Of a stretch of DNA of 64,000 nucleotides, positions 1 to 64,000 are shown one piece after another. Position 1 is the first letter of the stretch; each line of letters opens with the position of its first letter. The notes beneath the pieces were generated by a model. That model searched no databases. It worked only from the letters and a program-made list of their open reading frames with translations, and was not told the origin of the DNA. The stretch is from contig NZ_JACPOF010000015.1 of the NCBI RefSeq assembly GCF_016185115.1, forward strand, positions 124,001 through 188,000. Reading direction: 5' to 3'. Position numbers and translations under genes: made by a program. Origin of the DNA: Polaromonas sp. Its GTDB lineage: Bacteria; Pseudomonadota; Gammaproteobacteria; Burkholderiales; Burkholderiaceae_C.

Positions 1-851
1 CGCTGGTCAACAATGCGCAGCGTGAACATCTTGAGTTCATGGCCACAGTGGAAGCTGTCGCCCGGGAGAACGGATCGGTCATCGCATCGCTGGGCGGGGA
101 GGGCACCGCCGTGTTCCCGGCGGACGATGTCTACACACCACTCTGGAAATCTCTGGCTGGTTCCCGCAAGGTGCTGACTTTTGCGGAAGCTGCCGGCACT
201 GCTGATGTCACGGGCTCAGCGCGCTGGTCGGGAAATTCGTGGGACGTCCAGGCGCAAACATCCCGGGGTCCTGTTGATTTCACGCTCCGGATCGCAGGCC
301 GTCATAACGTCAAGAATGCACTCGCCGCGACGGCTTGTGCGCTGGCTGCAGGCTGTCCCTTGACGAACATCGCTGCCGGACTCTCCACCTTCGAACCGGT
401 CAAGGGGCGTTCACGTGCATTGGTGATCCAGGTCGGCGGCAGGCCGCTCAACCTGGTGGATGACACCTACAACGCCAACCCCGATTCCATGCGTGCAGCG
501 ATTGACGTGCTGGCTGAACTGCCTGGGCCGCGTCTGCTGGTGATGGGCGACATGGGCGAGGTGGGCAATGAAGGCCCGGCCTTTCATCGTGAAGCCGGCG
601 GATATGCCCGCGAACGCGGCGTCGACAAACTGTTTGCGCTCGGCGTGCAGTCGGCACTGGCGGCCAGCAGTTTTGGGGCTGGCCGGCATTTCGCCGACAT
701 CGAGTCGCTTAACAAGGCGGTGCTCGCCGAGCTTTCCGGGCTTGGCAGCGTACTGGTCAAGGGCTCGCGTTTCATGAAGATGGAGCGCGCGGTGCAGGCG
801 ATGACCGACTACACACAAAAGAATCCTGAGGGGGAACGTCATGCTGCTTAA
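1..851 (+). CDS. murF: MurF, UDP-MurNAc-tripeptide--D-Ala-D-Ala ligase (5' truncated by window edge)
   Basis: This cytoplasmic ligase adds D-Ala-D-Ala to the UDP-MurNAc tripeptide, the last soluble step of peptidoglycan precursor synthesis. Only the C-terminal part is present: the frame is open from base 3 to the TAA at 849-851, giving about 282 residues of a family usually near 450-460, so the P-loop region lies outside. Visible are [12 protein letters not shown] of the central domain at the very start, HNVKNALAA near the end of that domain, and the C-terminal domain with [11 protein letters not shown] and VMGDMGEVG. The ATG at 39 is internal, not the gene start. The last 11 bases overlap mraY, which suggests translational coupling within the dcw cluster. 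Confidence 0.96.
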
Positions 852-2019
852 CCTGGCCCAGTGGCTCCAGTCGCTTTCCCCTGAACTCGGTTTTTTCCGT
901 GTCTTTCAATACCTGACCCTGCGTGCGGTGATGGCTGCACTGACGGCACTGCTGATCGGCCTGATTGCCGGTCCTTTTGTCATCCGCAGGCTGGTGTCGC
1001 TGAAGATCGGCCAGCCAATACGCGAATACGCGATGCAGACCCACCTCAACAAGAGCGGGACGCCAACCATGGGCGGTGTACTCATACTGCTGGCGATTGC
1101 GATCGCCACGCTGCTTTGGGCAGACCTGTCCAACCGTTTTGTCTGGATCGTGCTGCTGGTGACGCTGGGCTTTGGCGCCATCGGCTGGGCTGACGACTGG
1201 CGCAAGGTCGTACACAAAGACCCCGAAGGCATGCGCTCGCGCGAGAAATACTTGTGGCAATCGCTGATCGGCCTGGTTGCCGCGCTCTACCTCGTGTTCA
1301 GCATTTCGGAGAGTTCCAACCTGCGGGTGATCGGGCTGTTTGTGAGCTGGGTGCAGTCAGGGTTTGATGTCAACCTTCCGCCCAAGGCAGGTCTGCTGGT
1401 TCCATTCGTCAAGGAGGTGAGCTATCCGCTGGGCGTGTTCGGTTTTGTCATCCTGACCTACCTGGTCATTGTGGGATCGAGCAACGCCGTGAATCTGACT
1501 GACGGCCTGGACGGCCTGGCCATCATGCCTGTAGTGATGGTGGGTTCTGCACTGGGTGTGTTTGCCTATGTGACGGGCAGTTCGGTTTTCTCGAAGTACC
1601 TGCTCTTTCCCTACATTCCGGGCTCCGGCGAGTTGCTGATCTTTTGTTCGGCCATGGCCGGTGCGGGTCTTGCATTTTTGTGGTTCAACACACATCCAGC
1701 CCAGGTTTTCATGGGCGATGTGGGCGCGCTGGCCCTGGGTGCAGCTTTGGGAACTGTGGCCGTCATCGTGCGCCAGGAAATTGTGCTGGCCATCATGGGC
1801 GGCATATTTGTGGCTGAAGCCCTGTCGGTGATGCTGCAGGTCGTGTATTTCAAATACACCAAGAAGCGTTTTGGCACCGGCAGGCGCATCCTGAAGATGG
1901 CGCCCCTGCACCACCATTTTGAAAAGAGCGGCTGGAAAGAAACCCAGGTGGTTGTGCGTTTCTGGATCATCACCATGCTGCTGTGCCTGGTTGGTCTTTC
2001 AACACTCAAGCTGAGATGA
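841..2019 (+). CDS. mraY: MraY, phospho-N-acetylmuramoyl-pentapeptide-transferase
   Basis: MraY is the inner-membrane enzyme that transfers phospho-MurNAc-pentapeptide from UDP to undecaprenyl phosphate, making lipid I. The 392-residue product is strongly hydrophobic, with about ten membrane segments. The family signatures are all visible: the Asp pair in WADDW (about residues 115-119), [10 protein letters not shown] (about 217-226), [11 protein letters not shown] and the histidine motif [12 protein letters not shown] near the C-terminus. The start ATG lies inside the end of murF, and the stop overlaps the murD start as ATGA, as expected in a tightly packed dcw operon. Length and motifs are normal for betaproteobacteria. 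Confidence 0.97.
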
Positions 2020-3785
2020 AACACCTCGACCAGAAAAACATTCTTGTGCTGGGCCTGGGTGCGTCCGGCCTGGCCCTTGCGCGGTGGTGCGTCCGCCATG
2101 GAGCCAGGGTCACTGTTGCCGATACCCGGGCTGCACCCCCGCAGCTTGAAACCCTCAAGAGCAGCCTGCCCGATGTGGTTTTTGTGCATTCAGATATGAA
2201 CGAAGCCCTGTTCGCCAGTGCGCCGTTTGACATGGTGCTGCGCAGTCCCGGGCTGTCGCCAGCCTCCATTGCCGGCGTCATGAATGCGGCAGAGGCCAGG
2301 GGAACTGCACGCGGCAACGAACTCAGCCTGTTTGCGCATGCACTTGCAGATCTCAGGCATGACCGCGGCTATTCGCCGCAGGTCATAGGCATCACTGGTA
2401 CCAATGGCAAGACCACGGTGACATCGCTCGCCGCGCAACTGGTACAACGTGCCGGCAAGACTGTCGCCGTAGCCGGCAATATCGGACCTACGCTTCTGGA
2501 CACACTGGCCGAGAAGCTGGATGCAGCGTTGCAGGCGCAGGCCGATGCTGCTGCGAAGGCGGAGGAAGAAGAGCAGGAGAAAGAAAAAGCTGCTGAACAG
2601 CAGGTTGCTGCGTTGCCTGTGTCTCCTGTTGTCTCTCCTGATGCGGATACAGAAGACATGCCTGATGAGGGTGAGGGCGTTGAATCCATTGAAGCTGGCG
2701 AGTTGCCTGGGACAGATGAGTCTGATGAACCTGCCCTGATCCCGGTCATGGCGACGATTGCTGCAGAGCCACCACCCCTGCCGGCGCTGCCCGCATTGCC
2801 CGAAGTGTGGGTGCTGGAGCTTTCCAGCTTTCAGCTGGACGGCGTGAATAATTTTGAGCCAACAGTCGCCACGGTGCTCAACATCTCGCAGGACCACCTC
2901 GACTGGCATGAAACCATGGAGGCCTACGCACAGGCCAAGAACCGCATCTACGGCCATGGGCTGATGTTGCTCAATCGCGATGACACCGCTGTGATGGCGG
3001 CACTGCCCAAGCCATCGCCGCCGGTCAAAGGCAAGCAGCCTCCGCCGCGCCCCTACATCACCTTCGGCAGCAACAGTCCGGAACGTCCCGGCGACTATGG
3101 CATTGAAACAGTCAACGGTATGGCCTGGCTGGTGCGTGCAACTGAAGCTGACGAAACTTTCAAGCGCCGCAAGGACGAAGAAGTGGTGCTGTTTATCCAG
3201 CGTCTCATGCCCATGGACGCGCTGCGCATCCGCGGCCGGCACAATGCCACCAATGCGCTGGCAGCGCTTGGCCTTGCTACCGCTGCGGGCTGCAATCTGG
3301 CACCCATGCTGCACGGCCTGCGCGAATATCGCGGCGAGCCCCACCGTGTGGAGTCCGTCGCGGTGATTCGTGACGTTGAATATTTTGACGACAGCAAAGG
3401 CACCAACGTAGGCGCCACAGTGGCTGCGCTGGCAGGTTTGGGCGAAGATCGCAAGCTGGTGGTGATCATGGGCGGCGAAGGCAAGGGGCAGGACTTTCTG
3501 CCGCTGGCTGCACCGGTCTCCCGTTATGCCAGGGCGGTGGTGCTGATCGGGCGCGATGGCCCGGCCATACGTTCTGCGCTTGAGGGGACGTCGGTGCCGC
3601 TCATGGATGCCGTGACCATGGAAGAGGCCGTGAGCATGGCTTCACAGCATGCAAAAACCGGCGATGCCGTGCTGATGTCGCCAGCCTGCGCGAGTTTTGA
3701 CATGTTCGACAACTACGAACACCGCGCCAGGGTCTTTCACGCTGCCGTGCAGGCGCTGGCGCTTGATGAGGGGGTGACGCTGTGA
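2016..3785 (+). CDS. murD: MurD, UDP-MurNAc-L-Ala--D-Glu ligase with an acidic insertion
   Basis: This cytoplasmic ligase adds D-glutamate to UDP-MurNAc-L-alanine. The start at 2016 makes an ATGA overlap with mraY; an in-frame GTG at 1983 would intrude into mraY and is less likely. The product is 589 residues, against roughly 440 for Escherichia coli MurD. The Rossmann-like start ([14 protein letters not shown]), the P-loop [13 protein letters not shown] and the C-terminal GGEGKGQDF are normal. The extra length sits mainly at about residues 168-260: an Ala/Glu/Pro-rich low-complexity stretch between [10 protein letters not shown] and [10 protein letters not shown], a junction that is direct in typical MurD. 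It probably forms a surface loop in the central domain. Function as MurD is near certain; the role of the insert is unknown. Confidence 0.96.
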
Positions 3786-5035
3786 CTGCCATCACGCGTT
3801 TGTCAGGCTGGTTCTCCGGTCTGGGTAAAGCCACATCGGATGTTTTGCCGGTACGCCTGGGCGGGCAAAGCCTGTCGCGCAGCCCATCGACACCGGTCAG
3901 CATGGCGGGTTTTGACAAAGCGCTGGTCTGGGTCATTGTGGCCTTGCTGATGTGGGGCCTTGTCATGGTTTATTCCGCTTCGGTGGCGATGCCCGACAAC
4001 CCGAAATTTGCGCGCTATGCGCATACCCACTTCCTGACGCGCCACGTGGTTTCGCTGATCGTTGCATTCATCGTCGCCGTACTCGCCTTCCAGGTGCCCA
4101 TGACCACATGGGAGAAAGTGGCGCCCTGGCTGTTTGTGGCATCGCTGATGCTGCTCATCCTGGTGCTGGTGCCTTTTATCGGCAAGGGCGTCAACGGCGC
4201 ACGCCGATGGATCACGCTGGGCTTCATGAACTTCCAGCCGTCCGAGCTGGCGAAGTTTGCGGTGCTGCTGTATGCCGCCGACTACATGGTTCGCAAGATG
4301 GATGTGAAGGAGCGATTCTTCCGCGCCGTCATGCCGATGGCGATTGCGATTGCCATCGTCGGTCTGTTGCTGCTTGCAGAGCCCGACATGGGCGCCTTCA
4401 TGGTGATCTCGGTAATCGCGATGGGCATTTTGTTCCTGGGTGGCGTCAATGCCCGGATGTTTTTTGTGATCTCTGCCGTGGTGGTGGTCGCATTCGGCCT
4501 GATGGTCATGCTCAGTGACTGGCGGCGCGAGCGCATCTTTGCCTACCTTGACCCGTGGAGCGACAAGTATTCAATGGGCAAGGGCTACCAGCTCTCGCAT
4601 TCGCTGATTGCGTTTGGGCGAGGTGAGGTGTTTGGTGTGGGGCTGGGCGGCAGTGTTGAGAAACTGCATTGGCTGCCCGAGGCGCACACTGACTTCCTGA
4701 TGGCAGTCATTGGCGAAGAGTTTGGTTTCATCGGCGTTCTGGTGGTGATCGGCCTGTTCATGTGGATGACCCGCCGCATCATGCACATAGGCCGCCAGTC
4801 GATTGCACTGGACCGCCTGTTTGCTGGCCTTGTGGCGCAGGGTGTGGGCATCTGGATGGGCTTCCAGACCTTTATCAATATTGGCGTCAATCTGGGCGCA
4901 TTGCCTACCAAGGGCCTGACCTTGCCGCTCATGAGTTACGGTGGCTCCGCCATCCTGATGAACCTTGTTTCTCTGGCGGTGGTGCTTCGGATTGACTACG
5001 AGAATCGATTGCTTATGCGCGGAGGCCGTGCATGA
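3782..5035 (+). CDS. ftsW: FtsW, septal peptidoglycan glycosyltransferase
   Basis: FtsW is the SEDS-family membrane protein that polymerises lipid II at the division septum together with FtsI. The product has 417 residues. A non-conserved cytoplasmic N-terminus of about 45 residues is followed by about ten membrane segments. SEDS hallmarks are [27 protein letters not shown] and the C-terminal [14 protein letters not shown]. The start is GTG at 3782, overlapping the murD stop as GTGA. The ATGA overlap with murG follows. It is distinguished from RodA, also in this window, by its place in the dcw cluster. Confidence 0.95.
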
Positions 5036-6111
5036 CACAGCACTGCGCGCTCATCATGGCTGGCGGTACCGGCGGGCATATCTTCCCGGGGCTGGCCGTC
5101 GCAGACGCCTTGCGGGAAAAAGGGTGGCGCGTCCACTGGCTGGGTGGCAAGGGCAGCGCTGAACATCCGAGCATGGAAAGCCAGCTCGTACCCCCGCGCG
5201 GCTTTGCATTTGAAACCATTGATTTTTCGGGCGTACGCGGCAAGGGCCTGACCACGCTGGCCTTCCTGCCGCTGCGTTTGCTCAAGGCCTTCTGGCAAAG
5301 CATCCAGGTGATACGCAAGGTCAGGCCCGATGTGGTCGTGGGGCTGGGCGGTTACATCGCTTTTCCTGCCGGCATGATGAGCGTGCTGCTGGGCAAACCG
5401 CTGGTGCTGCATGAACAGAACTCCGTCGCCGGCATGGTCAACCGCATTCTTGCGACGGTGGCCGACCGGGTGTTTACCGCTTTCCCCAAGGTGTTCAAGA
5501 ACGCCGAATGGGTGGGCAATCCATTGCGCCCCGCATTCACCGCACAAGCCGATCCGGCAGCGCGTTTTGCCGGCCGCACGGGCCCACTGCAACTGCTGGT
5601 CGTGGGGGGCAGCCTTGGAGCACGCGGCCTGAACACCGTGGTTCCCAAAGCGCTCGCACTGATTGAGCCGTCTGGGCGACCAGTCGTCACACACCAGAGC
5701 GGCGCCAAACAGATTGACGAGTTGCGCGCCAATTACGAGGCTGCAGGCGTCACTGCGACGCTGACGCCTTTTATTGATGACACCGCTGCAGCGTTTGCCC
5801 AGGCCGACCTTGTGATCTGCCGTGCAGGCGCAAGTACGGTCACGGAAATTGCTGCCATTGGTGCGGCGGCGCTGTTCGTTCCTTTCCCTGCAGCTGTCGA
5901 TGACCACCAGACCACCAATGCGACATTCCTTGTCGATCAGGGTGGTGGGTGGATGGAACAGCAGCGCGATCTCTCTGCCGAAAAACTGGCGGACTTCCTG
6001 AAAAACATTCAGCGCACTGCGTTGCTTGACAAAGCCGTACAGGCCAAAAAAATGCAAAAGACAGAGGCCACAGCGCGCATGGTCGCCGCTTGTGAGGAGC
6101 TGGCCACATGA
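5032..6111 (+). CDS. murG: MurG, lipid II synthase (undecaprenyl-PP-MurNAc-pentapeptide GlcNAc transferase)
   Basis: MurG is a peripheral inner-membrane GT-B glycosyltransferase that adds GlcNAc from UDP-GlcNAc to lipid I, forming lipid II. The 359-residue product has the N-terminal glycine-rich [17 protein letters not shown], the acceptor-domain [12 protein letters not shown], the linker [10 protein letters not shown] and the donor-site [15 protein letters not shown] with LFVPFP. It shares a 4-base ATGA overlap with ftsW upstream and with murC downstream. Size and motifs are typical of the family. Confidence 0.97.
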
Positions 6112-7523
6112 AACACGCCATCAAAAACATTCACTTCATCGGCCTGGGTGGCTCCGGCATGTCCGGCATCGCCGAGGTGCTGCACAACCTTGGGTATGTC
6201 ATTTCAGGCTCCGACCTTTCGGACAGTCCGACGCTCAGGCGCCTGGCTTCGCTTGGCATCAAGACCTATGTGGGTCACGCGGCTGAAAATCTGGCCACAG
6301 TAGATGCCGTTGTGACCTCTACCGCAGTGCAGGCCGACAACCCCGAGGTGCTGGCCGCACGTGAAAAGCGCATACCTGTGGTGCCGCGCGCGCTCATGCT
6401 GGCAGAGCTGATGCGCCTCAAGCAGGGCATCGCCATTGCAGGCACACATGGCAAGACCACCACCACCAGCCTGGTGGCCAGCATTCTTGCCGAGGGCGGG
6501 CTGGACCCGACCTTTGTGATCGGTGGCCGGCTCAACAGCGCGGGCGCCAATGCCAAGCTCGGCTCCGGTGACTACATCGTCGTCGAGGCTGACGAGTCCG
6601 ATGCATCCTTTCTCAATCTGCTGCCCGTCATGGCGGTGGTGACCAATATCGATGCCGACCATATGGAAACCTATGGCCATGATTTCGGCAACCTGAAGAA
6701 AGCCTTTGTCGATTTCCTGCACCGCATGCCTTTTTACGGCACAGCGATTCTGTGCACGGACGATCCTGCGGTGCGTGAGATCGTGCCTCAGGTGTCCTGC
6801 CCCATCACCAGCTATGGTTTTGGTGAAGACGCACAGGTCCGTGCGGTGAATGTGCGGCCTGTGGGTGCACAAATGCACTTCACCGCGCAGCGCCGTAACG
6901 GTGTGACCCTGCCTGACCTCGACATCGAGCTGAACCTGGCGGGGCAGCACAACGTGCTGAATGCGCTGTCGGCGATTGCCGTGGCGGTAGAACTCAACGT
7001 TCCCGATGCAGCCGTACAGAAAGCGCTGGCTGACTTCAAGGGTGTGGGCCGCCGCTTCCAGAGTTATGGCGACCTGCGTGCCGGCGATGGCGGGCAGTTC
7101 ACGGTGATTGAAGACTACGGCCACCATCCCGTCGAGATGGCCGCCACGCTTGCGGCTGCTCGCGGCGCGTTCCCGGGCCGCCGGCTGGTGCTGGCTTTCC
7201 AGCCGCACCGCTATACCCGTACACGTGATTGCTTTGAAGATTTTGTGAAGGTCATTGGGGAGGCCGATCTGGTGCTGCTGTCCGAGGTCTACGCAGCGGG
7301 GGAGGCGCCCATTGTTGCGGCAGATGGCCGGTCACTGGCGCGCGCCATACGTGTGGCTGGCAGGGTCGAACCGGTTTTTGTCGACGACATAGATGCCATG
7401 CCGCAAGCGATTTATGACAACGCGCGCGCCGGTGATGTGGTGATGTGCATGGGTGCCGGGTCTATAGGCGCCGTGCCTGCAAAGGTGGTGGACATCGTCT
7501 GGGCAGAGGAGGGCAAGGCATGA
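6108..7523 (+). CDS. murC: MurC, UDP-N-acetylmuramate--L-alanine ligase
   Basis: MurC is the cytoplasmic ligase that attaches L-alanine to UDP-MurNAc, the first peptide-forming step. The 471-residue protein has [14 protein letters not shown] at the N-terminal nucleotide-binding fold, the P-loop [23 protein letters not shown] and the C-terminal [10 protein letters not shown]. It is the usual neighbour of murG and ddlB, with 4-base overlaps on both sides. A related ligase, Mpl, lies further on in the window; this copy is the biosynthetic enzyme by position and motif set. Confidence 0.97.
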
Positions 7524-8575
7524 CCGTCAATGCCGACAACGTGCGCCGCGCAGGGCCGCCCCAAGCAAGCACAGCCCCCCCGGGGGGCAGCGCATCACAC
7601 GAAGTGGAAAGCGTGGGGGCCATATTCGGTAAAGTCGCTGTGTTGATGGGCGGGATGTCTGCCGAGCGCGAAATCTCGCTGATGTCGGGCAGTGGTGTCT
7701 TGCAGGCGCTCAAGTCGCGCGGTGTGGATGCGTACGCATTCGATCCGGCAGAACGTGATCTGGGTGAACTCAAAAAAGAGGGCTTTGATCGCTGCTTCAT
7801 TGCACTGCATGGCCGCTTCGGTGAAGACGGCACGGTGCAGGGCGCGCTCGAGCTGCTGGGCATTCCCTATACCGGCTCCGGTGTGATGGCTTCCAGCATG
7901 GCCATCGACAAGGTCATGACCAAACGTGTGCTGCTCGCTGAAGGCCTGCCCACCCCCAAATATGTATTGCTGCGCCGTGGTGCCTACAGCGTTGCTGACG
8001 TTGATGCCGTACCCACCACGCTGGGCTTGCCGCTTATCGTGAAACCTGCGCGTGAGGGTTCTTCCATAGGCCTGACAAAGGTTGTGGACGCATCCGGTAT
8101 GGCCGCAGCCGTTGAGCAGGCTGCAAAGCTCGATGCCGACATCCTCTGCGAGCAGTTCATTTCAGGTGATGAGGTGACCTGCCCGGTGCTGGGCAGCGGT
8201 CCGGACGCAAAGGCCTTGCCGGTCATTCGCATCGTTGCACCTGAAGGCAATTACGACTATCAGAACAAATACTTCACGGACACCACGCAGTACATCGTCC
8301 CATGCGGTCTGCCCGCCGGTGAAGAAGCCGTCATCCAGGACATGGTGGTCAAGGCCTACCGCACGCTCAATTGCCGCGGTTGGGCGAGGGCCGACGTGAT
8401 GATAGACAGGACCACTCGCAAGCCATATTTGCTTGAGATCAATACCTCGCCGGGCATGACCGGGCATTCGCTGGTGCCCATGTCGGCGCGTGCTGCAGGC
8501 CTGTCCTATGAAGACCTGTGCATTGAGCTGCTGAAGACCGCAGCACTCGACTACAAACAGGAGGGCGCCGCTTGA
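7520..8575 (+). CDS. ddlB: DdlB, D-alanine--D-alanine ligase with a repeat-derived N-terminal extension
   Basis: This ATP-grasp ligase makes D-Ala-D-Ala for MurF. The start ATG at 7520 overlaps the murC stop (ATGA). The product is 351 residues, about 45 longer than E. coli DdlB. The extra residues sit at the N-terminus (about 9-34) before the conserved [10 protein letters not shown]. The DNA encoding them (about 7548-7620) matches a GC-rich repeat found again after accC. ATP-grasp features are normal: [12 protein letters not shown], the Asp of RADVMID and [17 protein letters not shown] codons at 7604 and 7613 are possible internal starts that would remove the extension, but neither has a clear ribosome binding site. 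Confidence 0.94.
7548..7620 (-). repeat. GC-rich dispersed repeat inside the ddlB 5' coding region
   Basis: Read on the minus strand, this stretch begins CCCCCACG, continues with a CACTTCGTGTG block and then CTGCCCCCCGGGGGGGC. The plus-strand sequence right after accC (31741-31832) has the same order: CCCCCACG, CCACTGCGTGTG, CTGCCCCCCGAGGGGGCC. The two copies are in opposite orientation relative to their neighbouring genes. Here the repeat is translated as an Ala/Pro/Gly/Ser-rich N-terminal extension of DdlB without breaking the frame. Confidence 0.7.
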
Positions 8576-9375
8576 GCCGCAGAACGCCACAGCCCATCCA
8601 GATACCGGCCGATGTCAGGTTCATGAACGGCCTGTCGGCCCTGTTCATCCTGGCGTTTGTGGCCATGGTGCTGGCGGTAGCTGTGGCCTGGCTGGTACGC
8701 CAGCCCCTGTTCAACCTGGGCGCCATCAGCGTTCAGGGCGACCTCGCGCACAACAACGCCGTCACCCTTCGCGCCAACGTTGCGCCGCGGCTGGCCGGAA
8801 ACTTTTTTACGGTGGACCTGGGCCGCACGCGCGCCGTGTTTGAGTCGGTGCCCTGGGTGCGCAAGGCTGTGGTCAAGCGCCAGTTCCCGAACCGGCTCAA
8901 GGTGGTGCTGCAGGAGCACCAGCCTATCGCCTATTGGGGCCCCGAAGGCGAATCGCGCCTGGTCAACAGTTTTGGTGAAGTGTTTGAAGCCAACCAGGGC
9001 GAGGTCGAAGCCGAAGAGTTGCCCGAGCTGGCCGGCCCGCAAGGCCAGTCGGGGCTGGTGCTGCAGGCCTACCAGATGCTGGCGCCGCTGTTCGACAAGC
9101 TGGATACCGCCGTGACGCGTCTTGAGCTTACCGGCCAGGGCAGCTGGCGCGCCCGGCTCGACACCGGCGCAGCGCTTGAGCTGGGTCATGGCTCGCTGGA
9201 TGAAATCCAGGCGCGCGCGCAACGCTTCATCTCGACCTTCACCCAGGTCTCCGCCAAATACGGCAAGGATTTCGAATCAGCCGACCTGCGCTACGGCAAC
9301 GGTTACGCCATCCGGTTAAGAGGGGTCACCACCATCAACCCAGGTGACAAAGAGGACAGGAAAGTCAAAAGGTAA
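8572..9375 (+). CDS. ftsQ: FtsQ, divisome protein with POTRA domain
   Basis: FtsQ is a bitopic inner-membrane protein that links early and late division proteins (the FtsB-FtsL complex). The 267-residue product has a short cytoplasmic N-terminus, one membrane segment at about residues 19-41 ([19 protein letters not shown]), then a periplasmic POTRA domain starting at [12 protein letters not shown], and an FtsQ/DivIB C-terminal domain. The start is TTG at 8572, overlapping the ddlB stop as TTGA, and is preceded by a good AGGAG ribosome site. A later ATG at 8623 would cut into the membrane anchor region. Confidence 0.92.
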
Positions 9376-9379
9376 CGAT

Positions 9380-10609
9380 ATGGCCAAAGAATACAAAGAT
9401 CTCGTGGTGGGTCTGGACATTGGTACCAGCAAGGTCATGGTCGTGGTGGCGGAAGTCCTGCCCGGCGGTGAGCTCAAACTCGCCGGCCTCGGCATTGCCG
9501 CCAGCAACGGGCTCAAGCGCGGTGTGGTGGTCAACATCGATGCCACTGTGCAGAGCATCCAGCAGGCGCTGAAAGAGGCCGAGCTCATGGCCGACTGCAA
9601 GATTGCGCGTGTCTATACCGGCATCACCGGCAGCCATATACGCGGCATCAATTCCAGCGGCATGGTGGCGGTCAAGGACAAGGAAGTCACGCAGGCCGAT
9701 GTGGCGCGCGTGATTGAAACCGCCAAGGCCATCAACATCTCGACCGACCAGCGCCTGTTGCTGGTCGAGCCGCAGGAGTTTGTCATTGACGGCCAGGACG
9801 TGCGCGAACCCATAGGCATGAGCGGTATCCGTCTTGAAGCCAAGGTGCACATCGTCACCGGTGCGCAGAGCGCGGCTGAAAACATCATCAAGTGTGTGCG
9901 CCGCTGCGGGCTTGAAGTGGACCAGCTGATGCTGAACCCGCTGGCCTCCAGCCTGGCCGTACTGACGCAGGACGAGCAGGAGCTTGGTGTTGCGCTGGTG
10001 GATATAGGTGCAGGCACGACCGACGTGGCCATCTTCACGGGCGGTGCAATCCGCCATACGGCCGTCATCCCGATCGCTGGCGACCTGATCACCAGTGACA
10101 TTGCCATGGCGCTGCGCACCCCGACCAAGGACGCAGAAGACATCAAGGTCGAAAGTGGTTACGCCAAGCAGTTGCTGGCAGACCCCGACACGCAGGTCGA
10201 GGTGCCGGGCCTTGGCGACCGCGCACCGCGCATGCTGAGCAAGCAGGCGCTGGCTGGCGTGATCGAGCCGCGTATTGAAGAGATTTATTCGCTGGTGCAG
10301 CAGGTGATCCGCGAGTCGGGTTACGAGGAAGTGCTGTCGTCAGGCATCGTCATCACTGGCGGCAGCGCCGTGATGCCCGGTATGGTCGAGTTGGGTGAAG
10401 ACATTTTTCTGAAGCCGGTGCGGCGCGGCATTCCGCGTTACTCCAGCGCCCTGTCGGACATGGTCGCGCAGGCGCGCGCCGCCACGGTCATGGGCCTGCT
10501 CGAGGAGGCACGCATGGCGCGCATGCGCGGCTACAAGGTCGCGCAGAAGGCGGGCAGCGTTCACAACGCTTTCGGCAAGGTCAAGGACTGGTTTGTCGGT
10601 AATTTCTAA
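9380..10609 (+). CDS. ftsA: FtsA, actin-like cell division protein
   Basis: FtsA is an actin/Hsp70-fold ATPase that tethers FtsZ to the inner membrane. The start at ATG 9380, four bases after ftsQ, follows an AAGG ribosome site and gives 409 residues beginning MAKEYKDLVVGLDIG. Visible motifs are phosphate 1 (GLDIGTSKVMVVVAE), phosphate 2 (DIGAGTTDVAIF), the adenosine motif (ITGGSAVMPGM) and a C-terminal amphipathic membrane-targeting helix (VKDWFVGNF). An upstream in-frame ATG at 9344 lies inside ftsQ and is unlikely to be used. Confidence 0.96.
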   Translation: MAKEYKDLVVGLDIGTSKVMVVVAEVLPGGELKLAGLGIAASNGLKRGVVVNIDATVQSIQQALKEAELMADCKIARVYTGITGSHIRGINSSGMVAVKDKEVTQADVARVIETAKAINISTDQRLLLVEPQEFVIDGQDVREPIGMSGIRLEAKVHIVTGAQSAAENIIKCVRRCGLEVDQLMLNPLASSLAVLTQDEQELGVALVDIGAGTTDVAIFTGGAIRHTAVIPIAGDLITSDIAMALRTPTKDAEDIKVESGYAKQLLADPDTQVEVPGLGDRAPRMLSKQALAGVIEPRIEEIYSLVQQVIRESGYEEVLSSGIVITGGSAVMPGMVELGEDIFLKPVRRGIPRYSSALSDMVAQARAATVMGLLEEARMARMRGYKVAQKAGSVHNAFGKVKDWFVGNF

Positions 10610-10763
10610 GGGGCAATGAATGAAACACTTTTTTGGTTTGATTCGGGCGGCCCCCAGATGCACGCGGTCAGGGGGCGCAGACCCACCTTCATGAAAACAC
10701 GTCAATACAACAACAGATTCATAAATTTTTGGCAACTGCAAATTACTGAAACGGAGGCTCCCC
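10610..10763. other. ftsA-ftsZ intergenic region with a GC hairpin
   Basis: This 154-base spacer is the only sizeable gap inside the division cluster. It holds a hairpin, GCCCCC (10650-10655) pairing with GGGGGC (10671-10676), after a run of six Ts at 10629-10634, and then an AT-rich stretch before the ftsZ ribosome site CGGAGG. It probably contains a promoter or processing site that sets ftsZ expression apart from ftsA, but I see no clear -35/-10 pair. Confidence 0.4.
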
Positions 10764-11993
10764 ATGAGCATCGAAATGATTGAAATCGAAGAGTTCAACC
10801 AGGGCACACAGATCAAGGTGATTGGTGTCGGCGGCGGCGGCGGCAATGCCGTCGAGCACATGATTGACTGCGGCGTCCAGGGCGTCGAGTTCATCTGCGC
10901 GAACACAGACGCGCAGGCGCTCAGCCGCGGCAGCGCACACAAGACCATACAGCTGGGCGGCACCGGACTGGGTGCGGGCAGCAAGCCTGACAAGGGCCGT
11001 GATGCAGCCGAGCTGGCCGTGGACGACATCCGCACGGCCATCGACGGCGCGCACATGCTGTTCATCACCGCCGGCATGGGCGGTGGTACCGGCACCGGCG
11101 CAGCACCCGTGATTGCACGCATCGCCAAGGAAATGGGCATCCTCACCGTCGGTGTGGTGACCAAGCCTTTCGAGTTTGAAGGCGGCCGCCGCATGACCAA
11201 CGCCGACCTGGGTCTGGCCGAGCTGGAAGCCAATGTCGACTCGCTGATCGTGGTGCTGAACGAAAAGCTGCTCGAAGTGCTGGGCGACGACGTCACGCAG
11301 GACGAAGCCTTTGCCCATGCCAATGACGTGCTGAAAAACGCCGTCGGCGGCATTGCCGAGATCATCAATGTGCCGGGCCATGTGAACGTCGACTTTGAAG
11401 ACGTGCGCACCGTCATGGGTGAACCCGGCAAGGCCATGATGGGCACTGCGCGTTCCAACGGCCCTGACCGTGCCCGTATCGCGGCCGAGCAGGCAGTGGC
11501 CTGCCCGCTGCTCGAAGGCATTGACCTGTCCGGCGCCAAGGGTGTGCTGGTGTTGATCAGCGCCGCCAAAGGCTCGCTCAAGCTGAGCGAATCCAGGCTG
11601 GCGATGAACACCATACGCGCCTACGCATCGCCTGATGCGCATGTGATCTACGGAACAGCTTATGACGACGAGCTGGGCGAAGACATACGCGTCACCGTGG
11701 TGGCCACCGGCCTGAGCCGCCAGGGCGTGCGTCGCACGGCCCCGCCGCTGCAGGTGCTGCGCACTGGCACCGACAACGTTCCTTTCAACGTGCCTACCTT
11801 GAACTCGGTGGCTGGTGGCGGTAACGTGGCGCAGCCTTCGATGGGAACGGCGCAGCCTGACTACGGCAACATGGCTGTGCCAAGCGTCTGGCGCACCAAC
11901 CGTACGCAGGCCGCAGCCAAGGTCGATGCGCTGGCTTCTGGCGGTATGGATGACTTCGAGATCCCGGCGTTTCTCCGTAAACAGGCAGACTAA
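10764..11993 (+). CDS. ftsZ: FtsZ, tubulin-like cell division GTPase
   Basis: FtsZ polymerises into the Z-ring that organises septation. The 409-residue product has the glycine-rich start IGVGGGGGNAV (20-30), the tubulin signature GGGTGTGA at residues 106-113, a T7-loop NVDFED that completes GTP hydrolysis in the next subunit, and a flexible linker ending in the conserved C-terminal peptide DDFEIPAFLRKQAD that binds FtsA and ZipA. A strong GGAGG ribosome site stands 6 bases before the ATG. It is followed by a palindromic repeat region and then lpxC. Confidence 0.98.
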   Translation: MSIEMIEIEEFNQGTQIKVIGVGGGGGNAVEHMIDCGVQGVEFICANTDAQALSRGSAHKTIQLGGTGLGAGSKPDKGRDAAELAVDDIRTAIDGAHMLFITAGMGGGTGTGAAPVIARIAKEMGILTVGVVTKPFEFEGGRRMTNADLGLAELEANVDSLIVVLNEKLLEVLGDDVTQDEAFAHANDVLKNAVGGIAEIINVPGHVNVDFEDVRTVMGEPGKAMMGTARSNGPDRARIAAEQAVACPLLEGIDLSGAKGVLVLISAAKGSLKLSESRLAMNTIRAYASPDAHVIYGTAYDDELGEDIRVTVVATGLSRQGVRRTAPPLQVLRTGTDNVPFNVPTLNSVAGGGNVAQPSMGTAQPDYGNMAVPSVWRTNRTQAAAKVDALASGGMDDFEIPAFLRKQAD

Positions 11994-12005
11994 AAACCCG
12001 CAACT

Positions 12006-12120
12006 GTCATTGCGGACATGATCCGCAATCCATGATCCCGCTCCTGCTTACGGGGCTGGGGTCATGGATCCCGGGTCAAGCCCGGGATGACGCCTTGTCA
12101 TGCGCGCCCGGCGCAATGAC
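12006..12120. repeat. Nested palindromic repeat between ftsZ and lpxC
   Basis: This segment is a nested inverted repeat. Its outer ends are GTCATTGCG at 12006-12014 and CGCAATGAC at 12112-12120. Inside are a small hairpin GCGGA-CATGA-TCCGC (12012-12026), ATCCATGATCCCG facing GTCATGGATCCCGGG, and a CCCGGG-TCAAG-CCCGGG hairpin at 12071-12087. It has the look of a dispersed intergenic palindrome and may end ftsZ transcription, although no T-run follows. Confidence 0.6.
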
Positions 12121-12163
12121 GACAGCATCGACCGTGCTTTACGTACGGTTTATCTGCCCTCTT

Positions 12164-12169
12164 TAAAAT
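12164..12169 (+). promoter_or_regulatory. -10-like hexamer abutting lpxC
   Basis: TAAAAT lies 6 bases before the lpxC ATG at 12176, where a Shine-Dalgarno sequence would be expected and none is seen. If it is the -10 box, transcription would begin at about the start codon, giving a leaderless or nearly leaderless mRNA. No good -35 is visible. Confidence 0.4.
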
Positions 12170-12175
12170 AGCAGC

Positions 12176-13099
12176 ATGCTTGCACAACGAACACTCAAGT
12201 CCCTGACCAAGGCAGTAGGCGTGGGCCTGCACAGCGGCCAGCGGGTTGAGCTGACATTGCGGCCTGCCGCGCCCGATACAGGCATTGTGTTCAGGCGTGT
12301 TGACCTGCCCCAGCCGGTGGACATTCCGATCTCTGCAATCGCCGTGACCGACACGCGACTTGCATCGACGATCTCGACCGGCCACGCCAAGGTCCATACC
12401 GTCGAGCACCTGATGTCGGCCTGCGCCGGCCTCGGTATCGACAACCTCTATGTTGACATCACGGCCGAAGAAGTGCCCATTCTCGATGGTTCGGCTTCTT
12501 CATTTGTATTTTTGCTGCAGTCGGCAGGCATTGCGCTGCAGGATGCGCCCAAGCGGTTTGTGCGCGTGATCAAGCCGGTGGAAGTGCGCGAGGGCGAGGG
12601 CGCTTCGACCAAGTGGGCGCGCCTGACGCCCTATGACGGCTACAAGCTCAGTTTTGAAATTGACTTTGCCCACCCGGCGGTGGATTCGACCGGCCAGCGC
12701 GTCGAATTTGATATGGGTAGCGGCTCCTACACCCGCGACATTGCGCGCGCCCGTACCTTTGGCTTTACCAAGGATGTCGAGATGATGCGCGCCAACGGCC
12801 TGGCGCTCGGCGGCGGGCTGGACAACGCCATCGTCATGGACGACTACAAGGTGCTCAACAGCGACGGCCTGCGTTACAACGACGAGTTCGTCAAACACAA
12901 GATACTCGACGCCATGGGCGACCTGCACCTGCTGGGCAAGCCGCTGCTGGCCGCCTACAGCGCCTTCCGCTCCGGCCATGCGATGAACAACAAGCTGCTG
13001 CGCGAGTTGCTGTCCCGCAGCGATGCTTATGAAATCGTCACCTTCGATGACGAAAAGCGTGCGCCCCAAGGGTTTGCCACCCTGGCCAGGGCCTGGTAG
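12176..13099 (+). CDS. lpxC: LpxC, UDP-3-O-acyl-N-acetylglucosamine deacetylase
   Basis: LpxC is the zinc-dependent cytoplasmic enzyme that catalyses the committed step of lipid A synthesis. The 307-residue length matches the family. Zinc and catalytic residues are visible in VEHLMSA, in [17 protein letters not shown] (His and Asp) and in the C-terminal [11 protein letters not shown] (catalytic His). Its place right after ftsZ is the classic end of the dcw cluster. The ATG lacks a Shine-Dalgarno sequence and has TAAAAT 6 bases upstream, so it may have its own leaderless transcript. Confidence 0.97.
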
Positions 13100-13122
13100 G
13101 CCGGCTGCAGATTCAAGCGCCC

Positions 13123-13299
13123 ATGCTCCTTATTCGCTGGCTCATCTTCCTGCTGCTGCTTGCAGCCATCGTTTCCTTCATGTTCTACGCTGGCACAGGG
13201 CAGGCGCGCTTCAAGCGCATCGGCCTCATCATCCTCAAATGGACGATTCTTGCCGGGCTGGGATTCTTCGCGGTGCTGGTGCTTGAGCGCATCGCCTGA
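13123..13299 (+). CDS. Small two-helix inner-membrane protein, unknown function
   Basis: This 58-residue frame starts 23 bases after lpxC and begins MLLIRWLIFLLLLAAIV. It has two hydrophobic segments, at about residues 2-22 and 35-53, joined by a basic loop GQARFKRIG, and ends VLERIA. Tight linkage to lpxC on the same strand and the clean membrane-hairpin pattern support a real gene. I do not recognise a named family. A cytoplasmic-facing positive loop would place both ends in the periplasm. No strong Shine-Dalgarno sequence is seen, so it may be translated by coupling with lpxC. Confidence 0.65.
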   Translation: MLLIRWLIFLLLLAAIVSFMFYAGTGQARFKRIGLIILKWTILAGLGFFAVLVLERIA

Positions 13300-13334
13300 C
13301 ATCAATCCGGGCCTCAGGCCCCGCGGAAGCAGGC

Positions 13335-13838
13335 TTATTTCACGCCAGGTCCGGTGATTTTGGTCCCGACGATTTTTCCGGATTCGCGGTCCTCTTCCAG
13401 CCAGACAGAACACGCGTTCTGGTCGAGCAAGCCCTTGACGATATATGGCGTGTCTTTCTCAATAAACACTTCGACCACACCTTCCACCGTGCAGGTCGGG
13501 TTCATCATGGCAAGGATGGGTGCTGCATACATGGTCTGTCCGCTCAAGGTCAGCTTGAGGCTACCTGCAGGAACGTCTCGCGCGATCACGGTCGGCGTGA
13601 TCGAAAACCCTCTGCCATAGTTGGCGCTCAGGGTCGCTCCCCGGCTGTTTCTGATGGATCGCCCGTCAACCTGACTGACGGTAAAAACGTGTGCCAGATT
13701 CCCGGCCACGGGCATTCCTGAATCCCGGACCGTGGCTTTAGGGCCTGTGTAGCCCTCCGGAATGGCCGGCTGCAGGTTGGCGCAACCTGTCAAAAATGCC
13801 ATCAGCACCAGGCCTGGTGTCAAAAGCGGGGTTCTCAT
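13335..13838 (-). CDS. Predicted lipoprotein, unknown function
   Basis: The product is 167 residues with a type II signal peptide: a short charged start, a hydrophobic core and a lipobox LTGC at about residues 17-20, so it should be lipid-modified and membrane-anchored. The mature part is predicted beta-rich, with no recognised domain; it contains two cysteines (in NPTCTVEG and DQNACSVW) that could form a disulfide. An AGGAG ribosome site precedes the ATG at 13838. It converges with the lpxC side genes and is flanked upstream by a dispersed repeat. Function unknown. Confidence 0.75.
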   Translation of the reverse strand: MRTPLLTPGLVLMAFLTGCANLQPAIPEGYTGPKATVRDSGMPVAGNLAHVFTVSQVDGRSIRNSRGATLSANYGRGFSITPTVIARDVPAGSLKLTLSGQTMYAAPILAMMNPTCTVEGVVEVFIEKDTPYIVKGLLDQNACSVWLEEDRESGKIVGTKITGPGVK

Positions 13839-13930
13839 CTTGTCTCCTCAGTGGTTGATGGTGGGGAAAGTCTGGCGGGTGAGCAATGTGCCGCCATCGG
13901 TAAAGAAAATCGTCTTGCCAGATCCTTGTT

Positions 13931-14036
13931 TGCTATATATTTTGTAGCTGCTCACGCATGTATTTAAAGGGCTACAGACCAAAAAGGCCTCTGAAAATGC
14001 CTCAAAAAGGCCTTTTTTGGCGCTTCTGGCGGGCTA
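13931..14036 (+). repeat. Dispersed intergenic repeat, copy A
   Basis: The plus strand begins TTGCTATATATTTTGTAGCTG, followed by CTCACGCATGTATTTAAAGGG and then a CAAAAAGGCCTTTTTT block. Copies B (about 26671-26760) and C (about 47265-47382, reverse) share the TTGCTA...TAGCTGCYCACG start and the GGCCTTTTT block. Copy A is the most diverged of the three: it lacks the TATTGGTCTGGA core shared by B and C. Confidence 0.65.
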
Positions 14037-14064
14037 AAACAGGTCAAATTTGCCTGTTCAACAT

Positions 14065-14120
14065 TTAATGTGTCATAAATAAATCATTAAGTAATTAACG
14101 CTTTATATATGAAGCATTAA
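14065..14120. repeat. AT-rich imperfect palindrome ending at ruvC
   Basis: Arms at 14065-14083 and 14102-14120 match in 16 of 19 positions when one is reverse-complemented; both contain TTAATG and an ATAAA end. The right arm ends one base before the ruvC stop codon, so it may serve as the ruvC transcript end. Similar TTAA-containing palindromes stand on the same side of repeat copies B and C. Confidence 0.55.
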
Positions 14121-14121
14121 G

Positions 14122-14634
14122 TCATCTGCCTGACGCCAAAGCTGCAGCCAGCAGGCCGGCAGAGCGCCCCGCATGCGCGTGTGTAATGGCCAGGCCCAGC
14201 GCATCTGCCGCGTCCTTGCCCGGCAGGGCGGGCAGCTTGAGCAAACGCATCACCATCTGCTGCATTTCTGCCTTGCCGGCCTTGCCGTAACCGGCGATTG
14301 ATTTTTTAAGCTGCAGCGCGGAATACTCCGCCACCGGCAGGTTGGCAGACACCAGCGCCGTCACGCAGGCGCCGCGTGCCTGGCCCAGCAGCAGCGTGGC
14401 TTGCGGGTTCACGTTGACGAAGACGATCTCCACAGACGAGCAGTCGGGCTGGTAGCGGTCTATCACTTCACGCACGCCGTCGAACAGCACCTTGAGCCGC
14501 GCGGGCAGGTTGCGGGTGTCCAGGTGTTTGGTGGTGATGGTGCCGCTGGCGACGTAACGCAGCTCATGCCCATCAACGTCCACCACGCCAAAACCTGCGA
14601 TCTGAAGGCCGGGGTCGATGCCTAAAATTCTCAT
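14122..14634 (-). CDS. ruvC: RuvC, Holliday junction endonuclease
   Basis: RuvC is the dimeric RNase H-fold resolvase that cuts Holliday junctions together with RuvAB. The 170-residue product has the expected four acidic active-site positions: Asp7 (ILGIDPGL), Glu69 (SSVEIVF), and Asp141 and Asp144 ([11 protein letters not shown]). LGQARG and [12 protein letters not shown] are also family-typical. It is the third gene of a plsC-like/cdsA-like/ruvC transcript, 5 bases after the cdsA-like gene. ruvA and ruvB are not in the window. Confidence 0.96.
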
Positions 14635-14639
14635 TCTGG

Positions 14640-15620
14640 TCAGACCCCAAAGTACCAGCGAACCGAATGAAAGAACACAGGCGCTGCAAAAAACAGCGCG
14701 TCCACCCGGTCCAGCAGGCCGCTGGCGCCTGTGACGCCTATACCGCGTTTGCCCCAGTTGGGAATGCCGCGGTCACGTTTGAGCGCTTTCATGACCAGGT
14801 GCCCCAGCGAGCCGGAGACGCAGGCAATAAACGCCATCGCCACGGCCTGCGCCGGCTTGAAGGGGGTGAGCCCGGCCATCAGGCCGCCCAGCAGGCTGCC
14901 GACGACCACGGCAATCATCCAGCTGGTCCAGTTAAAGCTTTTGCTGACGTCAGGCGCACTGGGTGGGCGCTTGAGCTTTCGGCCCACCAGGTGCTGCACG
15001 ATCATGCAGCTCTGCACCACAAACACCAGGAAGAACACCAGAAAGGCGTTCTTGCCCTGGTACTGCGGAAAGTTCAGCAGCAACAGCGCCGGCACGTGGC
15101 TGCAACCGTAGACGCAGACGACGATGCCCCACTGCAGCTTGGCGTTGCGCTCCAGAAAACGCTGTGTGTCACCGGCCAGCGCGCTGACCACCGGCAGCAG
15201 TAAAAACACATAGACCGGGATGAACACCGTAAAGAGATTGAACGAGCGCGTGATCACCATCGCAAACTGCACCGGCAGCACGACAAAAAACGCCAGCACC
15301 AGGCTGCGGTGGTCGCCCTTGCGGGTCGGCGACAGCGTGATGAATTCGCGCAGCGCAAAAAATGCGACCAGCCCGAACAGCACAGTCGCCACAGTCTCGC
15401 CCAGCGCCCAGCCGACCCAGAACACGGTGGTCATGGCCCATGAGGTGCGCAGCAGGCGGCTGAACTCGCGCAGCTTCTGCGTGTAGACATCGTCTTCGCG
15501 GTGGTCCCTGAGGGCCATCACAAAGGCAACGACGCTGATGATGGCCAGCAGGCCGAACACAACGACGAAGAGCAGCGCGACCTGGTTGGACGGCGAGAGG
15601 TTGCGCAGGAAGCTGTTCAT
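14640..15620 (-). CDS. CdsA-family phosphatidate cytidylyltransferase-like membrane protein
   Basis: The 326-residue product is an integral membrane protein with about eight hydrophobic segments and a CdsA-type C-terminus: [13 protein letters not shown], then [18 protein letters not shown]. Classical CdsA makes CDP-diacylglycerol from phosphatidate and CTP. It most resembles the YnbB-like branch, which is paired with acyltransferases. The usual GHGG just before the LDRVD motif reads GASG here, so the signature is altered at a histidine normally conserved. Its start overlaps the stop of the plsC-like gene, implying coupled expression and a joint role in phospholipid synthesis. Confidence 0.8.
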
Positions 15621-16231
15621 CAGGCTTCCCTCAGCGCCATCACGGCATCACGCGCGCGGGTCAAAAAGTGGCCGCGTTCTTCATCGGCGTCCAGCGCAAT
15701 CGGTGCGCCGAAAGTGACCGAGCACAGAATGGGCACCGGCACCACCTCGCCCTTGGGCATGACGCGCTGCACGTTATTGATCCAGGCGGGAACCAGCACA
15801 ACATCAGGGAATTTTTTCGCCAGGTTGTAGAGGCCGGATTTGAAGCTCTGCGGCTCTTCCTGGTTGCCGCGCGTGCCTTCAGGGAAAAGGATGATGGAGT
15901 CGCCATTGGTCAGGGCCTCGATGAGCGGCTCCAGCGGGTCCTGGTCGCTGGTCTTGGCGCGGTCCACATAGATGGCGTTGAATACCGCCGTGGTCACCCA
16001 CTGCTTGAAGGCGGTTTTGGTCCAATAATCTTTCGCGGCAATGGGGCGAGTGATGCTGCGCAGCTCTTCAGGCAGCGCGGCCCACATCAGCAGCAGGTCG
16101 GCATGGCTCTGGTGGTTGGCGAAATAAATGCGCTGCTCTGCCTTGGGCGGGCAACCCAGCCAGCGCGCCTGTGCGCCCGTGAGCAGGCGTATCAGGCCCA
16201 GTAAAAACCAACCCATCAACTTTGCGAGCAT
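15620..16231 (-). CDS. PlsC-like 1-acylglycerol-3-phosphate acyltransferase
   Basis: This is a membrane-associated acyltransferase of the PlsC family, 203 residues. It has an N-terminal hydrophobic segment, motif I NHQSHAD (the HX4D catalytic pair), motif III FPEGTRGNQ and motif IV VLVPAWI. It probably acylates lysophosphatidate or a related lipid, supplying phosphatidate to the cdsA-like gene it overlaps. The ATG at 16231 has no Shine-Dalgarno sequence but has TATCAT 6 bases upstream. Another PlsC may exist elsewhere in the genome, so the exact substrate is uncertain. Confidence 0.85.
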   Translation of the reverse strand: MLAKLMGWFLLGLIRLLTGAQARWLGCPPKAEQRIYFANHQSHADLLLMWAALPEELRSITRPIAAKDYWTKTAFKQWVTTAVFNAIYVDRAKTSDQDPLEPLIEALTNGDSIILFPEGTRGNQEEPQSFKSGLYNLAKKFPDVVLVPAWINNVQRVMPKGEVVPVPILCSVTFGAPIALDADEERGHFLTRARDAVMALREA

Positions 16232-16453
16232 GGGGCAATGATAAGCGGCTGTCGAGACCTTTCACCCCCGGGCTGGGGGCATGTGCCTGCATGGGGACTT
16301 CCCCTATTTTTCAGCGCTTGGCCGCGGGTTAATATCGTTATATTCAGAGATACATTGTTTTATCTATTAAAACATTGAACGGGCCAGCTGGCTTCAGCAA
16401 CATTTGAAGCGCATGCATCCCCAGCGACCATAAATAACGGAGATCCTGACCTC
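16232..16453. other. Divergent intergenic region, plsC-like / Bug protein
   Basis: These 222 bases separate two divergent genes. The plsC-like side has TATCAT (16238-16243 on the minus strand), 6 bases before its ATG. A C-rich/G-rich inverted stretch (CCCCCG...GGGGG) lies at about 16265-16277, followed by an AT-rich block at 16328-16378 that could hold the promoter of the Bug gene. The Bug gene has a normal GGAG ribosome site. No clear operator was seen. Confidence 0.4.
16238..16243 (-). promoter_or_regulatory. -10-like hexamer abutting the plsC-like gene
   Basis: On the minus strand TATCAT ends 6 bases before the ATG at 16231, and no Shine-Dalgarno sequence is present. GTGAAA lies 16 bases upstream as a possible -35 with 4 of 6 matches. 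Confidence 0.4.
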
Positions 16454-17440
16454 ATGACTTTTTCACACATTCGCCGCGCCATGATGGGCGCTGGCCTGGC
16501 CGGTGCGCTGCTTCCGTTTGGCGCCGGCGCGCAGGACCGCAGTGCCTATCCGAACAAGCCGGTGCGGCTGATTGTTCCTTTTTCTCCTGGTGGTTCGACC
16601 GATATCCTGGGGCGTCTGGTTGGCAAGAACATGTTTCCTGCAGCAGGCCAGCCATTTGTGGTCGAGAACGTTGCGGGTGCCAGTGGCAACATAGGTGCCG
16701 CTCTTGTGGCGCGTTCGCCCGCCGATGGCTACACACTGGAGATAGGCGCCATGTCTACCCATGCCATGAATGGCAGTCTCTACAAAAAGCTGCCTTTTGA
16801 CCCGATGAATGACTTCGATACCGTGGCCATGCTGGCCTATGCGATCAACGTGATTGCGGTTTCCAGCAACCTGCCAGTCAAAACCTTTCCCGAACTGCTC
16901 GCCTACATACGCGCCAACCCGGGCAAGCTCAACTATTCGTCGGGTGGCATGGGCTCGCACAATCACCTGACTTTGGCCATGCTGGCCAAAGTTGCCAATC
17001 TCGATATCGTGCACGTGCCTTACAAGGGCGGTGGCCCGGCGGTGGCTGCGCTGGTGCAGGGTGAGGTCAACATGTTTGCCGGTGGTGCGTCGCTGCTCCT
17101 GCCCCATGCCCGCAGCGGCAAGGTACGCCTTATTGCCGTGACCGAGTCGACACGCTCTGACCTGTTGCCCGACATTCCAAGCGCATCCGAGACACTGAAG
17201 GGCTTTGAAGTTACCAACTGGTACGGCGTGTTTGCCGCCAAAGGTATGGACACCACCCGCAGAAACCTGCTGAACCAGGAAATCAACCGTGTGACAGCCT
17301 TGCCCGAAGTGGCCGAGCGCCTGAAGGGCCTGGGCATGGTGCGCGCACCTGTGACACCGACGCAGTTGCGCGACATCCTGCAGGCGGACTACAAGCTCTG
17401 GTCCAACACCATCACCGCGCTGTCCATATCAGGCGAATAA
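16454..17440 (+). CDS. Bug-family periplasmic solute-binding protein (TctC-like)
   Basis: The 328-residue product begins with a signal peptide (about 26 residues, ending GAGA) and has the tripartite tricarboxylate transporter substrate-binding fold. Hallmarks are the YPNKPVRLIVPFSPGGSTD start, ENVAGASGNIGAALVA and ADGYT. Such proteins bind carboxylates or similar small molecules in the periplasm. No TctA/TctB permease genes adjoin it, which is common for the large orphan Bug sets of Burkholderiales, so the ligand cannot be named. It converges with mtgA, only 20 bases apart. Confidence 0.93.
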   Translation: MTFSHIRRAMMGAGLAGALLPFGAGAQDRSAYPNKPVRLIVPFSPGGSTDILGRLVGKNMFPAAGQPFVVENVAGASGNIGAALVARSPADGYTLEIGAMSTHAMNGSLYKKLPFDPMNDFDTVAMLAYAINVIAVSSNLPVKTFPELLAYIRANPGKLNYSSGGMGSHNHLTLAMLAKVANLDIVHVPYKGGGPAVAALVQGEVNMFAGGASLLLPHARSGKVRLIAVTESTRSDLLPDIPSASETLKGFEVTNWYGVFAAKGMDTTRRNLLNQEINRVTALPEVAERLKGLGMVRAPVTPTQLRDILQADYKLWSNTITALSISGE

Positions 17441-17460
17441 ATAGCCTGCGGACGGGGCAC

Positions 17461-18213
17461 TCAGGGCAGCTCGACCCCGCCCATGCGCGCGGCGATGGTG
17501 CCTGCACGCGAGGCCAGGTAACCCGAACCAGAGCGCGTTTCGAAGTATTTGGGGCGGGGCAGCATCACGGCAAGTCGTGCGGCTTCATAGGCACTCAAAC
17601 CGGCTGCGGGCTTGCGGTAGTAATGCTGCGCTGCGGCCTCGGCGCCGAACACGCCTTCGCCCCATTCCACGCTGTTGAGGTAGATCTCCAGGATGCGTTC
17701 CTTGCTCAGCATCATTTCAAGCATCAGGGTCAGCACCAGTTCCTGGCCCTTGCGCAGCAGCGTGCGCTCACCCGAGAGAAACAGGTTTTTTGCCAGCTGC
17801 TGCGTGATGGTGGAGCCGCCCACAATTTTCGGTGCCTTCGCCGGTGCAAGCTGTGCCTTGCCCGAGGGTGTTGCCCGGCTGCCCTGCTTCTGCACGCGCT
17901 GCTCGGCCTTTGCGTTTTTGTCCCAGGCTTTTTCAAGCGCCTCGATGTCGACACCGTCGTGCTCGATGAAACTCGCGTCTTCAGAGGCGATGACGGCGCG
18001 CTTGAGGTTGTCCGAAATCTTGTCGTAAGGCACCCACTGCTGTCGCCATTTCAGGCTGCCGGTAGTGGTGGCCACGCGGTAAGTCTCCGAGCGCTGGAAG
18101 GCTGTTGACTCGGGGTTGACCGCAATCATCACGGCGATGCGCGCCACGAAATACAGCTGTAAGGCCAACCCGGCAATCACGATCAGCCCCACCAGGCGCA
18201 TCAAGGCTTTCAT
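17461..18213 (-). CDS. mtgA: MtgA, monofunctional peptidoglycan transglycosylase
   Basis: MtgA is a membrane-anchored GT51 enzyme that polymerises glycan strands from lipid II. The 250-residue product has one N-terminal membrane segment (about residues 5-27), the catalytic Glu in ASEDASFIEHDG, GGSTITQQLAKNLFLSGER and EIYLNSVEWGEGVFG. An extra Lys/Gln/Ala/Pro-rich loop of about 25 residues sits before GGSTITQQ. The gene follows the TonB-like gene by 39 bases. From memory, many Burkholderiales have aroE at this place. Confidence 0.95.
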   Translation of the reverse strand: MKALMRLVGLIVIAGLALQLYFVARIAVMIAVNPESTAFQRSETYRVATTTGSLKWRQQWVPYDKISDNLKRAVIASEDASFIEHDGVDIEALEKAWDKNAKAEQRVQKQGSRATPSGKAQLAPAKAPKIVGGSTITQQLAKNLFLSGERTLLRKGQELVLTLMLEMMLSKERILEIYLNSVEWGEGVFGAEAAAQHYYRKPAAGLSAYEAARLAVMLPRPKYFETRSGSGYLASRAGTIAARMGGVELP

Positions 18214-18252
18214 ACGAGGTGATTTTTCCTGGTGATGGCCATGCGGTGCAAC

Positions 18253-19110
18253 TCAGCGGCTGGTGAGTTTGGTTTCAAGCGTTTCGTCCCTGGTGAACCT
18301 GAAGCGTGAGACCACCACAATCTGGTCGGCCCGCCGGCGCATGGCACTGCTGAAGCGTTCGAAGGGGCCGGTACCCCTGACGATGGTTTGCGCGCGCCTG
18401 TCCAGCGTCAGGTTGCCGGAGGTTTCAACCACTTCGGTGGCCAGGATACGGCCATCAAAATTGACGGTGACGATCATGGTCAGTTCGCCATAAAGTTTTT
18501 TGCCTGCAAGCTCGGGGAAGTTGGTCGTGCCTTTTTCCTCTATCTTGCGGCGCAGGTTGTCGTAATAGGTGGCGTACACCTCTTCGCGTGTGGCGGGGCT
18601 GATGTAGCGCTTTTTGGGCCGCGCGTTTTCTTCGTTGATGCGCTTTTCAATTTCCGCCAGGATCTTGATCAACTGCCTGCGCTTTTCTTCGCGCTGCGCC
18701 TGCGCCGGGTCATTGGCCGATAGCGTGGGGTCAGGCGGCGGCATGGCGGCCAGTTCTTTTTTGATCTGCGCCAGCAACTGCGTCTGCTGCTGCTGCATGG
18801 ACTCGACCTTGCGCTGCGCCTCTTCGGCGGCATCGCCCAGCTCCGTCAGGGCAGACGGCGGCAGCGGCGAGGCGGCACGGCCTTTTTCAAGTTCACCGCC
18901 GCCAGCCAGCGAGGCCTGCGCGATGGCCTTGGCCACTTCGGGCTTTTCATTCGATTTGGCGTTGACCAGGATCACCTCCAGCGGCGTGTCCTGGAACACC
19001 CGGTTAAAGCTCTCCGGGTCTACAAAACGCGTTGTCAGCACCACCGCGTGAACCAGGACGGACGCGCCCAGGGCGATTTGCAGTGTGCTGAAGGTTTTCA
19101 CAGGGGTCAA
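18253..19110 (-). CDS. TonB-like energy transducer protein
   Basis: The 285-residue product has an N-terminal membrane anchor (about residues 9-27), a periplasmic coiled-coil-prone middle (EEAQRKVESMQQQQTQLLAQ, about 95-115, and EKRRQLIKILAEIEKRI) and a C-terminal TonB-type domain with YGELTMIVTVNFDGRI and VVSRFRFTRDE. TonB proteins normally pass proton-motive energy from ExbBD to outer-membrane receptors; no exbBD or receptor adjoins it, so the partner is unknown, and a structural envelope role is possible. The predicted start is a TTG at 19110. It lies between the RNase gene and mtgA on the same strand. Confidence 0.8.
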   Translation of the reverse strand: MTPVKTFSTLQIALGASVLVHAVVLTTRFVDPESFNRVFQDTPLEVILVNAKSNEKPEVAKAIAQASLAGGGELEKGRAASPLPPSALTELGDAAEEAQRKVESMQQQQTQLLAQIKKELAAMPPPDPTLSANDPAQAQREEKRRQLIKILAEIEKRINEENARPKKRYISPATREEVYATYYDNLRRKIEEKGTTNFPELAGKKLYGELTMIVTVNFDGRILATEVVETSGNLTLDRRAQTIVRGTGPFERFSSAMRRRADQIVVVSRFRFTRDETLETKLTSR

Positions 19111-19161
19111 TTATCGGCTGAAGAACGCCTGCAGGGCGGACAAAACCGCTGCGCGCCCGGC

Positions 19162-21243
19162 TCAGGATGCAGAAGAAACAACACCCGTCGCCATACCTGC
19201 CGCATCAGTTGCGGGCTCACTCATGTCGACAGCGATCAGGATCGGGCCTGAGGCCAGGGTTTCCTCATCTTCTTCATCCAGCTCTTCGGCCGTAACGGCA
19301 TCTGCGTCAGCCACCACGTCCAGGCGCTCTATCACGGTGCCATTCACGTCCAGCGTGATCTCATCGATCTCACCCAGCCGTACCCGCACCCCGGCGCCGC
19401 GCGGCAGGCCCTGCGCGCCGGCGGCAGGCAGAACCAGCGGCAATTCGTCGGCGCGCACCAGGTTGTCCTTGAAGGAGGTCGCTGTCAGTTCGGTGATGCC
19501 GTGTTGCTGCAGGTACTTCAGCGTCCAGTAGCGCTCTATGCCCGACTGGAAACCGTTATAGGCGCTGTAAGCCGCATCAAAACCCGAGATGATGGAAAAC
19601 AGTTCAGCGTCTTTGGGCTTGAAGGGGGCAACCAGCGCGGCCGTCGGCCCGTTTTTGGCACAGGCAATGATCTGCCACTGGTTGACCAGGTCGGTGTAGC
19701 GGCGCAGCGGCGAGGTGCTCCAGGCGTAGCTTTTCACGCCCAGGCCCGCATGCGGCAGCGACTTCGTGCCCATGCGCACCTTCACGCCGGGCGCCATGCT
19801 GGCCTGGCTGCGGTAAATGCCCGGCACGCCCAGCTCAGCCAGCCACTGGCCCCAGGTGCTGTTGGCCAGGATCATGGCCTCGGCCACGATCAGATCGAGC
19901 GGGGCGCCACGGTGGCGTGTTGTGATGCTTACGACCTCGTTGCCTATTGGCTCCTGGCCGGAAGGGTTGTCCAGCCTGAAGTTGTAGTCGGGGCGGTTGA
20001 AGTTCTCGGGCTTGCCGCGCGCGATCTCGCGCTGCGCTTTCAGGTGTTTTGCCAACTGGTGCAAAAACACCATTTCGTTGGCCCAGGCTACATCCGCCGG
20101 TGGTGGCGTGGTCTGCGCAGATTCAAAAAACGCTTCAGTGAAGGTGCTGTCCAGCACATCGTGGCGCAGGTTGCTTTCGATCGGCACCTGTTCAATGCGC
20201 GTGTCCGTCCCGCGCACTTCGAGCGTCGCTTCGTCCAGCGTCACATAGAGCGAGACCGCCGGACAGTTGCGGCCCGCCTGCAGCGTGTAGTTTTGCACCA
20301 CCTCGTCGGGCAGCATCGTGATTTTGTAGCCCGGCATGTAAACGGTGGACAGCCGCGACCGTCCCACGTTGTCAATCGGGCTGCCCGGCAGCACGGCCAG
20401 ACCCGGCGCGGCAATGTGTATGCCCAGGGTGACGGTGCCCGTGCCCAGGCCCTGCACTGAAAGCGCGTCGTCAATCTCGGTGGTGGCCGAATCGTCAATC
20501 GAAAACGCCCTGACATTGGCGAGCGGCAGTTTTTCCTTGTGTGAGGGCGCCTGCAGCGCCGGAAACCCCGTACCCTTGGGAAAGTTTTCGAAGAGAAAAC
20601 GCTTCCAGTGAAACTGGTAGGCCGAGGTGATGGCGCCGGCTTTTTGCAGCAGGTCCAGCGGGGCGGTGTGGGTGTTGCGCGAGGCCTCGACCACGGCCTT
20701 GTATTCGGCGCTGTTCTTGTCGGGCTTGAAAAGAATTTTGTAGAGCTGATCGCGTATGGGTGCCGGGCACTCGCCTTGGGCAAGTTCTTCGGCCCATGCG
20801 GTGATTTGCAGCGCAACCTGTTTTTTCTTTTCAATGGCGGCCAGTGCGAGTTGCAAAATTTCGGCGGGCGCTTTCTTGAAGCGCCCTTTGCCGGCGCGCC
20901 TGAAGTAATGCGGTGCTTCAAACAGCCTGAAGAGCGCGGCGACCTGCTGCTCCTGCGTGGCGGGTTTGCCGTCGGCACTGAAGTAGTCACGTGCCAGGTC
21001 GGCAAAGCCGAATTCATCGTCGCTGGCGAATTCCCAGGCGAGTTCGAGTTCTATGTCCTGGCTGAGCTTTTGTCCCGCGGCCACCAGTTCGGCGGGCGAG
21101 GGCTTTTCGAATTTCAGCAGCGCATTGACGGCCTTGACCTTGACACGCTTGCCCGAGTCCAGCTCGACCTGCAGTGAGCTGTCAGCCTCGGACAAAATGC
21201 GGCCAGCCAGGAACTTGCCGGCTTCTTCAAACAATACAAACAA
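19162..21243 (-). CDS. RNase II/RNB family 3'-5' exoribonuclease
   Basis: The 693-residue product is a cytoplasmic exoribonuclease of the RNB family that degrades RNA hydrolytically from the 3' end. The catalytic Asp cluster is in FSIDDSATTEIDDALSV (about residues 246-262), and SPLRRYTDLVNQW marks the C-terminal part of the RNB domain. The N-terminal region differs from E. coli RNase II. The last 35 or so residues form an acidic, low-complexity tail (ELDEEDEETLASG). It starts the minus-strand group rnb-like/TonB-like/mtgA. RNase R is a less likely name, as the S1 region and basic tail typical of RNase R are not evident. Confidence 0.88.
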   Translation of the reverse strand: MFVLFEEAGKFLAGRILSEADSSLQVELDSGKRVKVKAVNALLKFEKPSPAELVAAGQKLSQDIELELAWEFASDDEFGFADLARDYFSADGKPATQEQQVAALFRLFEAPHYFRRAGKGRFKKAPAEILQLALAAIEKKKQVALQITAWAEELAQGECPAPIRDQLYKILFKPDKNSAEYKAVVEASRNTHTAPLDLLQKAGAITSAYQFHWKRFLFENFPKGTGFPALQAPSHKEKLPLANVRAFSIDDSATTEIDDALSVQGLGTGTVTLGIHIAAPGLAVLPGSPIDNVGRSRLSTVYMPGYKITMLPDEVVQNYTLQAGRNCPAVSLYVTLDEATLEVRGTDTRIEQVPIESNLRHDVLDSTFTEAFFESAQTTPPPADVAWANEMVFLHQLAKHLKAQREIARGKPENFNRPDYNFRLDNPSGQEPIGNEVVSITTRHRGAPLDLIVAEAMILANSTWGQWLAELGVPGIYRSQASMAPGVKVRMGTKSLPHAGLGVKSYAWSTSPLRRYTDLVNQWQIIACAKNGPTAALVAPFKPKDAELFSIISGFDAAYSAYNGFQSGIERYWTLKYLQQHGITELTATSFKDNLVRADELPLVLPAAGAQGLPRGAGVRVRLGEIDEITLDVNGTVIERLDVVADADAVTAEELDEEDEETLASGPILIAVDMSEPATDAAGMATGVVSSAS

Positions 21244-21317
21244 AACGTGCGCCTTTAAATGTCTTCAAATGTCGTCAGGAGAAGGGCATCCAGTGTAATC
21301 AGCCCACCTGCAATGGC

Positions 21318-21908
21318 TTAGCGCGCCAGATCCAGGAAGTCCAGGATGGCCGGCAGGTGGTCGTCAAAATCGCTGAGAGCATGGTCGCCGCCTTCCAGAA
21401 GTTTGATCCGGGCACCTTTGTAACGCGCTGTCATTTCGCGCCAGTCCAGCACCTCATCGCCTTTGGCAATCACGGCGAAGTAGTGGCCGGGATGCTTGAG
21501 CGGGCCAGCGTGCAAGGCCTTCAGTTCATCCACAAATTCGGGCCGGAAGAAAAAAGTCTCTGCCGGGTCGTGCCAGGAGGTCTGCTCGCCTATGTATTTG
21601 CCAAGGTCACGCGAGGGCTCAACAGCCGGGTTCAGCAGCACAGCCTTGCAGCCCGTCTGCCCTGCCACCCAGGTCGCGTAAAACCCGCCCAGGGACGAGC
21701 CGACCACGGCCATGCCATCGCCATGCGGCCATGTTTTGAGGGTGTCCATGACCTCCTGCATGGCTTGTCTGGGCGAGGGGGGCAGTTGCGGGCACCACCA
21801 GGTCACTTGCGGGTACCCGCTGGCCACCAGTGCGGCCATTTTTTGTGCCTTGACGGACTGCGGTGATGAGCGAAAGCCGTGGAGGTAGAGCAGGTGGGTG
21901 GTGGGCAT
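21318..21908 (-). CDS. yqiA: YqiA-like alpha/beta-hydrolase (esterase)
   Basis: The 196-residue product is a small cytoplasmic alpha/beta-hydrolase of the UPF0227/YqiA family. Visible are the oxyanion segment LYLHGFRSSPQSVKA, the nucleophile elbow VVGSSLGGFYA, an Asp in AKGDEVLD and the His in GGDHALSDF. E. coli YqiA is an esterase on short acyl substrates; the natural substrate is unknown. It is divergent from rodA. TACGAT (21914-21919, minus strand) lies 5 bases before its ATG and no Shine-Dalgarno sequence is seen. Confidence 0.88.
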   Translation of the reverse strand: MPTTHLLYLHGFRSSPQSVKAQKMAALVASGYPQVTWWCPQLPPSPRQAMQEVMDTLKTWPHGDGMAVVGSSLGGFYATWVAGQTGCKAVLLNPAVEPSRDLGKYIGEQTSWHDPAETFFFRPEFVDELKALHAGPLKHPGHYFAVIAKGDEVLDWREMTARYKGARIKLLEGGDHALSDFDDHLPAILDFLDLAR

Positions 21909-21913
21909 GGCCT

Positions 21914-21964
21914 ATCGTAAAGGCATGGCCTTCGCTGTGGCCGTATGGGTAGCTGACGGATAAT
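21914..21964. promoter_or_regulatory. Back-to-back -10-like hexamers for yqiA and rodA
   Basis: In the 63-base divergent gap, TACGAT (21914-21919, minus strand) lies 5 bases before the yqiA ATG, and GATAAT (21959-21964, plus strand) lies 7 bases before the rodA ATG. Neither gene has a Shine-Dalgarno sequence. Both arrangements fit leaderless transcripts; -35 elements are weak. Confidence 0.4.
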
Positions 21965-21971
21965 CCGCATC

Positions 21972-23126
21972 ATGGCCGCAGTTTTCGACAAACCTTCCCT
22001 TTTCCAGCGTTCCATGCCGATGTTTCAGGGCTTTGACGGTCCGCTGGCGTTTGCGGTTTTCCTGCTGGCCTGCGCGGGCCTCATGATCATGTATTCGTCG
22101 GGTTATGACCACGGCACCCGTTTTGTGGACCATGGCCGCAACATGCTGATTGCCGGCGCCATCATGTTTGTGGTGGCGCAGGTGCCGCCCCAGCGCCTGA
22201 TGGCGTTTGCCGTGCCGCTTTATGTTTTTGGCGTTGCCCTGCTGGTGGCGGTGGCGATTTTCGGCATCACCAAAAAGGGTGCACGCCGCTGGCTCAATGT
22301 GGGCGTGGTCATACAGCCCAGCGAGATCCTCAAGATCGCCATGCCGCTGATGCTGGCCTGGTGGTTCCAGAAACGTGAAGGTCAGTTGCGCCCGCTGGAC
22401 TTCCTGGTGGCCGGAATGCTGCTGGTGGTGCCGGTCGGGCTGATCATGAAGCAGCCCGACCTGGGCACCTCGCTACTGGTGCTGGCTGCAGGCCTGGCCG
22501 TGATATTTTTTGCCGGCCTGAGCTGGAAGCTGATTGCCCCGCCAGTCGTGCTGGGCTTGGTCGCCGTCTTTTTGGTCGTCTGGTTCGAACCGCGCCTGTG
22601 CGCTGACGGGGCACGCTGGCCCATCCTGCATGATTACCAGCAGCAGCGCATATGCACCTTGCTGGACCCGTCGCGTGACCCGCTGGGCAAGGGTTTTCAC
22701 ATCATCCAGGGCATGATTGCCATTGGTTCTGGCGGCGTGTTTGGCAAGGGTTTCATGGCCGGGACGCAGACCCACCTTGAATTTATTCCCGAGCGCACGA
22801 CCGACTTCATCTTTGCAGCCTTTTCAGAAGAATTCGGCCTGGCTGGCAACCTGCTACTGATTGCCGCCTTTATCTTTCTCATCCTGCGCGGGCTGGCGAT
22901 TGCGATGGAGGCGCCCACGCTGTTTTCCCGCCTGCTGGCTGGTGCCGTGACCATGATTTTTTTCACCTATGCCTTTGTCAATATGGGCATGGTCAGCGGT
23001 ATCCTGCCGGTGGTGGGTGTGCCGCTGCCCTTCATCAGCTATGGCGGCACGGCCATGGTGACGTTGGGGCTGGCGGTGGGGATTTTGATGTCAATTGCCA
23101 AGGCCAAGCGGCTGGTCCAGTCATGA
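21972..23126 (+). CDS. rodA: RodA, SEDS-family rod-shape peptidoglycan polymerase
   Basis: RodA polymerises glycan strands during elongation, together with PBP2. The 384-residue product has about ten membrane segments and SEDS signatures: LIMYSSGYDHG, GARRWLNVGVV, PSEILKIAMPL, GTQTHLEFIPERTTDF, EEFGLAGN and PLPFISYGGTAMVT. It is the second SEDS protein of the window; the shorter N-terminus and motif variants fit RodA rather than FtsW. mreBCD and the PBP2 gene are not visible just upstream, where yqiA is divergent, so rodA seems to be separated from its usual operon or at its end. Confidence 0.95.
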   Translation: MAAVFDKPSLFQRSMPMFQGFDGPLAFAVFLLACAGLMIMYSSGYDHGTRFVDHGRNMLIAGAIMFVVAQVPPQRLMAFAVPLYVFGVALLVAVAIFGITKKGARRWLNVGVVIQPSEILKIAMPLMLAWWFQKREGQLRPLDFLVAGMLLVVPVGLIMKQPDLGTSLLVLAAGLAVIFFAGLSWKLIAPPVVLGLVAVFLVVWFEPRLCADGARWPILHDYQQQRICTLLDPSRDPLGKGFHIIQGMIAIGSGGVFGKGFMAGTQTHLEFIPERTTDFIFAAFSEEFGLAGNLLLIAAFIFLILRGLAIAMEAPTLFSRLLAGAVTMIFFTYAFVNMGMVSGILPVVGVPLPFISYGGTAMVTLGLAVGILMSIAKAKRLVQS

Positions 23127-23192
23127 GCACCTGGCCCTGACGGCCTGAAAACGCGGCATACCCTTTCCGGCGCGCCATAAGGCCGGACTGCC

Positions 23193-23198
23193 TACAAT
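23193..23198 (+). promoter_or_regulatory. -10-like hexamer abutting tldD
   Basis: TACAAT ends 6 bases before the tldD ATG at 23205, and no Shine-Dalgarno sequence precedes the start. No matching -35 was found at 16-18 bases. Confidence 0.38.
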
Positions 23199-23204
23199 GG
23201 CCTG

Positions 23205-24740
23205 ATGACCTCACTCCGCTCTTCCCCGGCCTCAAAACTCAACGCTTCCACGACGTCTTCCACGGTCAGGCCGACCGCAGCGTCAACGTCCGAACGGCTG
23301 GAGATTGCGCAAAACCTGCTGCTCAAGCCCTTTGGCCTGACAGAAGCGCATTTGAGCCGGGCACTTGGCGAAATCACCTCCCACGGCGCGGACGATGCGG
23401 ACCTTTATTTCCAGTACACCCGCAGCGAAGGCTGGAGCCTTGAAGAAGGCATTGTCAAGACCGGTTCGTTCAGCATTGACCAGGGTGTGGGTGTGCGCGC
23501 GGTGAGCGGCGAAAAAACCGCCTTTGCCTATTCCGACGATATTTCCGACGCATCTCTGCTCGACGCCGCCCGCACCGTGCGCAGCATCGCCGCCGCCAGC
23601 AAATCTGCCCGTGTGAAGACGCCGGGCCGCAAGGTGGCCAGCAGCCGCTCGCTCTACCAGGACCTGGACCCGATTGCCACGCTGGACAGCACGGCCAAGG
23701 TCAAGCTGCTGGAAAAAGTTGAAAAACTCGCCAAGGCCAAAGACCCGCGCATCGTGCAGGTGATGGCCGGGCTGGCCAGTGAATACGACGTCGTCATGGT
23801 CGCGCGCGCAGACGGGACGCTGGCCGCCGATGTGCGCCCGCTGGTGCGCCTGAGCGTGACGGTGATTGCCGAGAAAAAGGTAGGCGGCGAGGTACGCCGC
23901 GAGATGGGTTCTGGCGGCGGCGGTGGCCGTTTCGGCCTGGCCTATTTCGACGACGAGCAGATCGGCCAGTACGTGGCCGATGCCGTCAAGGCGGCATTGA
24001 CCAACCTCGAAGCGCGCCCTGCACCGGCAGGCGAGATGACGGTGGTGCTTGGTTCCGGCTGGCCCGGTATTTTGTTGCACGAAGCGATTGGCCACGGGCT
24101 TGAAGGCGACTTCAACCGCAAGGGCTCCAGCGCATTTGCCGGCAAGATCGGCCAGCGCGTCGCGGCCAAGGGCGTGACAGTGCTGGACGACGGCACGATT
24201 GCCGACCGCCGCGGTTCGCTCAACGTTGATGACGAAGGCAATGCCAGCCAGCGCAATGTGCTGATCGAGGACGGCATTTTGAAGGGCTACATCCAGGACT
24301 CGCTCAATGCGCGCCTGATGAAGGTCAAGCCGACTGGCAACGGCCGCCGCGAAAGCTACGCCCATGTGCCCATGCCGCGCATGACCAACACCTACATGCT
24401 GGGCGGCGACAAGGCGCCTGAAGAAATCGTTGCCAGCATCAAGAAGGGCCTGTACGCCACCAATTTCGGCGGTGGTCAGGTCGACATCACCTCGGGCAAG
24501 TTTGTGTTCTCGGCCAGCGAGGCCTTCTGGGTCGAAAACGGCAAGATTCTTTATCCGGTCAAGGGCGCAACGATTGTCGGCAACGGCCCGGATGCACTGA
24601 CCCGCGTGACCATGATGGGCAACGACATGCAGCTCGACAGCGGTGTCGGCACCTGCGGCAAGGAAGGCCAGAGCGTGCCTGTGGGCGTCGGCCAGCCGAC
24701 CCTGCGCATTGATGGCCTGACCGTGGGCGGCACGGCCTGA
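23205..24740 (+). CDS. tldD: TldD, metalloprotease subunit
   Basis: TldD forms with TldE (PmbA) a cytoplasmic zinc protease that degrades unfolded peptides and matures some ribosomal peptides. The 511-residue product has the defining HEAIGHGLEGD (HExxxH zinc motif) at about residues 291-301, VRAVSGEKTAFAYSD in the N-terminal domain, and a C-terminal DSGVGTCGKEGQSVPVGVGQP. The first 30 residues are Ser/Thr-rich and not conserved; the true start could be later, but no better codon with a ribosome site is visible. pmbA is not in the window. The transcript appears to end in the large palindrome just downstream. Confidence 0.95.
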   Translation: MTSLRSSPASKLNASTTSSTVRPTAASTSERLEIAQNLLLKPFGLTEAHLSRALGEITSHGADDADLYFQYTRSEGWSLEEGIVKTGSFSIDQGVGVRAVSGEKTAFAYSDDISDASLLDAARTVRSIAAASKSARVKTPGRKVASSRSLYQDLDPIATLDSTAKVKLLEKVEKLAKAKDPRIVQVMAGLASEYDVVMVARADGTLAADVRPLVRLSVTVIAEKKVGGEVRREMGSGGGGGRFGLAYFDDEQIGQYVADAVKAALTNLEARPAPAGEMTVVLGSGWPGILLHEAIGHGLEGDFNRKGSSAFAGKIGQRVAAKGVTVLDDGTIADRRGSLNVDDEGNASQRNVLIEDGILKGYIQDSLNARLMKVKPTGNGRRESYAHVPMPRMTNTYMLGGDKAPEEIVASIKKGLYATNFGGGQVDITSGKFVFSASEAFWVENGKILYPVKGATIVGNGPDALTRVTMMGNDMQLDSGVGTCGKEGQSVPVGVGQPTLRIDGLTVGGTA

Positions 24741-24741
24741 T

Positions 24742-24842
24742 TGCCGTTTCCAGATCAGGCGTGCACTTTGTCGGCTCGCCTTGCCGTGCTGTAGCACTGT
24801 CTGCGGCGGGCCTTCGCGTTCACACCTGATCTGAAAACGGCA
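24742..24842. repeat. Long imperfect palindrome after tldD
   Basis: The outer arms, TGCCGTTTCCAGATCAGG (24742-24759) and CCTGATCTGAAAACGGCA (24825-24842), are reverse complements with one mismatch, and the match continues further inward. An inner hairpin, GTGCT-GT-AGCAC (24786-24797), stands near the centre. The element resembles intergenic palindromic repeats and may act as the tldD terminator, insulating it from the aroG promoter that follows at once. Confidence 0.65.
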
Positions 24843-24850
24843 GAGGTATT

Positions 24851-24879
24851 TTGGGCCCCATTTCAAGCTGTGCTACATT
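24851..24879 (+). promoter_or_regulatory. Candidate sigma-70 promoter for the aroG leader
   Basis: TTGGGC (24851-24856), a 17-base spacer, then TACATT (24874-24879) preceded by TG as an extended -10. The predicted start falls at about 24886, next to the leader-peptide ATG at 24887, so the leader peptide would be translated from a leaderless 5' end. Confidence 0.5.
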
Positions 24880-24886
24880 TCAGCTT

Positions 24887-24961
24887 ATGCACTCCGCAAC
24901 GTTTTATTTTGGTTACTTTTGGTTCTCAACCGCCTCCGGCCGTCGAGAGACTTTCGCGTAA
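24887..24961 (+). CDS. Aromatic-rich leader peptide of aroG (attenuator)
   Basis: This 24-codon frame begins ATG at 24887 and ends TAA at 24959-24961. Codons 6-13 read FYFGYFWF: four Phe, two Tyr and one Trp among eight codons. It is followed after 25 bases by a perfect intrinsic terminator and then by the gene of the first enzyme of aromatic amino acid synthesis. By analogy with the trp and phe leaders, ribosome stalling at these codons under aromatic shortage should favour read-through into aroG. The reading is inference, but sequence, position and pathway agree. I know of no named homologue for it. Confidence 0.8.
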   Translation: MHSATFYFGYFWFSTASGRRETFA

Positions 24962-24998
24962 CCTCAAAAAACGCAACAAGATTCTCAAAACCGCCGGA
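24935..24998 (+). promoter_or_regulatory. Candidate antiterminator pairing in the aroG leader
   Basis: TCCGGCCGT at 24935-24943, inside the end of the leader-peptide frame, can pair with ACCGCCGGA at 24990-24998 in 8 of 9 positions. The second segment is the left arm of the terminator, so the two structures exclude each other, as required for attenuation. Confidence 0.5.
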
Positions 24999-25017
24999 CC
25001 CCCGGCGGTTTTTTTTT
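24987..25017 (+). terminator. Intrinsic terminator (attenuator) before aroG
   Basis: AACCGCCGG (24989-24997), loop ACCC, CCGGCGGTT (25002-25010), then an unbroken T-run through 25017. It lies 69 bases before the aroG ATG, within its leader, so it must be conditionally bypassed for aroG to be expressed. Confidence 0.85.
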
Positions 25018-25085
25018 GCCCGGTTTCAAATCGTTTTTACTGTTTAGTCATTGAAGTTTCAGGAAATCAAAGAAGGAAGATTGCG

Positions 25086-26231
25086 ATGAATGCTCCAGCC
25101 ACCCCCACAGCGAATCCGTCCAAACCAGCCAGCGAGAGCTGGTATGCGAGCGTCGAAAAAACCAGCCAGACCGACGACGAACGCATCAAGGACATCACCG
25201 TGTTACCCCCTCCAGAGCATTTGATCCGCTTCTTCCCGATTCGCGGCACGCCCGTTGAATCGCTGATCAGCAATACCCGCAAGAGCATCCACAACATCAT
25301 GGCCGGCACTGACGACCGCCTGCTGGTTGTCATCGGCCCCTGCTCCATCCACGACCCGGTCGCCGCTCTTGAATACGCACGCCGCCTGATGGAGCAGCGC
25401 AAAAAATACGCCGGCACGCTGGAAATCGTGATGCGTGTGTACTTCGAAAAACCGCGTACCACCGTCGGCTGGAAGGGCCTGATCAACGACCCTTACCTCG
25501 ACGAGAGCTTCCGCATCGACGAAGGCCTGCGCATCGCGCGCCAGCTGCTCATCGAGATCAATCGTCTCGGCCTGCCGGCGGGGAGTGAATTTCTGGACGT
25601 GATCTCACCCCAGTACATCGGCGACCTGATTGCCTGGGGCGCGATTGGTGCGCGCACGACTGAAAGCCAGGTGCACCGCGAACTGGCATCCGGCCTGTCG
25701 GCGCCCATAGGCTTCAAGAACGGCACCGACGGCAACATCCGCATCGCGACCGACGCCATCCAGGCGGCGGCGCGCGGGCATCACTTCCTGTCGGTGCATA
25801 AAAATGGACAGGTCGCCATCGTCCAGACCAACGGCAACCCCGACTGCCACGTGATCCTGCGCGGCGGCAAGGCCCCCAATTACGACGCGGCCAGCGTGTC
25901 GGCGGCCTGCAAGGAGCTCGAAGCATCGAAACTGCCGGCCACGCTGATGGTCGACTGCAGCCACGCCAACAGCTCCAAGCAGCATGAAAAGCAGCTCGAC
26001 GTGGCGCGCGACATCGCCAACCAGGTTTCTGGCGGCTCGAAACAGGTGTTCGGCCTGATGGTCGAAAGCCACCTCCACGCCGGCGCGCAGAAGTTCACGC
26101 CGGGCAAGGACGATTCCAGCAAGCTCGAATACGGCAAGAGCATCACCGATGCCTGCCTGTCGTGGGACGATTCGCTCAAGGTGCTGGATGTGCTGTCGCA
26201 GGCCGTTGAGACGCGCCGCGCTAAAAAGTAA
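25086..26231 (+). CDS. aroG: AroG-type 3-deoxy-7-phosphoheptulonate (DAHP) synthase
   Basis: DAHP synthase condenses phosphoenolpyruvate and erythrose-4-phosphate, the entry step of the shikimate pathway. The start ATG at 25086 follows a GAAGGA ribosome site and gives 381 residues; the longer open frame back to 24870 runs through the terminator and is not coding. Class I signatures are visible: VIGPCSIHDP, KPRTTVGWKGLI, GFKNGTDGN and VDCSHANSSKQH. Which amino acid inhibits the enzyme allosterically cannot be told by eye. Expression appears to be controlled by attenuation through the aromatic leader peptide upstream. Confidence 0.95.
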   Translation: MNAPATPTANPSKPASESWYASVEKTSQTDDERIKDITVLPPPEHLIRFFPIRGTPVESLISNTRKSIHNIMAGTDDRLLVVIGPCSIHDPVAALEYARRLMEQRKKYAGTLEIVMRVYFEKPRTTVGWKGLINDPYLDESFRIDEGLRIARQLLIEINRLGLPAGSEFLDVISPQYIGDLIAWGAIGARTTESQVHRELASGLSAPIGFKNGTDGNIRIATDAIQAAARGHHFLSVHKNGQVAIVQTNGNPDCHVILRGGKAPNYDAASVSAACKELEASKLPATLMVDCSHANSSKQHEKQLDVARDIANQVSGGSKQVFGLMVESHLHAGAQKFTPGKDDSSKLEYGKSITDACLSWDDSLKVLDVLSQAVETRRAKK

Positions 26232-26336
26232 GCGCCAGCCCGGCGGCAGCTTGCGGGTTTCCGCGAATTGCCGCCCAGCCTTCAAGTGCCGACCATCGCG
26301 CTGTGACATCCATAGTCGATACAGCAAGGAGCGGCC

Positions 26337-26648
26337 ATGCGCAGTGAAGTCAGCGTGACATTCAAGGGTGCGCCGCCGGTGCGCATCGACCTCAATGAAG
26401 TCCAGCCCATGCCGCACGATGTGGCGCGCTGGTGGCTGGACGACCAGTTCACGCAGATGGGTTGCGAGCCGCTGCGCCCGACGGGCAAGCTGCTGACCGC
26501 CGACAAGGTGGTCGTCGTCGCTGAAGCGGCAGGCCTGGCGAAGTTTGCCGAGCCGAAATGGTCGAATGAGTTTGCGCGAGCCGCCAGCGCCGCTTTGGGC
26601 AAGCCGGTGGTGCACGTGGATGTCGGCTCGCTGAGCATCAGCTACTGA
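26337..26648 (+). CDS. Conserved-looking hypothetical protein, 103 residues
   Basis: The frame starts at ATG 26337 after a strong AAGGAG ribosome site and encodes 103 residues with no signal peptide or membrane segment. It has a compact alpha/beta look, with strands at VSVTFK, KVVVVAEA and VVHVDVG, and a Trp-rich ARWWLDDQF. No cysteine pair or known catalytic motif was recognised. It lies 105 bases after aroG on the same strand and just before repeat copy B. Function unknown; codon use and the ribosome site support a real gene. Confidence 0.7.
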   Translation: MRSEVSVTFKGAPPVRIDLNEVQPMPHDVARWWLDDQFTQMGCEPLRPTGKLLTADKVVVVAEAAGLAKFAEPKWSNEFARAASAALGKPVVHVDVGSLSISY

Positions 26649-26670
26649 CTTCAACCCGATCCGGCATTCT

Positions 26671-26760
26671 GTTTGCTACTATTTTTATAGCTGCCCACGT
26701 ACATGTTTATTGGTCTGGAGGCCGATTGAGCCTCTAAAAATGGCCTTTTTAAACCAATTT
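26671..26760 (+). repeat. Dispersed intergenic repeat, copy B
   Basis: It begins TTGCTACTATTTTTATAGCTG, continues CCCACGTACATG, TTTATTGGTCTGGAGGCCGA and AATGGCCTTTTTAAACC. This order matches copy C (about 47265-47382, reverse strand) closely and copy A (13931-14036) more loosely. It lies between two convergent genes. Confidence 0.75.
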
Positions 26761-26798
26761 TTCGGGTTTTGAGCCTGTCCAGACCGTCAAAACACCAA

Positions 26799-26853
26799 AA
26801 TGTTAAGTTGCAGGTTAACATTTTGGCGATTTGTTAACTTGCAACTTAACATT
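26799..26853. terminator. Perfect-like long hairpin at the 3' end of mpl
   Basis: The arms at 26799-26820 and 26832-26853 are 22 bases each with one mismatch and each contain GTTAAGTTGCA or its complement; the loop is 11 bases. It lies 8 bases beyond the mpl stop on the minus strand and also downstream of the 103-residue gene on the plus strand, so it may end both transcripts. T-runs are short, hence terminator function is inferred. Confidence 0.55.
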
Positions 26854-26861
26854 GCCGGTTT

Positions 26862-28289
26862 TCAGGTTTTCAACGCCGTCAGCAGTTTGGCGTGAATGCC
26901 GCCAAAACCGCCATTGCTCATGCACAGCAAATGGTCGCCAGGCCGTGCAGCCGCCTTCACCTGATTGACCACCTCATCAATCGTGCCGGCCACCTGTGCC
27001 CGCGTGCCCATGGGGGCAAGGGCAGCCTGCGCATCCCAGTCAAGGCCGCCTGAATGGCAGAACGCCAGGTCTGCGGCTTCCAGGCTCCACGGCAGTTGGG
27101 CGGTCATGGTGCCCAGCTTCATGGTGTTGCTGCGCGGCTCGAAGATGGCGAGGATACGGTCGGCCTTTTTGCCTGCCGCGTTGAGCTGGCGGCGCAGGCC
27201 GTCCACCGTGGTGTGTATGGCCGTCGGGTGATGGGCGAAGTCGTCATAGACTGTGATATCACCGCCGCCCTGGTGCAGCACGCCGCGCACTTCCATGCGG
27301 CGCTTGACGTTCTGGAAGCTCGCCAGTGCTTCGGCCGCCACTTCGGGCGCCACGCCCACATGTTCGGCTGCGGCAATGGCGGCAAGCGCATTGAGCTGGT
27401 TGTGCACGCCGCTGACGGCCCACTGCACGCGGGCCACAGGCTTGCCGGCTTTCAGCACCCTGAAGTCGTTGGGTTCGCCGTCGGCGGTGAAGCCTTCAAC
27501 ATTCGATGGGCTGCTGCCAAAGAGTACCCGCTCACTCCAGCAGCCCTTGTCGAGCACGCGCTGCAGGCTGGCTTCCTGCGCATTGACGACCACACTACCC
27601 TGTGACGGCACGGTCCGCACAAGATGGTGAAACTGCCTTTCGATGGCCGGGAGGTCGTCAAAGATGTCGGCGTGGTCGAATTCAAGATTGTTGAGGATGG
27701 CCGTGCGCGGGCGGTAGTGCACAAACTTGCTGCGCTTGTCGAAGAAGGCGGTGTCGTATTCATCGGCTTCAATGACAAAGGTGTTGCCTTCGCCCAAACG
27801 GGCCGAGACGCCGAAATTCAAAGGCACGCCGCCGACCAAAAAGCCCGGCTTCAGGCCTGCGCTTTCCAGAATCCAGGTCAGCATGGCCGTGGTTGTCGTC
27901 TTGCCGTGTGTGCCTGCGACGGCCAGCACATGGCGCGGGCCGGTCGCATGGTGCGTGGGGTGATGCAGTACATGGCCGGACAGCCACTGCGGGCCGCTGG
28001 TGTACGGAAGGCCGCTGTTCAATATGGCTTCCATCAGCGGGTATTTGGCGCTGCCATCGGGCAAACGTGCACGTGAGACCACATTGCCGATCACAAACAC
28101 ATCCGGTTCAAACGCCATCTGGTCGGCGCTGTAGCCTTCGATCAGCTCTATCCCCAGGGCGCGGAGCTGATCGCTCATGGGCGGGTAGACGCCGGTGTCG
28201 CAACCCGTCACCTTGTGGCCGGCCTCGCGCGCGAGCGCCGCCAGGCCGCCCATGAAAGTGCCGCAAATCCCCAGAATATGTATGTGCAT
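26862..28289 (-). CDS. mpl: Mpl, UDP-MurNAc:L-Ala-gamma-D-Glu-meso-DAP ligase
   Basis: Mpl is a peptidoglycan recycling enzyme: it re-attaches the salvaged murein tripeptide to UDP-MurNAc. The start chosen at 28289 gives 475 residues beginning MHIHILGICGTFMGGLA, the conserved N-terminus; an ATG at 28316 would add nine unconserved residues. Visible are [39 protein letters not shown] and a C-terminal YDDFAHHPTAI. TAGAAT stands 7 bases before the ATG and no Shine-Dalgarno sequence is seen. With AmpD elsewhere in the window it points to an active recycling pathway. Confidence 0.95.
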   Translation of the reverse strand: MHIHILGICGTFMGGLAALAREAGHKVTGCDTGVYPPMSDQLRALGIELIEGYSADQMAFEPDVFVIGNVVSRARLPDGSAKYPLMEAILNSGLPYTSGPQWLSGHVLHHPTHHATGPRHVLAVAGTHGKTTTTAMLTWILESAGLKPGFLVGGVPLNFGVSARLGEGNTFVIEADEYDTAFFDKRSKFVHYRPRTAILNNLEFDHADIFDDLPAIERQFHHLVRTVPSQGSVVVNAQEASLQRVLDKGCWSERVLFGSSPSNVEGFTADGEPNDFRVLKAGKPVARVQWAVSGVHNQLNALAAIAAAEHVGVAPEVAAEALASFQNVKRRMEVRGVLHQGGGDITVYDDFAHHPTAIHTTVDGLRRQLNAAGKKADRILAIFEPRSNTMKLGTMTAQLPWSLEAADLAFCHSGGLDWDAQAALAPMGTRAQVAGTIDEVVNQVKAAARPGDHLLCMSNGGFGGIHAKLLTALKT

Positions 28290-28296
28290 GGCGGGT

Positions 28297-28302
28297 ATTC
28301 TA
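28297..28302 (-). promoter_or_regulatory. -10-like hexamer abutting mpl
   Basis: On the minus strand TAGAAT ends 7 bases before the mpl ATG at 28289, in place of a ribosome binding site. The -35 region is GC-rich and does not match the consensus. Confidence 0.38.
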
Positions 28303-28367
28303 GAAGGCGGCTGCATGCTGGCGGCCGTGGCCTAAACTCCTCTTTTGCCCGACATTTGCATCAGACC

Positions 28368-28976
28368 GTGAACACACTCCAATCCGAAATTGCCGCCACC
28401 GCCGCTGCGCTGGTCGTGGAAGAAGGGCTGGAGTACGGCCAGGCCAAGCGCCGCGCCGTCAAGCAGATGGCCCTGCCGCAGCGCACCGAGCTGCCGGGCA
28501 ACGACCTGATAGAGGACGCAGTGCTGGAATACATCGCCATCTTTTGCGCCGACACCCAGCCTGTCGAACTGCGCGCCCTGCGCGAACTGGCGCTGGTATG
28601 GATGCAGCGCATGAGCGGCTTCCGGCCGTATCTGGCCGGTGCGGTCTGGCACGGAACGGCCACGCGGCTGTCCGACATATATATACAGTTGTTCTGTGAT
28701 GACCCCAAATCAGCCGAAATAGCGCTGATTGAACACAACGTTGATTACGAGCCGCGCACCGTCAAGGGCTTTACCGGTGGCAGCGTTGAGGCGCTGAGCC
28801 TGAGCAGCCTGTGCAAGCCGCTCGATGAAAATGTGGGTGTGCATTTCATGGTGTATGACCACAACGACCTGCGCGGTGCGCTCAGGCCCGACGCCAAAGG
28901 CCGTACGCCCCGGGGCGATATCGCCGCCGTGCAAAAATTGGTGGCCATGCAGAGCAACCAGCCTGAAGCCACCTGA
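28368..28976 (+). CDS. Conserved hypothetical protein, about 202 residues
   Basis: The likely start is GTG at 28368 (VNTLQSEIAATAAAL...), giving 202 residues; the frame is open further upstream but overlaps the mpl 5' end. The protein is soluble, with an acidic helical N-terminus, then EYIAIFCADTQPVELRALRE, a central FRPYLAGAVWHGTATRLSDI and a C-terminal FMVYDHNDLRG. The central part hints at a nucleotidyltransferase-like fold (regularly spaced D/E in LFCDDPKSAEIALI), but I cannot prove this. It is divergent from mpl and followed 19 bases later by the TlpA-like gene. Function unknown. Confidence 0.75.
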   Translation: MNTLQSEIAATAAALVVEEGLEYGQAKRRAVKQMALPQRTELPGNDLIEDAVLEYIAIFCADTQPVELRALRELALVWMQRMSGFRPYLAGAVWHGTATRLSDIYIQLFCDDPKSAEIALIEHNVDYEPRTVKGFTGGSVEALSLSSLCKPLDENVGVHFMVYDHNDLRGALRPDAKGRTPRGDIAAVQKLVAMQSNQPEAT

Positions 28977-28995
28977 GCGGACCACCTATATATAT

Positions 28996-29532
28996 ATGAA
29001 TCGCAGAAGCATGCTCTACGGCGGCGCTGCCGCAGTCGCCGCCGCAGCCGGGGCTGGCGTGGCGTGGCGGAAGATTCAGCCGCACCAGACCGTTTCGGCG
29101 GTTTCTGCTTCGGCCAACGGCGCCGACCCCTTCTGGAGCCTGAGTTTTGATACGCCGGATGGCCGGCCGCTGACCATGAATACCTTTCGCGGCAAGCCGC
29201 TGCTGGTCAATTTCTGGGGAACCTGGTGTCCGCCCTGTATTGAAGAGTTGCCCCTGCTCAACAGTTTTTATGTCGCCAACAAGGCCAGGGGCTGGCAATT
29301 GCTGGGCCTGGCCGTCGACCAGCCGAGCGCAGTCCGCAAATGGCTGCAGGCCAAACCGCTGGATTTTGCGGTCGGCATGGCGGGGCTGGGCGGTACTGAG
29401 CTCAGCAAGGCCATGGGTAACACGGCAGGCAGCCTGCCGTTTACGGTTGTATTTGATGCGGCGGGGCAGGTGCAGCACCGCAAAATTGGCAAAGTGACGC
29501 CGGAAGAGCTCAAACTATGGGCGGCAGCCTGA
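28996..29532 (+). CDS. TlpA/ResA-like periplasmic thioredoxin
   Basis: The 178-residue product begins with an N-terminal signal or membrane anchor (MNRRSMLYGGAAAVAAAAG) that is short and alanine-rich, then a thioredoxin fold with VNFWGTWCPPCIEELPLL at about residues 72-89. WCPPC is the redox motif of TlpA/ResA reductases that keep periplasmic cysteines reduced, for example in cytochrome c maturation. The later SLPFTVVFD carries the cis-proline. The start lacks a Shine-Dalgarno sequence: a run of alternating TA (28988-28997) occupies that place. It follows the 202-residue gene on the same strand. Confidence 0.9.
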   Translation: MNRRSMLYGGAAAVAAAAGAGVAWRKIQPHQTVSAVSASANGADPFWSLSFDTPDGRPLTMNTFRGKPLLVNFWGTWCPPCIEELPLLNSFYVANKARGWQLLGLAVDQPSAVRKWLQAKPLDFAVGMAGLGGTELSKAMGNTAGSLPFTVVFDAAGQVQHRKIGKVTPEELKLWAAA

Positions 29533-29916
29533 GATCTGAGATCTGGGATCTGAATCAGGTGCCCGTGGCGTATCTCATCTAAATTACGACAAAAGTAATT
29601 TAAAAGTCATCTAAAGATGGTTATCGCGAAAATCGTAACGCCGCCGATTTTCCGATTTACATCCTCTTGCATGATGTACACTCTGCGCTTTCCCGGTCGG
29701 GTCTGACGCTGTGGCTTAATGCCTTGCAGCCGTTTAAAAGACCTTCAATTGCTTTAAAGGGTAAAAGCTGAAAGTAAGCGAAAGTTAACGAAGAATGGCC
29801 TTGTGCCGCCCTTCGATTCGCAGTCATATCACTCGCGGAGTGACATGCAGATTAAAAAGCCTCAACAGCCTGACAGCGACCCGATCGCGCTGGCATCTAC
29901 CGTCGTTGGAGACCCC
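29533..29916 (+). other. Intergenic region upstream of accB
   Basis: This 384-base stretch begins with three tandem near-copies of GATCTGR just after the tlpA-like stop. It is AT-rich at 29575-29640 and holds TGTACACT at about 29674-29681 as a possible -10. An in-frame ATG at 29845 with a GGAG site could start a longer AccB. No other gene is visible. From memory, several Burkholderiales have aroQ directly before accB; no aroQ remnant is recognisable here. Confidence 0.45.
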
Positions 29917-30372
29917 ATGGATTTAAGAAAACTCAAGACCCTGATTGACCTTGTCTCAGAGTCCAATGTGTCCGAACTCGAAATCACCGAAGCCGAAGGC
30001 AAGGTCCGCATCGTCAAATCCAGCGGCGCACCGCTTGTGATGCAGCAACCGGCCATGGCCATGGTAGCAGCACCGGCGGCCGCACCTGCTGCCAGCGCGG
30101 CGGCTCCAGTCGCTGAAGCCGCCCCGGCTGCACCTGCCGGCCACGCCGTCAAGTCGCCCATGGTGGGCACCTTCTACCGGTCCTCGGCACCCGGCGCCAA
30201 GGCCTATGTCGAGGTCGGCAGCGTGGTCAAGGAGGGTGAGACCATCTGCATCATCGAGGCGATGAAGATCCTCAACGAGATCGAGGCCGACAAGTCCGGT
30301 ACGGTCACCAAGATCCTGTGCGAAAACGGCCAGGCCGTGGAGTATGGACAGCCCCTCTTCACCATTGAGTGA
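29917..30372 (+). CDS. accB: AccB, biotin carboxyl carrier protein
   Basis: AccB carries biotin in acetyl-CoA carboxylase, the first step of fatty acid synthesis. The start at 29917, preceded by GGAGA, gives 151 residues beginning [16 protein letters not shown], the typical N-terminus. An Ala/Pro-rich linker (about 45-75) leads to the biotinyl domain with [15 protein letters not shown]; Lys117 is the biotinylated residue. An upstream ATG at 29845 also has a GGAG ribosome site and would add 24 polar residues, so a longer form cannot be excluded. accC follows after 18 bases. Confidence 0.95.
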
Positions 30373-30390
30373 TGGTGGGGTGACCAGACG

Positions 30391-31740
30391 ATGTTCAAAA
30401 AAATACTGATCGCCAACCGCGGCGAGATCGCGCTGAGAATCCAGCGCGCGTGCCGGGAGCTCGGCGTCAAGGCCGTGATGGTTTATTCCGAAGCCGACCG
30501 CGATGCCAAATACATCCGGCTGGCCGATGAGTCGGTCTGCATAGGCCCGGCGCCGTCCAAGGACAGCTACCTCAATATGCCGGCCATTATTTCGGCGGCG
30601 GAGGTGACGGATGCAGAAGCCATTCACCCCGGCTACGGTTTCCTGAGCGAAAACGCCGACTTTGCCGAACGCGTCGAAAAAAGCGGCTTCAAGTTCATAG
30701 GCCCGACGCCGGATTCCATCCGCATCATGGGCGACAAGGTTTCGGCCAAGCAGACCATGATCAAGGCTGGCGTGCCATGCGTGCCCGGCTCTGAAGGCGC
30801 ATTGCCTGACGATGCCGCCACCATCAAGCGCACGGCCAAGCAGGTCGGCTACCCGGTCATCATCAAGGCCGCAGGCGGCGGCGGCGGGCGCGGCATGCGT
30901 GTGGTGCACACCGAAGCGGCGCTTTTGCACGCGGTGCAGACCACCAAGGCCGAAGCTGGCGCAGCTTTCGGCAACCCGGAGGTCTATATGGAGAAATTCC
31001 TGCAGAACCCCCGGCACATTGAAATCCAGATCCTGGCCGACCAGCACAAAAACGCTGTCTGGCTGGGCGAGCGCGACTGCTCCATGCAGCGCCGCCACCA
31101 GAAGGTGATTGAAGAGGCACCAGCGCCCGGCATTCCCCGCAAGCTGATCGAAAAAATCGGCGAGCGCTGCGTGGCGGCGGTCAAGAAGATAGGCTACCGC
31201 GGTGCAGGCACTTTTGAGTTCCTTTACGAAAACGGCGAGTTCTATTTCATTGAGATGAATACCCGCGTGCAGGTCGAGCATCCGGTCACCGAGTGGATCA
31301 CCGGCATAGATATCGTGCGCACCCAGATCATGGTGGCTGCCGGTGAAAAACTGCCCTTCGTGCAGCGCGACGTGCAACTCAAGGGCCATGCTATCGAGTG
31401 CCGTATCAATGCAGAAGACCCCTACAAGTTCACGCCATCGCCAGGCCGCATCACGACCTGGCACACACCGGGCGGGCCCGGCGTGCGCGTGGACTCGCAC
31501 ATCTATGCCAACTATTTTGTGCCGCCGAACTACGATTCCATGATCGGCAAGATCATCGTGCACGGTGACACCCGCGACCAGGCTTTGGCCCGCATGCGCA
31601 CGGCCCTGGCAGAGACGGTGGTCGAAGGCATCAACACCAACATCCCGCTGCACCGAGAGCTGATGGTGGACGCCAAGTTCACCGATGGCGGCACCAACAT
31701 CCACTATCTGGAAGAGTGGTTGTCAAAGCGTGACAGATGA
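30391..31740 (+). CDS. accC: AccC, biotin carboxylase
   Basis: AccC carboxylates the biotin of AccB at the expense of ATP and bicarbonate. The 449 residues match the family. The N-terminal [16 protein letters not shown], the ATP-grasp glycine loop [12 protein letters not shown], the [13 protein letters not shown] segment and [14 protein letters not shown] are all present. It forms an operon with accB. A GC-rich repeat begins at the first base after its stop codon, and prmA follows. Confidence 0.97.
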
Positions 31741-31832
31741 CCCCCACGGTCGTCCACTGCGTGTGCTCCCTGCCCCCCGAGGGGGCCGCTGCGCCTGCGG
31801 TCCGGCAAAGCCGGTCCCGCGGCCCCTGCTTG
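31741..31832 (+). repeat. GC-rich dispersed repeat after accC
   Basis: It starts right after the accC stop: CCCCCACG, CCACTGCGTGTG, CTGCCCCCCGAGGGGGCC, then TCCGGCAAAGCCGGT, a small hairpin. The first 50 bases match, in the same order, the minus strand of the repeat inside ddlB (7548-7620). CCCCCCGAGGGGG and CCGGCAAAGCCGG could fold as adjacent hairpins and slow transcription into prmA. Confidence 0.65.
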
Positions 31833-31877
31833 CCTAAGAGCATGGACACTTTGTTTCTTCTACTGTGCGTGGCATAG

Positions 31878-32768
31878 ATGTTTGAACTTGTATTGCTGGT
31901 ACCTGCAGAAGGCGTCGAAAACATTAGCGAGGCACTTGACGCTTTGGACGCGCTCAGTGTGTCGGTCGAAGACGCCGATGCCGAGACCCCCGCCGAGCGT
32001 GCGCTGTTCGGTGAGCCCGACATGCCGCCCCCAAAAGACGGCTGGGATCGCTCCCGTGTGGTGGCACTGTTTGCCACTGAGGCGCTGGCTCGGGAGGCCA
32101 GCAGTCTGCTGCAGGCACAGGATTTTTTTGCGGAGTGCAAACTGGTCGCCATTCAGCCGGTGCCCGAGCAGGACTGGGTTCGTTTGACGCAATCGCAGTT
32201 TGCGCCTGTAGAGATCACGCCGGAGTTCTGGATCGTCCCGACCTGGCATGAACCGCCTGCACAGGCGAAGCAGCTGATACGTCTGGACCCGGGCCTCGCT
32301 TTTGGTACGGGCACGCATCCGACGACACGCATGTGCCTGCGCTGGATAGCGGGGCAGGGCGCTGCCGGAAAAGCCCTGGGCCGCGTGCTCGACTATGGTT
32401 GCGGCTCAGGCATTCTGGCGATAGGTGCAGGAAAGTTTGGCGCAATGGATATCGATGCAGTGGACATCGATGAAGCCGCTGTGCAATCAACACGCGCCAA
32501 CGCCGAAGCCAACCACGTCACCCTGAATGCGGGGTTGCCCGACAAGGCCAAGGGCGTTTACCAGACAGTGCTGGCCAACATCCTTGCAACACCGCTCAAG
32601 GTATTGGCGCCGCTGCTGTGCGCACATGTTGAAAAGGGCGGCAACCTCCTGCTGGCAGGTATTCTTGAGCGCCAGGCCGACGAGCTCAAGGCCGCCTACG
32701 CACCATGGTGCGCGCTTGAAGTGGCTGATACTGAGGACGGCTGGATTCTGATGACCGCCCGGGTCTGA
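31878..32768 (+). CDS. prmA: PrmA, ribosomal protein L11 methyltransferase
   Basis: PrmA methylates ribosomal protein L11 using S-adenosylmethionine. The 296-residue product has the usual N-terminal substrate-binding domain (MFELVLLVPAEGVE) and a class I methyltransferase domain with FGTGTHPTTRMCL, DYGCGSGILAIGAGKFGA, DIDEAAVQSTRANAE and VLANILATPL. It follows accC, a common order in betaproteobacteria, but is separated from it by the GC-rich repeat. No convincing Shine-Dalgarno sequence precedes the ATG. Confidence 0.96.
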   Translation: MFELVLLVPAEGVENISEALDALDALSVSVEDADAETPAERALFGEPDMPPPKDGWDRSRVVALFATEALAREASSLLQAQDFFAECKLVAIQPVPEQDWVRLTQSQFAPVEITPEFWIVPTWHEPPAQAKQLIRLDPGLAFGTGTHPTTRMCLRWIAGQGAAGKALGRVLDYGCGSGILAIGAGKFGAMDIDAVDIDEAAVQSTRANAEANHVTLNAGLPDKAKGVYQTVLANILATPLKVLAPLLCAHVEKGGNLLLAGILERQADELKAAYAPWCALEVADTEDGWILMTARV

Positions 32769-32793
32769 TTCCGCCTGCCTGCTCGCCTTTTTT

Positions 32794-32810
32794 GCTCCTG
32801 ATTCAGGAGC
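32794..32810 (+). terminator. Hairpin after prmA
   Basis: GCTCCT-GATTC-AGGAGC is a perfect 6-base stem 26 bases after the prmA stop, followed only by TTT. It may be a weak terminator for the accB-accC-prmA group. TACAAT at 32822-32827 just beyond could be the -10 of the following gene. Confidence 0.4.
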
Positions 32811-32837
32811 TTTCAGCCCCTTACAATACAGCGCTAG

Positions 32838-33977
32838 ATGAGCCTCATCACGCGCTGTCCCGCCTGCGGCACGATGTTCAAAGTCGTGGCCGACCAACTC
32901 AAAGTCTCGCAGGGCTGGGTGCGATGCGGGCATTGCTCGGAAGTGTTTGATGCCTCTCTGCATCTTCAGCCCGCGCAAACGACGCCCCAGACTCCTTCAT
33001 CGCATGACGCCGATCCGCAGCAGCATGCTTATGCCGGGCAGCCACCTCAGGGCTACCTGCCGCCACAGGAGTCCGCGCCTGTCCAGCACGCGCCTCAGCC
33101 TGTTCAGGCTGAACAACTACAGGATGACCCCTCCTGGACACCTGGCGTGTTTTTCAACAGCCGGCCGCCTGTCTCCACTTCGCAGCCCTACGTTGAACAA
33201 GCTGTGCCTGGCCAGAGTCATGCCAACAGCTTTCGGGCTGCTTCAGTCCCGGAAGACGAGCCGCAGCGCGAGCCCTATCACCGCGATGGCGTGGAAGCTG
33301 ATGAATACGGTGAAGCCGTGCGCGTCATGGCGGCAGAGGCGCAGGACAGGGATGGCGACAACCATTCAACGCCGCTCTATACAGAGGACTCCGTCCGGGG
33401 GCACTTGCTGGATGAATCTGCTACCTCGCATGACGTCTCTTTTGTAAGGGACGCCAGGCGCAAGGCCTTCTGGCGCAAGCCGGCTGTGCGTGTGGTGCTG
33501 GTGGCGTTGAGCCTGCTGCTCGCGGCCGGGCTTGTGCTGCAGGTAGCCATACAGCAGCGTGACCAGATCGCTGCCCTGCAACCTGCCCTCAGGCCCTGGC
33601 TTGATGCCGTCTGCGAGCAGATGCACTGCGATGTCGGGCCGCTGCGCCGTATCGAAAGTGTGGTGATCGACAGCTCTGCCTTCAACAAGATGGACGCCGA
33701 TTCCTACCGCTTGAGTTTTTCCCTGAAAAACACTGGTGCGACGCCGGTGGCCATGCCCCATCTTGAAGTGACGCTGACCGACATGCAGGACCAGGCTGTT
33801 GTGAGGCGTGTGCTTTCCCCGGCCCAGTTTGGCGCCTCCAGCACCATGCTGGTCTCTGGTTCTGACTTTGCCGGTTTTGTCGTCATGCAGGTGCTGGCTG
33901 CAGATACCTCCGCTGCTGCATCAGCGGCTGTCCCGCTACGGGTGGCCGGCTACCGCATGCTTGCTTTTTATCCCTGA
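32838..33977 (+). CDS. Zinc-ribbon / DUF3426 membrane protein
   Basis: The 379-residue product begins with an MJ0042-type zinc ribbon: CPACGTMFKV and VRCGHCSEVF supply four cysteines. Next comes a long polar, Gln/Pro-rich linker (about residues 45-205), one membrane segment at about 217-237 (VRVVLVALSLLLAAGLVLQV) and a C-terminal DUF3426 domain with SSAFNKMDADSYRLSFSLKN and LEVTLTDMQDQAVVRRVL. The topology suggests a cytoplasmic zinc ribbon and a periplasmic C-terminal domain. The molecular role is not known to me. It commonly follows prmA in Burkholderiales. Confidence 0.85.
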   Translation: MSLITRCPACGTMFKVVADQLKVSQGWVRCGHCSEVFDASLHLQPAQTTPQTPSSHDADPQQHAYAGQPPQGYLPPQESAPVQHAPQPVQAEQLQDDPSWTPGVFFNSRPPVSTSQPYVEQAVPGQSHANSFRAASVPEDEPQREPYHRDGVEADEYGEAVRVMAAEAQDRDGDNHSTPLYTEDSVRGHLLDESATSHDVSFVRDARRKAFWRKPAVRVVLVALSLLLAAGLVLQVAIQQRDQIAALQPALRPWLDAVCEQMHCDVGPLRRIESVVIDSSAFNKMDADSYRLSFSLKNTGATPVAMPHLEVTLTDMQDQAVVRRVLSPAQFGASSTMLVSGSDFAGFVVMQVLAADTSAAASAAVPLRVAGYRMLAFYP

Positions 33978-34010
33978 CCCTTTCCCTGAAATTTTTAAAA
34001 CGAGAAAACA

Positions 34011-34904
34011 ATGCCTGCTGTAATTTGTGGATCCCTCGCCTTTGACACCATCATGACCTTTGAGGGAAAATTTTCGGAGCAGATATTGCCCGATCAGTTG
34101 CACATCCTCAATGTGTCCTTCCTTGTGCCGGCCTTGCGCCGCGAGTTCGGCGGCTGTGCAGGCAACATCGCCTATGCGCTCAAGCAGCTGGGCGGCACAC
34201 CCTTGCCTATGGCCACTGTGGGCAGTGATGGCGCCGAATACGCCGCACGCATGAAGGGCATGGGCATCAGTACGGAGTTTGTGCGCGAGGTGACTGATGC
34301 CTATACGGCGCAGGCCATGATCATGACTGACCGCGACAACAACCAGATCACGGCCTTCCACCCCGGCGCCATGATGCAGGCACACATTACCCGCATCGAA
34401 GCGCGCAGCGACATCAGGATTGGCATCATCTCCCCTGACGGCCGCGATGCCATGCTGCAGCATGCAGAGCAGTTCAAGGCTGCGAATATTCCGTTCGTGT
34501 TTGATCCGGGCCAGGGCCTGCCCATGTTTGATGGAAAGGACCTCGCACATTTCGTCGAACTGGCGACCTGGGTGACCGTGAACGACTACGAAGCCAAGCT
34601 GCTCAGCGACCGCACCGGACTGTCGATTGCCGAACTCTCAAAACGTGTTGAAGGCCTGATCGTCACCCTGGGCGCCCACGGCTCCGAGGTATGGGTCGGC
34701 GGCGAGAAAACGCTGGTTGCGCCTAGCAAGGCCAAAGAAGTGGTGGACCCTACCGGCTGCGGCGATGCCTTCCGCGGCGCGCTGCTGTTTGGCCTGGAGC
34801 AGGGCTGGTCGCTGGTCAAGTGTGCCGAGCTGGGCAACCGCGTAGGCGCCCACAAGATCGCCTACCGTGGCGGCCAGAACTACACGCTCGACGGCATCAA
34901 GTAG
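34011..34904 (+). CDS. PfkB-family carbohydrate/nucleoside kinase (adenosine kinase-like)
   Basis: The 297-residue protein is a ribokinase-family sugar or nucleoside kinase. The N-terminal CGSLAFDTIMTFEG and FGGCAGNIAYALKQLGG fit adenosine kinase-like members, and the C-terminal DPTGCGDAFRGALLFG is the PfkB signature with the catalytic Asp. It starts 33 bases after the DUF3426 gene, probably co-transcribed. The substrate cannot be fixed from sequence alone; adenosine or a related nucleoside is most likely. Its stop overlaps the end of the convergent DUF167 gene by 8 bases. Confidence 0.88.
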   Translation: MPAVICGSLAFDTIMTFEGKFSEQILPDQLHILNVSFLVPALRREFGGCAGNIAYALKQLGGTPLPMATVGSDGAEYAARMKGMGISTEFVREVTDAYTAQAMIMTDRDNNQITAFHPGAMMQAHITRIEARSDIRIGIISPDGRDAMLQHAEQFKAANIPFVFDPGQGLPMFDGKDLAHFVELATWVTVNDYEAKLLSDRTGLSIAELSKRVEGLIVTLGAHGSEVWVGGEKTLVAPSKAKEVVDPTGCGDAFRGALLFGLEQGWSLVKCAELGNRVGAHKIAYRGGQNYTLDGIK

Positions 34905-35313
34905 AGCGGCAGTCGGCCTGCCGGTGAAGCTGATCTGTCAGCCGCTGCCAGGTCGCAGTGGCTGCAGTTTCCGCAGAAAGCCGGATCTGCTTTCTGCGTG
35001 AAGTCTGTCCTCGCACCAGCTCCAGTGAGTTGCGGGCGATGTCCAGTTGGGATGCCAGCCATTTGATGAGGGCTTCATTGGCCTTGCCCTCAACAGGCGG
35101 TGCCTTCAGCCTGAGCTTCAATGCAACCGGACTGGTGGGGCCATCCTCGTTATAAAGCCCGTCAACCTGCGTTTTGTTTGCGTTGGGCATCACCTGTATG
35201 TCGATGATGACGCCGCCGCTTTTGTCCTCGCGCACAAAGGGCATTCCTGAAACGCCGGTGAGTTGTGCCGTGAGGGCTGAGTTTCCTGTTGCCATGCTTT
35301 GATGTTTGCCCAT
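34897..35313 (-). CDS. DUF167 (YggU-like) protein
   Basis: This encodes up to 138 residues. The DUF167 domain runs from about residue 26: GGVIIDIQVMPNANKTQVDG, KLRLKAPPVEGKANEALIKWLA and LELVRGQTSRRKQIRL, a small cytoplasmic fold of unknown function. The start is uncertain: ATG at 35313 lies against the terminator of the histone-like gene, while ATG at 35295 or 35244 would give shorter products closer to the family size of about 100. It converges with the PfkB kinase gene, sharing 8 bases at the ends. Confidence 0.8.
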   Translation of the reverse strand: MGKHQSMATGNSALTAQLTGVSGMPFVREDKSGGVIIDIQVMPNANKTQVDGLYNEDGPTSPVALKLRLKAPPVEGKANEALIKWLASQLDIARNSLELVRGQTSRRKQIRLSAETAATATWQRLTDQLHRQADCRST

Positions 35314-35347
35314 AAAAAAAGCCCAGCATCAAGGACGCTGGGCTTTT
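35314..35347 (-). terminator. Intrinsic terminator of the histone H1-like gene
   Basis: On the minus strand AAAAGCCCAGC (35337-35347) pairs perfectly with GCTGGGCTTTT (35317-35327) around a 9-base loop, followed by Ts through 35314. It lies 21 bases beyond the stop codon of the histone-like gene. Confidence 0.88.
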
Positions 35348-35367
35348 AAGCAGAAGTACCTTACTGC

Positions 35368-35805
35368 TTACGGCTTGCTGGCTGTCGGAAACGGCCAGGC
35401 AGCTTGCGGGTTCAGAGTAGTCTGAGCCGCAGGGGCAGCCGGTGCAGCAGGTGCTTTGGCAGCGGGTTTTTTCGCGGCTTTCTTCGCAGCAGGCTTTTTC
35501 GCGGCTTTCTTCGCAGCGGGTTTCTTCGCTACTTTCTTGGCAGCAGCCTTTTTCTTGGCAGGAGCCTTTTTCGCTACCTTCTTGGCAGCGACTTTTTTAG
35601 CCGGAGCCTTTTTGGCAGGAGCCTTTTTAGCTGCAGCTTTTTTGGCCGGGGCCTTCTTTGCTGCTACTTTCTTGGCCGGCGCCTTCTTGGCAGGGGCTTT
35701 CTTCGCCGCTACTTTTTTAGCAGGGGCTTTTTTTGCCGCTACTTTTTTTGCCGGTGCTTTTTTCGCGGCTACTTTTTTTGCCGCAGGTTTTTTCGCAGTT
35801 GCCAT
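35368..35805 (-). CDS. Histone H1-like Lys/Ala/Pro-rich DNA-binding protein
   Basis: The 145-residue protein starts at ATG 35805, preceded by a perfect AAGGAG site; an in-frame start 18 bases upstream lacks one. Residues 4 to about 118 are built from repeated [14 protein letters not shown] and KKPAAKK units, like the C-terminal tail of eukaryotic H1 and bacterial AlgP/HctB-type proteins, which bind DNA without sequence preference. The last 25 residues are Ala/Pro-rich and end PTASKP. The DNA is a tandem array of short repeats, so length variation by slippage is likely. It has its own promoter region and terminator. Confidence 0.88.
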
Positions 35806-35867
35806 AGTTTTCTCCTTGATCACATTGCAAAGAGCACTTCACGTTTGGAGTACGTAAAGCGATTCAC

Positions 35868-35902
35868 GGCGTTGGGCCTTCGGATAAACCGGGCCCAGCG
35901 CC
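35868..35902 (-). other. Hairpin between nrdB and the histone-like gene
   Basis: GGCGTTGGGCC (35868-35878) faces GGCCCAGCGCC (35892-35902), 10 of 11 positions pairing with a 13-base loop. The 211-base gap (35806-36016) has no gene. The hairpin could end the nrdB transcript or lie in the 5' leader of the histone-like mRNA; no T-run follows. Confidence 0.45.
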
Positions 35903-36016
35903 GCGAACACAGGAGCAATACCCGGTGCGCGCTTCTGCGGCGCTGTCACTGGTCATTGCAATTCTTGAAATCATGTTGTTCGGGTGTCGTCTCAATTCGT
36001 TCTGATCTGATGCGTA

Positions 36017-37267
36017 TCAATCCCAGGACAGGGCGCCGCCCGACTGGTATTCAATGACGCGCGTTTCAAAGAAGTTGCGTTCCTTCTTCAGGTCAATCAT
36101 TTCGCTCATCCACGGGAACGGATTTTCTTCGTTCGGGAACAATGTTTCAAGCCCAATCTGTGTGGCACGGCGATTGGCGATGTAGCGGAGGTAGCCCTTG
36201 AACATCGATGCGTTGAGGCCCAGCACGCCGCGCGGCATGGTGTCTTCAGCGTAACGGTACTCAAGTTCGACGGCTTTGAGGAACAGTGCCTTGATCTCGG
36301 CCTTGAACTCTGCCGTCCAGAGATGGGGGTTTTCAAGCTTGAGCTGGTTGATCAGGTCAATGCCGAAATTGCAATGCATGGACTCGTCGCGCAGGATGTA
36401 CTGGTACTGCTCGGCTGCACCCGTCATCTTGTTCTGGCGACCCAGCGCAAGAATCTGCGTGAAGCCGACATAGAAGAACAGGCCCTCCATGAGGCAGGCG
36501 AAAACGATCAGCGACTTGAGCAGGGTCTGGTCGGTTTCGGGCGTGCCGGTCTTGAAGTTGGGGTCGGAGATCGCGTCGATGAAGGGAATCAGGAACTGGT
36601 CCTTGTCCTTGATTGACTGGACTTCGTTGTAGGCGTTGAAGATCTCGGCTTCGTCCAGGCCCAGCGACTCGGTGATGTACTGGTAGGCGTGTGTGTGGAT
36701 GGCTTCTTCAAAAGCCTGGCGCAACAGGAACTGGCGGCACTCGGGCGCCGTGATGTGGCGGTAGGTGCCCAGCACGATGTTGTTGGCTGCCAGCGAATCA
36801 GCGGTGACAAAAAAGCCGAGGTTGCGCTTGACCAGGCGGCGTTCGTCTTCGGTCAGGCCGTTCGGGTCTTTCCAGAGCGCGATGTCGCGCGTCATGTTCA
36901 CTTCCTGCGGCATCCAGTGGTTGGCGCAGGTGGCGAGGTATTTTTCCCAGGCCCACTTGTATTTGAAAGGCACCAGCTGGTTGACGTCGGTCTGGCCGTT
37001 GATGATGCGTTTGTCCGAAGCCTTGACGCGCTTGTGTACTGCAGGAGCTGTGGCGGTTGCAGCGGCTGGCGTTGCAGGAGTTGCTGCTGCAGGTGCAGGA
37101 GTGAATACACCATCGTTCAGCATGCGTGCCTGAACTGGTGGTTGTGCTGAAGATGTCGAAGGGGACGTTACAGAAAAAGGCGGAAGTTCCATCGAACGGC
37201 TTTCAGGAGAGCCGCTGGCAAGATGATTTTGCGATGATGGTTTGACTTCTTCGTCCCAGGTCAACAT
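36017..37267 (-). CDS. nrdB: NrdB, class Ia ribonucleotide reductase small subunit
   Basis: NrdB carries the diiron-tyrosyl radical of aerobic ribonucleotide reductase. The chosen start at 37267 gives 416 residues beginning [12 protein letters not shown]; a frame extension to 37309 is unlikely. A variable Ala/Pro/Thr-rich N-terminus of about 80 residues precedes the catalytic core. Metal ligands are visible in [12 protein letters not shown] and [10 protein letters not shown]. It is 144 bases downstream of nrdA, separated by a strong hairpin, and is probably expressed from the NrdR-type promoter upstream of nrdA. Confidence 0.95.
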
Positions 37268-37348
37268 AGAGATTTCCAATACTTTGGGATTATGAAAGCA
37301 GCGATACAAAATGAAAAGTGTTCATTCACATCGCTACAAAATTGTGTT

Positions 37349-37392
37349 GCTCAATTGCATCGCTTTGATCAGATCAGGCGATGCAACTGAGC
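37349..37392 (-). other. Stable hairpin between nrdA and nrdB
   Basis: GCTCAATTGCATCGC (37349-37363) and GCGATGCAACTGAGC (37378-37392) pair in 14 of 15 positions around a 14-base loop. There is no clear T-run, so it may be an mRNA-processing or stabilising element that sets the nrdA:nrdB ratio, or a partial terminator. Confidence 0.6.
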
Positions 37393-37411
37393 ATCATCAT
37401 GCGAGAAATTT

Positions 37412-40321
37412 TTATTGGCAGGCCTCGCAACCTGGATCATCGATTGCACAAAACTTGATGTCAGTGGCAGGCGTTGCATTCATCTGCGCCTGTGCTGCGG
37501 CCGCTGCTGCATCAAGCGCACTCATGGCGCTGGGTGCAGTGGTGGTGCTGGACGCCACTGAGTTCATCTTGCCTGCAGTCACTGTCGATTTCTCGGCATG
37601 CGTTGCGCTCTGTGTGCGCAGGTAGTAGGTGGTTTTCAGCCCGCGCAGCCAGGCGAGTTTGTAGGTCTCGTCAAGCTTCTTGCCCGAGGCGCCTGCCATA
37701 TAGATATTGAGCGACTGCGCCTGGTCAATCCATTTCTGGCGGCGTGCTGCAGCTTCGACAATCCACTGGGTCTCGACTTCAAACGCGGTGGCATACAGGG
37801 CCTTGACGTCCTGTGGCACGCGGTCGATGGGGCGCAGTGAGCCGTCAAAGTGTTTCAGGTCAACAACCATGACGTCATCCCACAGGCCCAGGCGCTTCAG
37901 GTCACGTACCAGGTAGTGGTTGATGACGGTGAACTCGCCGGACAGGTTGGACTTCACCGACAGGTTGCCGAAGCAGGGTTCGATGCAGGCGTCAACACCG
38001 ATGATGTTGGAGATGGTTGCCGTCGGTGCGATGGCCACGCAGTTGGAATTGCGCATGCCGTCCTGGGCGATCTTCCTGCGCAGGGCCTCCCAGTCGAGGC
38101 TGGAGGAGCGGTCAACTTCAACATAGCCGCCGCGCTGCTCGGCCAGCATGTCCAGGGTGTCCAGCGGCAGGATGCCCTTGTCCCACAGCGAGCCCTTGTA
38201 GCTGGCGTACTTGCCGCGCTCTTTGGCGAGTTCGGTGGACGCCCAGTAGGCGTGGTAGCAGACGGCTTCCATCGATTTGTCGGCAAACTCGACGGCCTCC
38301 TGCGATGCATAAGGCACGCGCAGTTCGTACAGGCAGTCCTGGAAACCCATGATGCCGAGACCCACCGGGCGGTGGCGCATGTTGGAGTCGCGGGCCTTCT
38401 TGACGGCGTAGTAGTTGATGTCGATCACGTTGTCCAGCATGCGCATGGCCGTGGTGATGGTCTTTTGCAGTTTCACGTGATCAACCGCACCGTCCTTCAA
38501 ATGCTGGACGAGGTTGACGGAACCCAGGTTGCAGACAGCCGTTTCGGTGTCGCTGGTGTTGAGCGTGATCTCGGTGCACAGGTTGGACGAGTGCACGACG
38601 CCGGTATGCTGCTGCGGTGAACGGATGTTGCAGACATCCTTGAAGGTGATCCAGGGATGGCCGGTTTCAAACAGCATGGACAGCATCTTGCGCCACATGT
38701 CGGTCGCCTGGACCTTGCGGGAAGGTTTGATCTCGCCGCGCTCGGCTTTGGCTTCGTAGGCGGTGTAGATGGCTTCAAACTCCTTGCCGAACTTGTCGTG
38801 CAGGTCTGGCGTGTCGGATGGCGAGAACAATGTCCAGCTCCCTTTTTCCATCACGCGGCGCATGAAGAGGTCGGGAATCCAGTTGGCGGTGTTCATGTCG
38901 TGCGTGCGACGGCGGTCGTCGCCGGTGTTCTTGCGCAGTTCAAGGAACTCTTCAATATCGAGGTGCCAGGTTTCGAGATAAGCGCAGACGGCGCCCTTGC
39001 GCTTGCCGCCCTGGTTGACCGCAACTGCGGTGTCGTTGACGACTTTGAGGAACGGCACCACGCCCTGTGATTCGCCGTTGGTGCCTTTAATATGAGCGCC
39101 GAGTGCGCGCACCGGTGTCCAGTCGTTGCCCAGGCCGCCTGCAAATTTGGAGAGCAGAGCGTTTTCCTTGATGGCGTCATAGATGCCGCCCAGGTCGTCA
39201 GCCACGGTGGTCAGGTAGCAGGACGAGAGCTGTGAGCGCAGCGTGCCGGCATTGAACAGCGTTGGCGTGCTCGACATGAAGTCGAAGGACGACAGGATTT
39301 CGTAGAACTCGATGGCGCGCTCTTCGCGGTTAATCTCGTTGAGTGACAGGCCCATGGCCACGCGCATGAAGAAAGCCTGTGGCAGTTCGATGCGCTGCTT
39401 TCGCACGTGCAGGAAGTAACGGTCAAACAGTGTCTGCAGGCCGAGGTAGTCAAACTTCAGGTCACGCTCGGGCTTGAGGGCTGCGCCCAGGCGCTCCAGG
39501 TCGAACTGCTGGAGTTTTTCGTCCAGCAACTCGTTCTGCACGCCCTTGGCGATAAATTTCGGGAAGTACTCGGCATAGCGGGTCGCCATGTCTTCCTGGG
39601 TGACTTCACCGCCCAGCACTTCGCGGCGTATGGTGTGCATCAGCAGGCGCGCGGTGGCGTAGGTGTAGTCAGGGTCTTTTTCGATCAGGGTACGGGCTGC
39701 CAGGATGGACGCCTTGTAGACCTCGTCAATCGGCACGCCGTCATACAGGTTGCGCATGGTTTCTGCAACGATGGGGTCAGGCTTGACGTCTGCGCCCAGG
39801 TTGGCGCAGGACGCTTCAATCAGGGCCTGCAGGTTGCGGACATCGAGTTCGACTTTTTTGCCGCCGTCCATGACGTGCAGCAATACTGCTGCTGGTGCCT
39901 GGGCTTGCGGCTGGCGGGCGCGCTCTTGCGTACGCTTTTCGCGGTAAAGCACATAGGCACGTGCAATTTCATGGTGGCCGCCGCGCATCAGGCCGAGTTC
40001 GACCTGGTCCTGCACGTCTTCTATATGGAAGGTACCGCCGCCGGGGCGCGAGCGCATCAGGGCGCGCATGACGGCCTGGGTCAACTCGTCAACCGTCTCA
40101 CGCACGCTGGCCGATGCCGCCCCCTGGGTGCCGTGCACCGCAAGGAAGGCCTTCATCATGGCAACGGCGATCTTGTTCGGCTCAAAAGGAACAACGGCGC
40201 CATTGCGCCGGATGATCTGGTAATTGCTGAAGGGGTTGGTCTGGGGAGTGCTGTCGTTGCCTTGTGGGGAGAAGGTCGGCACGCTGGTGGCGGTGGGTAC
40301 GGTGCTCTGGGCTGTTTGCAT
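37412..40321 (-). CDS. nrdA: NrdA, class Ia ribonucleotide reductase large subunit
   Basis: NrdA reduces ribonucleoside diphosphates to deoxyribonucleotides. The 969-residue product has a polar N-terminal extension (about 30 residues), an ATP-cone (IIRRNGAVVPFEPNKI) for allosteric activity control, and the active-site cysteines in LSSCYLTT, SSNLCTEI and AVCNLGSVN. The C-terminal CEAC pair re-reduces the active site. It is longer than the E. coli protein of about 760 residues, as often in betaproteobacteria. A GAGGAAG ribosome site precedes the ATG, and NrdR-type boxes lie about 250 bases upstream. Confidence 0.96.
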   Translation of the reverse strand: MQTAQSTVPTATSVPTFSPQGNDSTPQTNPFSNYQIIRRNGAVVPFEPNKIAVAMMKAFLAVHGTQGAASASVRETVDELTQAVMRALMRSRPGGGTFHIEDVQDQVELGLMRGGHHEIARAYVLYREKRTQERARQPQAQAPAAVLLHVMDGGKKVELDVRNLQALIEASCANLGADVKPDPIVAETMRNLYDGVPIDEVYKASILAARTLIEKDPDYTYATARLLMHTIRREVLGGEVTQEDMATRYAEYFPKFIAKGVQNELLDEKLQQFDLERLGAALKPERDLKFDYLGLQTLFDRYFLHVRKQRIELPQAFFMRVAMGLSLNEINREERAIEFYEILSSFDFMSSTPTLFNAGTLRSQLSSCYLTTVADDLGGIYDAIKENALLSKFAGGLGNDWTPVRALGAHIKGTNGESQGVVPFLKVVNDTAVAVNQGGKRKGAVCAYLETWHLDIEEFLELRKNTGDDRRRTHDMNTANWIPDLFMRRVMEKGSWTLFSPSDTPDLHDKFGKEFEAIYTAYEAKAERGEIKPSRKVQATDMWRKMLSMLFETGHPWITFKDVCNIRSPQQHTGVVHSSNLCTEITLNTSDTETAVCNLGSVNLVQHLKDGAVDHVKLQKTITTAMRMLDNVIDINYYAVKKARDSNMRHRPVGLGIMGFQDCLYELRVPYASQEAVEFADKSMEAVCYHAYWASTELAKERGKYASYKGSLWDKGILPLDTLDMLAEQRGGYVEVDRSSSLDWEALRRKIAQDGMRNSNCVAIAPTATISNIIGVDACIEPCFGNLSVKSNLSGEFTVINHYLVRDLKRLGLWDDVMVVDLKHFDGSLRPIDRVPQDVKALYATAFEVETQWIVEAAARRQKWIDQAQSLNIYMAGASGKKLDETYKLAWLRGLKTTYYLRTQSATHAEKSTVTAGKMNSVASSTTTAPSAMSALDAAAAAAQAQMNATPATDIKFCAIDDPGCEACQ

Positions 40322-40562
40322 TGATCTTCCTCTTGTTGGCTTTGTTGTTCTGGATAAGCGCTAGGTCTGCGTATCTGCTGTGTGTGCTTGTCTGCTGCTT
40401 GACGTCTGTTTTTTCATGTCTGTCCTGCTTGCTGCAACTGCTCTTGCGGATGGCCCTTGTTGACAGGCCTTGTTCTGTGGGCTGATACCGGTTGAGAAGT
40501 TCACCAGGTATGGGCGCCGCAGTTACCAAACATGTCAAATAATCACGTCAAACTTGATCGGG
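40322..40562 (-). other. Long 5' leader of nrdA
   Basis: Given the promoter at 40570-40598, the nrdA mRNA would carry a leader of about 240 bases. It is A/C-rich with little obvious structure. A possible 18-codon upstream frame (40417 down to 40361, MKKQTSS...) has an AGGAC site before its ATG. I see no known riboswitch. Confidence 0.4.
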
Positions 40563-40567
40563 CTTAC

Positions 40568-40583
40568 ACACTATACCTAGGGT
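40568..40583 (-). promoter_or_regulatory. NrdR box 1, overlapping the nrdA -10
   Basis: ACACTATACCTAGGGT matches the NrdR consensus acaCwAtATaTwgtgt in 13 of 16 positions. It covers the -10 hexamer TATAGT of the nrdA promoter, so NrdR binding should block RNA polymerase. Confidence 0.75.
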
Positions 40584-40598
40584 CTGGGGTGAATTCAA
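40570..40598 (-). promoter_or_regulatory. nrdA sigma-70 promoter
   Basis: On the minus strand TTGAAT (40593-40598), a 17-base spacer and TATAGT (40570-40575). It lies between and partly under the two NrdR-type boxes. Confidence 0.7.
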
Positions 40599-40614
40599 GC
40601 ACTACAGGTAGCGT
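40599..40614 (-). promoter_or_regulatory. NrdR box 2, adjoining the nrdA -35
   Basis: GCACTACAGGTAGCGT matches the NrdR consensus in 11 of 16 positions. It starts 31 bases from box 1, the three-helical-turn spacing typical of paired NrdR boxes, which supports both calls. Confidence 0.65.
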
Positions 40615-40866
40615 TTCGCACTCTATTTGTACTGGAAACTTTTTCTTACGTTTGAGCCCGATTCGGGGCATTTTTCAGGCATATGCAAATGCCCGGGAAG
40701 TGCGGGGGTGCGTGAAGGCTTGTGCTGTCGATAGCCTGCTGTGCAAAGCGCACATCCATGCGGTCTGCAAGGGCTTTTGGGCTGCAAAAGCTTGTGTGTA
40801 TTGAGTCTGAATGCGTGTGACGTCGGCGTGCGGGACGCACCACGCACGGGCATGCTCGCCGAAGTT
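40615..40866. other. Intergenic region between the nrdA promoter and ampD
   Basis: No gene was found in these 252 bases. They contain the region upstream of the nrdA promoter and the downstream end of ampD, which is transcribed toward it. A hairpin CGTGCG...CGCACG at about 40829-40852 lies close to the ampD stop and may help end its transcript. The rest is unremarkable. Confidence 0.3.
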
Positions 40867-41463
40867 TCAGGCGACCAAGGGAAAGTACCGATCCGGTGCC
40901 GAGAGGCTGCGCTGCAACAGTCGCCAGTCGAAGCCAGGCCCGGGGTCGAACTTGCGTCCGGCGGCGATGTGTTCATGTCCCGCGATATGTTGGATGGGGT
41001 ATTGCGCCATCAGCGCCGCGCAGATGCCCGTCAGTGTTTCGTACTGCGCCGCCTCAAAGGTTTGCCCTTCAAGGCCTTCCAGCTCCAGGCCTATGGAATC
41101 ATCGTTGCAGTTACCGCGGCCTCGGTAGCTTGATTGCCCTGCGTGCCAGGCCCGGTCATCGCAGCTCACAAATTGCCAGAGTTCGCCTGCGCGGCTGACA
41201 AAGAAGTGCGATGACACCTGCAGGCCGCGTATGCCCTGGAAGTAAGGGTGGGCATCCCAGTCCAGTTCGTTATTGAACAGGCGCTGCACATTGCCGTTGC
41301 CGTATTCGCCGGGCGGCAGGCTGATTGAATGGACTACCAGCAGGTCCGTCTGTGCTGCCGCAGGGCGTGCGCCGAAATTGGGTGAGGGCGCTGCCCGGGC
41401 GTGGCGATACCAGCCTTTGTCCCAGAGCGATGCAGCCTGCCCGGCGGGTCTTGCTTCACCCAT
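40867..41463 (-). CDS. ampD: AmpD, N-acetyl-anhydromuramyl-L-alanine amidase
   Basis: AmpD is the cytoplasmic zinc amidase that removes the peptide from anhydro-MurNAc during peptidoglycan recycling, and it indirectly limits AmpR-dependent beta-lactamase. The 198 residues have the amidase_2 fold: LLVVHSISLPPGEYG with the first zinc His, SSHFFVSRAGELWQFV, DRAWHAGQSSYRGRGNCNDD and AGHEHIAAGRKFDPGPGFDW with the second His and catalytic residues. It starts only 2 bases after pilR and so is likely the last gene of the pilS-pilR transcript. Confidence 0.95.
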   Translation of the reverse strand: MGEARPAGQAASLWDKGWYRHARAAPSPNFGARPAAAQTDLLVVHSISLPPGEYGNGNVQRLFNNELDWDAHPYFQGIRGLQVSSHFFVSRAGELWQFVSCDDRAWHAGQSSYRGRGNCNDDSIGLELEGLEGQTFEAAQYETLTGICAALMAQYPIQHIAGHEHIAAGRKFDPGPGFDWRLLQRSLSAPDRYFPLVA

Positions 41464-41465
41464 GT

Positions 41466-42962
41466 TCAGGCACGTTCAGGTTCGCCATCGTTCACATCCG
41501 CCCCATCAGTGTTGCTGTCGCCGTCCGGCGTGGCGATGTTCAGGCGTGCGATACGGTAGCGGATCTGCCGCAGACTGAGCCCCAGTTTCGCAGCCGCCGC
41601 CGTGCGGTTGAAACGCGTTTCCTGAAGCACCTTGCATAGAATGTCGCGCTCCTGTGTGTCGAGGTAGTCCTGCAGGTTGCCCGGTACCCCGACAGGCATT
41701 GCCCTGGCGGGTGCCTCTGCATGACTGGCGGCCGGCGGGTCCAGGTGCAGCTCGCCGCCTTCGCTCAGGGCCACGGCCCGGTGCAGCACATTTTCAAGTT
41801 CACGTACATTGCCATTGAAGGCATAGGCCTTCAGCTGTTCAATCACTGATGCGGTGAGTGTGGGTACGGCAAGACCTGATTCCTGGCAGATGCGTGCGAG
41901 CAGTGCTTCGCAGAGCTCGGGCAGGTCTTCGCGGCGCTCACGCAGTGGCGGCACGCCGATCACGATGACATTCAGCCGGTAATACAGGTCCTGGCGAAAG
42001 CGCCCGGCGTGCACTTCAGCGTCAAGCTCCTTGTGGGTGGCGCTGACGATGCGCACATCAACGGTGTCTTCCTGTGCGGAACCGAGCGGCCGGACCACCC
42101 TTTCCTGGATGGCGCGCAGCAACTTGGACTGCATGGCAATGGGCAGGTCGCCAATTTCATCGAGAAACAGCGTACCGCCCTTGGCCGCCTGGAAATAACC
42201 CTGGCGGTCCTGGGCCGAGCCCGTGTAGGCACCCTTGCGCGCGCCGAAAAATTCCGCTTCCAGCAGGTTTTCGGGAATCGCGCTGCAATTGACAGCGACA
42301 AACGGGCCGCTGGCGCGGTGGCTGCAGCCATGGACTGCCCGCGCGACCAGTTCCTTCCCGGTGCCCGATTCGCCCTGTATCAGGACGGGCGCCATGCTTT
42401 TGGCCACCTTCAGCACACGTGCCTTGACGGCCTGCATGACGGCAGATTTGCCCACCAGGCGCTGCAGCACGGCCGCATCCGGCCCTGTTGGGGCAGAGGC
42501 GGCTGGCGCTGCGCCTGCATGCCGGGTTTTTGTACGTTCGGGTGTCGCGCCAGCGGCAGACCGCGAGCCCTGCACTGCCGAAGCCACCACATTGCGGAAC
42601 TGCTTGAGGTCCACCGGCTTGGTGAGGTAATCGAAGGCACCGGCCTTGAGGGCTTCAACTGCGTTTTCGGCCGAGCCATGCGCAGTGATCACCACGCAGC
42701 GTTCGGGGCGCTGCTGAATGACCATGTCGCGCAGCAGCTCGAGACCCAGGCCATCGGGCAGGCGCATGTCGGTGATGACGGCATCAAACTGGCTGGTTTC
42801 AAGTTGCGCGCGTGCCTGTGCCAGGTCGCCTGCAGCTTCCACCCGGTAGCCTTCGCGCAGCAGGGTCAGTTCATAGAGCGTGCGCAGGTCCGGCTCGTCA
42901 TCAATCACGAGGATGCGTGCCGGTGCGGCGTGTGTGGGGGGCTGCGCGGTTTGGGTTGACAT
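41466..42962 (-). CDS. pilR: PilR, sigma-54-dependent response regulator
   Basis: PilR is the NtrC-type activator of type IV pilin genes. The 498 residues show a receiver domain (ILVIDDEPD, phospho-Asp in AVITDMRLPDG, Lys in LTKPVDL), an AAA+ domain with the Walker A GESGTGKE, the sigma-54 contact loop as GAYTGS rather than GAFTGA, and Walker B GGTLFLDEIGDLP. A C-terminal Fis-type helix-turn-helix (NRTAAAAKLGLSLRQIRYRI) follows. It lies 5 bases after pilS. pilA itself is not in the window. Confidence 0.93.
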   Translation of the reverse strand: MSTQTAQPPTHAAPARILVIDDEPDLRTLYELTLLREGYRVEAAGDLAQARAQLETSQFDAVITDMRLPDGLGLELLRDMVIQQRPERCVVITAHGSAENAVEALKAGAFDYLTKPVDLKQFRNVVASAVQGSRSAAGATPERTKTRHAGAAPAASAPTGPDAAVLQRLVGKSAVMQAVKARVLKVAKSMAPVLIQGESGTGKELVARAVHGCSHRASGPFVAVNCSAIPENLLEAEFFGARKGAYTGSAQDRQGYFQAAKGGTLFLDEIGDLPIAMQSKLLRAIQERVVRPLGSAQEDTVDVRIVSATHKELDAEVHAGRFRQDLYYRLNVIVIGVPPLRERREDLPELCEALLARICQESGLAVPTLTASVIEQLKAYAFNGNVRELENVLHRAVALSEGGELHLDPPAASHAEAPARAMPVGVPGNLQDYLDTQERDILCKVLQETRFNRTAAAAKLGLSLRQIRYRIARLNIATPDGDSNTDGADVNDGEPERA

Positions 42963-42967
42963 CGTGT

Positions 42968-44668
42968 TCAGGCGGCAAAAGTGCTTGTGGATGTTGATCC
43001 GGGACTGGATGCGCCTACTGGCGCCCTGAAGAGTACAAAAAATTCATTGCCTTCGACGGCCTGGCGCGTGGTCCGCTGGTAGCCTATCACCGCGCCGTAC
43101 CGTTCGCAGAGTTCCCTGCAAATGTATAGACCCAGACCTGTAGAGCGGCTTTCCGACGAGAAAAAGGGTTCAAACAGATGCGTTTGCACGGTTTTTTCAA
43201 GCGGTTGACCATCACTCCACACCGACAGTCGCGCCTGACCCTGTGCAGGCCCCTGGGTGGAGACCTGAATGGCGCCAGGCTGGCCAGTGGCGTAGCGCAG
43301 CGCGTTGTCGAGAAGGTTGATCATCACGCGGCGAAGATGTTCGGCATCGAAAATCACCTCTGCCAGTACAGCCCCGGTGTTCACCTTCATCAGTCTGCCC
43401 GACGAGGTCTGTGCGGCCCAGTCCGCGCTGACGCGAAGGACGGATTCATCAAGCACCAGTGCGGTGACCGCCTGTTCTGGTTCCGCCACCTGGGCGCGGG
43501 AGATGTTGAGGACCTCATCGACAATTCTGGCCAGGCGCTGGGCGTTTTGCCTGACCATGGCGGTCAGCTGTTTGTGGGCCGGGTCCTGCAGGTCTTCTTC
43601 GAGCAGGGCGTTGGCCTGTGAAATGGCGGCCAGCGGGTTGCGTATTTCATGTGCGACCGCAGCCGACATGCGGCCCATGGCAGCCATTTTTTCAGTGCGT
43701 ACGCGGGCCTCCATTTCACGCAGGTCTTCGAGGAACATCACGCACAGGCTTTCATGCCGGCCGTCCTGCGATGTGGCCAGGCGCGTGCGAACGTGCAGGC
43801 GCCTGGCGTCCAGGTTGACGTCGCCTTCCTGGGGCGTACCCAGCATGAAGGTCCGGCTTGTGATTTCAGCAAGCGGCTGCCATGCCGGTTCGTTGGCCAG
43901 CACAAAAGGCGCTGAGCGCATCCCCTGGCGTGTTGCCAGCAGGCGTACGGATGCCGGATTGGCGGACCGTGCAATGCCGCTGGCATCGATCACCAGAACA
44001 CCGTCGCTGAGGGTCTCTACCACCAGTTCATTGACCTGGGTCTGCATGCGCGCCGCCGACTGGCTGGCTTCTGCGCGCTGTTCTTCCCGTGCCAGCCGCA
44101 GCGCAAGCTGGTTGGCCAGCAGCGCCACCGCAAAAAAGCCCGAGCCGCTCAGGCCCGCCTGTAAAAACCGTGAGGGCAACTCGCCTATGGCCAGCAGGGA
44201 CAACAACCATGCATGGCCCAGCAGGAACAGCGTGACGCTGGCGGCTGTGCCAAGCGCGAGCAGCAACGGCCCGAGGATGGATGCCAGCAGCACGGGCAAC
44301 GCGAACAGCGGCGTGTAGTTGACGCCGCCCGACTGCAGGTAGCTGAGCGCCGAAAAAGCCATCACGTCGACCCCGATGGTGTAGAGCCACTGCAGGTCAA
44401 AGTTGTTGCTGGGCGGACGGGGCCTGGCCAGCGCACGTACCACCAGGGTGGCACACAGATAGCCGATGCAGATGACGACAGCCCAACGGCTGGGCAGGCT
44501 GCCCAGCGCATAGATGGAGCCCTGCAGGATCACGAGCATGGCTGCGATCGTGACGCGTGCCGACATGAATGCGCGCCACAAACGCCCGAAAGAACCCTGC
44601 TCCGTCTCGGCCTCCCAGACGCCCGACGCCCTGCCTGCCGCGTCGAACCAGGAGGAGGTTTCGCTCAT
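42968..44668 (-). CDS. pilS: PilS, sensor histidine kinase
   Basis: PilS senses pilin levels in the membrane and phosphorylates PilR. The start at 44668 makes an ATGA overlap with the PP0621-like gene and gives 566 residues. About six N-terminal membrane segments (residues 30-200) lead to a PAS-like region (VIDASGIARSANPAS) and a kinase core with the H-box AAVAHEIRNPLAAISQ, an N-box NLLDNALRYA and the G-box STGLGLYICRELCERYG. The order PP0621-like/pilS/pilR/ampD on one strand suggests one transcript. Confidence 0.93.
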   Translation of the reverse strand: MSETSSWFDAAGRASGVWEAETEQGSFGRLWRAFMSARVTIAAMLVILQGSIYALGSLPSRWAVVICIGYLCATLVVRALARPRPPSNNFDLQWLYTIGVDVMAFSALSYLQSGGVNYTPLFALPVLLASILGPLLLALGTAASVTLFLLGHAWLLSLLAIGELPSRFLQAGLSGSGFFAVALLANQLALRLAREEQRAEASQSAARMQTQVNELVVETLSDGVLVIDASGIARSANPASVRLLATRQGMRSAPFVLANEPAWQPLAEITSRTFMLGTPQEGDVNLDARRLHVRTRLATSQDGRHESLCVMFLEDLREMEARVRTEKMAAMGRMSAAVAHEIRNPLAAISQANALLEEDLQDPAHKQLTAMVRQNAQRLARIVDEVLNISRAQVAEPEQAVTALVLDESVLRVSADWAAQTSSGRLMKVNTGAVLAEVIFDAEHLRRVMINLLDNALRYATGQPGAIQVSTQGPAQGQARLSVWSDGQPLEKTVQTHLFEPFFSSESRSTGLGLYICRELCERYGAVIGYQRTTRQAVEGNEFFVLFRAPVGASSPGSTSTSTFAA

Positions 44669-44910
44669 CCGCCGGCCTGCTGCCGGTGGGCAGCGCTGCA
44701 GTAAGTGCCTTTGGGGCCGGTCAGCGCTTCGCTGCGCGGCAGATGCACATGGCAAACATCGCAGGCGACAATTTCGGTCGTGGTGAGCTGGGTGCCAGTG
44801 CGTGGTTTGGCCGCGGGTGGCGGGGTCTGCTCATCGCGGTCCAGCCTGCGCTTGTTCTTGAGCAGCCACAGCACGCCCATCACGATGCCGAGTATGAGCA
44901 GGTATTTCAT
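44665..44910 (-). CDS. PP0621-family small membrane protein
   Basis: The 81-residue product has one N-terminal membrane segment (MKYLLILGIVMGVLWLL), a basic polar linker and a C-terminal zinc-ribbon-like part: CDVCHVHLPRSEALTG and YCSAAHRQQ. It overlaps both neighbours by 4 bases (ATGA). The family is conserved upstream of pilS in betaproteobacteria and pseudomonads; no biochemical function is known to me. A role close to PilS sensing is possible from context only. Confidence 0.82.
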   Translation of the reverse strand: MKYLLILGIVMGVLWLLKNKRRLDRDEQTPPPAAKPRTGTQLTTTEIVACDVCHVHLPRSEALTGPKGTYCSAAHRQQAGG

Positions 44911-45707
44911 GTGCGGTGCAACACCACTTCAAGTACAAAACGCGAGCCCGCATAGCCCAGCAGCAGCAGGCCCGAACCCAGGTACAGCACGCGCACCGCC
45001 TTGAGCCCGCGCCAGCCCAGGCGCGCCCGGCCTATGAGCAGGCCTGCAAACACCAGCCAAGCGAGAACCGAGAAAAGAGTCTTGTGGTTCCACTTCCAGG
45101 CCAGGCCGGGGCCATAGAGCTGCTCGGCAAACAGCCAGCCCACAAACAGCGTGGCCGACAGCAGAACGAAGCCGGCTTCGACAAAACGGAAGGTCAGCCT
45201 TTCCAGCGTCATGAGCGGAACGCCAGCATTGTTTTGCGCTGCCTGGCGTATGGATTTTTCAGAACGGGTCATCAACCAGCCATGTACAACGGCGGCGGCA
45301 AACAGGCCGTATGAGGCAATGCCCAATGCCCAGTGCAGTGGCAGCCATGGTGAGGCCACCCTGTGATAGGCAGCACCTGGAAAGATCGCAGCCAGCACCA
45401 CCACCGCACTGCCCAGCCCCGCCAATGCCCAGTGCGCCTGCAGTTGCGGAAAGAGCCGGCTTTCAATCGCATACACCGTCAGCACCAGCCAGACGGTCAT
45501 CGATAAAGCCGGCGCAAAGCCAAATTGCGGCGGCTCGCCCAGCAGGCCCGCCGCCAGCGCCACGGCATGAAACAGCCAGGCGGCAAACAGCACGGTGCGC
45601 AGCGTGTTGCTGCTCAGGCGGGAGGCGGCAAGTGCCAGCATGCCATAGCTCACGGCAGCACCCACCGCTGCCACAAGACCCCACCAGGCGCCGAAAGCTA
45701 AAATCAT
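44907..45707 (-). CDS. CcsA/YpjD-like cytochrome c assembly membrane protein
   Basis: The 266-residue product has about eight membrane segments and the cytochrome c assembly domain: SPWLPLHWALGIASYGLFAAA, EQLYGPGLAWKWNHKTLFS and conserved histidines in LHWAL and NHKTL. Related CcsA proteins handle haem for c-type cytochromes, while YpjD-type members are of uncertain role. It is divergent from ffh, often its neighbour. TAAACT lies 6 bases before the ATG at 45707, and there is no Shine-Dalgarno sequence. It heads the PP0621-like/pilS/pilR/ampD series. Confidence 0.85.
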   Translation of the reverse strand: MILAFGAWWGLVAAVGAAVSYGMLALAASRLSSNTLRTVLFAAWLFHAVALAAGLLGEPPQFGFAPALSMTVWLVLTVYAIESRLFPQLQAHWALAGLGSAVVVLAAIFPGAAYHRVASPWLPLHWALGIASYGLFAAAVVHGWLMTRSEKSIRQAAQNNAGVPLMTLERLTFRFVEAGFVLLSATLFVGWLFAEQLYGPGLAWKWNHKTLFSVLAWLVFAGLLIGRARLGWRGLKAVRVLYLGSGLLLLGYAGSRFVLEVVLHRT

Positions 45708-45713
45708 GGCTAG

Positions 45714-45719
45714 AGTTTA
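45714..45719 (-). promoter_or_regulatory. -10-like hexamer abutting the CcsA-like gene
   Basis: On the minus strand TAAACT ends 6 bases before the ATG at 45707. No Shine-Dalgarno sequence and no good -35 are visible. Confidence 0.35.
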
Positions 45720-45773
45720 GCCTTTACTGCCATTGCGGCAGCCCGCTTTCCCGCCCGACCTTCCCACCTAACT

Positions 45774-45791
45774 GCCCCACGTTCGTGGGGC
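45774..45791 (+). other. GC hairpin at the ffh translation start
   Basis: GCCCCAC-GTTC-GTGGGGC is a perfect 7-base stem ending 6 bases before the ffh ATG. It takes the place where a ribosome binding site should be; only CTTCCC separates it from the start codon. Confidence 0.6.
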
Positions 45792-45797
45792 CTTCCC

Positions 45798-47156
45798 ATG
45801 GCCTCAGCCCTTACCGACAAACTCACCCGCCTAGTCAAGGAAATGCGTGGCCAGGCCCGCATCACTGAAACCAATGTGCAGGACATGCTGCGCGAGGTGC
45901 GCATGGCGCTGCTGGAAGCCGACGTGGCGCTGCCGGTGGTACGCGACTTCATTGCCCGCGTAAAAGAAAAGGCGCTGGGCCAGGAAGTCATGGGCTCATT
46001 GAACCCCGGCCAGGTGCTGGTCAGCATTGTCAGCAAGGAACTCGCCGCCACCATGGGCGAAGGCGTCAGCGACATCAACCTCGCCGCGCAGCCGCCAGCA
46101 GTCATCCTGATGGCCGGCCTGCAGGGCGCGGGCAAAACGACGACGACCGCCAAGCTGGCCAAACACCTGATTGAAAAGCGCAAGAAAAAAGTGCTGACGG
46201 TGTCGGGCGACGTGTACCGCCCGGCCGCCATCGAGCAGCTCAAGACCGTGACGGCCCAGGCCGGCGCCGAGTGGTTCCCCAGCACGCCGGACCAGAAACC
46301 GAGCGACATCGCGCTGGCCGCCATCGACTACGCGCGCAAGCATTTCTTCGACGTGCTGCTGGTCGATACCGCCGGCCGGCTGGCGATTGACGAAGCCCTG
46401 ATGGCCGAAATCAAGGAGTTGCATTCCATACTGAACCCGGTCGAGACGCTGTTTGTCGTCGATGCCATGCAGGGCCAGGACGCGGTCAACACCGCCAAGG
46501 CTTTCAAGGAGGCGCTGCCGCTGACCGGCATCATCCTGACCAAGACCGACGGCGATTCACGCGGCGGTGCAGCGCTGTCGGTGCGGCAGATCACCGGCGC
46601 GCCCATCAAGTTTTCGGGCACCAGTGAAAAGCTGGACGGCCTTGAAGTCTTCGACGCCGAGCGCCACGCCGGCCGAATCTTGGGCATGGGCGACATCGTC
46701 GCGCTGGTCGAGCAGGTCACGGCCGGTGTCGACGTGGCGGCCGCGCAGAAGCTGGCGGCAAAACTCAAGTCGGGCGACGGTTTTGATCTGAATGATTTTT
46801 TGAGCCAGCTGCAGCAGATGAAAAACATGGGCGGGCTGTCCAACCTGCTCGACAAGCTGCCGTCACAGATGGCCGCCAAGGCCGGCCAGGTCGACATGGA
46901 CAAGGCCGAAAAAGACATGAAGCGCAAGGAAGGCATCATCCAGAGCATGACCCCGCTGGAGCGCCGCAAGCCCGAACTCATCAAGGCTACCCGCAAGCGC
47001 CGCATCGCCGCCGGTTCAGGCGTTCACGTGCAGGAAGTCAACCGCCTGCTCAACGAGTTCGAGCAGATGCAGGGCATGATGAAAAAGCTCAAGGGTGGCG
47101 GCATGATGAAGATGATGAAGCGCATGGGTGGCATGAAAGGCATGCCCAGGTTCTAG
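45798..47156 (+). CDS. ffh: Ffh, signal recognition particle GTPase
   Basis: Ffh with 4.5S RNA targets membrane proteins co-translationally to FtsY. The 452 residues comprise the N domain, the G domain with P-loop GLQGAGKTTTTAKLA, DTAGRLAIDEALM and TKTDGDSRGGAALSV, and a methionine-rich M domain with the RNA-binding helix-turn-helix (RIAAGSGVHVQEVNRLLNEF) and a C-terminal KMMKRMGGMKGM tail. It stands alone, divergent from the CcsA-like gene, with no Shine-Dalgarno sequence and a GC hairpin over the start. Confidence 0.97.
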   Translation: MASALTDKLTRLVKEMRGQARITETNVQDMLREVRMALLEADVALPVVRDFIARVKEKALGQEVMGSLNPGQVLVSIVSKELAATMGEGVSDINLAAQPPAVILMAGLQGAGKTTTTAKLAKHLIEKRKKKVLTVSGDVYRPAAIEQLKTVTAQAGAEWFPSTPDQKPSDIALAAIDYARKHFFDVLLVDTAGRLAIDEALMAEIKELHSILNPVETLFVVDAMQGQDAVNTAKAFKEALPLTGIILTKTDGDSRGGAALSVRQITGAPIKFSGTSEKLDGLEVFDAERHAGRILGMGDIVALVEQVTAGVDVAAAQKLAAKLKSGDGFDLNDFLSQLQQMKNMGGLSNLLDKLPSQMAAKAGQVDMDKAEKDMKRKEGIIQSMTPLERRKPELIKATRKRRIAAGSGVHVQEVNRLLNEFEQMQGMMKKLKGGGMMKMMKRMGGMKGMPRF

Positions 47157-47193
47157 CCAGCCAGGCAGGAGCGTTTGCAGGCCTCAGACGTTA

Positions 47194-47237
47194 ATTTTTA
47201 ACGTACACGTTAAATTTTTGCCGTATACATTAAAAAT
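47194..47237. repeat. AT-rich imperfect palindrome after ffh
   Basis: ATTTTTAACGTACACG (47194-47209) faces CGTATACATTAAAAAT (47222-47237): 14 of 16 positions pair. It lies 37 bases beyond the ffh stop and may end the transcript. Its position relative to repeat copy C mirrors the TTAA palindromes beside copies A and B. Confidence 0.55.
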
Positions 47238-47264
47238 CAGCATTTCAGCGCTGTGAAAGCGCTC

Positions 47265-47382
47265 CACACTGTGTTTTGAGGCCCGAAAAGGCGCAAAAAA
47301 GGCCGATTTCAGGCATAAAATCGGAATCCAGACCAATAGATACGCACGTGAGCAGCTATTAAATCAATAGCAATCGGTTGCC
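47265..47382 (-). repeat. Dispersed intergenic repeat, copy C
   Basis: Read on the minus strand it begins TTGCTATTGATTTAATAGCTG, then CTCACGTGCGTATCTATTGG and TCTGGATTCCGATTTTATGC, then CGGCCTTTTTTGCGCC. This matches copy B almost block for block and copy A more loosely. It lies between the convergent ffh and opgH genes. Confidence 0.75.
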
Positions 47383-47412
47383 CCAAGGTCCAGATCTTCC
47401 ATGACCAGCTGA

Positions 47413-49419
47413 TCAGGCTGCCACCAGCAGCGGCTTGGCGCGCTTGCTGGCATGCAACCAGGCGCGGCGCAGCACCGCGGGTGAGCGGGTTTCTTCGGGA
47501 ATGAGCAAAAAGTTCTGTGCGCGCATCAGGGTGCCGACACCGACCTTGCTGGTAATGACGGTCATCGGAATCGCCAGCAGAAGCGGCAGGCCGACCGGCA
47601 GCAGCCAGACCAGCGCGCGGGCGTCGATGAAAAAGATGCCGACGGCCAGCAGCATGATCAGGCCGCTCATGGGTGCCAACTGGCGCAGCGCGTGGCGCCA
47701 TGGCACGGCGGCGGCTTCGCGCGGGGGCGACTTCCATTCCAGCTTCAGGCCGGTCAGCGCCACGACGACAAACAGCGAATGTGCCAGCATGCGCACGGGT
47801 GCCTGCAGCATGGCAATCAGCGTTTCAAGCATGGCGCTGCGCAACAGGCCGACCGTGCCGCCATATGACTGCTGCTGGCGGTTGATCAGGATGGCGACGA
47901 TGCCCAGAATGCGCGGCAAGAACAGCATGCACAGCGTCCAGGTCCAGAGCGCGAGCAGTTCGGCAGGCACCAGTTCCCAGTCGGCAATCATGGGCGAGCC
48001 CGAGAGCCACAAGGCCGTGCCCAGTGTCATGAAACACAGCCACAGCGGGGCCGACAGGTAGGCCATGGCGCCGGTGCCGAACATGGAACGGTGAACCGGG
48101 TGAATGCCGGGCTCGGCAATCAGGCGAGAGTTCTGCAGGTTGCCCTGGCACCAGCGGCGGTCGCGCTGCAGCTCGGCCAGCAAGTCGGGCGGCTGCTGCT
48201 CGTAACTGCCGACCAGGTCGGCCACCAGCCAGACATGAAAACCGGCGCGGCGCATCAGCGCAGCCTCTACAAAGTCGTGCGACATGATGCTGCCGGCCAT
48301 GCCGCCGGTGCCCTTGATGTGGGCCAGCGCGCAGTGCTGCATGAAGGGTTTGATGCGGATGATGGCGTTGTGGCCCCAGTAGTGCGACTCGCCCATCTGC
48401 CAGAACTGCATGCCCAGCGTGAACAGGCGGCCAGTGACGCGCGAGGCAAACTGCTGCGCGCGTGCGTGCAGGGTGACGTGGCCTATGGCCTGGGTCGCGG
48501 TCTGGATGATGCCGGCGGTCGGGTTGGCTTCCATCAGCTTGACCATGGAGACCAGGCAGTCGCCGCTCATCACGCTGTCGGCGTCCAGCACCACCATGTA
48601 GCGGTAGTCCTTGCCCCAGCGGCGGCAGAAATCGGCCACGTTGCCGGCCTTGCGGTCGGTGCGGCGTTTGCGCAGGCGGTAGTAGACCTCGATCTGCGGC
48701 TGCTCGGGGTGGCCGGCCAGCTGTGTGCGCAGTTCTTCCCAGGCGGCGCGTTCGGCCTTGATGATGGCCTTGTCATTGCTGTCGGACAGCACAAACACAT
48801 CGAAGGCGCGGGTGTGGCCGGTGGTGGACACCGACTCGCAGGTGGCGCGCAGGCCGGCAAACACGGTGCGCACATCTTCATTGCAGATCGGCATGATGAT
48901 GGCTGTGCGCGTCGATGGGTCCAGCGTGTGGTGCTGGACTTTCTTGCTGGAAAGCGTGTGCTTGTCACCGAACAGCGTGACCCAAAAACCCATCATGGCC
49001 GTCATGAAACCGGTCACCACCCAGGCCGACAGCAGCGCAAACAGAGCGATCTGGCCGTACTGCAGCCCGGCGTTGTCGTAGTCGGGCTGCATGTCGATGA
49101 AAAGGCGTGTGGCGATGACGGTGCTGACCAGCGTCAGCAGCAGGAAGGTGGCGCGGCGGCGTTTGGCAGCCTGTTGCCACGGTTGCAGCTTTTCAGCCTG
49201 GCGCTGCCTGCGGGACGGAGCGGGTTTGGCAGGGCTCACCAGTGCTACCAGGGGGCTCAGTGTCAGTGCGCCCATGCTGTTCCAGAAGCCGCGCCACGGC
49301 CTCGGCATCATGGAGCCGCGGTTGACCGGCGGCGCCGTTACCGAGTTCGGGTGACGCTCTTCACGCAGGGCGCTGCGGGTGCTCACTGTAGATGTCACGG
49401 TGTGATCAGGTTGGTCCAT
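47413..49419 (-). CDS. opgH: OpgH (MdoH), periplasmic glucan glucosyltransferase
   Basis: OpgH is an inner-membrane GT2 enzyme that polymerises UDP-glucose into the backbone of osmoregulated periplasmic glucans and exports it. The 668-residue product has an N-terminal cytoplasmic part, two membrane segments at about 90-145, a GT2 domain with MPICNEDVRTVFAG, VLDADSVMSGD and the QRDRRW processivity motif, then about five further membrane segments. It is somewhat shorter than E. coli MdoH (about 850 residues). It overlaps opgG by 25 bases, so the two are co-translated. Confidence 0.94.
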   Translation of the reverse strand: MDQPDHTVTSTVSTRSALREERHPNSVTAPPVNRGSMMPRPWRGFWNSMGALTLSPLVALVSPAKPAPSRRQRQAEKLQPWQQAAKRRRATFLLLTLVSTVIATRLFIDMQPDYDNAGLQYGQIALFALLSAWVVTGFMTAMMGFWVTLFGDKHTLSSKKVQHHTLDPSTRTAIIMPICNEDVRTVFAGLRATCESVSTTGHTRAFDVFVLSDSNDKAIIKAERAAWEELRTQLAGHPEQPQIEVYYRLRKRRTDRKAGNVADFCRRWGKDYRYMVVLDADSVMSGDCLVSMVKLMEANPTAGIIQTATQAIGHVTLHARAQQFASRVTGRLFTLGMQFWQMGESHYWGHNAIIRIKPFMQHCALAHIKGTGGMAGSIMSHDFVEAALMRRAGFHVWLVADLVGSYEQQPPDLLAELQRDRRWCQGNLQNSRLIAEPGIHPVHRSMFGTGAMAYLSAPLWLCFMTLGTALWLSGSPMIADWELVPAELLALWTWTLCMLFLPRILGIVAILINRQQQSYGGTVGLLRSAMLETLIAMLQAPVRMLAHSLFVVVALTGLKLEWKSPPREAAAVPWRHALRQLAPMSGLIMLLAVGIFFIDARALVWLLPVGLPLLLAIPMTVITSKVGVGTLMRAQNFLLIPEETRSPAVLRRAWLHASKRAKPLLVAA

Positions 49420-50975
49420 GTTTCGCTCACTGAGTTGCTGTTGTGCTGTAGAAAGGCGCGCAGCTCGACCGGTTTTGCCGGGTCCATGCGCTGCACGCGC
49501 AGGGTGGCGCGCCAGGCGCCGGTTGCCGGGTTTTTGTAGGCCAGGCTTTCAAGCACGCGGCCATTGGCATCGGTGCTGGTCATCGCCCTGACAGGTGCAC
49601 CTTCAGGCAGCGCGTCAAGCGCAGGGCCGGCAAAGTCGATGACAAACTGCACCTGCTGGCTCAGAGCCTGCGCGTCCAGCCGTGAATAGCCTGTGCCGCG
49701 TCGGGATTGCGTGACCCAGCCGTTGGGCGGCAACTGCTGGTTCCTGCCCTGCCAGGCGATCTGGTAGGCCAGTTCGATGCTCTCGCCGGGTTGCGGCAGC
49801 TTTTCAGGCACCCAGTAGGCGACGGTGTTGTCGTGCGTTTCGTCAGGTGTGTTGAACTGCAGAAGCTCCACCCGGCCCGGGCCCCAGTCACCGACCGGGG
49901 TGACCCAGGCGCTGGGGCGCAATTCGTAGCGCGCTTCGGTGTCTTCGTAGCTTTTGAATTCGCGGTCGCGCTGCATCAGGCCGAAACCTTTCGGCGACTT
50001 CATGGCGAAAGAAGTGACCAGCGTGGCCGCCGGGTTCTGCAAGGGGCGCCACAGCCATTCACCATCACCGGTCACCATCATCAGGCCGTCCGAATCGTGC
50101 ACCTCGGGGCGGAAATCTGCCGCGCGGGGCTGGTTCTCGCCAAAGAAAAACATGCTGGTGAGCGGTGCAATCCCCAGCGTCGTTGCAGGGGCGACGCCTG
50201 CGCGCATGAAAATTTTCGCGCGCACATCGACTGTGGTCTGTTCCCCGGGTTTGACTTCAAAACGATAGGCACCCGCCATGCGCGGCGAATCCAGCAGTGC
50301 GTACATCACCAGTGGCGTGCCGGGCGGGGCATTGGCAACTGGCTTTTCGAGCCAGAAATCGGTGAAACGCGGAAACTCTTCCGCACCTGGGCCCGTCGGG
50401 TTCACGGCCAGGCCGCGCGCCGACAGTCCGTAACGCTGGCCTGCACCCAGGGCGCGGAAATAGCTGGCACCCAGAAAGGCAATCAGCTCATCCTTGTAGC
50501 TGGGCGAATTGAGGGCGGTATGAACGCGAAAACCGGCGAACCCGAGGTCGCCCCAGGGTTGCGGCTGCAGGCGGTTTTTGCCAAAGCTGAAATTGCCCGC
50601 GCTGTAGGGAATTGTCTTGACGCTGTCGGCCGTGACTTCAGAGATGCGGACGATGTCGCCATGTGGGCCGACGTGGAAAAAATTTGTCTCGTAAACCAGG
50701 CCTTCTGAGCGCCAGAGTGCCTTGTCGGTGTTGAAACGAATATCGCGGTAGCCGTCGTAATCCAGTGCCGCAAGCTCGGCTGGAACCGTTTGGCCCATAG
50801 CCTGGAAAGGCGCTTGTGCGCGTGTTTTTGCCAGTGTGGCGACGTCTTCCAGGTTCCAGGCCTGGGCACCAAAAGCCAGCAGCCCGATAGTCAGGACCAG
50901 GGTTGTGCGTGCTGCCTTGCCTGCCCAGCCGGCCAGTGTCTGGCCGGTGATCAGGGGGATAGAAATGGCTTGCAT
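49395..50975 (-). CDS. opgG: OpgG (MdoG), periplasmic glucan biosynthesis protein
   Basis: OpgG is a periplasmic protein required to branch or release the glucans made by OpgH. The 526 residues start with a signal peptide of about 39 residues (core TLVLTIGLLAFGAQA), then the MdoG domain with YDGYRDIRFNTDKALWR, DSDGLMMVTGDGEWLWRPL and a C-terminal immunoglobulin-like fold. No in-frame alternative start exists. A sigma-54-type -24/-12 motif lies so close to the ATG (50988-51002) that a transcript from it would be nearly leaderless. It is 210 bases from glrR on the same strand. Confidence 0.95.
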   Translation of the reverse strand: MQAISIPLITGQTLAGWAGKAARTTLVLTIGLLAFGAQAWNLEDVATLAKTRAQAPFQAMGQTVPAELAALDYDGYRDIRFNTDKALWRSEGLVYETNFFHVGPHGDIVRISEVTADSVKTIPYSAGNFSFGKNRLQPQPWGDLGFAGFRVHTALNSPSYKDELIAFLGASYFRALGAGQRYGLSARGLAVNPTGPGAEEFPRFTDFWLEKPVANAPPGTPLVMYALLDSPRMAGAYRFEVKPGEQTTVDVRAKIFMRAGVAPATTLGIAPLTSMFFFGENQPRAADFRPEVHDSDGLMMVTGDGEWLWRPLQNPAATLVTSFAMKSPKGFGLMQRDREFKSYEDTEARYELRPSAWVTPVGDWGPGRVELLQFNTPDETHDNTVAYWVPEKLPQPGESIELAYQIAWQGRNQQLPPNGWVTQSRRGTGYSRLDAQALSQQVQFVIDFAGPALDALPEGAPVRAMTSTDANGRVLESLAYKNPATGAWRATLRVQRMDPAKPVELRAFLQHNSNSVSETWTNLITP

Positions 50976-50987
50976 GCCCCTACTAGG

Positions 50988-51002
50988 GCAAACCCTGTGC
51001 CA
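50988..51002 (-). promoter_or_regulatory. Sigma-54-type -24/-12 promoter motif before opgG
   Basis: On the minus strand TGGCACA-GGGT-TTGC fits the sigma-54 consensus TGGCACr-N4-TTGCw, with C instead of A/T after it. The expected +1 is about 50976, one base before the opgG ATG. Confidence 0.65.
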
Positions 51003-51017
51003 GTTGGAAAAAATCTA

Positions 51018-51159
51018 TTTAAATCAAAGACTTAAAGGGAAAATCTCCAGTGACAAACTGTATCAGCGCCAAACCAGACCGCAAAAAGCCACTTTTTGTC
51101 TCCAACTGGCGACAAATTCTCGAGGGAAAAGGTCTTTATCCTTTTAAATCAAACACTTA
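51018..51159. repeat. Direct repeat pair in the opgG upstream region
   Basis: TTTAAATCAAAGACTTA (51018-51034) and TTTAAATCAAACACTTA (51143-51159) differ at one of 17 positions and are 125 bases apart. They bracket the TGTC-N10-GACA site and could be regulator-binding sites or a small duplication. Confidence 0.6.
51097..51114 (-). promoter_or_regulatory. GlrR-type upstream activator site (TGTC-N10-GACA)
   Basis: TGTC, ten bases, GACA: the pattern described for GlrR (QseF) binding in enterobacteria. Its centre is about 110 bases from the sigma-54 motif, a usual distance for an enhancer, and the glrR-like gene begins its 3' end 72 bases further on. Confidence 0.6.
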
Positions 51160-51185
51160 TGAAGTCGCTGACAAGCGACGTCAAA

Positions 51186-52559
51186 TCAGGGATTACCCTG
51201 AGTTTCGGGCTTGAAGTGGCCGGGCGTGAGGCCGTGCTTTTGCATCAGGCGGTAGAACTCTGTACGGTTGCGGTCGGCCAGTCGGGCCGCATCGGCCACG
51301 TTGCCGTCGGTCAGCTTGAGCAGGTCGACCAGGTAGCCACGTTCAAAGCGCTGGCGAGCCTCGGCCAGCGTCAACACCTGGATGCTGGGCACCCGCAGGG
51401 CGCGCTGTATCAATGTCAGGGGAATCAGGGGCGTGGTGGCCAGAGCGCAGACCTGCTCGACCACGTTGTAAAGCTGGCGCACATTGCCCGGCCAGGCCGC
51501 AGTCGCCAGTGCCTTCAGGGCTTCGGGCGCGAAACCGCTGAGCCGTTTGCTGTATTTTGCCGCCAGCTTGACCAGGAAGTGGTTGGCCAGCAGGGGGATG
51601 TCTTCACGCCGCTCGGACAGTGGCGGCAGGGTCAAGGTGACCACGTTGAGGCGGTAATAAAGGTCGGTCCTGAACTGGCCGTCGGCCATGGCGGCGTCCA
51701 GGTCCTTGTGGGTGGCCGAGAGGATGCGCACGTCCACCGGTATGGACTGGCTGGAACCCAGCGGCCTGACGACACGTTCCTGCAGCACCCGCAGCAGCTT
51801 GACCTGCAGGGCCAGCGGCATATCGCCGATTTCATCGAGCAGCAGGGTGCCGCCTTCAGCCGCCTGGAACAGGCCTTTGTGGTTGGCCACGGCGTCAGTG
51901 AAGGCGCCTTTGACGTGGCCAAAGAGTTCTGACTCCAGCAGGGCCTCGGGAATGGCGCCGCAGTTGACAGCGATAAACGGGTGGGAGGCGCGCGCGCTGG
52001 CGCGGTGAATGGCCTGGGCCAGCATCTCCTTGCCGGTGCCGCTTTCACCGCGCAGCATGACGCTGGCATCGGATTGCGCGATCAGCCGGGCTTCAGCAAG
52101 CGTTTCGGCCATGCGGCTGGAACGGCTGATGATCTCGGCCTGCCAGCTGTCACTTTTGCCGCCGCTTTGCACCGGGGAGGGCGGCGAGCTCAACGCCAGG
52201 GCCTGCGCAATCTTGCCCTCCAGCGCCTTGCCGTCGAAAGGCTTGGTGAGGTAGGTGAATACGCCGCGTTCGGTAGCTTCCACCGCATCGGGAATGGTGC
52301 CGTGTGCGGTCAGCAAAATCACCGGCAGCGACGGGTGGCGAGCGCGTATGTCGTCAAAGAGGGCCAGGCCGTCACGGCCCGGCAGGCGCACATCGCTGAG
52401 TACCAGTTGCGGCCTTTCGATGTCGAGCAGGTTAAGGGCTGCTTCTGCTGAAGTGGCTGTGCTGACCTTGTAGCCGGCGGCATTGAGCCGCATGGTGAGC
52501 AGGCGCAGCATGTCCGCATCGTCATCGACGACCAGCAGGTGTGCGGTGTTCTGCGTCAC
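51186..52559 (-). CDS. glrR: GlrR/QseF-like sigma-54-dependent response regulator
   Basis: The 457-residue product is an NtrC-type regulator paired with GlrK. It has a receiver domain (LLVVDDDADM, phospho-Asp in LVLSDVRLPGRDG, Lys in LTKPFDG), an AAA+ domain with GESGTGKEM and GGTLLLDEIGDMP, and a C-terminal Fis-type helix-turn-helix (NVADAARLADRNRTEFYRLM). The sigma-54 contact loop reads GAFTDA instead of GAFTGA, a substitution at a sensitive position. It overlaps the lipoprotein gene by 4 bases. A matching activator site and sigma-54 promoter lie upstream of the neighbouring opgG. Confidence 0.9.
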   Translation of the reverse strand: MTQNTAHLLVVDDDADMLRLLTMRLNAAGYKVSTATSAEAALNLLDIERPQLVLSDVRLPGRDGLALFDDIRARHPSLPVILLTAHGTIPDAVEATERGVFTYLTKPFDGKALEGKIAQALALSSPPSPVQSGGKSDSWQAEIISRSSRMAETLAEARLIAQSDASVMLRGESGTGKEMLAQAIHRASARASHPFIAVNCGAIPEALLESELFGHVKGAFTDAVANHKGLFQAAEGGTLLLDEIGDMPLALQVKLLRVLQERVVRPLGSSQSIPVDVRILSATHKDLDAAMADGQFRTDLYYRLNVVTLTLPPLSERREDIPLLANHFLVKLAAKYSKRLSGFAPEALKALATAAWPGNVRQLYNVVEQVCALATTPLIPLTLIQRALRVPSIQVLTLAEARQRFERGYLVDLLKLTDGNVADAARLADRNRTEFYRLMQKHGLTPGHFKPETQGNP

Positions 52560-53191
52560 GGAATGGCCGTTCTGGCCCGGCCGCGCGAGGCCGCCGGCGC
52601 CGAGGCTCCGGGCCGTGGTGTGAGGCTGCGTTCGATTTCCTTGAGGGCCTCGAGTTTGTCGTTGGTCTGGTCGAGGCGGCGCTGGGTCTCGCGCAACTGC
52701 TGCCCCTGTCGATCGAGCTGGTCCTCAACACGCCGTTGTTCAGCGTAGCGTGCAGCCAGCAGTCTGGCCAGTGGGTGCAGGGCGCGTGCCTCGGCGCTGC
52801 CGCTGGCAAGAACACGCTGCAGAAGATCCTGCCCGCGTACGAGGTCGTAGAGCTGCCTGGTCTGTATCAGCGCGAGAGCCAGGCGCAATTGGTCATCAGG
52901 TGTCGGGGCGTCGCCCAGGCGCGCAATTTCCTGCGCGAGCTCGTTGCCCGGGAGGGTGCGAATCCTGTCGGCATAGGCCAGTACGGGGGTGAGGGCGTCG
53001 GCGGCTGGCTGCGGCGGCGTGACGGCAGGGGGTGCTGACTGCAATTCCACGGCGACGGGGCCGGCCTTTACCTGCTGCACTGGCTGCGTGACAGCGGTGC
53101 TGCATCCTGCAAAAAAGCACATGGCCAGCAGCGCGTTGGCTGTTGTCACAGCGCGCCGCGTCCTTGCCGGTATATCAATGTCTGAAAGCAT
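52556..53191 (-). CDS. Lipoprotein between glrK and glrR (QseG-like position)
   Basis: The likely start at ATG 53191 gives 211 residues with a signal peptide and lipobox FAGC, then a Pro/Ala-rich linker, helical repeats (DDQLRLALALIQTRQLYDLV, a TPR-like stretch) and a coiled coil near the C-terminus (DQLDRQGQQLRETQRRLDQ). A GTG 27 bases upstream is less likely. In enterobacteria the outer-membrane lipoprotein QseG occupies this place and helps the kinase; sequence similarity to QseG cannot be judged by eye, so the assignment is by position and architecture. Confidence 0.75.
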   Translation of the reverse strand: MLSDIDIPARTRRAVTTANALLAMCFFAGCSTAVTQPVQQVKAGPVAVELQSAPPAVTPPQPAADALTPVLAYADRIRTLPGNELAQEIARLGDAPTPDDQLRLALALIQTRQLYDLVRGQDLLQRVLASGSAEARALHPLARLLAARYAEQRRVEDQLDRQGQQLRETQRRLDQTNDKLEALKEIERSLTPRPGASAPAASRGRARTAIP

Positions 53192-54596
53192 GCGGAAGTT
53201 CAATCCTGAAGTGTGCACCGGGGCTGTCGGGGATGAGATTTACGCGGCCACCATGTGCGGAAATATATTCGTGAACGATGGACAGGCCAATACCACTGCC
53301 GCGAATCGCGTCAAGCGGCTGGCGTTCACCGCGAAAAAAAGGCTCAAAAACGCGTTTGCGATCGGCTTCAGCAATGCCTGGCCCCTCGTCCTGAATGTCA
53401 ATGCAAACACTCTCCGGCAGTTTCCTGAGCCGGATGCGCAACAGGCCGCCGACAGGAGAAAAGCGTATGGCATTTGAAATCAGGTTGGCGATGGCTGTGC
53501 CGATTTTTTCAGCGTCGACTTCCATCTGCACGGCCTCGCCTTCGACGCTGACCCTGAGTTCGCGCGCGCGCCACTGAAGGCGTTGTGCTTCAACCTGGGC
53601 TTCCACGAGCTGGACGAGGTCGGTCTTTTCGCGGTGCAGCTGGCGCGCCTCAAATGCTGCGGCATTGAACTGCAGAAGGTCTTCAATCTGGCCCTGCAGC
53701 ACGCCGGTGTTGTGGCGCAGTATCCTGGCGACCTCGCGCTGGTTGTCGCTGAGTTCGCCCGCCACACCGTCTTCGAGCAGCGACACGCCCTCACGCAGTG
53801 ATGCCAGCGGTGTCTTGAGTTCGTGCGAAATGTGCCGCAGAAACCGCGCCTTGTCGGCGTCCAGCTCGACCAGCCTGAGGCGCAGCCAGTCAAGTCGCTG
53901 GCCGACCAGTTGCAGGTCGGCAGGTCCCTGAATGGCGATGGATTCATCGAGGCGGTTTTCACCGAGGCCGATGATGGCTTTCTCAAGCTGCCTGAGCGGC
54001 CTTGTCAGCCAGATGCCGAATGCCAGTGCAAGGGCGATGGCCAGCACGACCGCAGAAATCACCTGTCGTGCCAGCGATGCGCGGCTGGATTCCAGCGTGT
54101 CCAGCAGGCCGCGGTTTTGCGCCTCGATGGTTTGCTGCACCTGCTGGGCGATGGCGGTGCTGACGACATCCATCTCGCGGAACTCGCGCGCAACCTGCTG
54201 CTCACGCTCCACGGCACTGGCGATGGGCCCCGTCAAGAGGGTCGTGATGGCCTCGACACGGGTTTTCCATTGGGTAATCAGTTCGTCGGGAACACCCTGC
54301 CTGGCCAGGCGTTCAAGAACTGCCGCTGCGTCTCGCGCGGCGGTGATGAAGCGGTCGCGCAGCACCCTGTCCTCCAGCACGATGGCCTGGCGCGATGCGC
54401 GCTCCATGGAGACGCTGCGCTCCGTCAGTGACTGTGCTGCGGCGCTCAGCTCGAGCGCTTTTGCCGCGCTTTGCCGGCTCTGGGTGGTCAGAGATTCAAG
54501 CGTGTAGAGCGCACGCAGCGACGAGGCACCCAGCAGCGCTGCGATGAGCAAAAAAGCCATCACCAGAAGCTGGCGAAATGAAATCCGCTTGAACAC
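53175..54596 (-). CDS. glrK: GlrK/QseE-like sensor histidine kinase
   Basis: The 473-residue inner-membrane kinase has a first membrane segment at about residues 10-30, a periplasmic helical sensor region, a second membrane segment at about 175-195, a HAMP domain (RPLRQLEKAIIGLGENRLDE), a dimerisation H-box FLRHISHELKTPLASLREG and an ATPase domain with NLISNAIRFSP and GSGIGLSIVHEYISAHGG. Its 3' end overlaps the lipoprotein gene by 17 bases; glrR follows that. The trio starts 35 bases after miaB. Confidence 0.9.
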   Translation of the reverse strand: MFKRISFRQLLVMAFLLIAALLGASSLRALYTLESLTTQSRQSAAKALELSAAAQSLTERSVSMERASRQAIVLEDRVLRDRFITAARDAAAVLERLARQGVPDELITQWKTRVEAITTLLTGPIASAVEREQQVAREFREMDVVSTAIAQQVQQTIEAQNRGLLDTLESSRASLARQVISAVVLAIALALAFGIWLTRPLRQLEKAIIGLGENRLDESIAIQGPADLQLVGQRLDWLRLRLVELDADKARFLRHISHELKTPLASLREGVSLLEDGVAGELSDNQREVARILRHNTGVLQGQIEDLLQFNAAAFEARQLHREKTDLVQLVEAQVEAQRLQWRARELRVSVEGEAVQMEVDAEKIGTAIANLISNAIRFSPVGGLLRIRLRKLPESVCIDIQDEGPGIAEADRKRVFEPFFRGERQPLDAIRGSGIGLSIVHEYISAHGGRVNLIPDSPGAHFRIELPHAFRH

Positions 54597-54631
54597 TGTT
54601 GTTCCGTTTGTGCCTTCGTCAGGTGGTTTTA

Positions 54632-55984
54632 TCAGGCGGTGACGACGAGGTCCTGGGCCTCAAGCTGAACGACCTCACCGCGCAATGAGCGTTGCGGTGC
54701 TTCGGTGATGCGCACGTCCACCAGCTGGCCTATCAGCCTTTCAGGGCCGTTGAACACAACAGCGCGATTGCATTCGGTTCGGCCAAAGAGCGCGTCAGTC
54801 GTCTTGCGTGCCGCACCTTCGACGAGCACGCGCTGCACTGTGCCCAGGCGGCTGGCGCTGATGGCGCGGACGTTCTCGTCGATCGCGGCCTGCAGGCGTT
54901 GCAGTCGCCTGAGCTTGACCTCGTGCGGTGTATCGTCCTGCAGGTTGGCCGCAGGCGTGCCTGGTCTGGGGCTGTAAATGAAACTGAAGGAGGTGTCGTA
55001 ACCCACGTCGTCTATAAGCTTCATCAGCTTGTCGAAGTCATCTTCGGTTTCACCGGGGAAGCCGACGATGAAGTCGCTGCTCATGGCCAGGTCAGGGCGG
55101 ATGGCGCGCAGCTTGCGGATGGTGCTTTTATATTCCATCGCGGTATAGCCGCGCTTCATGGCCATCAGTATGCGATCAGAACCGTGCTGAACCGGCAGGT
55201 GCAAGTGGTTGACCAGCTTGGGCAGTTTTGCATAGGCGTCAATCAGGCTCTGCGTGAATTCATTCGGGTGGCTTGTGACGTAGCGGATCCGCTCTATGCC
55301 GGGAATGTCAGACACATACTCAAGCAGCGTGGCGAAGTCCGCCATATCCGCGGTCTTTCCCATGGGGCCGCGATAGGCATTGACGTTCTGACCCAGCAAG
55401 GTGACCTCCTTGACGCCCTGGTCGGCCAGCACGGCGACCTCCACCAGGACATCCTCAAACGGCCGGGACACTTCTTCGCCGCGGGTGTAGGGCACCACGC
55501 AGTAACTGCAGTACTTGGAGCAACCTTCCATGATGCTCACAAAAGCGCTTGCGCCTTCCACGCGTGCCGGGGGCAAGTGGTCAAATTTTTCGATTTCGGG
55601 AAAGCTGATGTCCACCTGGGGTTTGTTGAGGCGGGCACGCTTTTCAAGCATGTCGGGCAGGCGGTGCAGGGTTTGCGGGCCAAACACCACATCGACATAA
55701 GGCGCACGCTGGATGATGGCCGCGCCTTCCTGGCTGGCCACACAGCCGCCCACGCCGATGAGCACGCCCTTGGCCTTGAGATGCTTGACGCGGCCAAGGT
55801 CGCTGAAGACTTTTTCCTGGGCCTTTTCGCGCACCGAGCAGGTGTTGAACAGGATGAGATCAGCCTGATCCATGTCCAGCGTGGGCTCGTAACCCTGGGC
55901 GGCACGCAGCACGTCGGACATCTTGTCCGAGTCGTACTCGTTCATCTGGCAGCCAAAGGTCTTGATGAATACTTTTTTGCTCAT
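54632..55984 (-). CDS. miaB: MiaB, tRNA-2-methylthio-N6-isopentenyladenosine synthase
   Basis: MiaB is a radical-SAM methylthiotransferase that modifies A37 of tRNAs reading UNN codons. The 450 residues show the N-terminal cluster domain with cysteines in [22 protein letters not shown] and GVGGCVASQ, the radical-SAM CSKYCSYC motif and a C-terminal TRAM domain ([20 protein letters not shown]). The length is usual. It precedes glrK on the same strand. Confidence 0.97.
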
Positions 55985-56051
55985 GATTTGTTGTCCAGTG
56001 TGTCGCCGATGCGCTGCCGCACATGCCGGCGTGGGCCCGGGCAGGGCCTTG

Positions 56052-56513
56052 TTACTTGTACGGGGGCAGCTTGTCGTAGGGCGTGTTGCCGTCGTCAGAC
56101 GCAGGTGTCGTCTCGAACATGGAGCGGATGTTGTTCAAAATGCCGCCGCCGTCCTCGCCAGGCATTTTTTGCCGGGCTTCCTCAGCATTGAGCACCCAGA
56201 TTTGCTGCAACAGGCCAGTGTTGTCCCGCAGGTACCTCACCGGCAATTTCACGTTGACAAGCGTGCCGGAGAGCACCAGGTTGTTGTTGGCATCGCGTAT
56301 GCGAATGCCGGGTGACAGGCGGTCTGCCTTGCCGTCCAGGGCCACATCTGGCGGGGTGACAATCACCAGCTCGCCACGCCTGGCGAGTTTCGGGAATTGC
56401 CTGATGTTGGGTTTGACGGTTTCGCCCGTCTGGGCCAGTGCCGGGGGCGTCAGCGGTGCCATGCCCATTGCAGCCAGGAGGCAGGCAAGAAATACATGTG
56501 TGCAGCGGTTCAT
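56052..56513 (-). CDS. Predicted periplasmic protein, unknown function
   Basis: The 153-residue product has a signal peptide of about 27 residues (ending PPALAQ) and a soluble mature part: [20 protein letters not shown], then [19 protein letters not shown] and a tail [14 protein letters not shown]. There are no cysteines in the mature part. No known domain was recognised. It stands 67 bases from the miaB start on the same strand and is flanked upstream by the tRNA terminator. Confidence 0.75.
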
Positions 56514-56541
56514 GGTTTATATCCAGAGGCTGTGAAGTGAT

Positions 56542-56572
56542 AAAGCCCCAGGGTGTTGAGGCCTGAGGCTTT
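56542..56572 (-). terminator. Terminator of the tRNA gene
   Basis: On the minus strand AAAGCCTCAGG (56562-56572) pairs in 10 of 11 positions with CCTGGGGCTTT (56542-56552), followed by a short T-containing stretch. It lies 7 bases beyond the encoded CCA of the tRNA. Confidence 0.6.
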
Positions 56573-56579
56573 TGAATTT

Positions 56580-56656
56580 TGGTGGTGATAGGTGGATTTG
56601 AACCACCGACATCAGCATTATGAATGCTGCGCTCTAACCAACTGAGCTATATCACC
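56580..56656 (-). tRNA. tRNA with CAT anticodon (elongator Met, or Ile2)
   Basis: The minus strand folds as a full cloverleaf: acceptor GGTGATA/TATCACC, D-arm GCTC/GAGC, anticodon stem CAGCA/TGCTG with loop TTCATAA (anticodon CAT, complement of 56620-56622), T-arm GGTGG/CCACC with loop TTCAAAT, discriminator A and an encoded CCA. The D-arm and the G1-C72 pair exclude the initiator type. Whether the wobble C is modified to lysidine, making it tRNA-Ile, cannot be seen. Confidence 0.95.
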
Positions 56657-56705
56657 GTCAGGCCGACATTATAGCGGCTTGAAAGACCGGCGCCGGGGCC
56701 GGGTT

Positions 56706-57494
56706 TCAGGAATGCGTAAAGGCCGGCTTGCGCTTGTTGACGAAGGCGTCCATGCCTTCCTTCTGATCGTGCGTGGCAAACATCGAATGGAACATGCGCC
56801 GTTCGAACATCACACCGTCGCTCAGCGAGCTTTCGAAGGCGCGGTTCACCGACTCCTTGGCCGCCATCACAGCCAACTGGCCGTAGCCGCAAATCATCAG
56901 GGCCGCGCCCAGCGCTTCTTCCATCAGCTTGTCCAGCGGCACGACGCGGCTGACGAGGCCGGAGCGCTCGGCTTCCGTGGCGTCCATCATGCGACCTGTC
57001 AGCGCCAGGTCCATGGCCTTGGCTTTGCCGACTGCGCGTGGCAGCCGCTGCGTACCACCTGCGCCCGGGATGATGCCGAGCTTGATCTCGGGCTGGCCGA
57101 ATTTTGCATTGTCTGCCGCAATGATGAAGTCGCACATCATGGCCAGCTCGCAGCCGCCGCCGAGCGCAAAGCCGCTGACTGCTGCAACCACGGGCTTGCG
57201 TATGCCGCGAATCTGTTCCCAGTTGCGGGTAATGAAGTCCTTGCCGTAGGCGTCGGCAAAGCCATACTGCGCCATCGCGCCGATGTCGGCGCCGGCGGCG
57301 AAGGCTTTTTCACTGCCCGTGAGGATGATGCAGCCTACCGTGTCGTCGGCATCAAAGGCTTTCAGGGCGCTGGCCAGTTCATCCATGAGCTGGTCGTTGA
57401 GCGCATTGAGCTGCTTGGGGCGGTTCAGGGTGACGATGCCCACCTTGCGTGTATTGGGGCCCTGGGTCGAGGTCAAAATCGTTTCGTAAGTCAC
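56706..57494 (-). CDS. Enoyl-CoA hydratase (crotonase family)
   Basis: The enzyme hydrates trans-2-enoyl-CoA in fatty acid beta-oxidation or a related pathway. The 262 residues have the oxyanion-hole segment AAGADIGAM and [14 protein letters not shown], with catalytic Glu116 and Glu136 ([15 protein letters not shown]), as in classical enoyl-CoA hydratases. The start is GTG at 57494 after an AAGGAG site. It is divergent from a PaaG-like gene, which may point to phenylacetate or general acyl-CoA catabolism. Confidence 0.92.
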
Positions 57495-57595
57495 GGAGGT
57501 CTCCTTTTTTGCAGGATGCCATCATGCCATGGCCCGCACCGTCATAAAGGCACAATGAGCATGCTGATACGCGCAAACTTCCAAGGAGACATCCC

Positions 57596-58414
57596 ATGAC
57601 AAACCCCGGGCCTGCGGCCGGCGCCGAAACAACCGTCCTTTATTCAACTCAGGGTGCCGTCGCACTGGTGACGCTGAACCGCCCCCAGGCGTTGAACAGC
57701 TTCACGCGCCAGATGCACCGCGATCTGGGTGCCGCACTGGACCGTGCCGAGGCCGACAGGACCATACGCGCGCTCGTCATCACCGGAGCCGGGCGCGGCT
57801 TTTGCGCCGGTGCCGATCTGTCCGAATTTGACCTGGCGCCCGGCCCCAACCTGGTGGAGCGCGCCGATCCGGGGCCTGTCATCGAGCAGGCCTTTAACCC
57901 AACCGCGCGCCGGCTCACCAGCCTGCGGATGCCGACCATTGCAGCCGTCAACGGTGTGGCGGCGGGTGCGGGGTCGTCGCTGGCGCTGACATGCGATATC
58001 GCCTTTGCCGCGCCCAACGCCAGTTTTGTGCAGGCCTTCAGCAAAATCGGCCTGGTGCCTGATGCGGGCGGCAGCTGGCTGCTGGTCCAGAAGCTGGGAC
58101 TGGCGCGGGCAACGATGCTTGCCATGACCGGCGACAAGCTGTCTGCTGCGCAGGCGAAGGAATGGGGAATGATCTGGGAAGTGGCGGATGACGCAGTAGC
58201 CGCCGCACTGGCCATGGCCCAGCGCCTGGCTGTCATGCCCACACAGGCGCTGGTCGCTACCCGGCATCTGCTGCGGGAGGGAACGACACGAACCCTGCAT
58301 CAGCAGCTTGATGCCGAGCGCAATCTTCAGACAGAGATGGGCCGGACCCATGACTACATCGAGGGTGTGACGGCCTTTCTTGAAAAGCGGCCTGCTGCTT
58401 TTCAAGGCGAGTAA
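57596..58414 (+). CDS. PaaG-like enoyl-CoA hydratase/isomerase
   Basis: The 272-residue crotonase-family protein resembles PaaG, the 1,2-epoxyphenylacetyl-CoA isomerase. It has CAGADLSEF for the oxyanion hole and VPDAGGSW, where an Asp, as in PaaG and related isomerases, replaces the usual second Glu; the first catalytic Glu is absent (VAAGAGSSLALTCD). A good AAGGAG site precedes the ATG. It is divergent from the hydratase gene by 101 bases and convergent with the M61 peptidase gene. No other paa genes are present, so the precise substrate is open. Confidence 0.82.
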   Translation: MTNPGPAAGAETTVLYSTQGAVALVTLNRPQALNSFTRQMHRDLGAALDRAEADRTIRALVITGAGRGFCAGADLSEFDLAPGPNLVERADPGPVIEQAFNPTARRLTSLRMPTIAAVNGVAAGAGSSLALTCDIAFAAPNASFVQAFSKIGLVPDAGGSWLLVQKLGLARATMLAMTGDKLSAAQAKEWGMIWEVADDAVAAALAMAQRLAVMPTQALVATRHLLREGTTRTLHQQLDAERNLQTEMGRTHDYIEGVTAFLEKRPAAFQGE

Positions 58415-58420
58415 ACAGAT

Positions 58421-60289
58421 TCACGTTGATGCGGCATGGGCTGGCTCAGCGCCCAGCCAGCGGTCGACTTTTGTCGCATCCTGCACCGCCAGCCGCCAGG
58501 TCGTGAGCGACGGCGGCATGGCCAGTTCAAGCCGCAGCAAACGCTTGTCGCGCGATACCAGTGCAATAACTTTTTTGGCGCCGCCTGCGTAAAGCGGCAG
58601 GTCATCAAGTCGGTTAATGCGCCAACCCGTGGTGGGATTGCCAGCCTTTATTTTTGTTGCAGTTTCTACGCCCAGCCATTCATCACCGGCAGCAAAACCG
58701 GCCTTCTCCGCGATGCCGCCGCGCAGCACTGCCTTGACCTGCAGGCCATTGCTTTCACTTACACGCACTCCCAGGCGATGCGCAAGTTGCGCGGGATCTT
58801 CAAACACCGACACCCCGTGTGCCTGCAAAAGCTCTTTCAAGGGCAGTTCACCCTTGCCATGCACCCAGGCAGCCAGCTCTGCTGCAAATGAACGCCGGCC
58901 AATTGCCTGCAACGCCCCTGAAAAATCTTCTTCACGCATGGGTCCGGCCTTGCAGCTTTGCCAGAGCGTGCGCATCACCTCGTCAAGCGACGATGCCGGC
59001 GTTTTGCCTTCGAGGCGCAGGGTCAGGTCGAAACACAGGGCTAACAGTGAGCCCTTGGTGTAATAACTGACCGTGGCGTTCGGGGTGTTCTCGTCCTGCC
59101 GGTAATACTTCACCCACGCATCAAAACTTGCCTCAGCCACCGATTGCAGCAGGCGGCCTGGCGTCTGCATGACCTGGTTGATGGTCTTGTTCAGCAGGCG
59201 CAGGTAGCCAGCGTTGTCGAGCAAACCTGTCCGGCGCAGGAACAGGTCGTCGTAGTAACTCGTGAAGCCCTCAAAAAACCAAAGCAACTCGCTGTAGTTT
59301 TCACGGTCATAGTCGTAACGCGCAAATTCTGCCGGGCGCAGCCGTTTCACGTTCCAGGTGTGGAAATATTCATGGCTGAGGAGTCCACGCAGAATGGTGT
59401 AGCCCTCCGACACCTTGCCGGATTTTGTTTCGTCAGGTGCCGGCAGGCGCGGCAAATCCTGTCGTTTGCAGATCAGCGCCGTTGAGTTGCGGTGCTCCAG
59501 GCCCCCATATCCATCGTCCACTGCATTGAGCATGAAGAGATAACTTTTGAATGGGGGCTTCTTGCTGCCGTGCCAGAACCGGATCTGCGCTTCGCAGATT
59601 TTTTTGGCGTCTTCAAGCAGGCGCTCACCGTCAAAAGCCGGCAGTGCGCCTGCCACGACAAAACGATGTGGCACGCCGCAGGCCTTGAAGCTGCCGCTCC
59701 AGAAATTGCCCATCTCGACCGGGCAATCAACGAGTTCATCGTAATCGGCCGCCACGTAGCTGCCAAAGCCCTGCCTGTTGATTTTTTTTGCGGCGAGGCC
59801 TGTGGCCACCGACCAGCCTTCAACCGCGTCGCGACCTGCAGGTTGAGGCAATTCGAGTACATGCGCCGTGTGTTCCTGCTCCTCTACCTTGAGGCAGAGG
59901 CTGGTGCCGTTGAAGAACCCTCGGGTCCTGTCCAGCCAGGCTGTGCGGACCGAGTTGTCATACGCATAGACCTGGTAGCGCAATACCAGCGGCTGCTTTG
60001 TCGTACAGTTGATTTGCCAGGTGTTTTTGTCCAGCTGTTTTGCGGCAATTGCGCGTCCGGCCTGCCTCGCTTCAAGCCCGCCCAGGTTTTTGGAGAACTC
60101 GCGAATGAGGTAACTGCCAGGAATCCACACAGGCAGCGAAACCCGCTGTTCCGCGGCAGGCTTTGCAACCGTCAGCGTGATGCTGAAGAGGTGGGCATTG
60201 GGGTCGGCGATCTCAATGCGGTAGTGGACGGGGGCGCTTGCGGCAACGCGGGCGGCGGGCAATGATTGTGTGGGGACGGTGCGGGGCAT
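58421..60289 (-). CDS. M61 glycyl aminopeptidase family protease with PDZ domain
   Basis: This is a zinc metallopeptidase of family M61, 622 residues from the start at 60289 (a frame extension to 60331 is possible). An N-terminal beta-domain (HYRIEIADPNAHLFSITLTV, PGSYLIREFSKN) is followed by the catalytic domain with LLSHEYFHTWNVKRLRP (HExxH) and LWFFEGFTSYY (third zinc ligand), and a C-terminal PDZ domain (LGVRVSESNGLQVKAVLRGG, AGFAAGDEWLGV). No signal peptide is seen, so it is probably cytoplasmic. The substrate is unknown. It follows dsbC on the same strand by 85 bases. Confidence 0.9.
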   Translation of the reverse strand: MPRTVPTQSLPAARVAASAPVHYRIEIADPNAHLFSITLTVAKPAAEQRVSLPVWIPGSYLIREFSKNLGGLEARQAGRAIAAKQLDKNTWQINCTTKQPLVLRYQVYAYDNSVRTAWLDRTRGFFNGTSLCLKVEEQEHTAHVLELPQPAGRDAVEGWSVATGLAAKKINRQGFGSYVAADYDELVDCPVEMGNFWSGSFKACGVPHRFVVAGALPAFDGERLLEDAKKICEAQIRFWHGSKKPPFKSYLFMLNAVDDGYGGLEHRNSTALICKRQDLPRLPAPDETKSGKVSEGYTILRGLLSHEYFHTWNVKRLRPAEFARYDYDRENYSELLWFFEGFTSYYDDLFLRRTGLLDNAGYLRLLNKTINQVMQTPGRLLQSVAEASFDAWVKYYRQDENTPNATVSYYTKGSLLALCFDLTLRLEGKTPASSLDEVMRTLWQSCKAGPMREEDFSGALQAIGRRSFAAELAAWVHGKGELPLKELLQAHGVSVFEDPAQLAHRLGVRVSESNGLQVKAVLRGGIAEKAGFAAGDEWLGVETATKIKAGNPTTGWRINRLDDLPLYAGGAKKVIALVSRDKRLLRLELAMPPSLTTWRLAVQDATKVDRWLGAEPAHAAST

Positions 60290-60374
60290 GGGTAAAAGAA
60301 TACCGCACTGCCGCCGCGGCATGGTTGTCACGGGGCTTTTCAGCCCTGCTGGCGAACCAGAACCTTAAGGTTTT

Positions 60375-61106
60375 TTACTTTGCATCCGCCAGGAACTTCT
60401 CGACCTGCTGTGAGCTGATGGCACCGGGCACGCGCGAACCATCCGCAAAAAAGAGGGTGGGCGTGCCTGTGATCTTGTATTTGCGGCCAAACTCGATATT
60501 GCGTTCAAGAGCCGTGGTATCACAGCTGGCTTTGGGTACAGGCTGGTCGCGCACCATAAGGTCCTGCCAGACCTTGCCCTTGTCTTTGGCGCACCAGATG
60601 TTTTTTGCCTTGTCGGTGGAGTCTGTACCCAGTATGGGGTAGAGAAACATGTGGATGGTCACATCCGTCACTTTCTGCAGGTCACGCTCAAACCGCTTGC
60701 AGTAGCCACAATTCGGGTCTTCAAACACGACCAGCTTTCGTTTGCCGTTACCCCGTACGATCGTGAAAGAGTCCTTGACCGGAATCGCGCTGAATTCAAT
60801 GGCATTGAGTTTCTCGACACGTTCTTCCGTCAGATTGCGTTTGGCTTTTGTGTCGATGAGGTTGCCCTGCACAAGGAAGTTGCCTTCGCCATCGGTGTAA
60901 AAAATATCACTGTCGTTCACGCGCACTTCGAACAGGCCGTTCATGGGTGTCCTGCTGACCTCGTCGATTTTTGAGAACGCGGGCAGCCTTTCCGCCAGAT
61001 TCTTCCGTATGGTTGCTTCCTGTGGCAAGGGCGGCGCAGCCCAGCCAATGGAGGCAACACCGGTGATCAGCAGACCCAGGGCCCAGGCGGTTTTTGAAAA
61101 TGTCAT
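60375..61106 (-). CDS. dsbC: DsbC, periplasmic disulfide isomerase
   Basis: DsbC corrects wrong disulfide bonds in periplasmic proteins. The start at 61106, preceded by an AGGAT site, gives 243 residues with a signal peptide of about 24 residues, an N-terminal dimerisation domain (ATIRKNLAERLPAFSKIDE) and a thioredoxin-like domain with FEDPNCGYCKRF (active-site CGYC), a second cysteine pair (WCAKDKGK, KASCD) and the cis-Pro TGTPTLFF. The frame extends further upstream into the UbiH-like gene but that part is not conserved. It follows ubiH-like by 22 bases. Confidence 0.95.
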   Translation of the reverse strand: MTFSKTAWALGLLITGVASIGWAAPPLPQEATIRKNLAERLPAFSKIDEVSRTPMNGLFEVRVNDSDIFYTDGEGNFLVQGNLIDTKAKRNLTEERVEKLNAIEFSAIPVKDSFTIVRGNGKRKLVVFEDPNCGYCKRFERDLQKVTDVTIHMFLYPILGTDSTDKAKNIWCAKDKGKVWQDLMVRDQPVPKASCDTTALERNIEFGRKYKITGTPTLFFADGSRVPGAISSQQVEKFLADAK

Positions 61107-61128
61107 GCTCAATCCTGATTCTCGAAAC

Positions 61129-62232
61129 TTATAAACCTGTTGCTTGCCGGACCACCCATGATTTGAGTGGGCCGCTGCGCGCAAAATTCTTCAATCCCCA
61201 GTGCCGCAGTGCCTGCCAGCGTACGTCTGTCTGGGCAAACAGGCCATGCAGGCCATCCGTCACCGTACCCATGGCTGCTACGTCCGCCTTGCGGGCACGT
61301 TCATAACGCCTGAGAAGCTTTTCGTCGCCCAATCCGCGCCAGTATTCCCGTTGGCCAATCACGCCAGCCAGTTCTGCCGCATCTGCCAGACCGAGATTCA
61401 GGCCCTGGCCTGCCAGCGGATGCACAGTATGCGCTGCGTCACCTGCCAGGGCCCAGCCAGGTCCCACCCAGCGGTCTGCCTTTGAGAGAGCCAAAGGCCA
61501 GCTGCTGCGTTCGCTGGCCAAGGTCAGCTGGCCGGGCTTGCCGCCGCAATCGGCCTGCAAGGCCGCGCAGAACGCTTCGGCCCCGAGTTTTTGCAAGGCA
61601 TCTGCACGCTCCGCAGAGACAGACCACACCAGCGCCAGAGAGTTCCCGGCGGCGCCGGATATTGGCAAAAGCGCCAGAATCTCACCGTTTTTGAACCACT
61701 GGCGTGCGATGCCCTGATGCGGCTGGCTTGATGTGAGGCGTGCAGCAACCGCTTTTTGGGGGTAGGGCTTGACGGTCCAGGTGGCACCGAACTCGCTGCG
61801 GCTGCTGCTCTTTTGACCTTCGCAAATGACCTGCAGAGCGGCTTTGACAGGCTCCGCAAGTAATTCAATCTGCGGCTGGAAACGTACTGCCTGCGCCAAC
61901 TGGTGCTCAAGTGCCGGAACATCCACTATCCAGGCGAGCGCATCGAGGGGGTTTTCGCTGGCCGTGAAATCAATTTCGCTGCCGTCGTCGCCCCAGATTT
62001 CCATTTTTGAAACGGGAGTTGTGCTGAGCCCTTCAGGCCACGCCCTGAGGCTTTCAAGCAGTTCCCGGGAGGCATTGTTCAGGGCATACGCCCGAACGTC
62101 TTCGCTTCTGGCTACCGGGACGGCAGGTTTGATCGTGAGGACGACCCGCAGGCGTTCGCGGGCAAGCAGCAGGGCCAGCGTGTGGCCGACCACGCCGCCG
62201 CCGCGGATACAGACATCAAAGTGCTGGGACAT
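61129..62232 (-). CDS. UbiH/UbiF/VisC-family FAD-dependent monooxygenase
   Basis: This flavoprotein hydroxylase family acts in ubiquinone ring hydroxylation. The 367 residues have the dinucleotide motif CIRGGGVVGHTLALLLA, a central YALNNASRELLESL region and the FAD motif GDAAHTVHPLAGQGLNLG. The GGGVVG form of the usual GxGxxG is retained. Which ring position it hydroxylates cannot be read from the sequence; betaproteobacteria often have several paralogues. TAGAAT lies 5 bases before the ATG with GAGGA between them. It heads the ubiH-like/dsbC/M61 group. Confidence 0.9.
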   Translation of the reverse strand: MSQHFDVCIRGGGVVGHTLALLLARERLRVVLTIKPAVPVARSEDVRAYALNNASRELLESLRAWPEGLSTTPVSKMEIWGDDGSEIDFTASENPLDALAWIVDVPALEHQLAQAVRFQPQIELLAEPVKAALQVICEGQKSSSRSEFGATWTVKPYPQKAVAARLTSSQPHQGIARQWFKNGEILALLPISGAAGNSLALVWSVSAERADALQKLGAEAFCAALQADCGGKPGQLTLASERSSWPLALSKADRWVGPGWALAGDAAHTVHPLAGQGLNLGLADAAELAGVIGQREYWRGLGDEKLLRRYERARKADVAAMGTVTDGLHGLFAQTDVRWQALRHWGLKNFARSGPLKSWVVRQATGL

Positions 62233-62237
62233 TCCTC

Positions 62238-62243
62238 ATTCTA
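62238..62243 (-). promoter_or_regulatory. -10-like hexamer abutting the UbiH-like gene
   Basis: On the minus strand TAGAAT ends 5 bases before the ATG at 62232; GAGGA fills the gap and is too close to serve as a normal ribosome site. The divergent MOSC gene starts 81 bases away with its own AAGGA site. Confidence 0.35.
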
Positions 62244-62313
62244 GGAGGCTGGCGCAAAATCGCGTGGCGGAGTTTTTCCTGGCCAACTGCCGTTTTCTTA
62301 AAAGGACGTTTTC

Positions 62314-63207
62314 GTGAGCGATGTATCAAAAGAAAATTTCGACGCCGATGCGAATGCAGTCATCTCGCAGCTGTTCATCTATCCGGTCAAATCATGTGCT
62401 GGCATTGAGGTGCAGGAGGCCATCCTCACGGAAACCGGCCTGGAGTTTGACCGGGCCTGGATGGTGGTGGATGGGCAGGGGGAATTCCTGACGCAACGTC
62501 AGCTGCCGCGTATGGCACTCATCAGGCCGCAACTGAAAAACTACGAGATGGTGCTGCGCGCACCCGGCATGTTGGCCCTGCATGTCAACCTCAACGAGGT
62601 GGAAGAACCGATGCACGCCAGGATCTGGGACGAGGAAGTCAAGGCCTACGACATGGGGGCAATCGCCGCCCAGTGGTTCACGGATTTCCTCGGTGTCACT
62701 GCTCGTCTCGTGCGGTTTGACCCTGATCACAAACGGGTCAGTAGCCGCCACTGGACCGGTGGGGTTGAGGCCTTGAACCAGTTCAGCGATGGATTTCCGG
62801 TATTGGTCATTAGCCAGGCATCACTGGACTTCTTGAATGAAAAACTGGTTAAGTCCGGAGCGTCGGCAGTGACCATGGAACGTTTTCGCCCCAATCTGGT
62901 CCTGGGCCATTCCGGACAGGATTTGTCACCGCACGATGAGGACAGGTTAGACATGCTGGGCATTCCGACAGACCAGGGCCTGGTGCGGCTCCGGCCAGTC
63001 AAGCCCTGCCCGCGTTGCCCGATACCGAACATTGACCCGGTGACAGCTGTCCCGGGCACGGAAGTCGGGGACACGCTGCAGGCCTACAGGCAGGATGCCC
63101 GCGTGGACGGTGCCGTCACCTTCGGCATGAACGCCATCATTCTCGAGGGTCTGGAGCATGTTCTCAAGGTGGGGCAGGCTGTTGGCGCCAGTTACCGCTT
63201 TGACTAG
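62314..63207 (+). CDS. MOSC-domain protein (YcbX/mARC-like)
   Basis: The 297-residue product has an N-terminal MOSC beta-barrel domain (LFIYPVKSCAGIEVQEAIL, FDRAWMVVDGQGEFLTQRQ) and a C-terminal MOSC domain with VKPCPRCPIPNIDP, whose second Cys is the likely molybdenum-cofactor ligand. Related YcbX and mARC proteins reduce N-hydroxylated compounds. No C-terminal ferredoxin domain is present, so an external electron donor is needed. The start is GTG at 62314 after an AAGGA site. Confidence 0.9.
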   Translation: MSDVSKENFDADANAVISQLFIYPVKSCAGIEVQEAILTETGLEFDRAWMVVDGQGEFLTQRQLPRMALIRPQLKNYEMVLRAPGMLALHVNLNEVEEPMHARIWDEEVKAYDMGAIAAQWFTDFLGVTARLVRFDPDHKRVSSRHWTGGVEALNQFSDGFPVLVISQASLDFLNEKLVKSGASAVTMERFRPNLVLGHSGQDLSPHDEDRLDMLGIPTDQGLVRLRPVKPCPRCPIPNIDPVTAVPGTEVGDTLQAYRQDARVDGAVTFGMNAIILEGLEHVLKVGQAVGASYRFD

Positions 63208-63242
63208 GGCATGAAAAGGGGGCTATGGTGGCCAGCCCCTCC

Positions 63243-64000
63243 TCAGGCTCTGGATGGCTCCATCAGGGCAGCGTCATCCGGGGTTTCTTCGCCGGACATG
63301 AGCGGCATCGGTTTGGTCATTTCGGGTTCGAGAAAACGAATCGGCCGCCGGCTTCGTGGGCCCATTTGCTGAACAAGGTCCGCCAGCGCCTGGCCAATCT
63401 CGGTGTCGCTGCCCTGACGCTCATTGAGCAAGACGGCAGCTATATGAAATTGCAGCACGATTTCAGGCTTGAGGCCCTTGAGCGGCATCAGTCCTGCTGC
63501 AATCAGCCGGGCTGCCAGTTCGGTCACTGGGCCACGGGTTGAAACACCTTCGAGAACCAGGCCGAACCTTGCCTCGTCCACGCGCCCTACGGTGTCTACA
63601 TCGCGCAGGATACGGCGAAGTTTGATGACGCTGCGCAGAAGACTCTGTTCTGCCACTGCCGTACCCCAGGTCTTCTTGATGTACTTGTAGTTCACAAGCT
63701 CGATGTAAACCACCGCTGCGTCTTCGCGGTGCCGTCTTGCCCGCGCCACAATCTGCTTGAAGCGGTCCTGGAAAATGTGGGGGGTCAGCAGGCCCGTGAG
63801 TGCATCCTGGCTGACAAGGGCCTGTGCCCGTGCCTCTACGCTGTGCCGTTCCCTCGACCGCATGTTGAGGGCAATCAGAAGAAGCGGCATTTCGAAAATC
63901 AACCCGATCATCAAGCCATAGCGTGACAGCCAGGTCGTCGGCATGAAGCCGACGACATTGACGAGCAGTAGCAGCGTAGCGACTGCCATGGGCGTAAAGG
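63243..64000 (-). CDS. Membrane GGDEF-domain protein with degenerate active site (5' part beyond window)
   Basis: The visible C-terminal 251 or so codons encode the end of a membrane region (VATLLLLVNVVGFM and GLMIGLIFEMPLLLIALNM), then a GGDEF domain beginning at DALTGLL. The frame is open to the window edge, so the sensor part lies outside; the ATG at 63989 is unlikely to be the start. The site that should read GGDEF is RVDEA within VGRVDEARFGLVLEG, so diguanylate cyclase activity is doubtful and a binding or regulatory role is more likely. It converges with the MOSC gene, 35 bases apart. Confidence 0.85.
   Translation of the reverse strand, partial: FTPMAVATLLLLVNVVGFMPTTWLSRYGLMIGLIFEMPLLLIALNMRSRERHSVEARAQALVSQDALTGLLTPHIFQDRFKQIVARARRHREDAAVVYIELVNYKYIKKTWGTAVAEQSLLRSVIKLRRILRDVDTVGRVDEARFGLVLEGVSTRGPVTELAARLIAAGLMPLKGLKPEIVLQFHIAAVLLNERQGSDTEIGQALADLVQQMGPRSRRPIRFLEPEMTKPMPLMSGEETPDDAALMEPSRA

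Follow-up and report, generated by a model that had tools for sequence, protein, structure and literature searches.

A predicted leader-peptide attenuator ahead of the DAHP synthase gene aroG in Polaromonas and many other Burkholderiales

Genes and features at the aroG locus

In the window analyzed here, a 64,000-nucleotide stretch of Polaromonas sp. DNA considered at its full length, aroG is separated from tldD by a gap of 345 bases that holds the predicted regulatory features (Table 1). The aroG product scores 532.1 bits against NCBIfam TIGR00034, exceeding the cut-off of 173.2, and 538.6 bits against NF006723 (AroG), under the cut-off of 568; among known structures, it matches a Phe-sensitive DAHP synthase, PDB chain 5cks_A, at E = 2.4e-136. 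The assembly to which the window belongs is 96% complete and contains one AroG-type gene, and no type II DAHP synthase was found in it. A second PF00793 match in this assembly is 297 amino acids long and is presumably KdsA.

Table 1. Features of the tldD-aroG region, in window positions.
Feature	Position	Strand	Basis or remark
tldD, just upstream of aroG	23205-24740	same as aroG	
Predicted promoter, weak -35 and extended -10	24851-24879	+	sequence; recurrence in relatives
Weak -35, TTGGGC	24851-24856	+	17-nt spacer to the -10
Extended -10, TG-C-TACATT (TGCTACATT)	24871-24879	+	sequence; recurs in relatives
Predicted transcription start, on the A of the leader ATG or 1 nt ahead of it	24886-24887	+	predicted from the gap to the -10 and the absence of a Shine-Dalgarno sequence
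Leader peptide ORF, 24 codons, MHSATFYFGYFWFSTASGRRETFA	24887-24961	+	translation; comparison; codon-position rates
Control codons 6-13, Phe Tyr Phe Gly Tyr Phe Trp Phe	24902-24925	+	sequence
Predicted 1:2 hairpin	24911-24963	+	MFE and centroid fold of the window leader
Antiterminator segment (region 2), TCCGGCCGTCGAGAG	24935-24949	+	within the leader frame; GGCGG conserved in relatives
Region 3, TTCTCAAAACCGCCGGA	24982-24998	+	antiterminator when paired with region 2, terminator when paired with the right arm
Intrinsic terminator, T run to 25017	24987-25017	+	sequence; terminator scan
Shine-Dalgarno-like AAGGAAG of aroG	25073-25079	+	sequence
aroG, type I DAHP synthase, 381 aa	25086-26231	+	TIGR00034; PDB match

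Two sets of repeats flank these features. A 25-nt inverted repeat (24742-24766 and 24818-24842, 88% complementary, 51 nt apart) sits between the tldD stop codon and the leader promoter, and overlapping inverted repeats (one of 22 nt, 95% complementary, and one of 19 nt, 89% complementary) lie at 26788-26853, in the gap beyond a small frame downstream of aroG.

Leader frame, terminator, and alternative pairings

A preliminary description of this DNA had pointed to a 24-codon frame with seven aromatic residues in codons 6 to 13, and translation confirms both counts and coordinates. The frame runs from the ATG at 24887 to the TAA at 24959-24961, its control codons specify 4 Phe, 2 Tyr, and 1 Trp, and codon 23 (Phe) is an eighth aromatic codon. 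It is the sole ATG frame of 10 to 60 codons with at least 7 F/Y/W per 10 codons on either strand of the 64 kb. The leader scan chooses the most aromatic frame; in a control that applies the scan to dinucleotide shuffles of the window's own tldD-aroG gap, seven aromatics were reached in 1 of 2,000 shuffles and six or more in 8 of 2,000. The leader RNA (24887-25020), a stretch that includes the terminator, has a predicted folding energy of -42.9 kcal/mol, versus -28.95 ± 3.77 kcal/mol for shuffled sequences, none of which (0 of 200) was as stable.

The terminator, called perfect in the preliminary description, was found again both in the sequence and by a terminator scan, with an 11-bp stem (24987-24997 paired with 25002-25012), the loop ACCC, and a T run. 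The scan alone expects 0.8 such matches by chance in a 700-base stretch, and the case therefore rests on conservation. The alternative pairing proposed between 24935-24943 and the left arm of the terminator was likewise verified, as eight of the nine positions facing 24990-24998 pair and only C24941 opposes C24992. A further antiterminator helix of 5 bp, absent from the preliminary description, can form between GAGAG at 24945-24949 and TTCTC at 24982-24986. In the predicted 1:2 hairpin, GGTTAC (24911-24916) pairs with GTAACC (24958-24963) and the TTCTC region with GAGA, and an inner stem forms around CCGCC..GGCCG. Similar 1:2 hairpins were seen by eye in many individual folds of relatives among those listed.

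The core of region 2 in the window is GGCCG rather than GGCGG, which produces the C x C mismatch at 24941 in the antiterminator; the two congeners inspected carry the normal GGCGG core, unlike the window. Codon 15 of the leader in the window has changed from AGC to ACC (24930), which, judged by eye, may offset the 24941 mismatch in the 1:2 hairpin.

Promoter and predicted leaderless start

The evidence for the candidate promoter ahead of the leader is mixed. A simple sigma-70 scan matched no promoter upstream of the leader, but the extended -10 recurs in relatives. The leader ATG follows the end of a TANANT box by 6 to 8 nt in 55 of 84 loci (L079, with too little upstream DNA, was left out of the promoter and Shine-Dalgarno counts), and 52 of these 55 boxes have the TG extension. 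By comparison, single-base shuffles of the 45 upstream bases yielded TANANT, within a wider range of 4 to 10 nt, in 190 of 8,400 cases. The commonest -10 form, GTGCTACATT, occurs in 34 loci and is also that of the window, where the gap to the leader ATG is 7 nt.

A Shine-Dalgarno-like 4-mer precedes the leader ATG in only 1 of 84 loci, versus 77 of 84 at the aroG start (a generous count, as this start was sought across 180 bases). Because the -10 lies 6 to 8 nt before the ATG and Shine-Dalgarno sequences are almost lacking there, the leader mRNA is probably leaderless, its RNA starting at or beside the leader ATG. In Burkholderia- and Massilia-type loci the TANANT box, where found, ends 25 to 39 nt upstream, still without a Shine-Dalgarno sequence. 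Seven loci from outside the class were inspected by eye: TATAT is present in five and a weaker TACAAG in one, ending 6 to 7 nt before the ATG. An attenuator RNA beginning at the leader ATG is described for Sinorhizobium meliloti trpL in the available part of PMC7298713, and several leaders of Streptomyces lividans are reported as leaderless in that of PMC8079986.

Distribution among relatives

We compared 110 AroG-like loci, 80 from named genomes and 30 from the same genome and its relatives, the window being one of them (L081); the loci are not independent, near-identical species pairs being included (L018/L055 and L070/L071). With at least five aromatic codons in 10 as the threshold, an aromatic leader was called before aroG in 86 loci, or 85 of 110, window included, after dropping the spurious L059, and a terminator-like stem follows the leader in all 85. 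Leader and terminator are thus conserved in relatives, contrary to the outcome that the preliminary description had held to speak against attenuation. Carriers include Polaromonas, Variovorax, Ramlibacter, Acidovorax, Hydrogenophaga, Comamonas, Roseateles, Rubrivivax, Massilia, Janthinobacterium, Paraburkholderia, Caballeronia, Burkholderia, and one Cupriavidus (L076).

The leader scan left 24 of the 110 loci without a leader, counting as a miss L013, which has no upstream DNA. Among these loci are three Polynucleobacter genomes, two other Cupriavidus copies, Thauera, Azoarcus, and second-type paralogues. The leader does not mark all DAHP synthase isozymes, as it is absent from the three second-type paralogues inspected, which have about 55% identity (L107, L109, and L110). 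Three loci without a leader, two from Polynucleobacter and one similar to them (L026, L028, and L067), have only tens of bases between tldD and aroG, and a TAAAAT box seen by eye sits just ahead of the aroG ATG, an arrangement that would suit a leaderless aroG. One locus missed by the scan, L022 from Comamonadaceae, was later recovered by the covariance model (1320-1447, 73 bits): its leader has diverged to MRTTVRYHFWHFHIQHLTGAGVANA, in which several His codons are mixed with the aromatic ones, but its terminator is retained.

That model was built from an alignment of 82 of the 85 leaders, without L071 (near-duplicate of L070) and the divergent L078 and L105. In the genome of origin it gives one full-length match, and 11 others are partial and lie at its terminator end. 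Within the family, 241 of 250 genomes match, the own genome included, as do 219 of the 224 of good quality; these are counts of model matches, irrespective of the downstream gene. In the order, 81 of 300 genomes match over the full length at E <= 1e-5, the larger tally of 131 at E = 0.01 taking in terminator-only pieces. The class search covered 274 genomes, at least three of them from the family, and two genomes of other orders match at full length and E <= 1e-5; in the phylum, 33 of 299 genomes match at E <= 1e-5, of which 15, in three families, lie outside the class. Searches over more than 40 genomes use stricter filters, so that weak matches are lost. An AroG-like frame follows the terminator in all 10 loci fetched from beyond the order (7 of the 15 from outside the class and 3 within it), with 54 to 63% identity and leaders such as MITVATSYFWYFSYDSLLAAGGSRSI. 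All 32 strong model loci for which DNA was available likewise have AroG downstream.

In two loci of the order (L145 and L147), the AroG-like coding stretch is directly adjoined by another that the end of the locus truncates, which suggests tandem isozymes behind one attenuator.

Codon constraint and RNA constraint in the leader

The two halves of the leader frame are conserved in different ways. Among 23 aligned leaders, pairwise difference rates at codon positions 1, 2, and 3 are 0.10, 0.12, and 0.27 in codons 6 to 13 and 0.26, 0.23, and 0.27 in codons 14 to 24. Since third positions differ more than first and second positions in the former, codons 6 to 13 are constrained as codons and their amino acid sequence is kept. 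The 3' half of the frame is constrained as RNA. Of the 85 leaders, 82 contain the antiterminator core GGCGG, partner of CCGCC in the terminator. Its reading frame varies (frame 0 in 44 leaders, frame 2 in 36, and frame 1 in 2), so that different peptides carry the same RNA motif.

Pairs beside the core were tabulated for these 82 leaders; L078, the window, and L097 lack an exact GGCGG and fall outside the tables, and where a leader has more than one GGCGG the best-extending copy was taken, which favors pairing. Beside the core, the terminator has a GC pair in 57 of the 82, an AU pair in 23, and a UA pair in 2, with both sides changed in 25. The leader base facing this position matches the arm base in 69 (61 Watson-Crick and 8 G-U pairs). 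At the other flank, nearer the 5' end of the terminator arm, regions 2 and 3 pair in only 33 of 82 loci. This flank is G-C in the predicted antiterminator of six of the seven extra-class loci, and by eye the leader base there is unpaired with the arm in the three loci of the class outside the order.

Predicted duplexes of region 2 with region 3 have energies of -16.8 to -22.8 kcal/mol in the seven extra-class loci. Across the compared leader loci, the mean is -17.9 kcal/mol for real pairs versus -16.3 kcal/mol for swapped partners, own pairs being at least as stable in 4,568 of 7,140 comparisons, and shuffled leaders did as well as real ones in 76 of 1,700 cases. RNAalifold on the full alignment recovered only the terminator. 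Comparison of leader, terminator, and pairing in relatives, which the preliminary description had called for, thus bears it out in that the three occur together before aroG, but covariation between regions 2 and 3, although real, is modest because the core is invariant.

Control codons ending in U are strongly favored in the 85 loci relative to aroG: TTT makes up 0.65 versus 0.21 of Phe codons, and TAT 0.45 versus 0.18 of Tyr codons. Possible causes are RNA structure and a slower decoding by wobble.

Predicted fold switch

We folded the transcript up to region 3, before the right arm of the terminator exists, with a ribosome masked at set codons. With the ribosome on the middle control codon, the probability that region 3 is paired to the leader averages 0.96 and exceeds 0.5 in 83 of 85 loci; when the downstream leader is shuffled under the same stall, the mean is 0.47, with 212 of 425 folds above 0.5. 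With no ribosome, the mean is 0.49, with 39 of 85 loci above 0.5. Over the ribosome-free RNA, the stall gains more than 0.2 in 52 loci and no more than 0.2 in the other 33 of the 85, and in the window region 3 pairing is 0.79 when stalled versus 0.12 without a ribosome.

A ribosome parked on the stop codon gives a mean antiterminator pairing of 0.68 to 0.37, depending on the footprint assumed (0.72 to 0.48 in the window). Region 3 is then not clearly free, so that the fed state probably needs release of the ribosome and re-formation of the 1:2 hairpin. As modeled here, this fed state is the weakest step of the mechanism and is not settled by equilibrium folds.

Proposed mechanism and alternative explanations

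Taken together, leader, terminator, and alternative pairing, found jointly in many relatives, point to the ribosome-mediated attenuation of a DAHP synthase gene first put forward in the preliminary description, and we consider it highly probable that aroG is under such a leader-peptide transcription attenuator. We infer the transcription start, the translation of the leader, the response to starvation, and the amino acids that count from sequence. Transcription would probably start at or next to the leader ATG, and ribosomes would load on the leaderless 5' end. A shortage of charged Phe-, Tyr-, or Trp-tRNA would stall the ribosome in codons 6 to 13, where it would cover region 1 and leave region 2 free to pair with the emerging region 3; the terminator would be blocked and RNA polymerase would read into aroG. 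When charged tRNA is ample, the ribosome would reach the stop codon and leave, the 1:2 hairpin would re-form, region 3 would pair with region 4, and transcription would stop near 25017.

The claim that the leader reads all three aromatic amino acids at once is on weaker ground. Every one of the 85 control windows has Phe, 83 have Tyr, and 66 have Trp, with means of 4.2, 1.8, and 0.8 codons per control window; all three occur together in 64, but Trp is missing from 19. There is a real chance, which we put somewhat below even, that the effective signal of this same attenuator is Phe, perhaps Phe and Tyr, and that the single Trp codon is incidental. The dominance of Phe codons favors this reading, as do the Trp-less control windows, which include those of the Massilia/Rugamonas/Janthinobacterium type. 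It is also favored by aroR-aroF of Corynebacterium glutamicum, which in the available part of PMC11802643 is described as responding to limitation of Phe and not of Tyr, so that codon presence does not prove a signal. On the other hand, 21 of the 23 aligned close leaders retain Trp12, some Trp-less control windows have Tyr or Phe in the place of Trp when judged by eye, and L027 has a Trp just outside the counted control window. Moreover, DAHP synthase feeds all three amino acids and is encoded by one AroG-type gene here; with this single gene and no type II enzyme found, a single sensor for three products would fit.

Other explanations fare much worse. The leader is short, aromatic, and placed before a terminator, as would also suit a nascent peptide that arrests the ribosome on sensing a free metabolite (as in TnaC) instead of slow decoding. 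Arrest peptides generally need fixed residues; here, however, the number, order, and spacing of the aromatics differ by lineage, the residues between them are variable, and codons 14 to 24 have no codon-position pattern, which makes this explanation very unlikely. Even less probable is that the terminator ends the tldD transcript, that the frame is fortuitous, and that aroG has a promoter further down: tldD does lie just upstream on the same strand and the generic scan passes no promoter, but frame, core, and terminator recur jointly across the order and beyond, with a recurrent -10 ahead of the leader. A metabolite riboswitch or T-box in place of a translated leader, which the structured 5' region and terminator would allow, is the least credible reading, as the codon-position pattern is that of coding constraint and the best permissive Rfam match is to a peptide leader, Phe_leader, at 31.4 bits against a cut-off of 55.

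At gathering score, no Rfam riboswitch or T-box was found in the window, where a tRNA was the only match, and no Rfam family at all in 14 relative loci. We also considered whether the released leader is the Burkholderia small RNA BcKCsr7 (RF02884) and rejected this: the match in the window is weak (20.6 bits), and neither the 14 relative loci at gathering score (six of Burkholderia type) nor five loci searched at E up to 0.5 (two of that type) gave a match.

Comparison with known leaders

The peptide-leader architecture proposed for aroG resembles that of Escherichia coli pheL-pheA, represented in Rfam by Phe_leader (RF01859); pheA belongs to the Phe branch and not to the common pathway. The weak Phe_leader match in the window spans 24886-25017, below the gathering score, and no match to this family was found at E up to 0.5 in five relative loci; it fits a shared architecture, not membership. 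The ilv and thr leaders show that one leader can carry codons for several end products. Unlike the window leader, they serve the branched-chain or Thr/Ile pathways and not the aromatic pathway.

The closest parallels precede other DAHP synthase genes. Credit for the attenuator of C. glutamicum aroR-aroF reportedly goes to Neshat et al. (2014). In the available parts of PMC11802643 and PMC4046766, it is described as a leader peptide with Phe-Tyr-Phe that acts by ribosome-stalling attenuation before a DAHP synthase gene. The window likewise has FYF at codons 6 to 8 and a TIGR00034 gene downstream. The comparison is one of descriptions; the C. glutamicum system, in contrast to the window, is actinobacterial, and the available text mentions no Trp codon. 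The uORFC-13-1 motif of Acholeplasma, a uORF next to a terminator before the DAHP synthase gene aroF, is a proposed attenuator; according to the part of PMC8632094 available, its consensus, unlike the window leader, has a ribosome-binding site and encodes at least one Phe, and its 24 representatives come from Acholeplasma and environmental sequences only. S. meliloti trpL-trpE(G), a proteobacterial attenuator whose RNA begins at the leader ATG, resembles the element as predicted here; as described in the part of PMC7298713 available, it involves Trp only, and effects in trans are reported for the RNA and the peptide that it releases.

The preliminary description knew of no described attenuator of this type; with one known system in C. 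glutamicum and one proposed in Acholeplasma, leader attenuation of DAHP synthase is a known kind of regulation. Among the matches listed in the open-licence literature, none concerned an aroG attenuator of Burkholderiales or alphaproteobacteria, and no Rfam 15 family reached its threshold for the leader element. A genome-wide attenuator screen (PMC2965389), available in part, has gene lists that could contain the aroG considered here. Judged against Rfam 15 at gathering score and the open-access literature, what looks new is the presence of the element in Burkholderiales and outside that order, together with its Trp codon and its predicted leaderless start.

Implications for aromatic amino acid synthesis

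In E. coli, the DAHP synthase isozymes are under isozyme-specific repression by TyrR and TrpR. We speculate, tentatively and with more doubt than belief, that the leader is an ancient proteobacterial OR-gate that replaces such repression in genomes with a single AroG-type DAHP synthase: lack of any one of Phe, Tyr, or Trp would stall the ribosome on the leaderless leader and open the common pathway, and the terminated RNA of about 130 nt, starting with ATG, may be a mini-mRNA or small RNA acting in trans, like the one reported for S. meliloti trpL.

If the attenuator operates as proposed, transcriptomes should contain short leader RNAs ahead of aroG, and the weighting of three amino acids by a single leader would become testable. 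A leaderless regulatory uORF present in many genomes would also provide a test bed for coupling without a Shine-Dalgarno sequence, and a native sensor for aromatic limitation would be at hand. The entry step of aromatic synthesis would then be switched at the RNA level in many Burkholderiales, Polaromonas, Variovorax, Hydrogenophaga, Massilia, and Paraburkholderia among them, and in some other proteobacterial groups.
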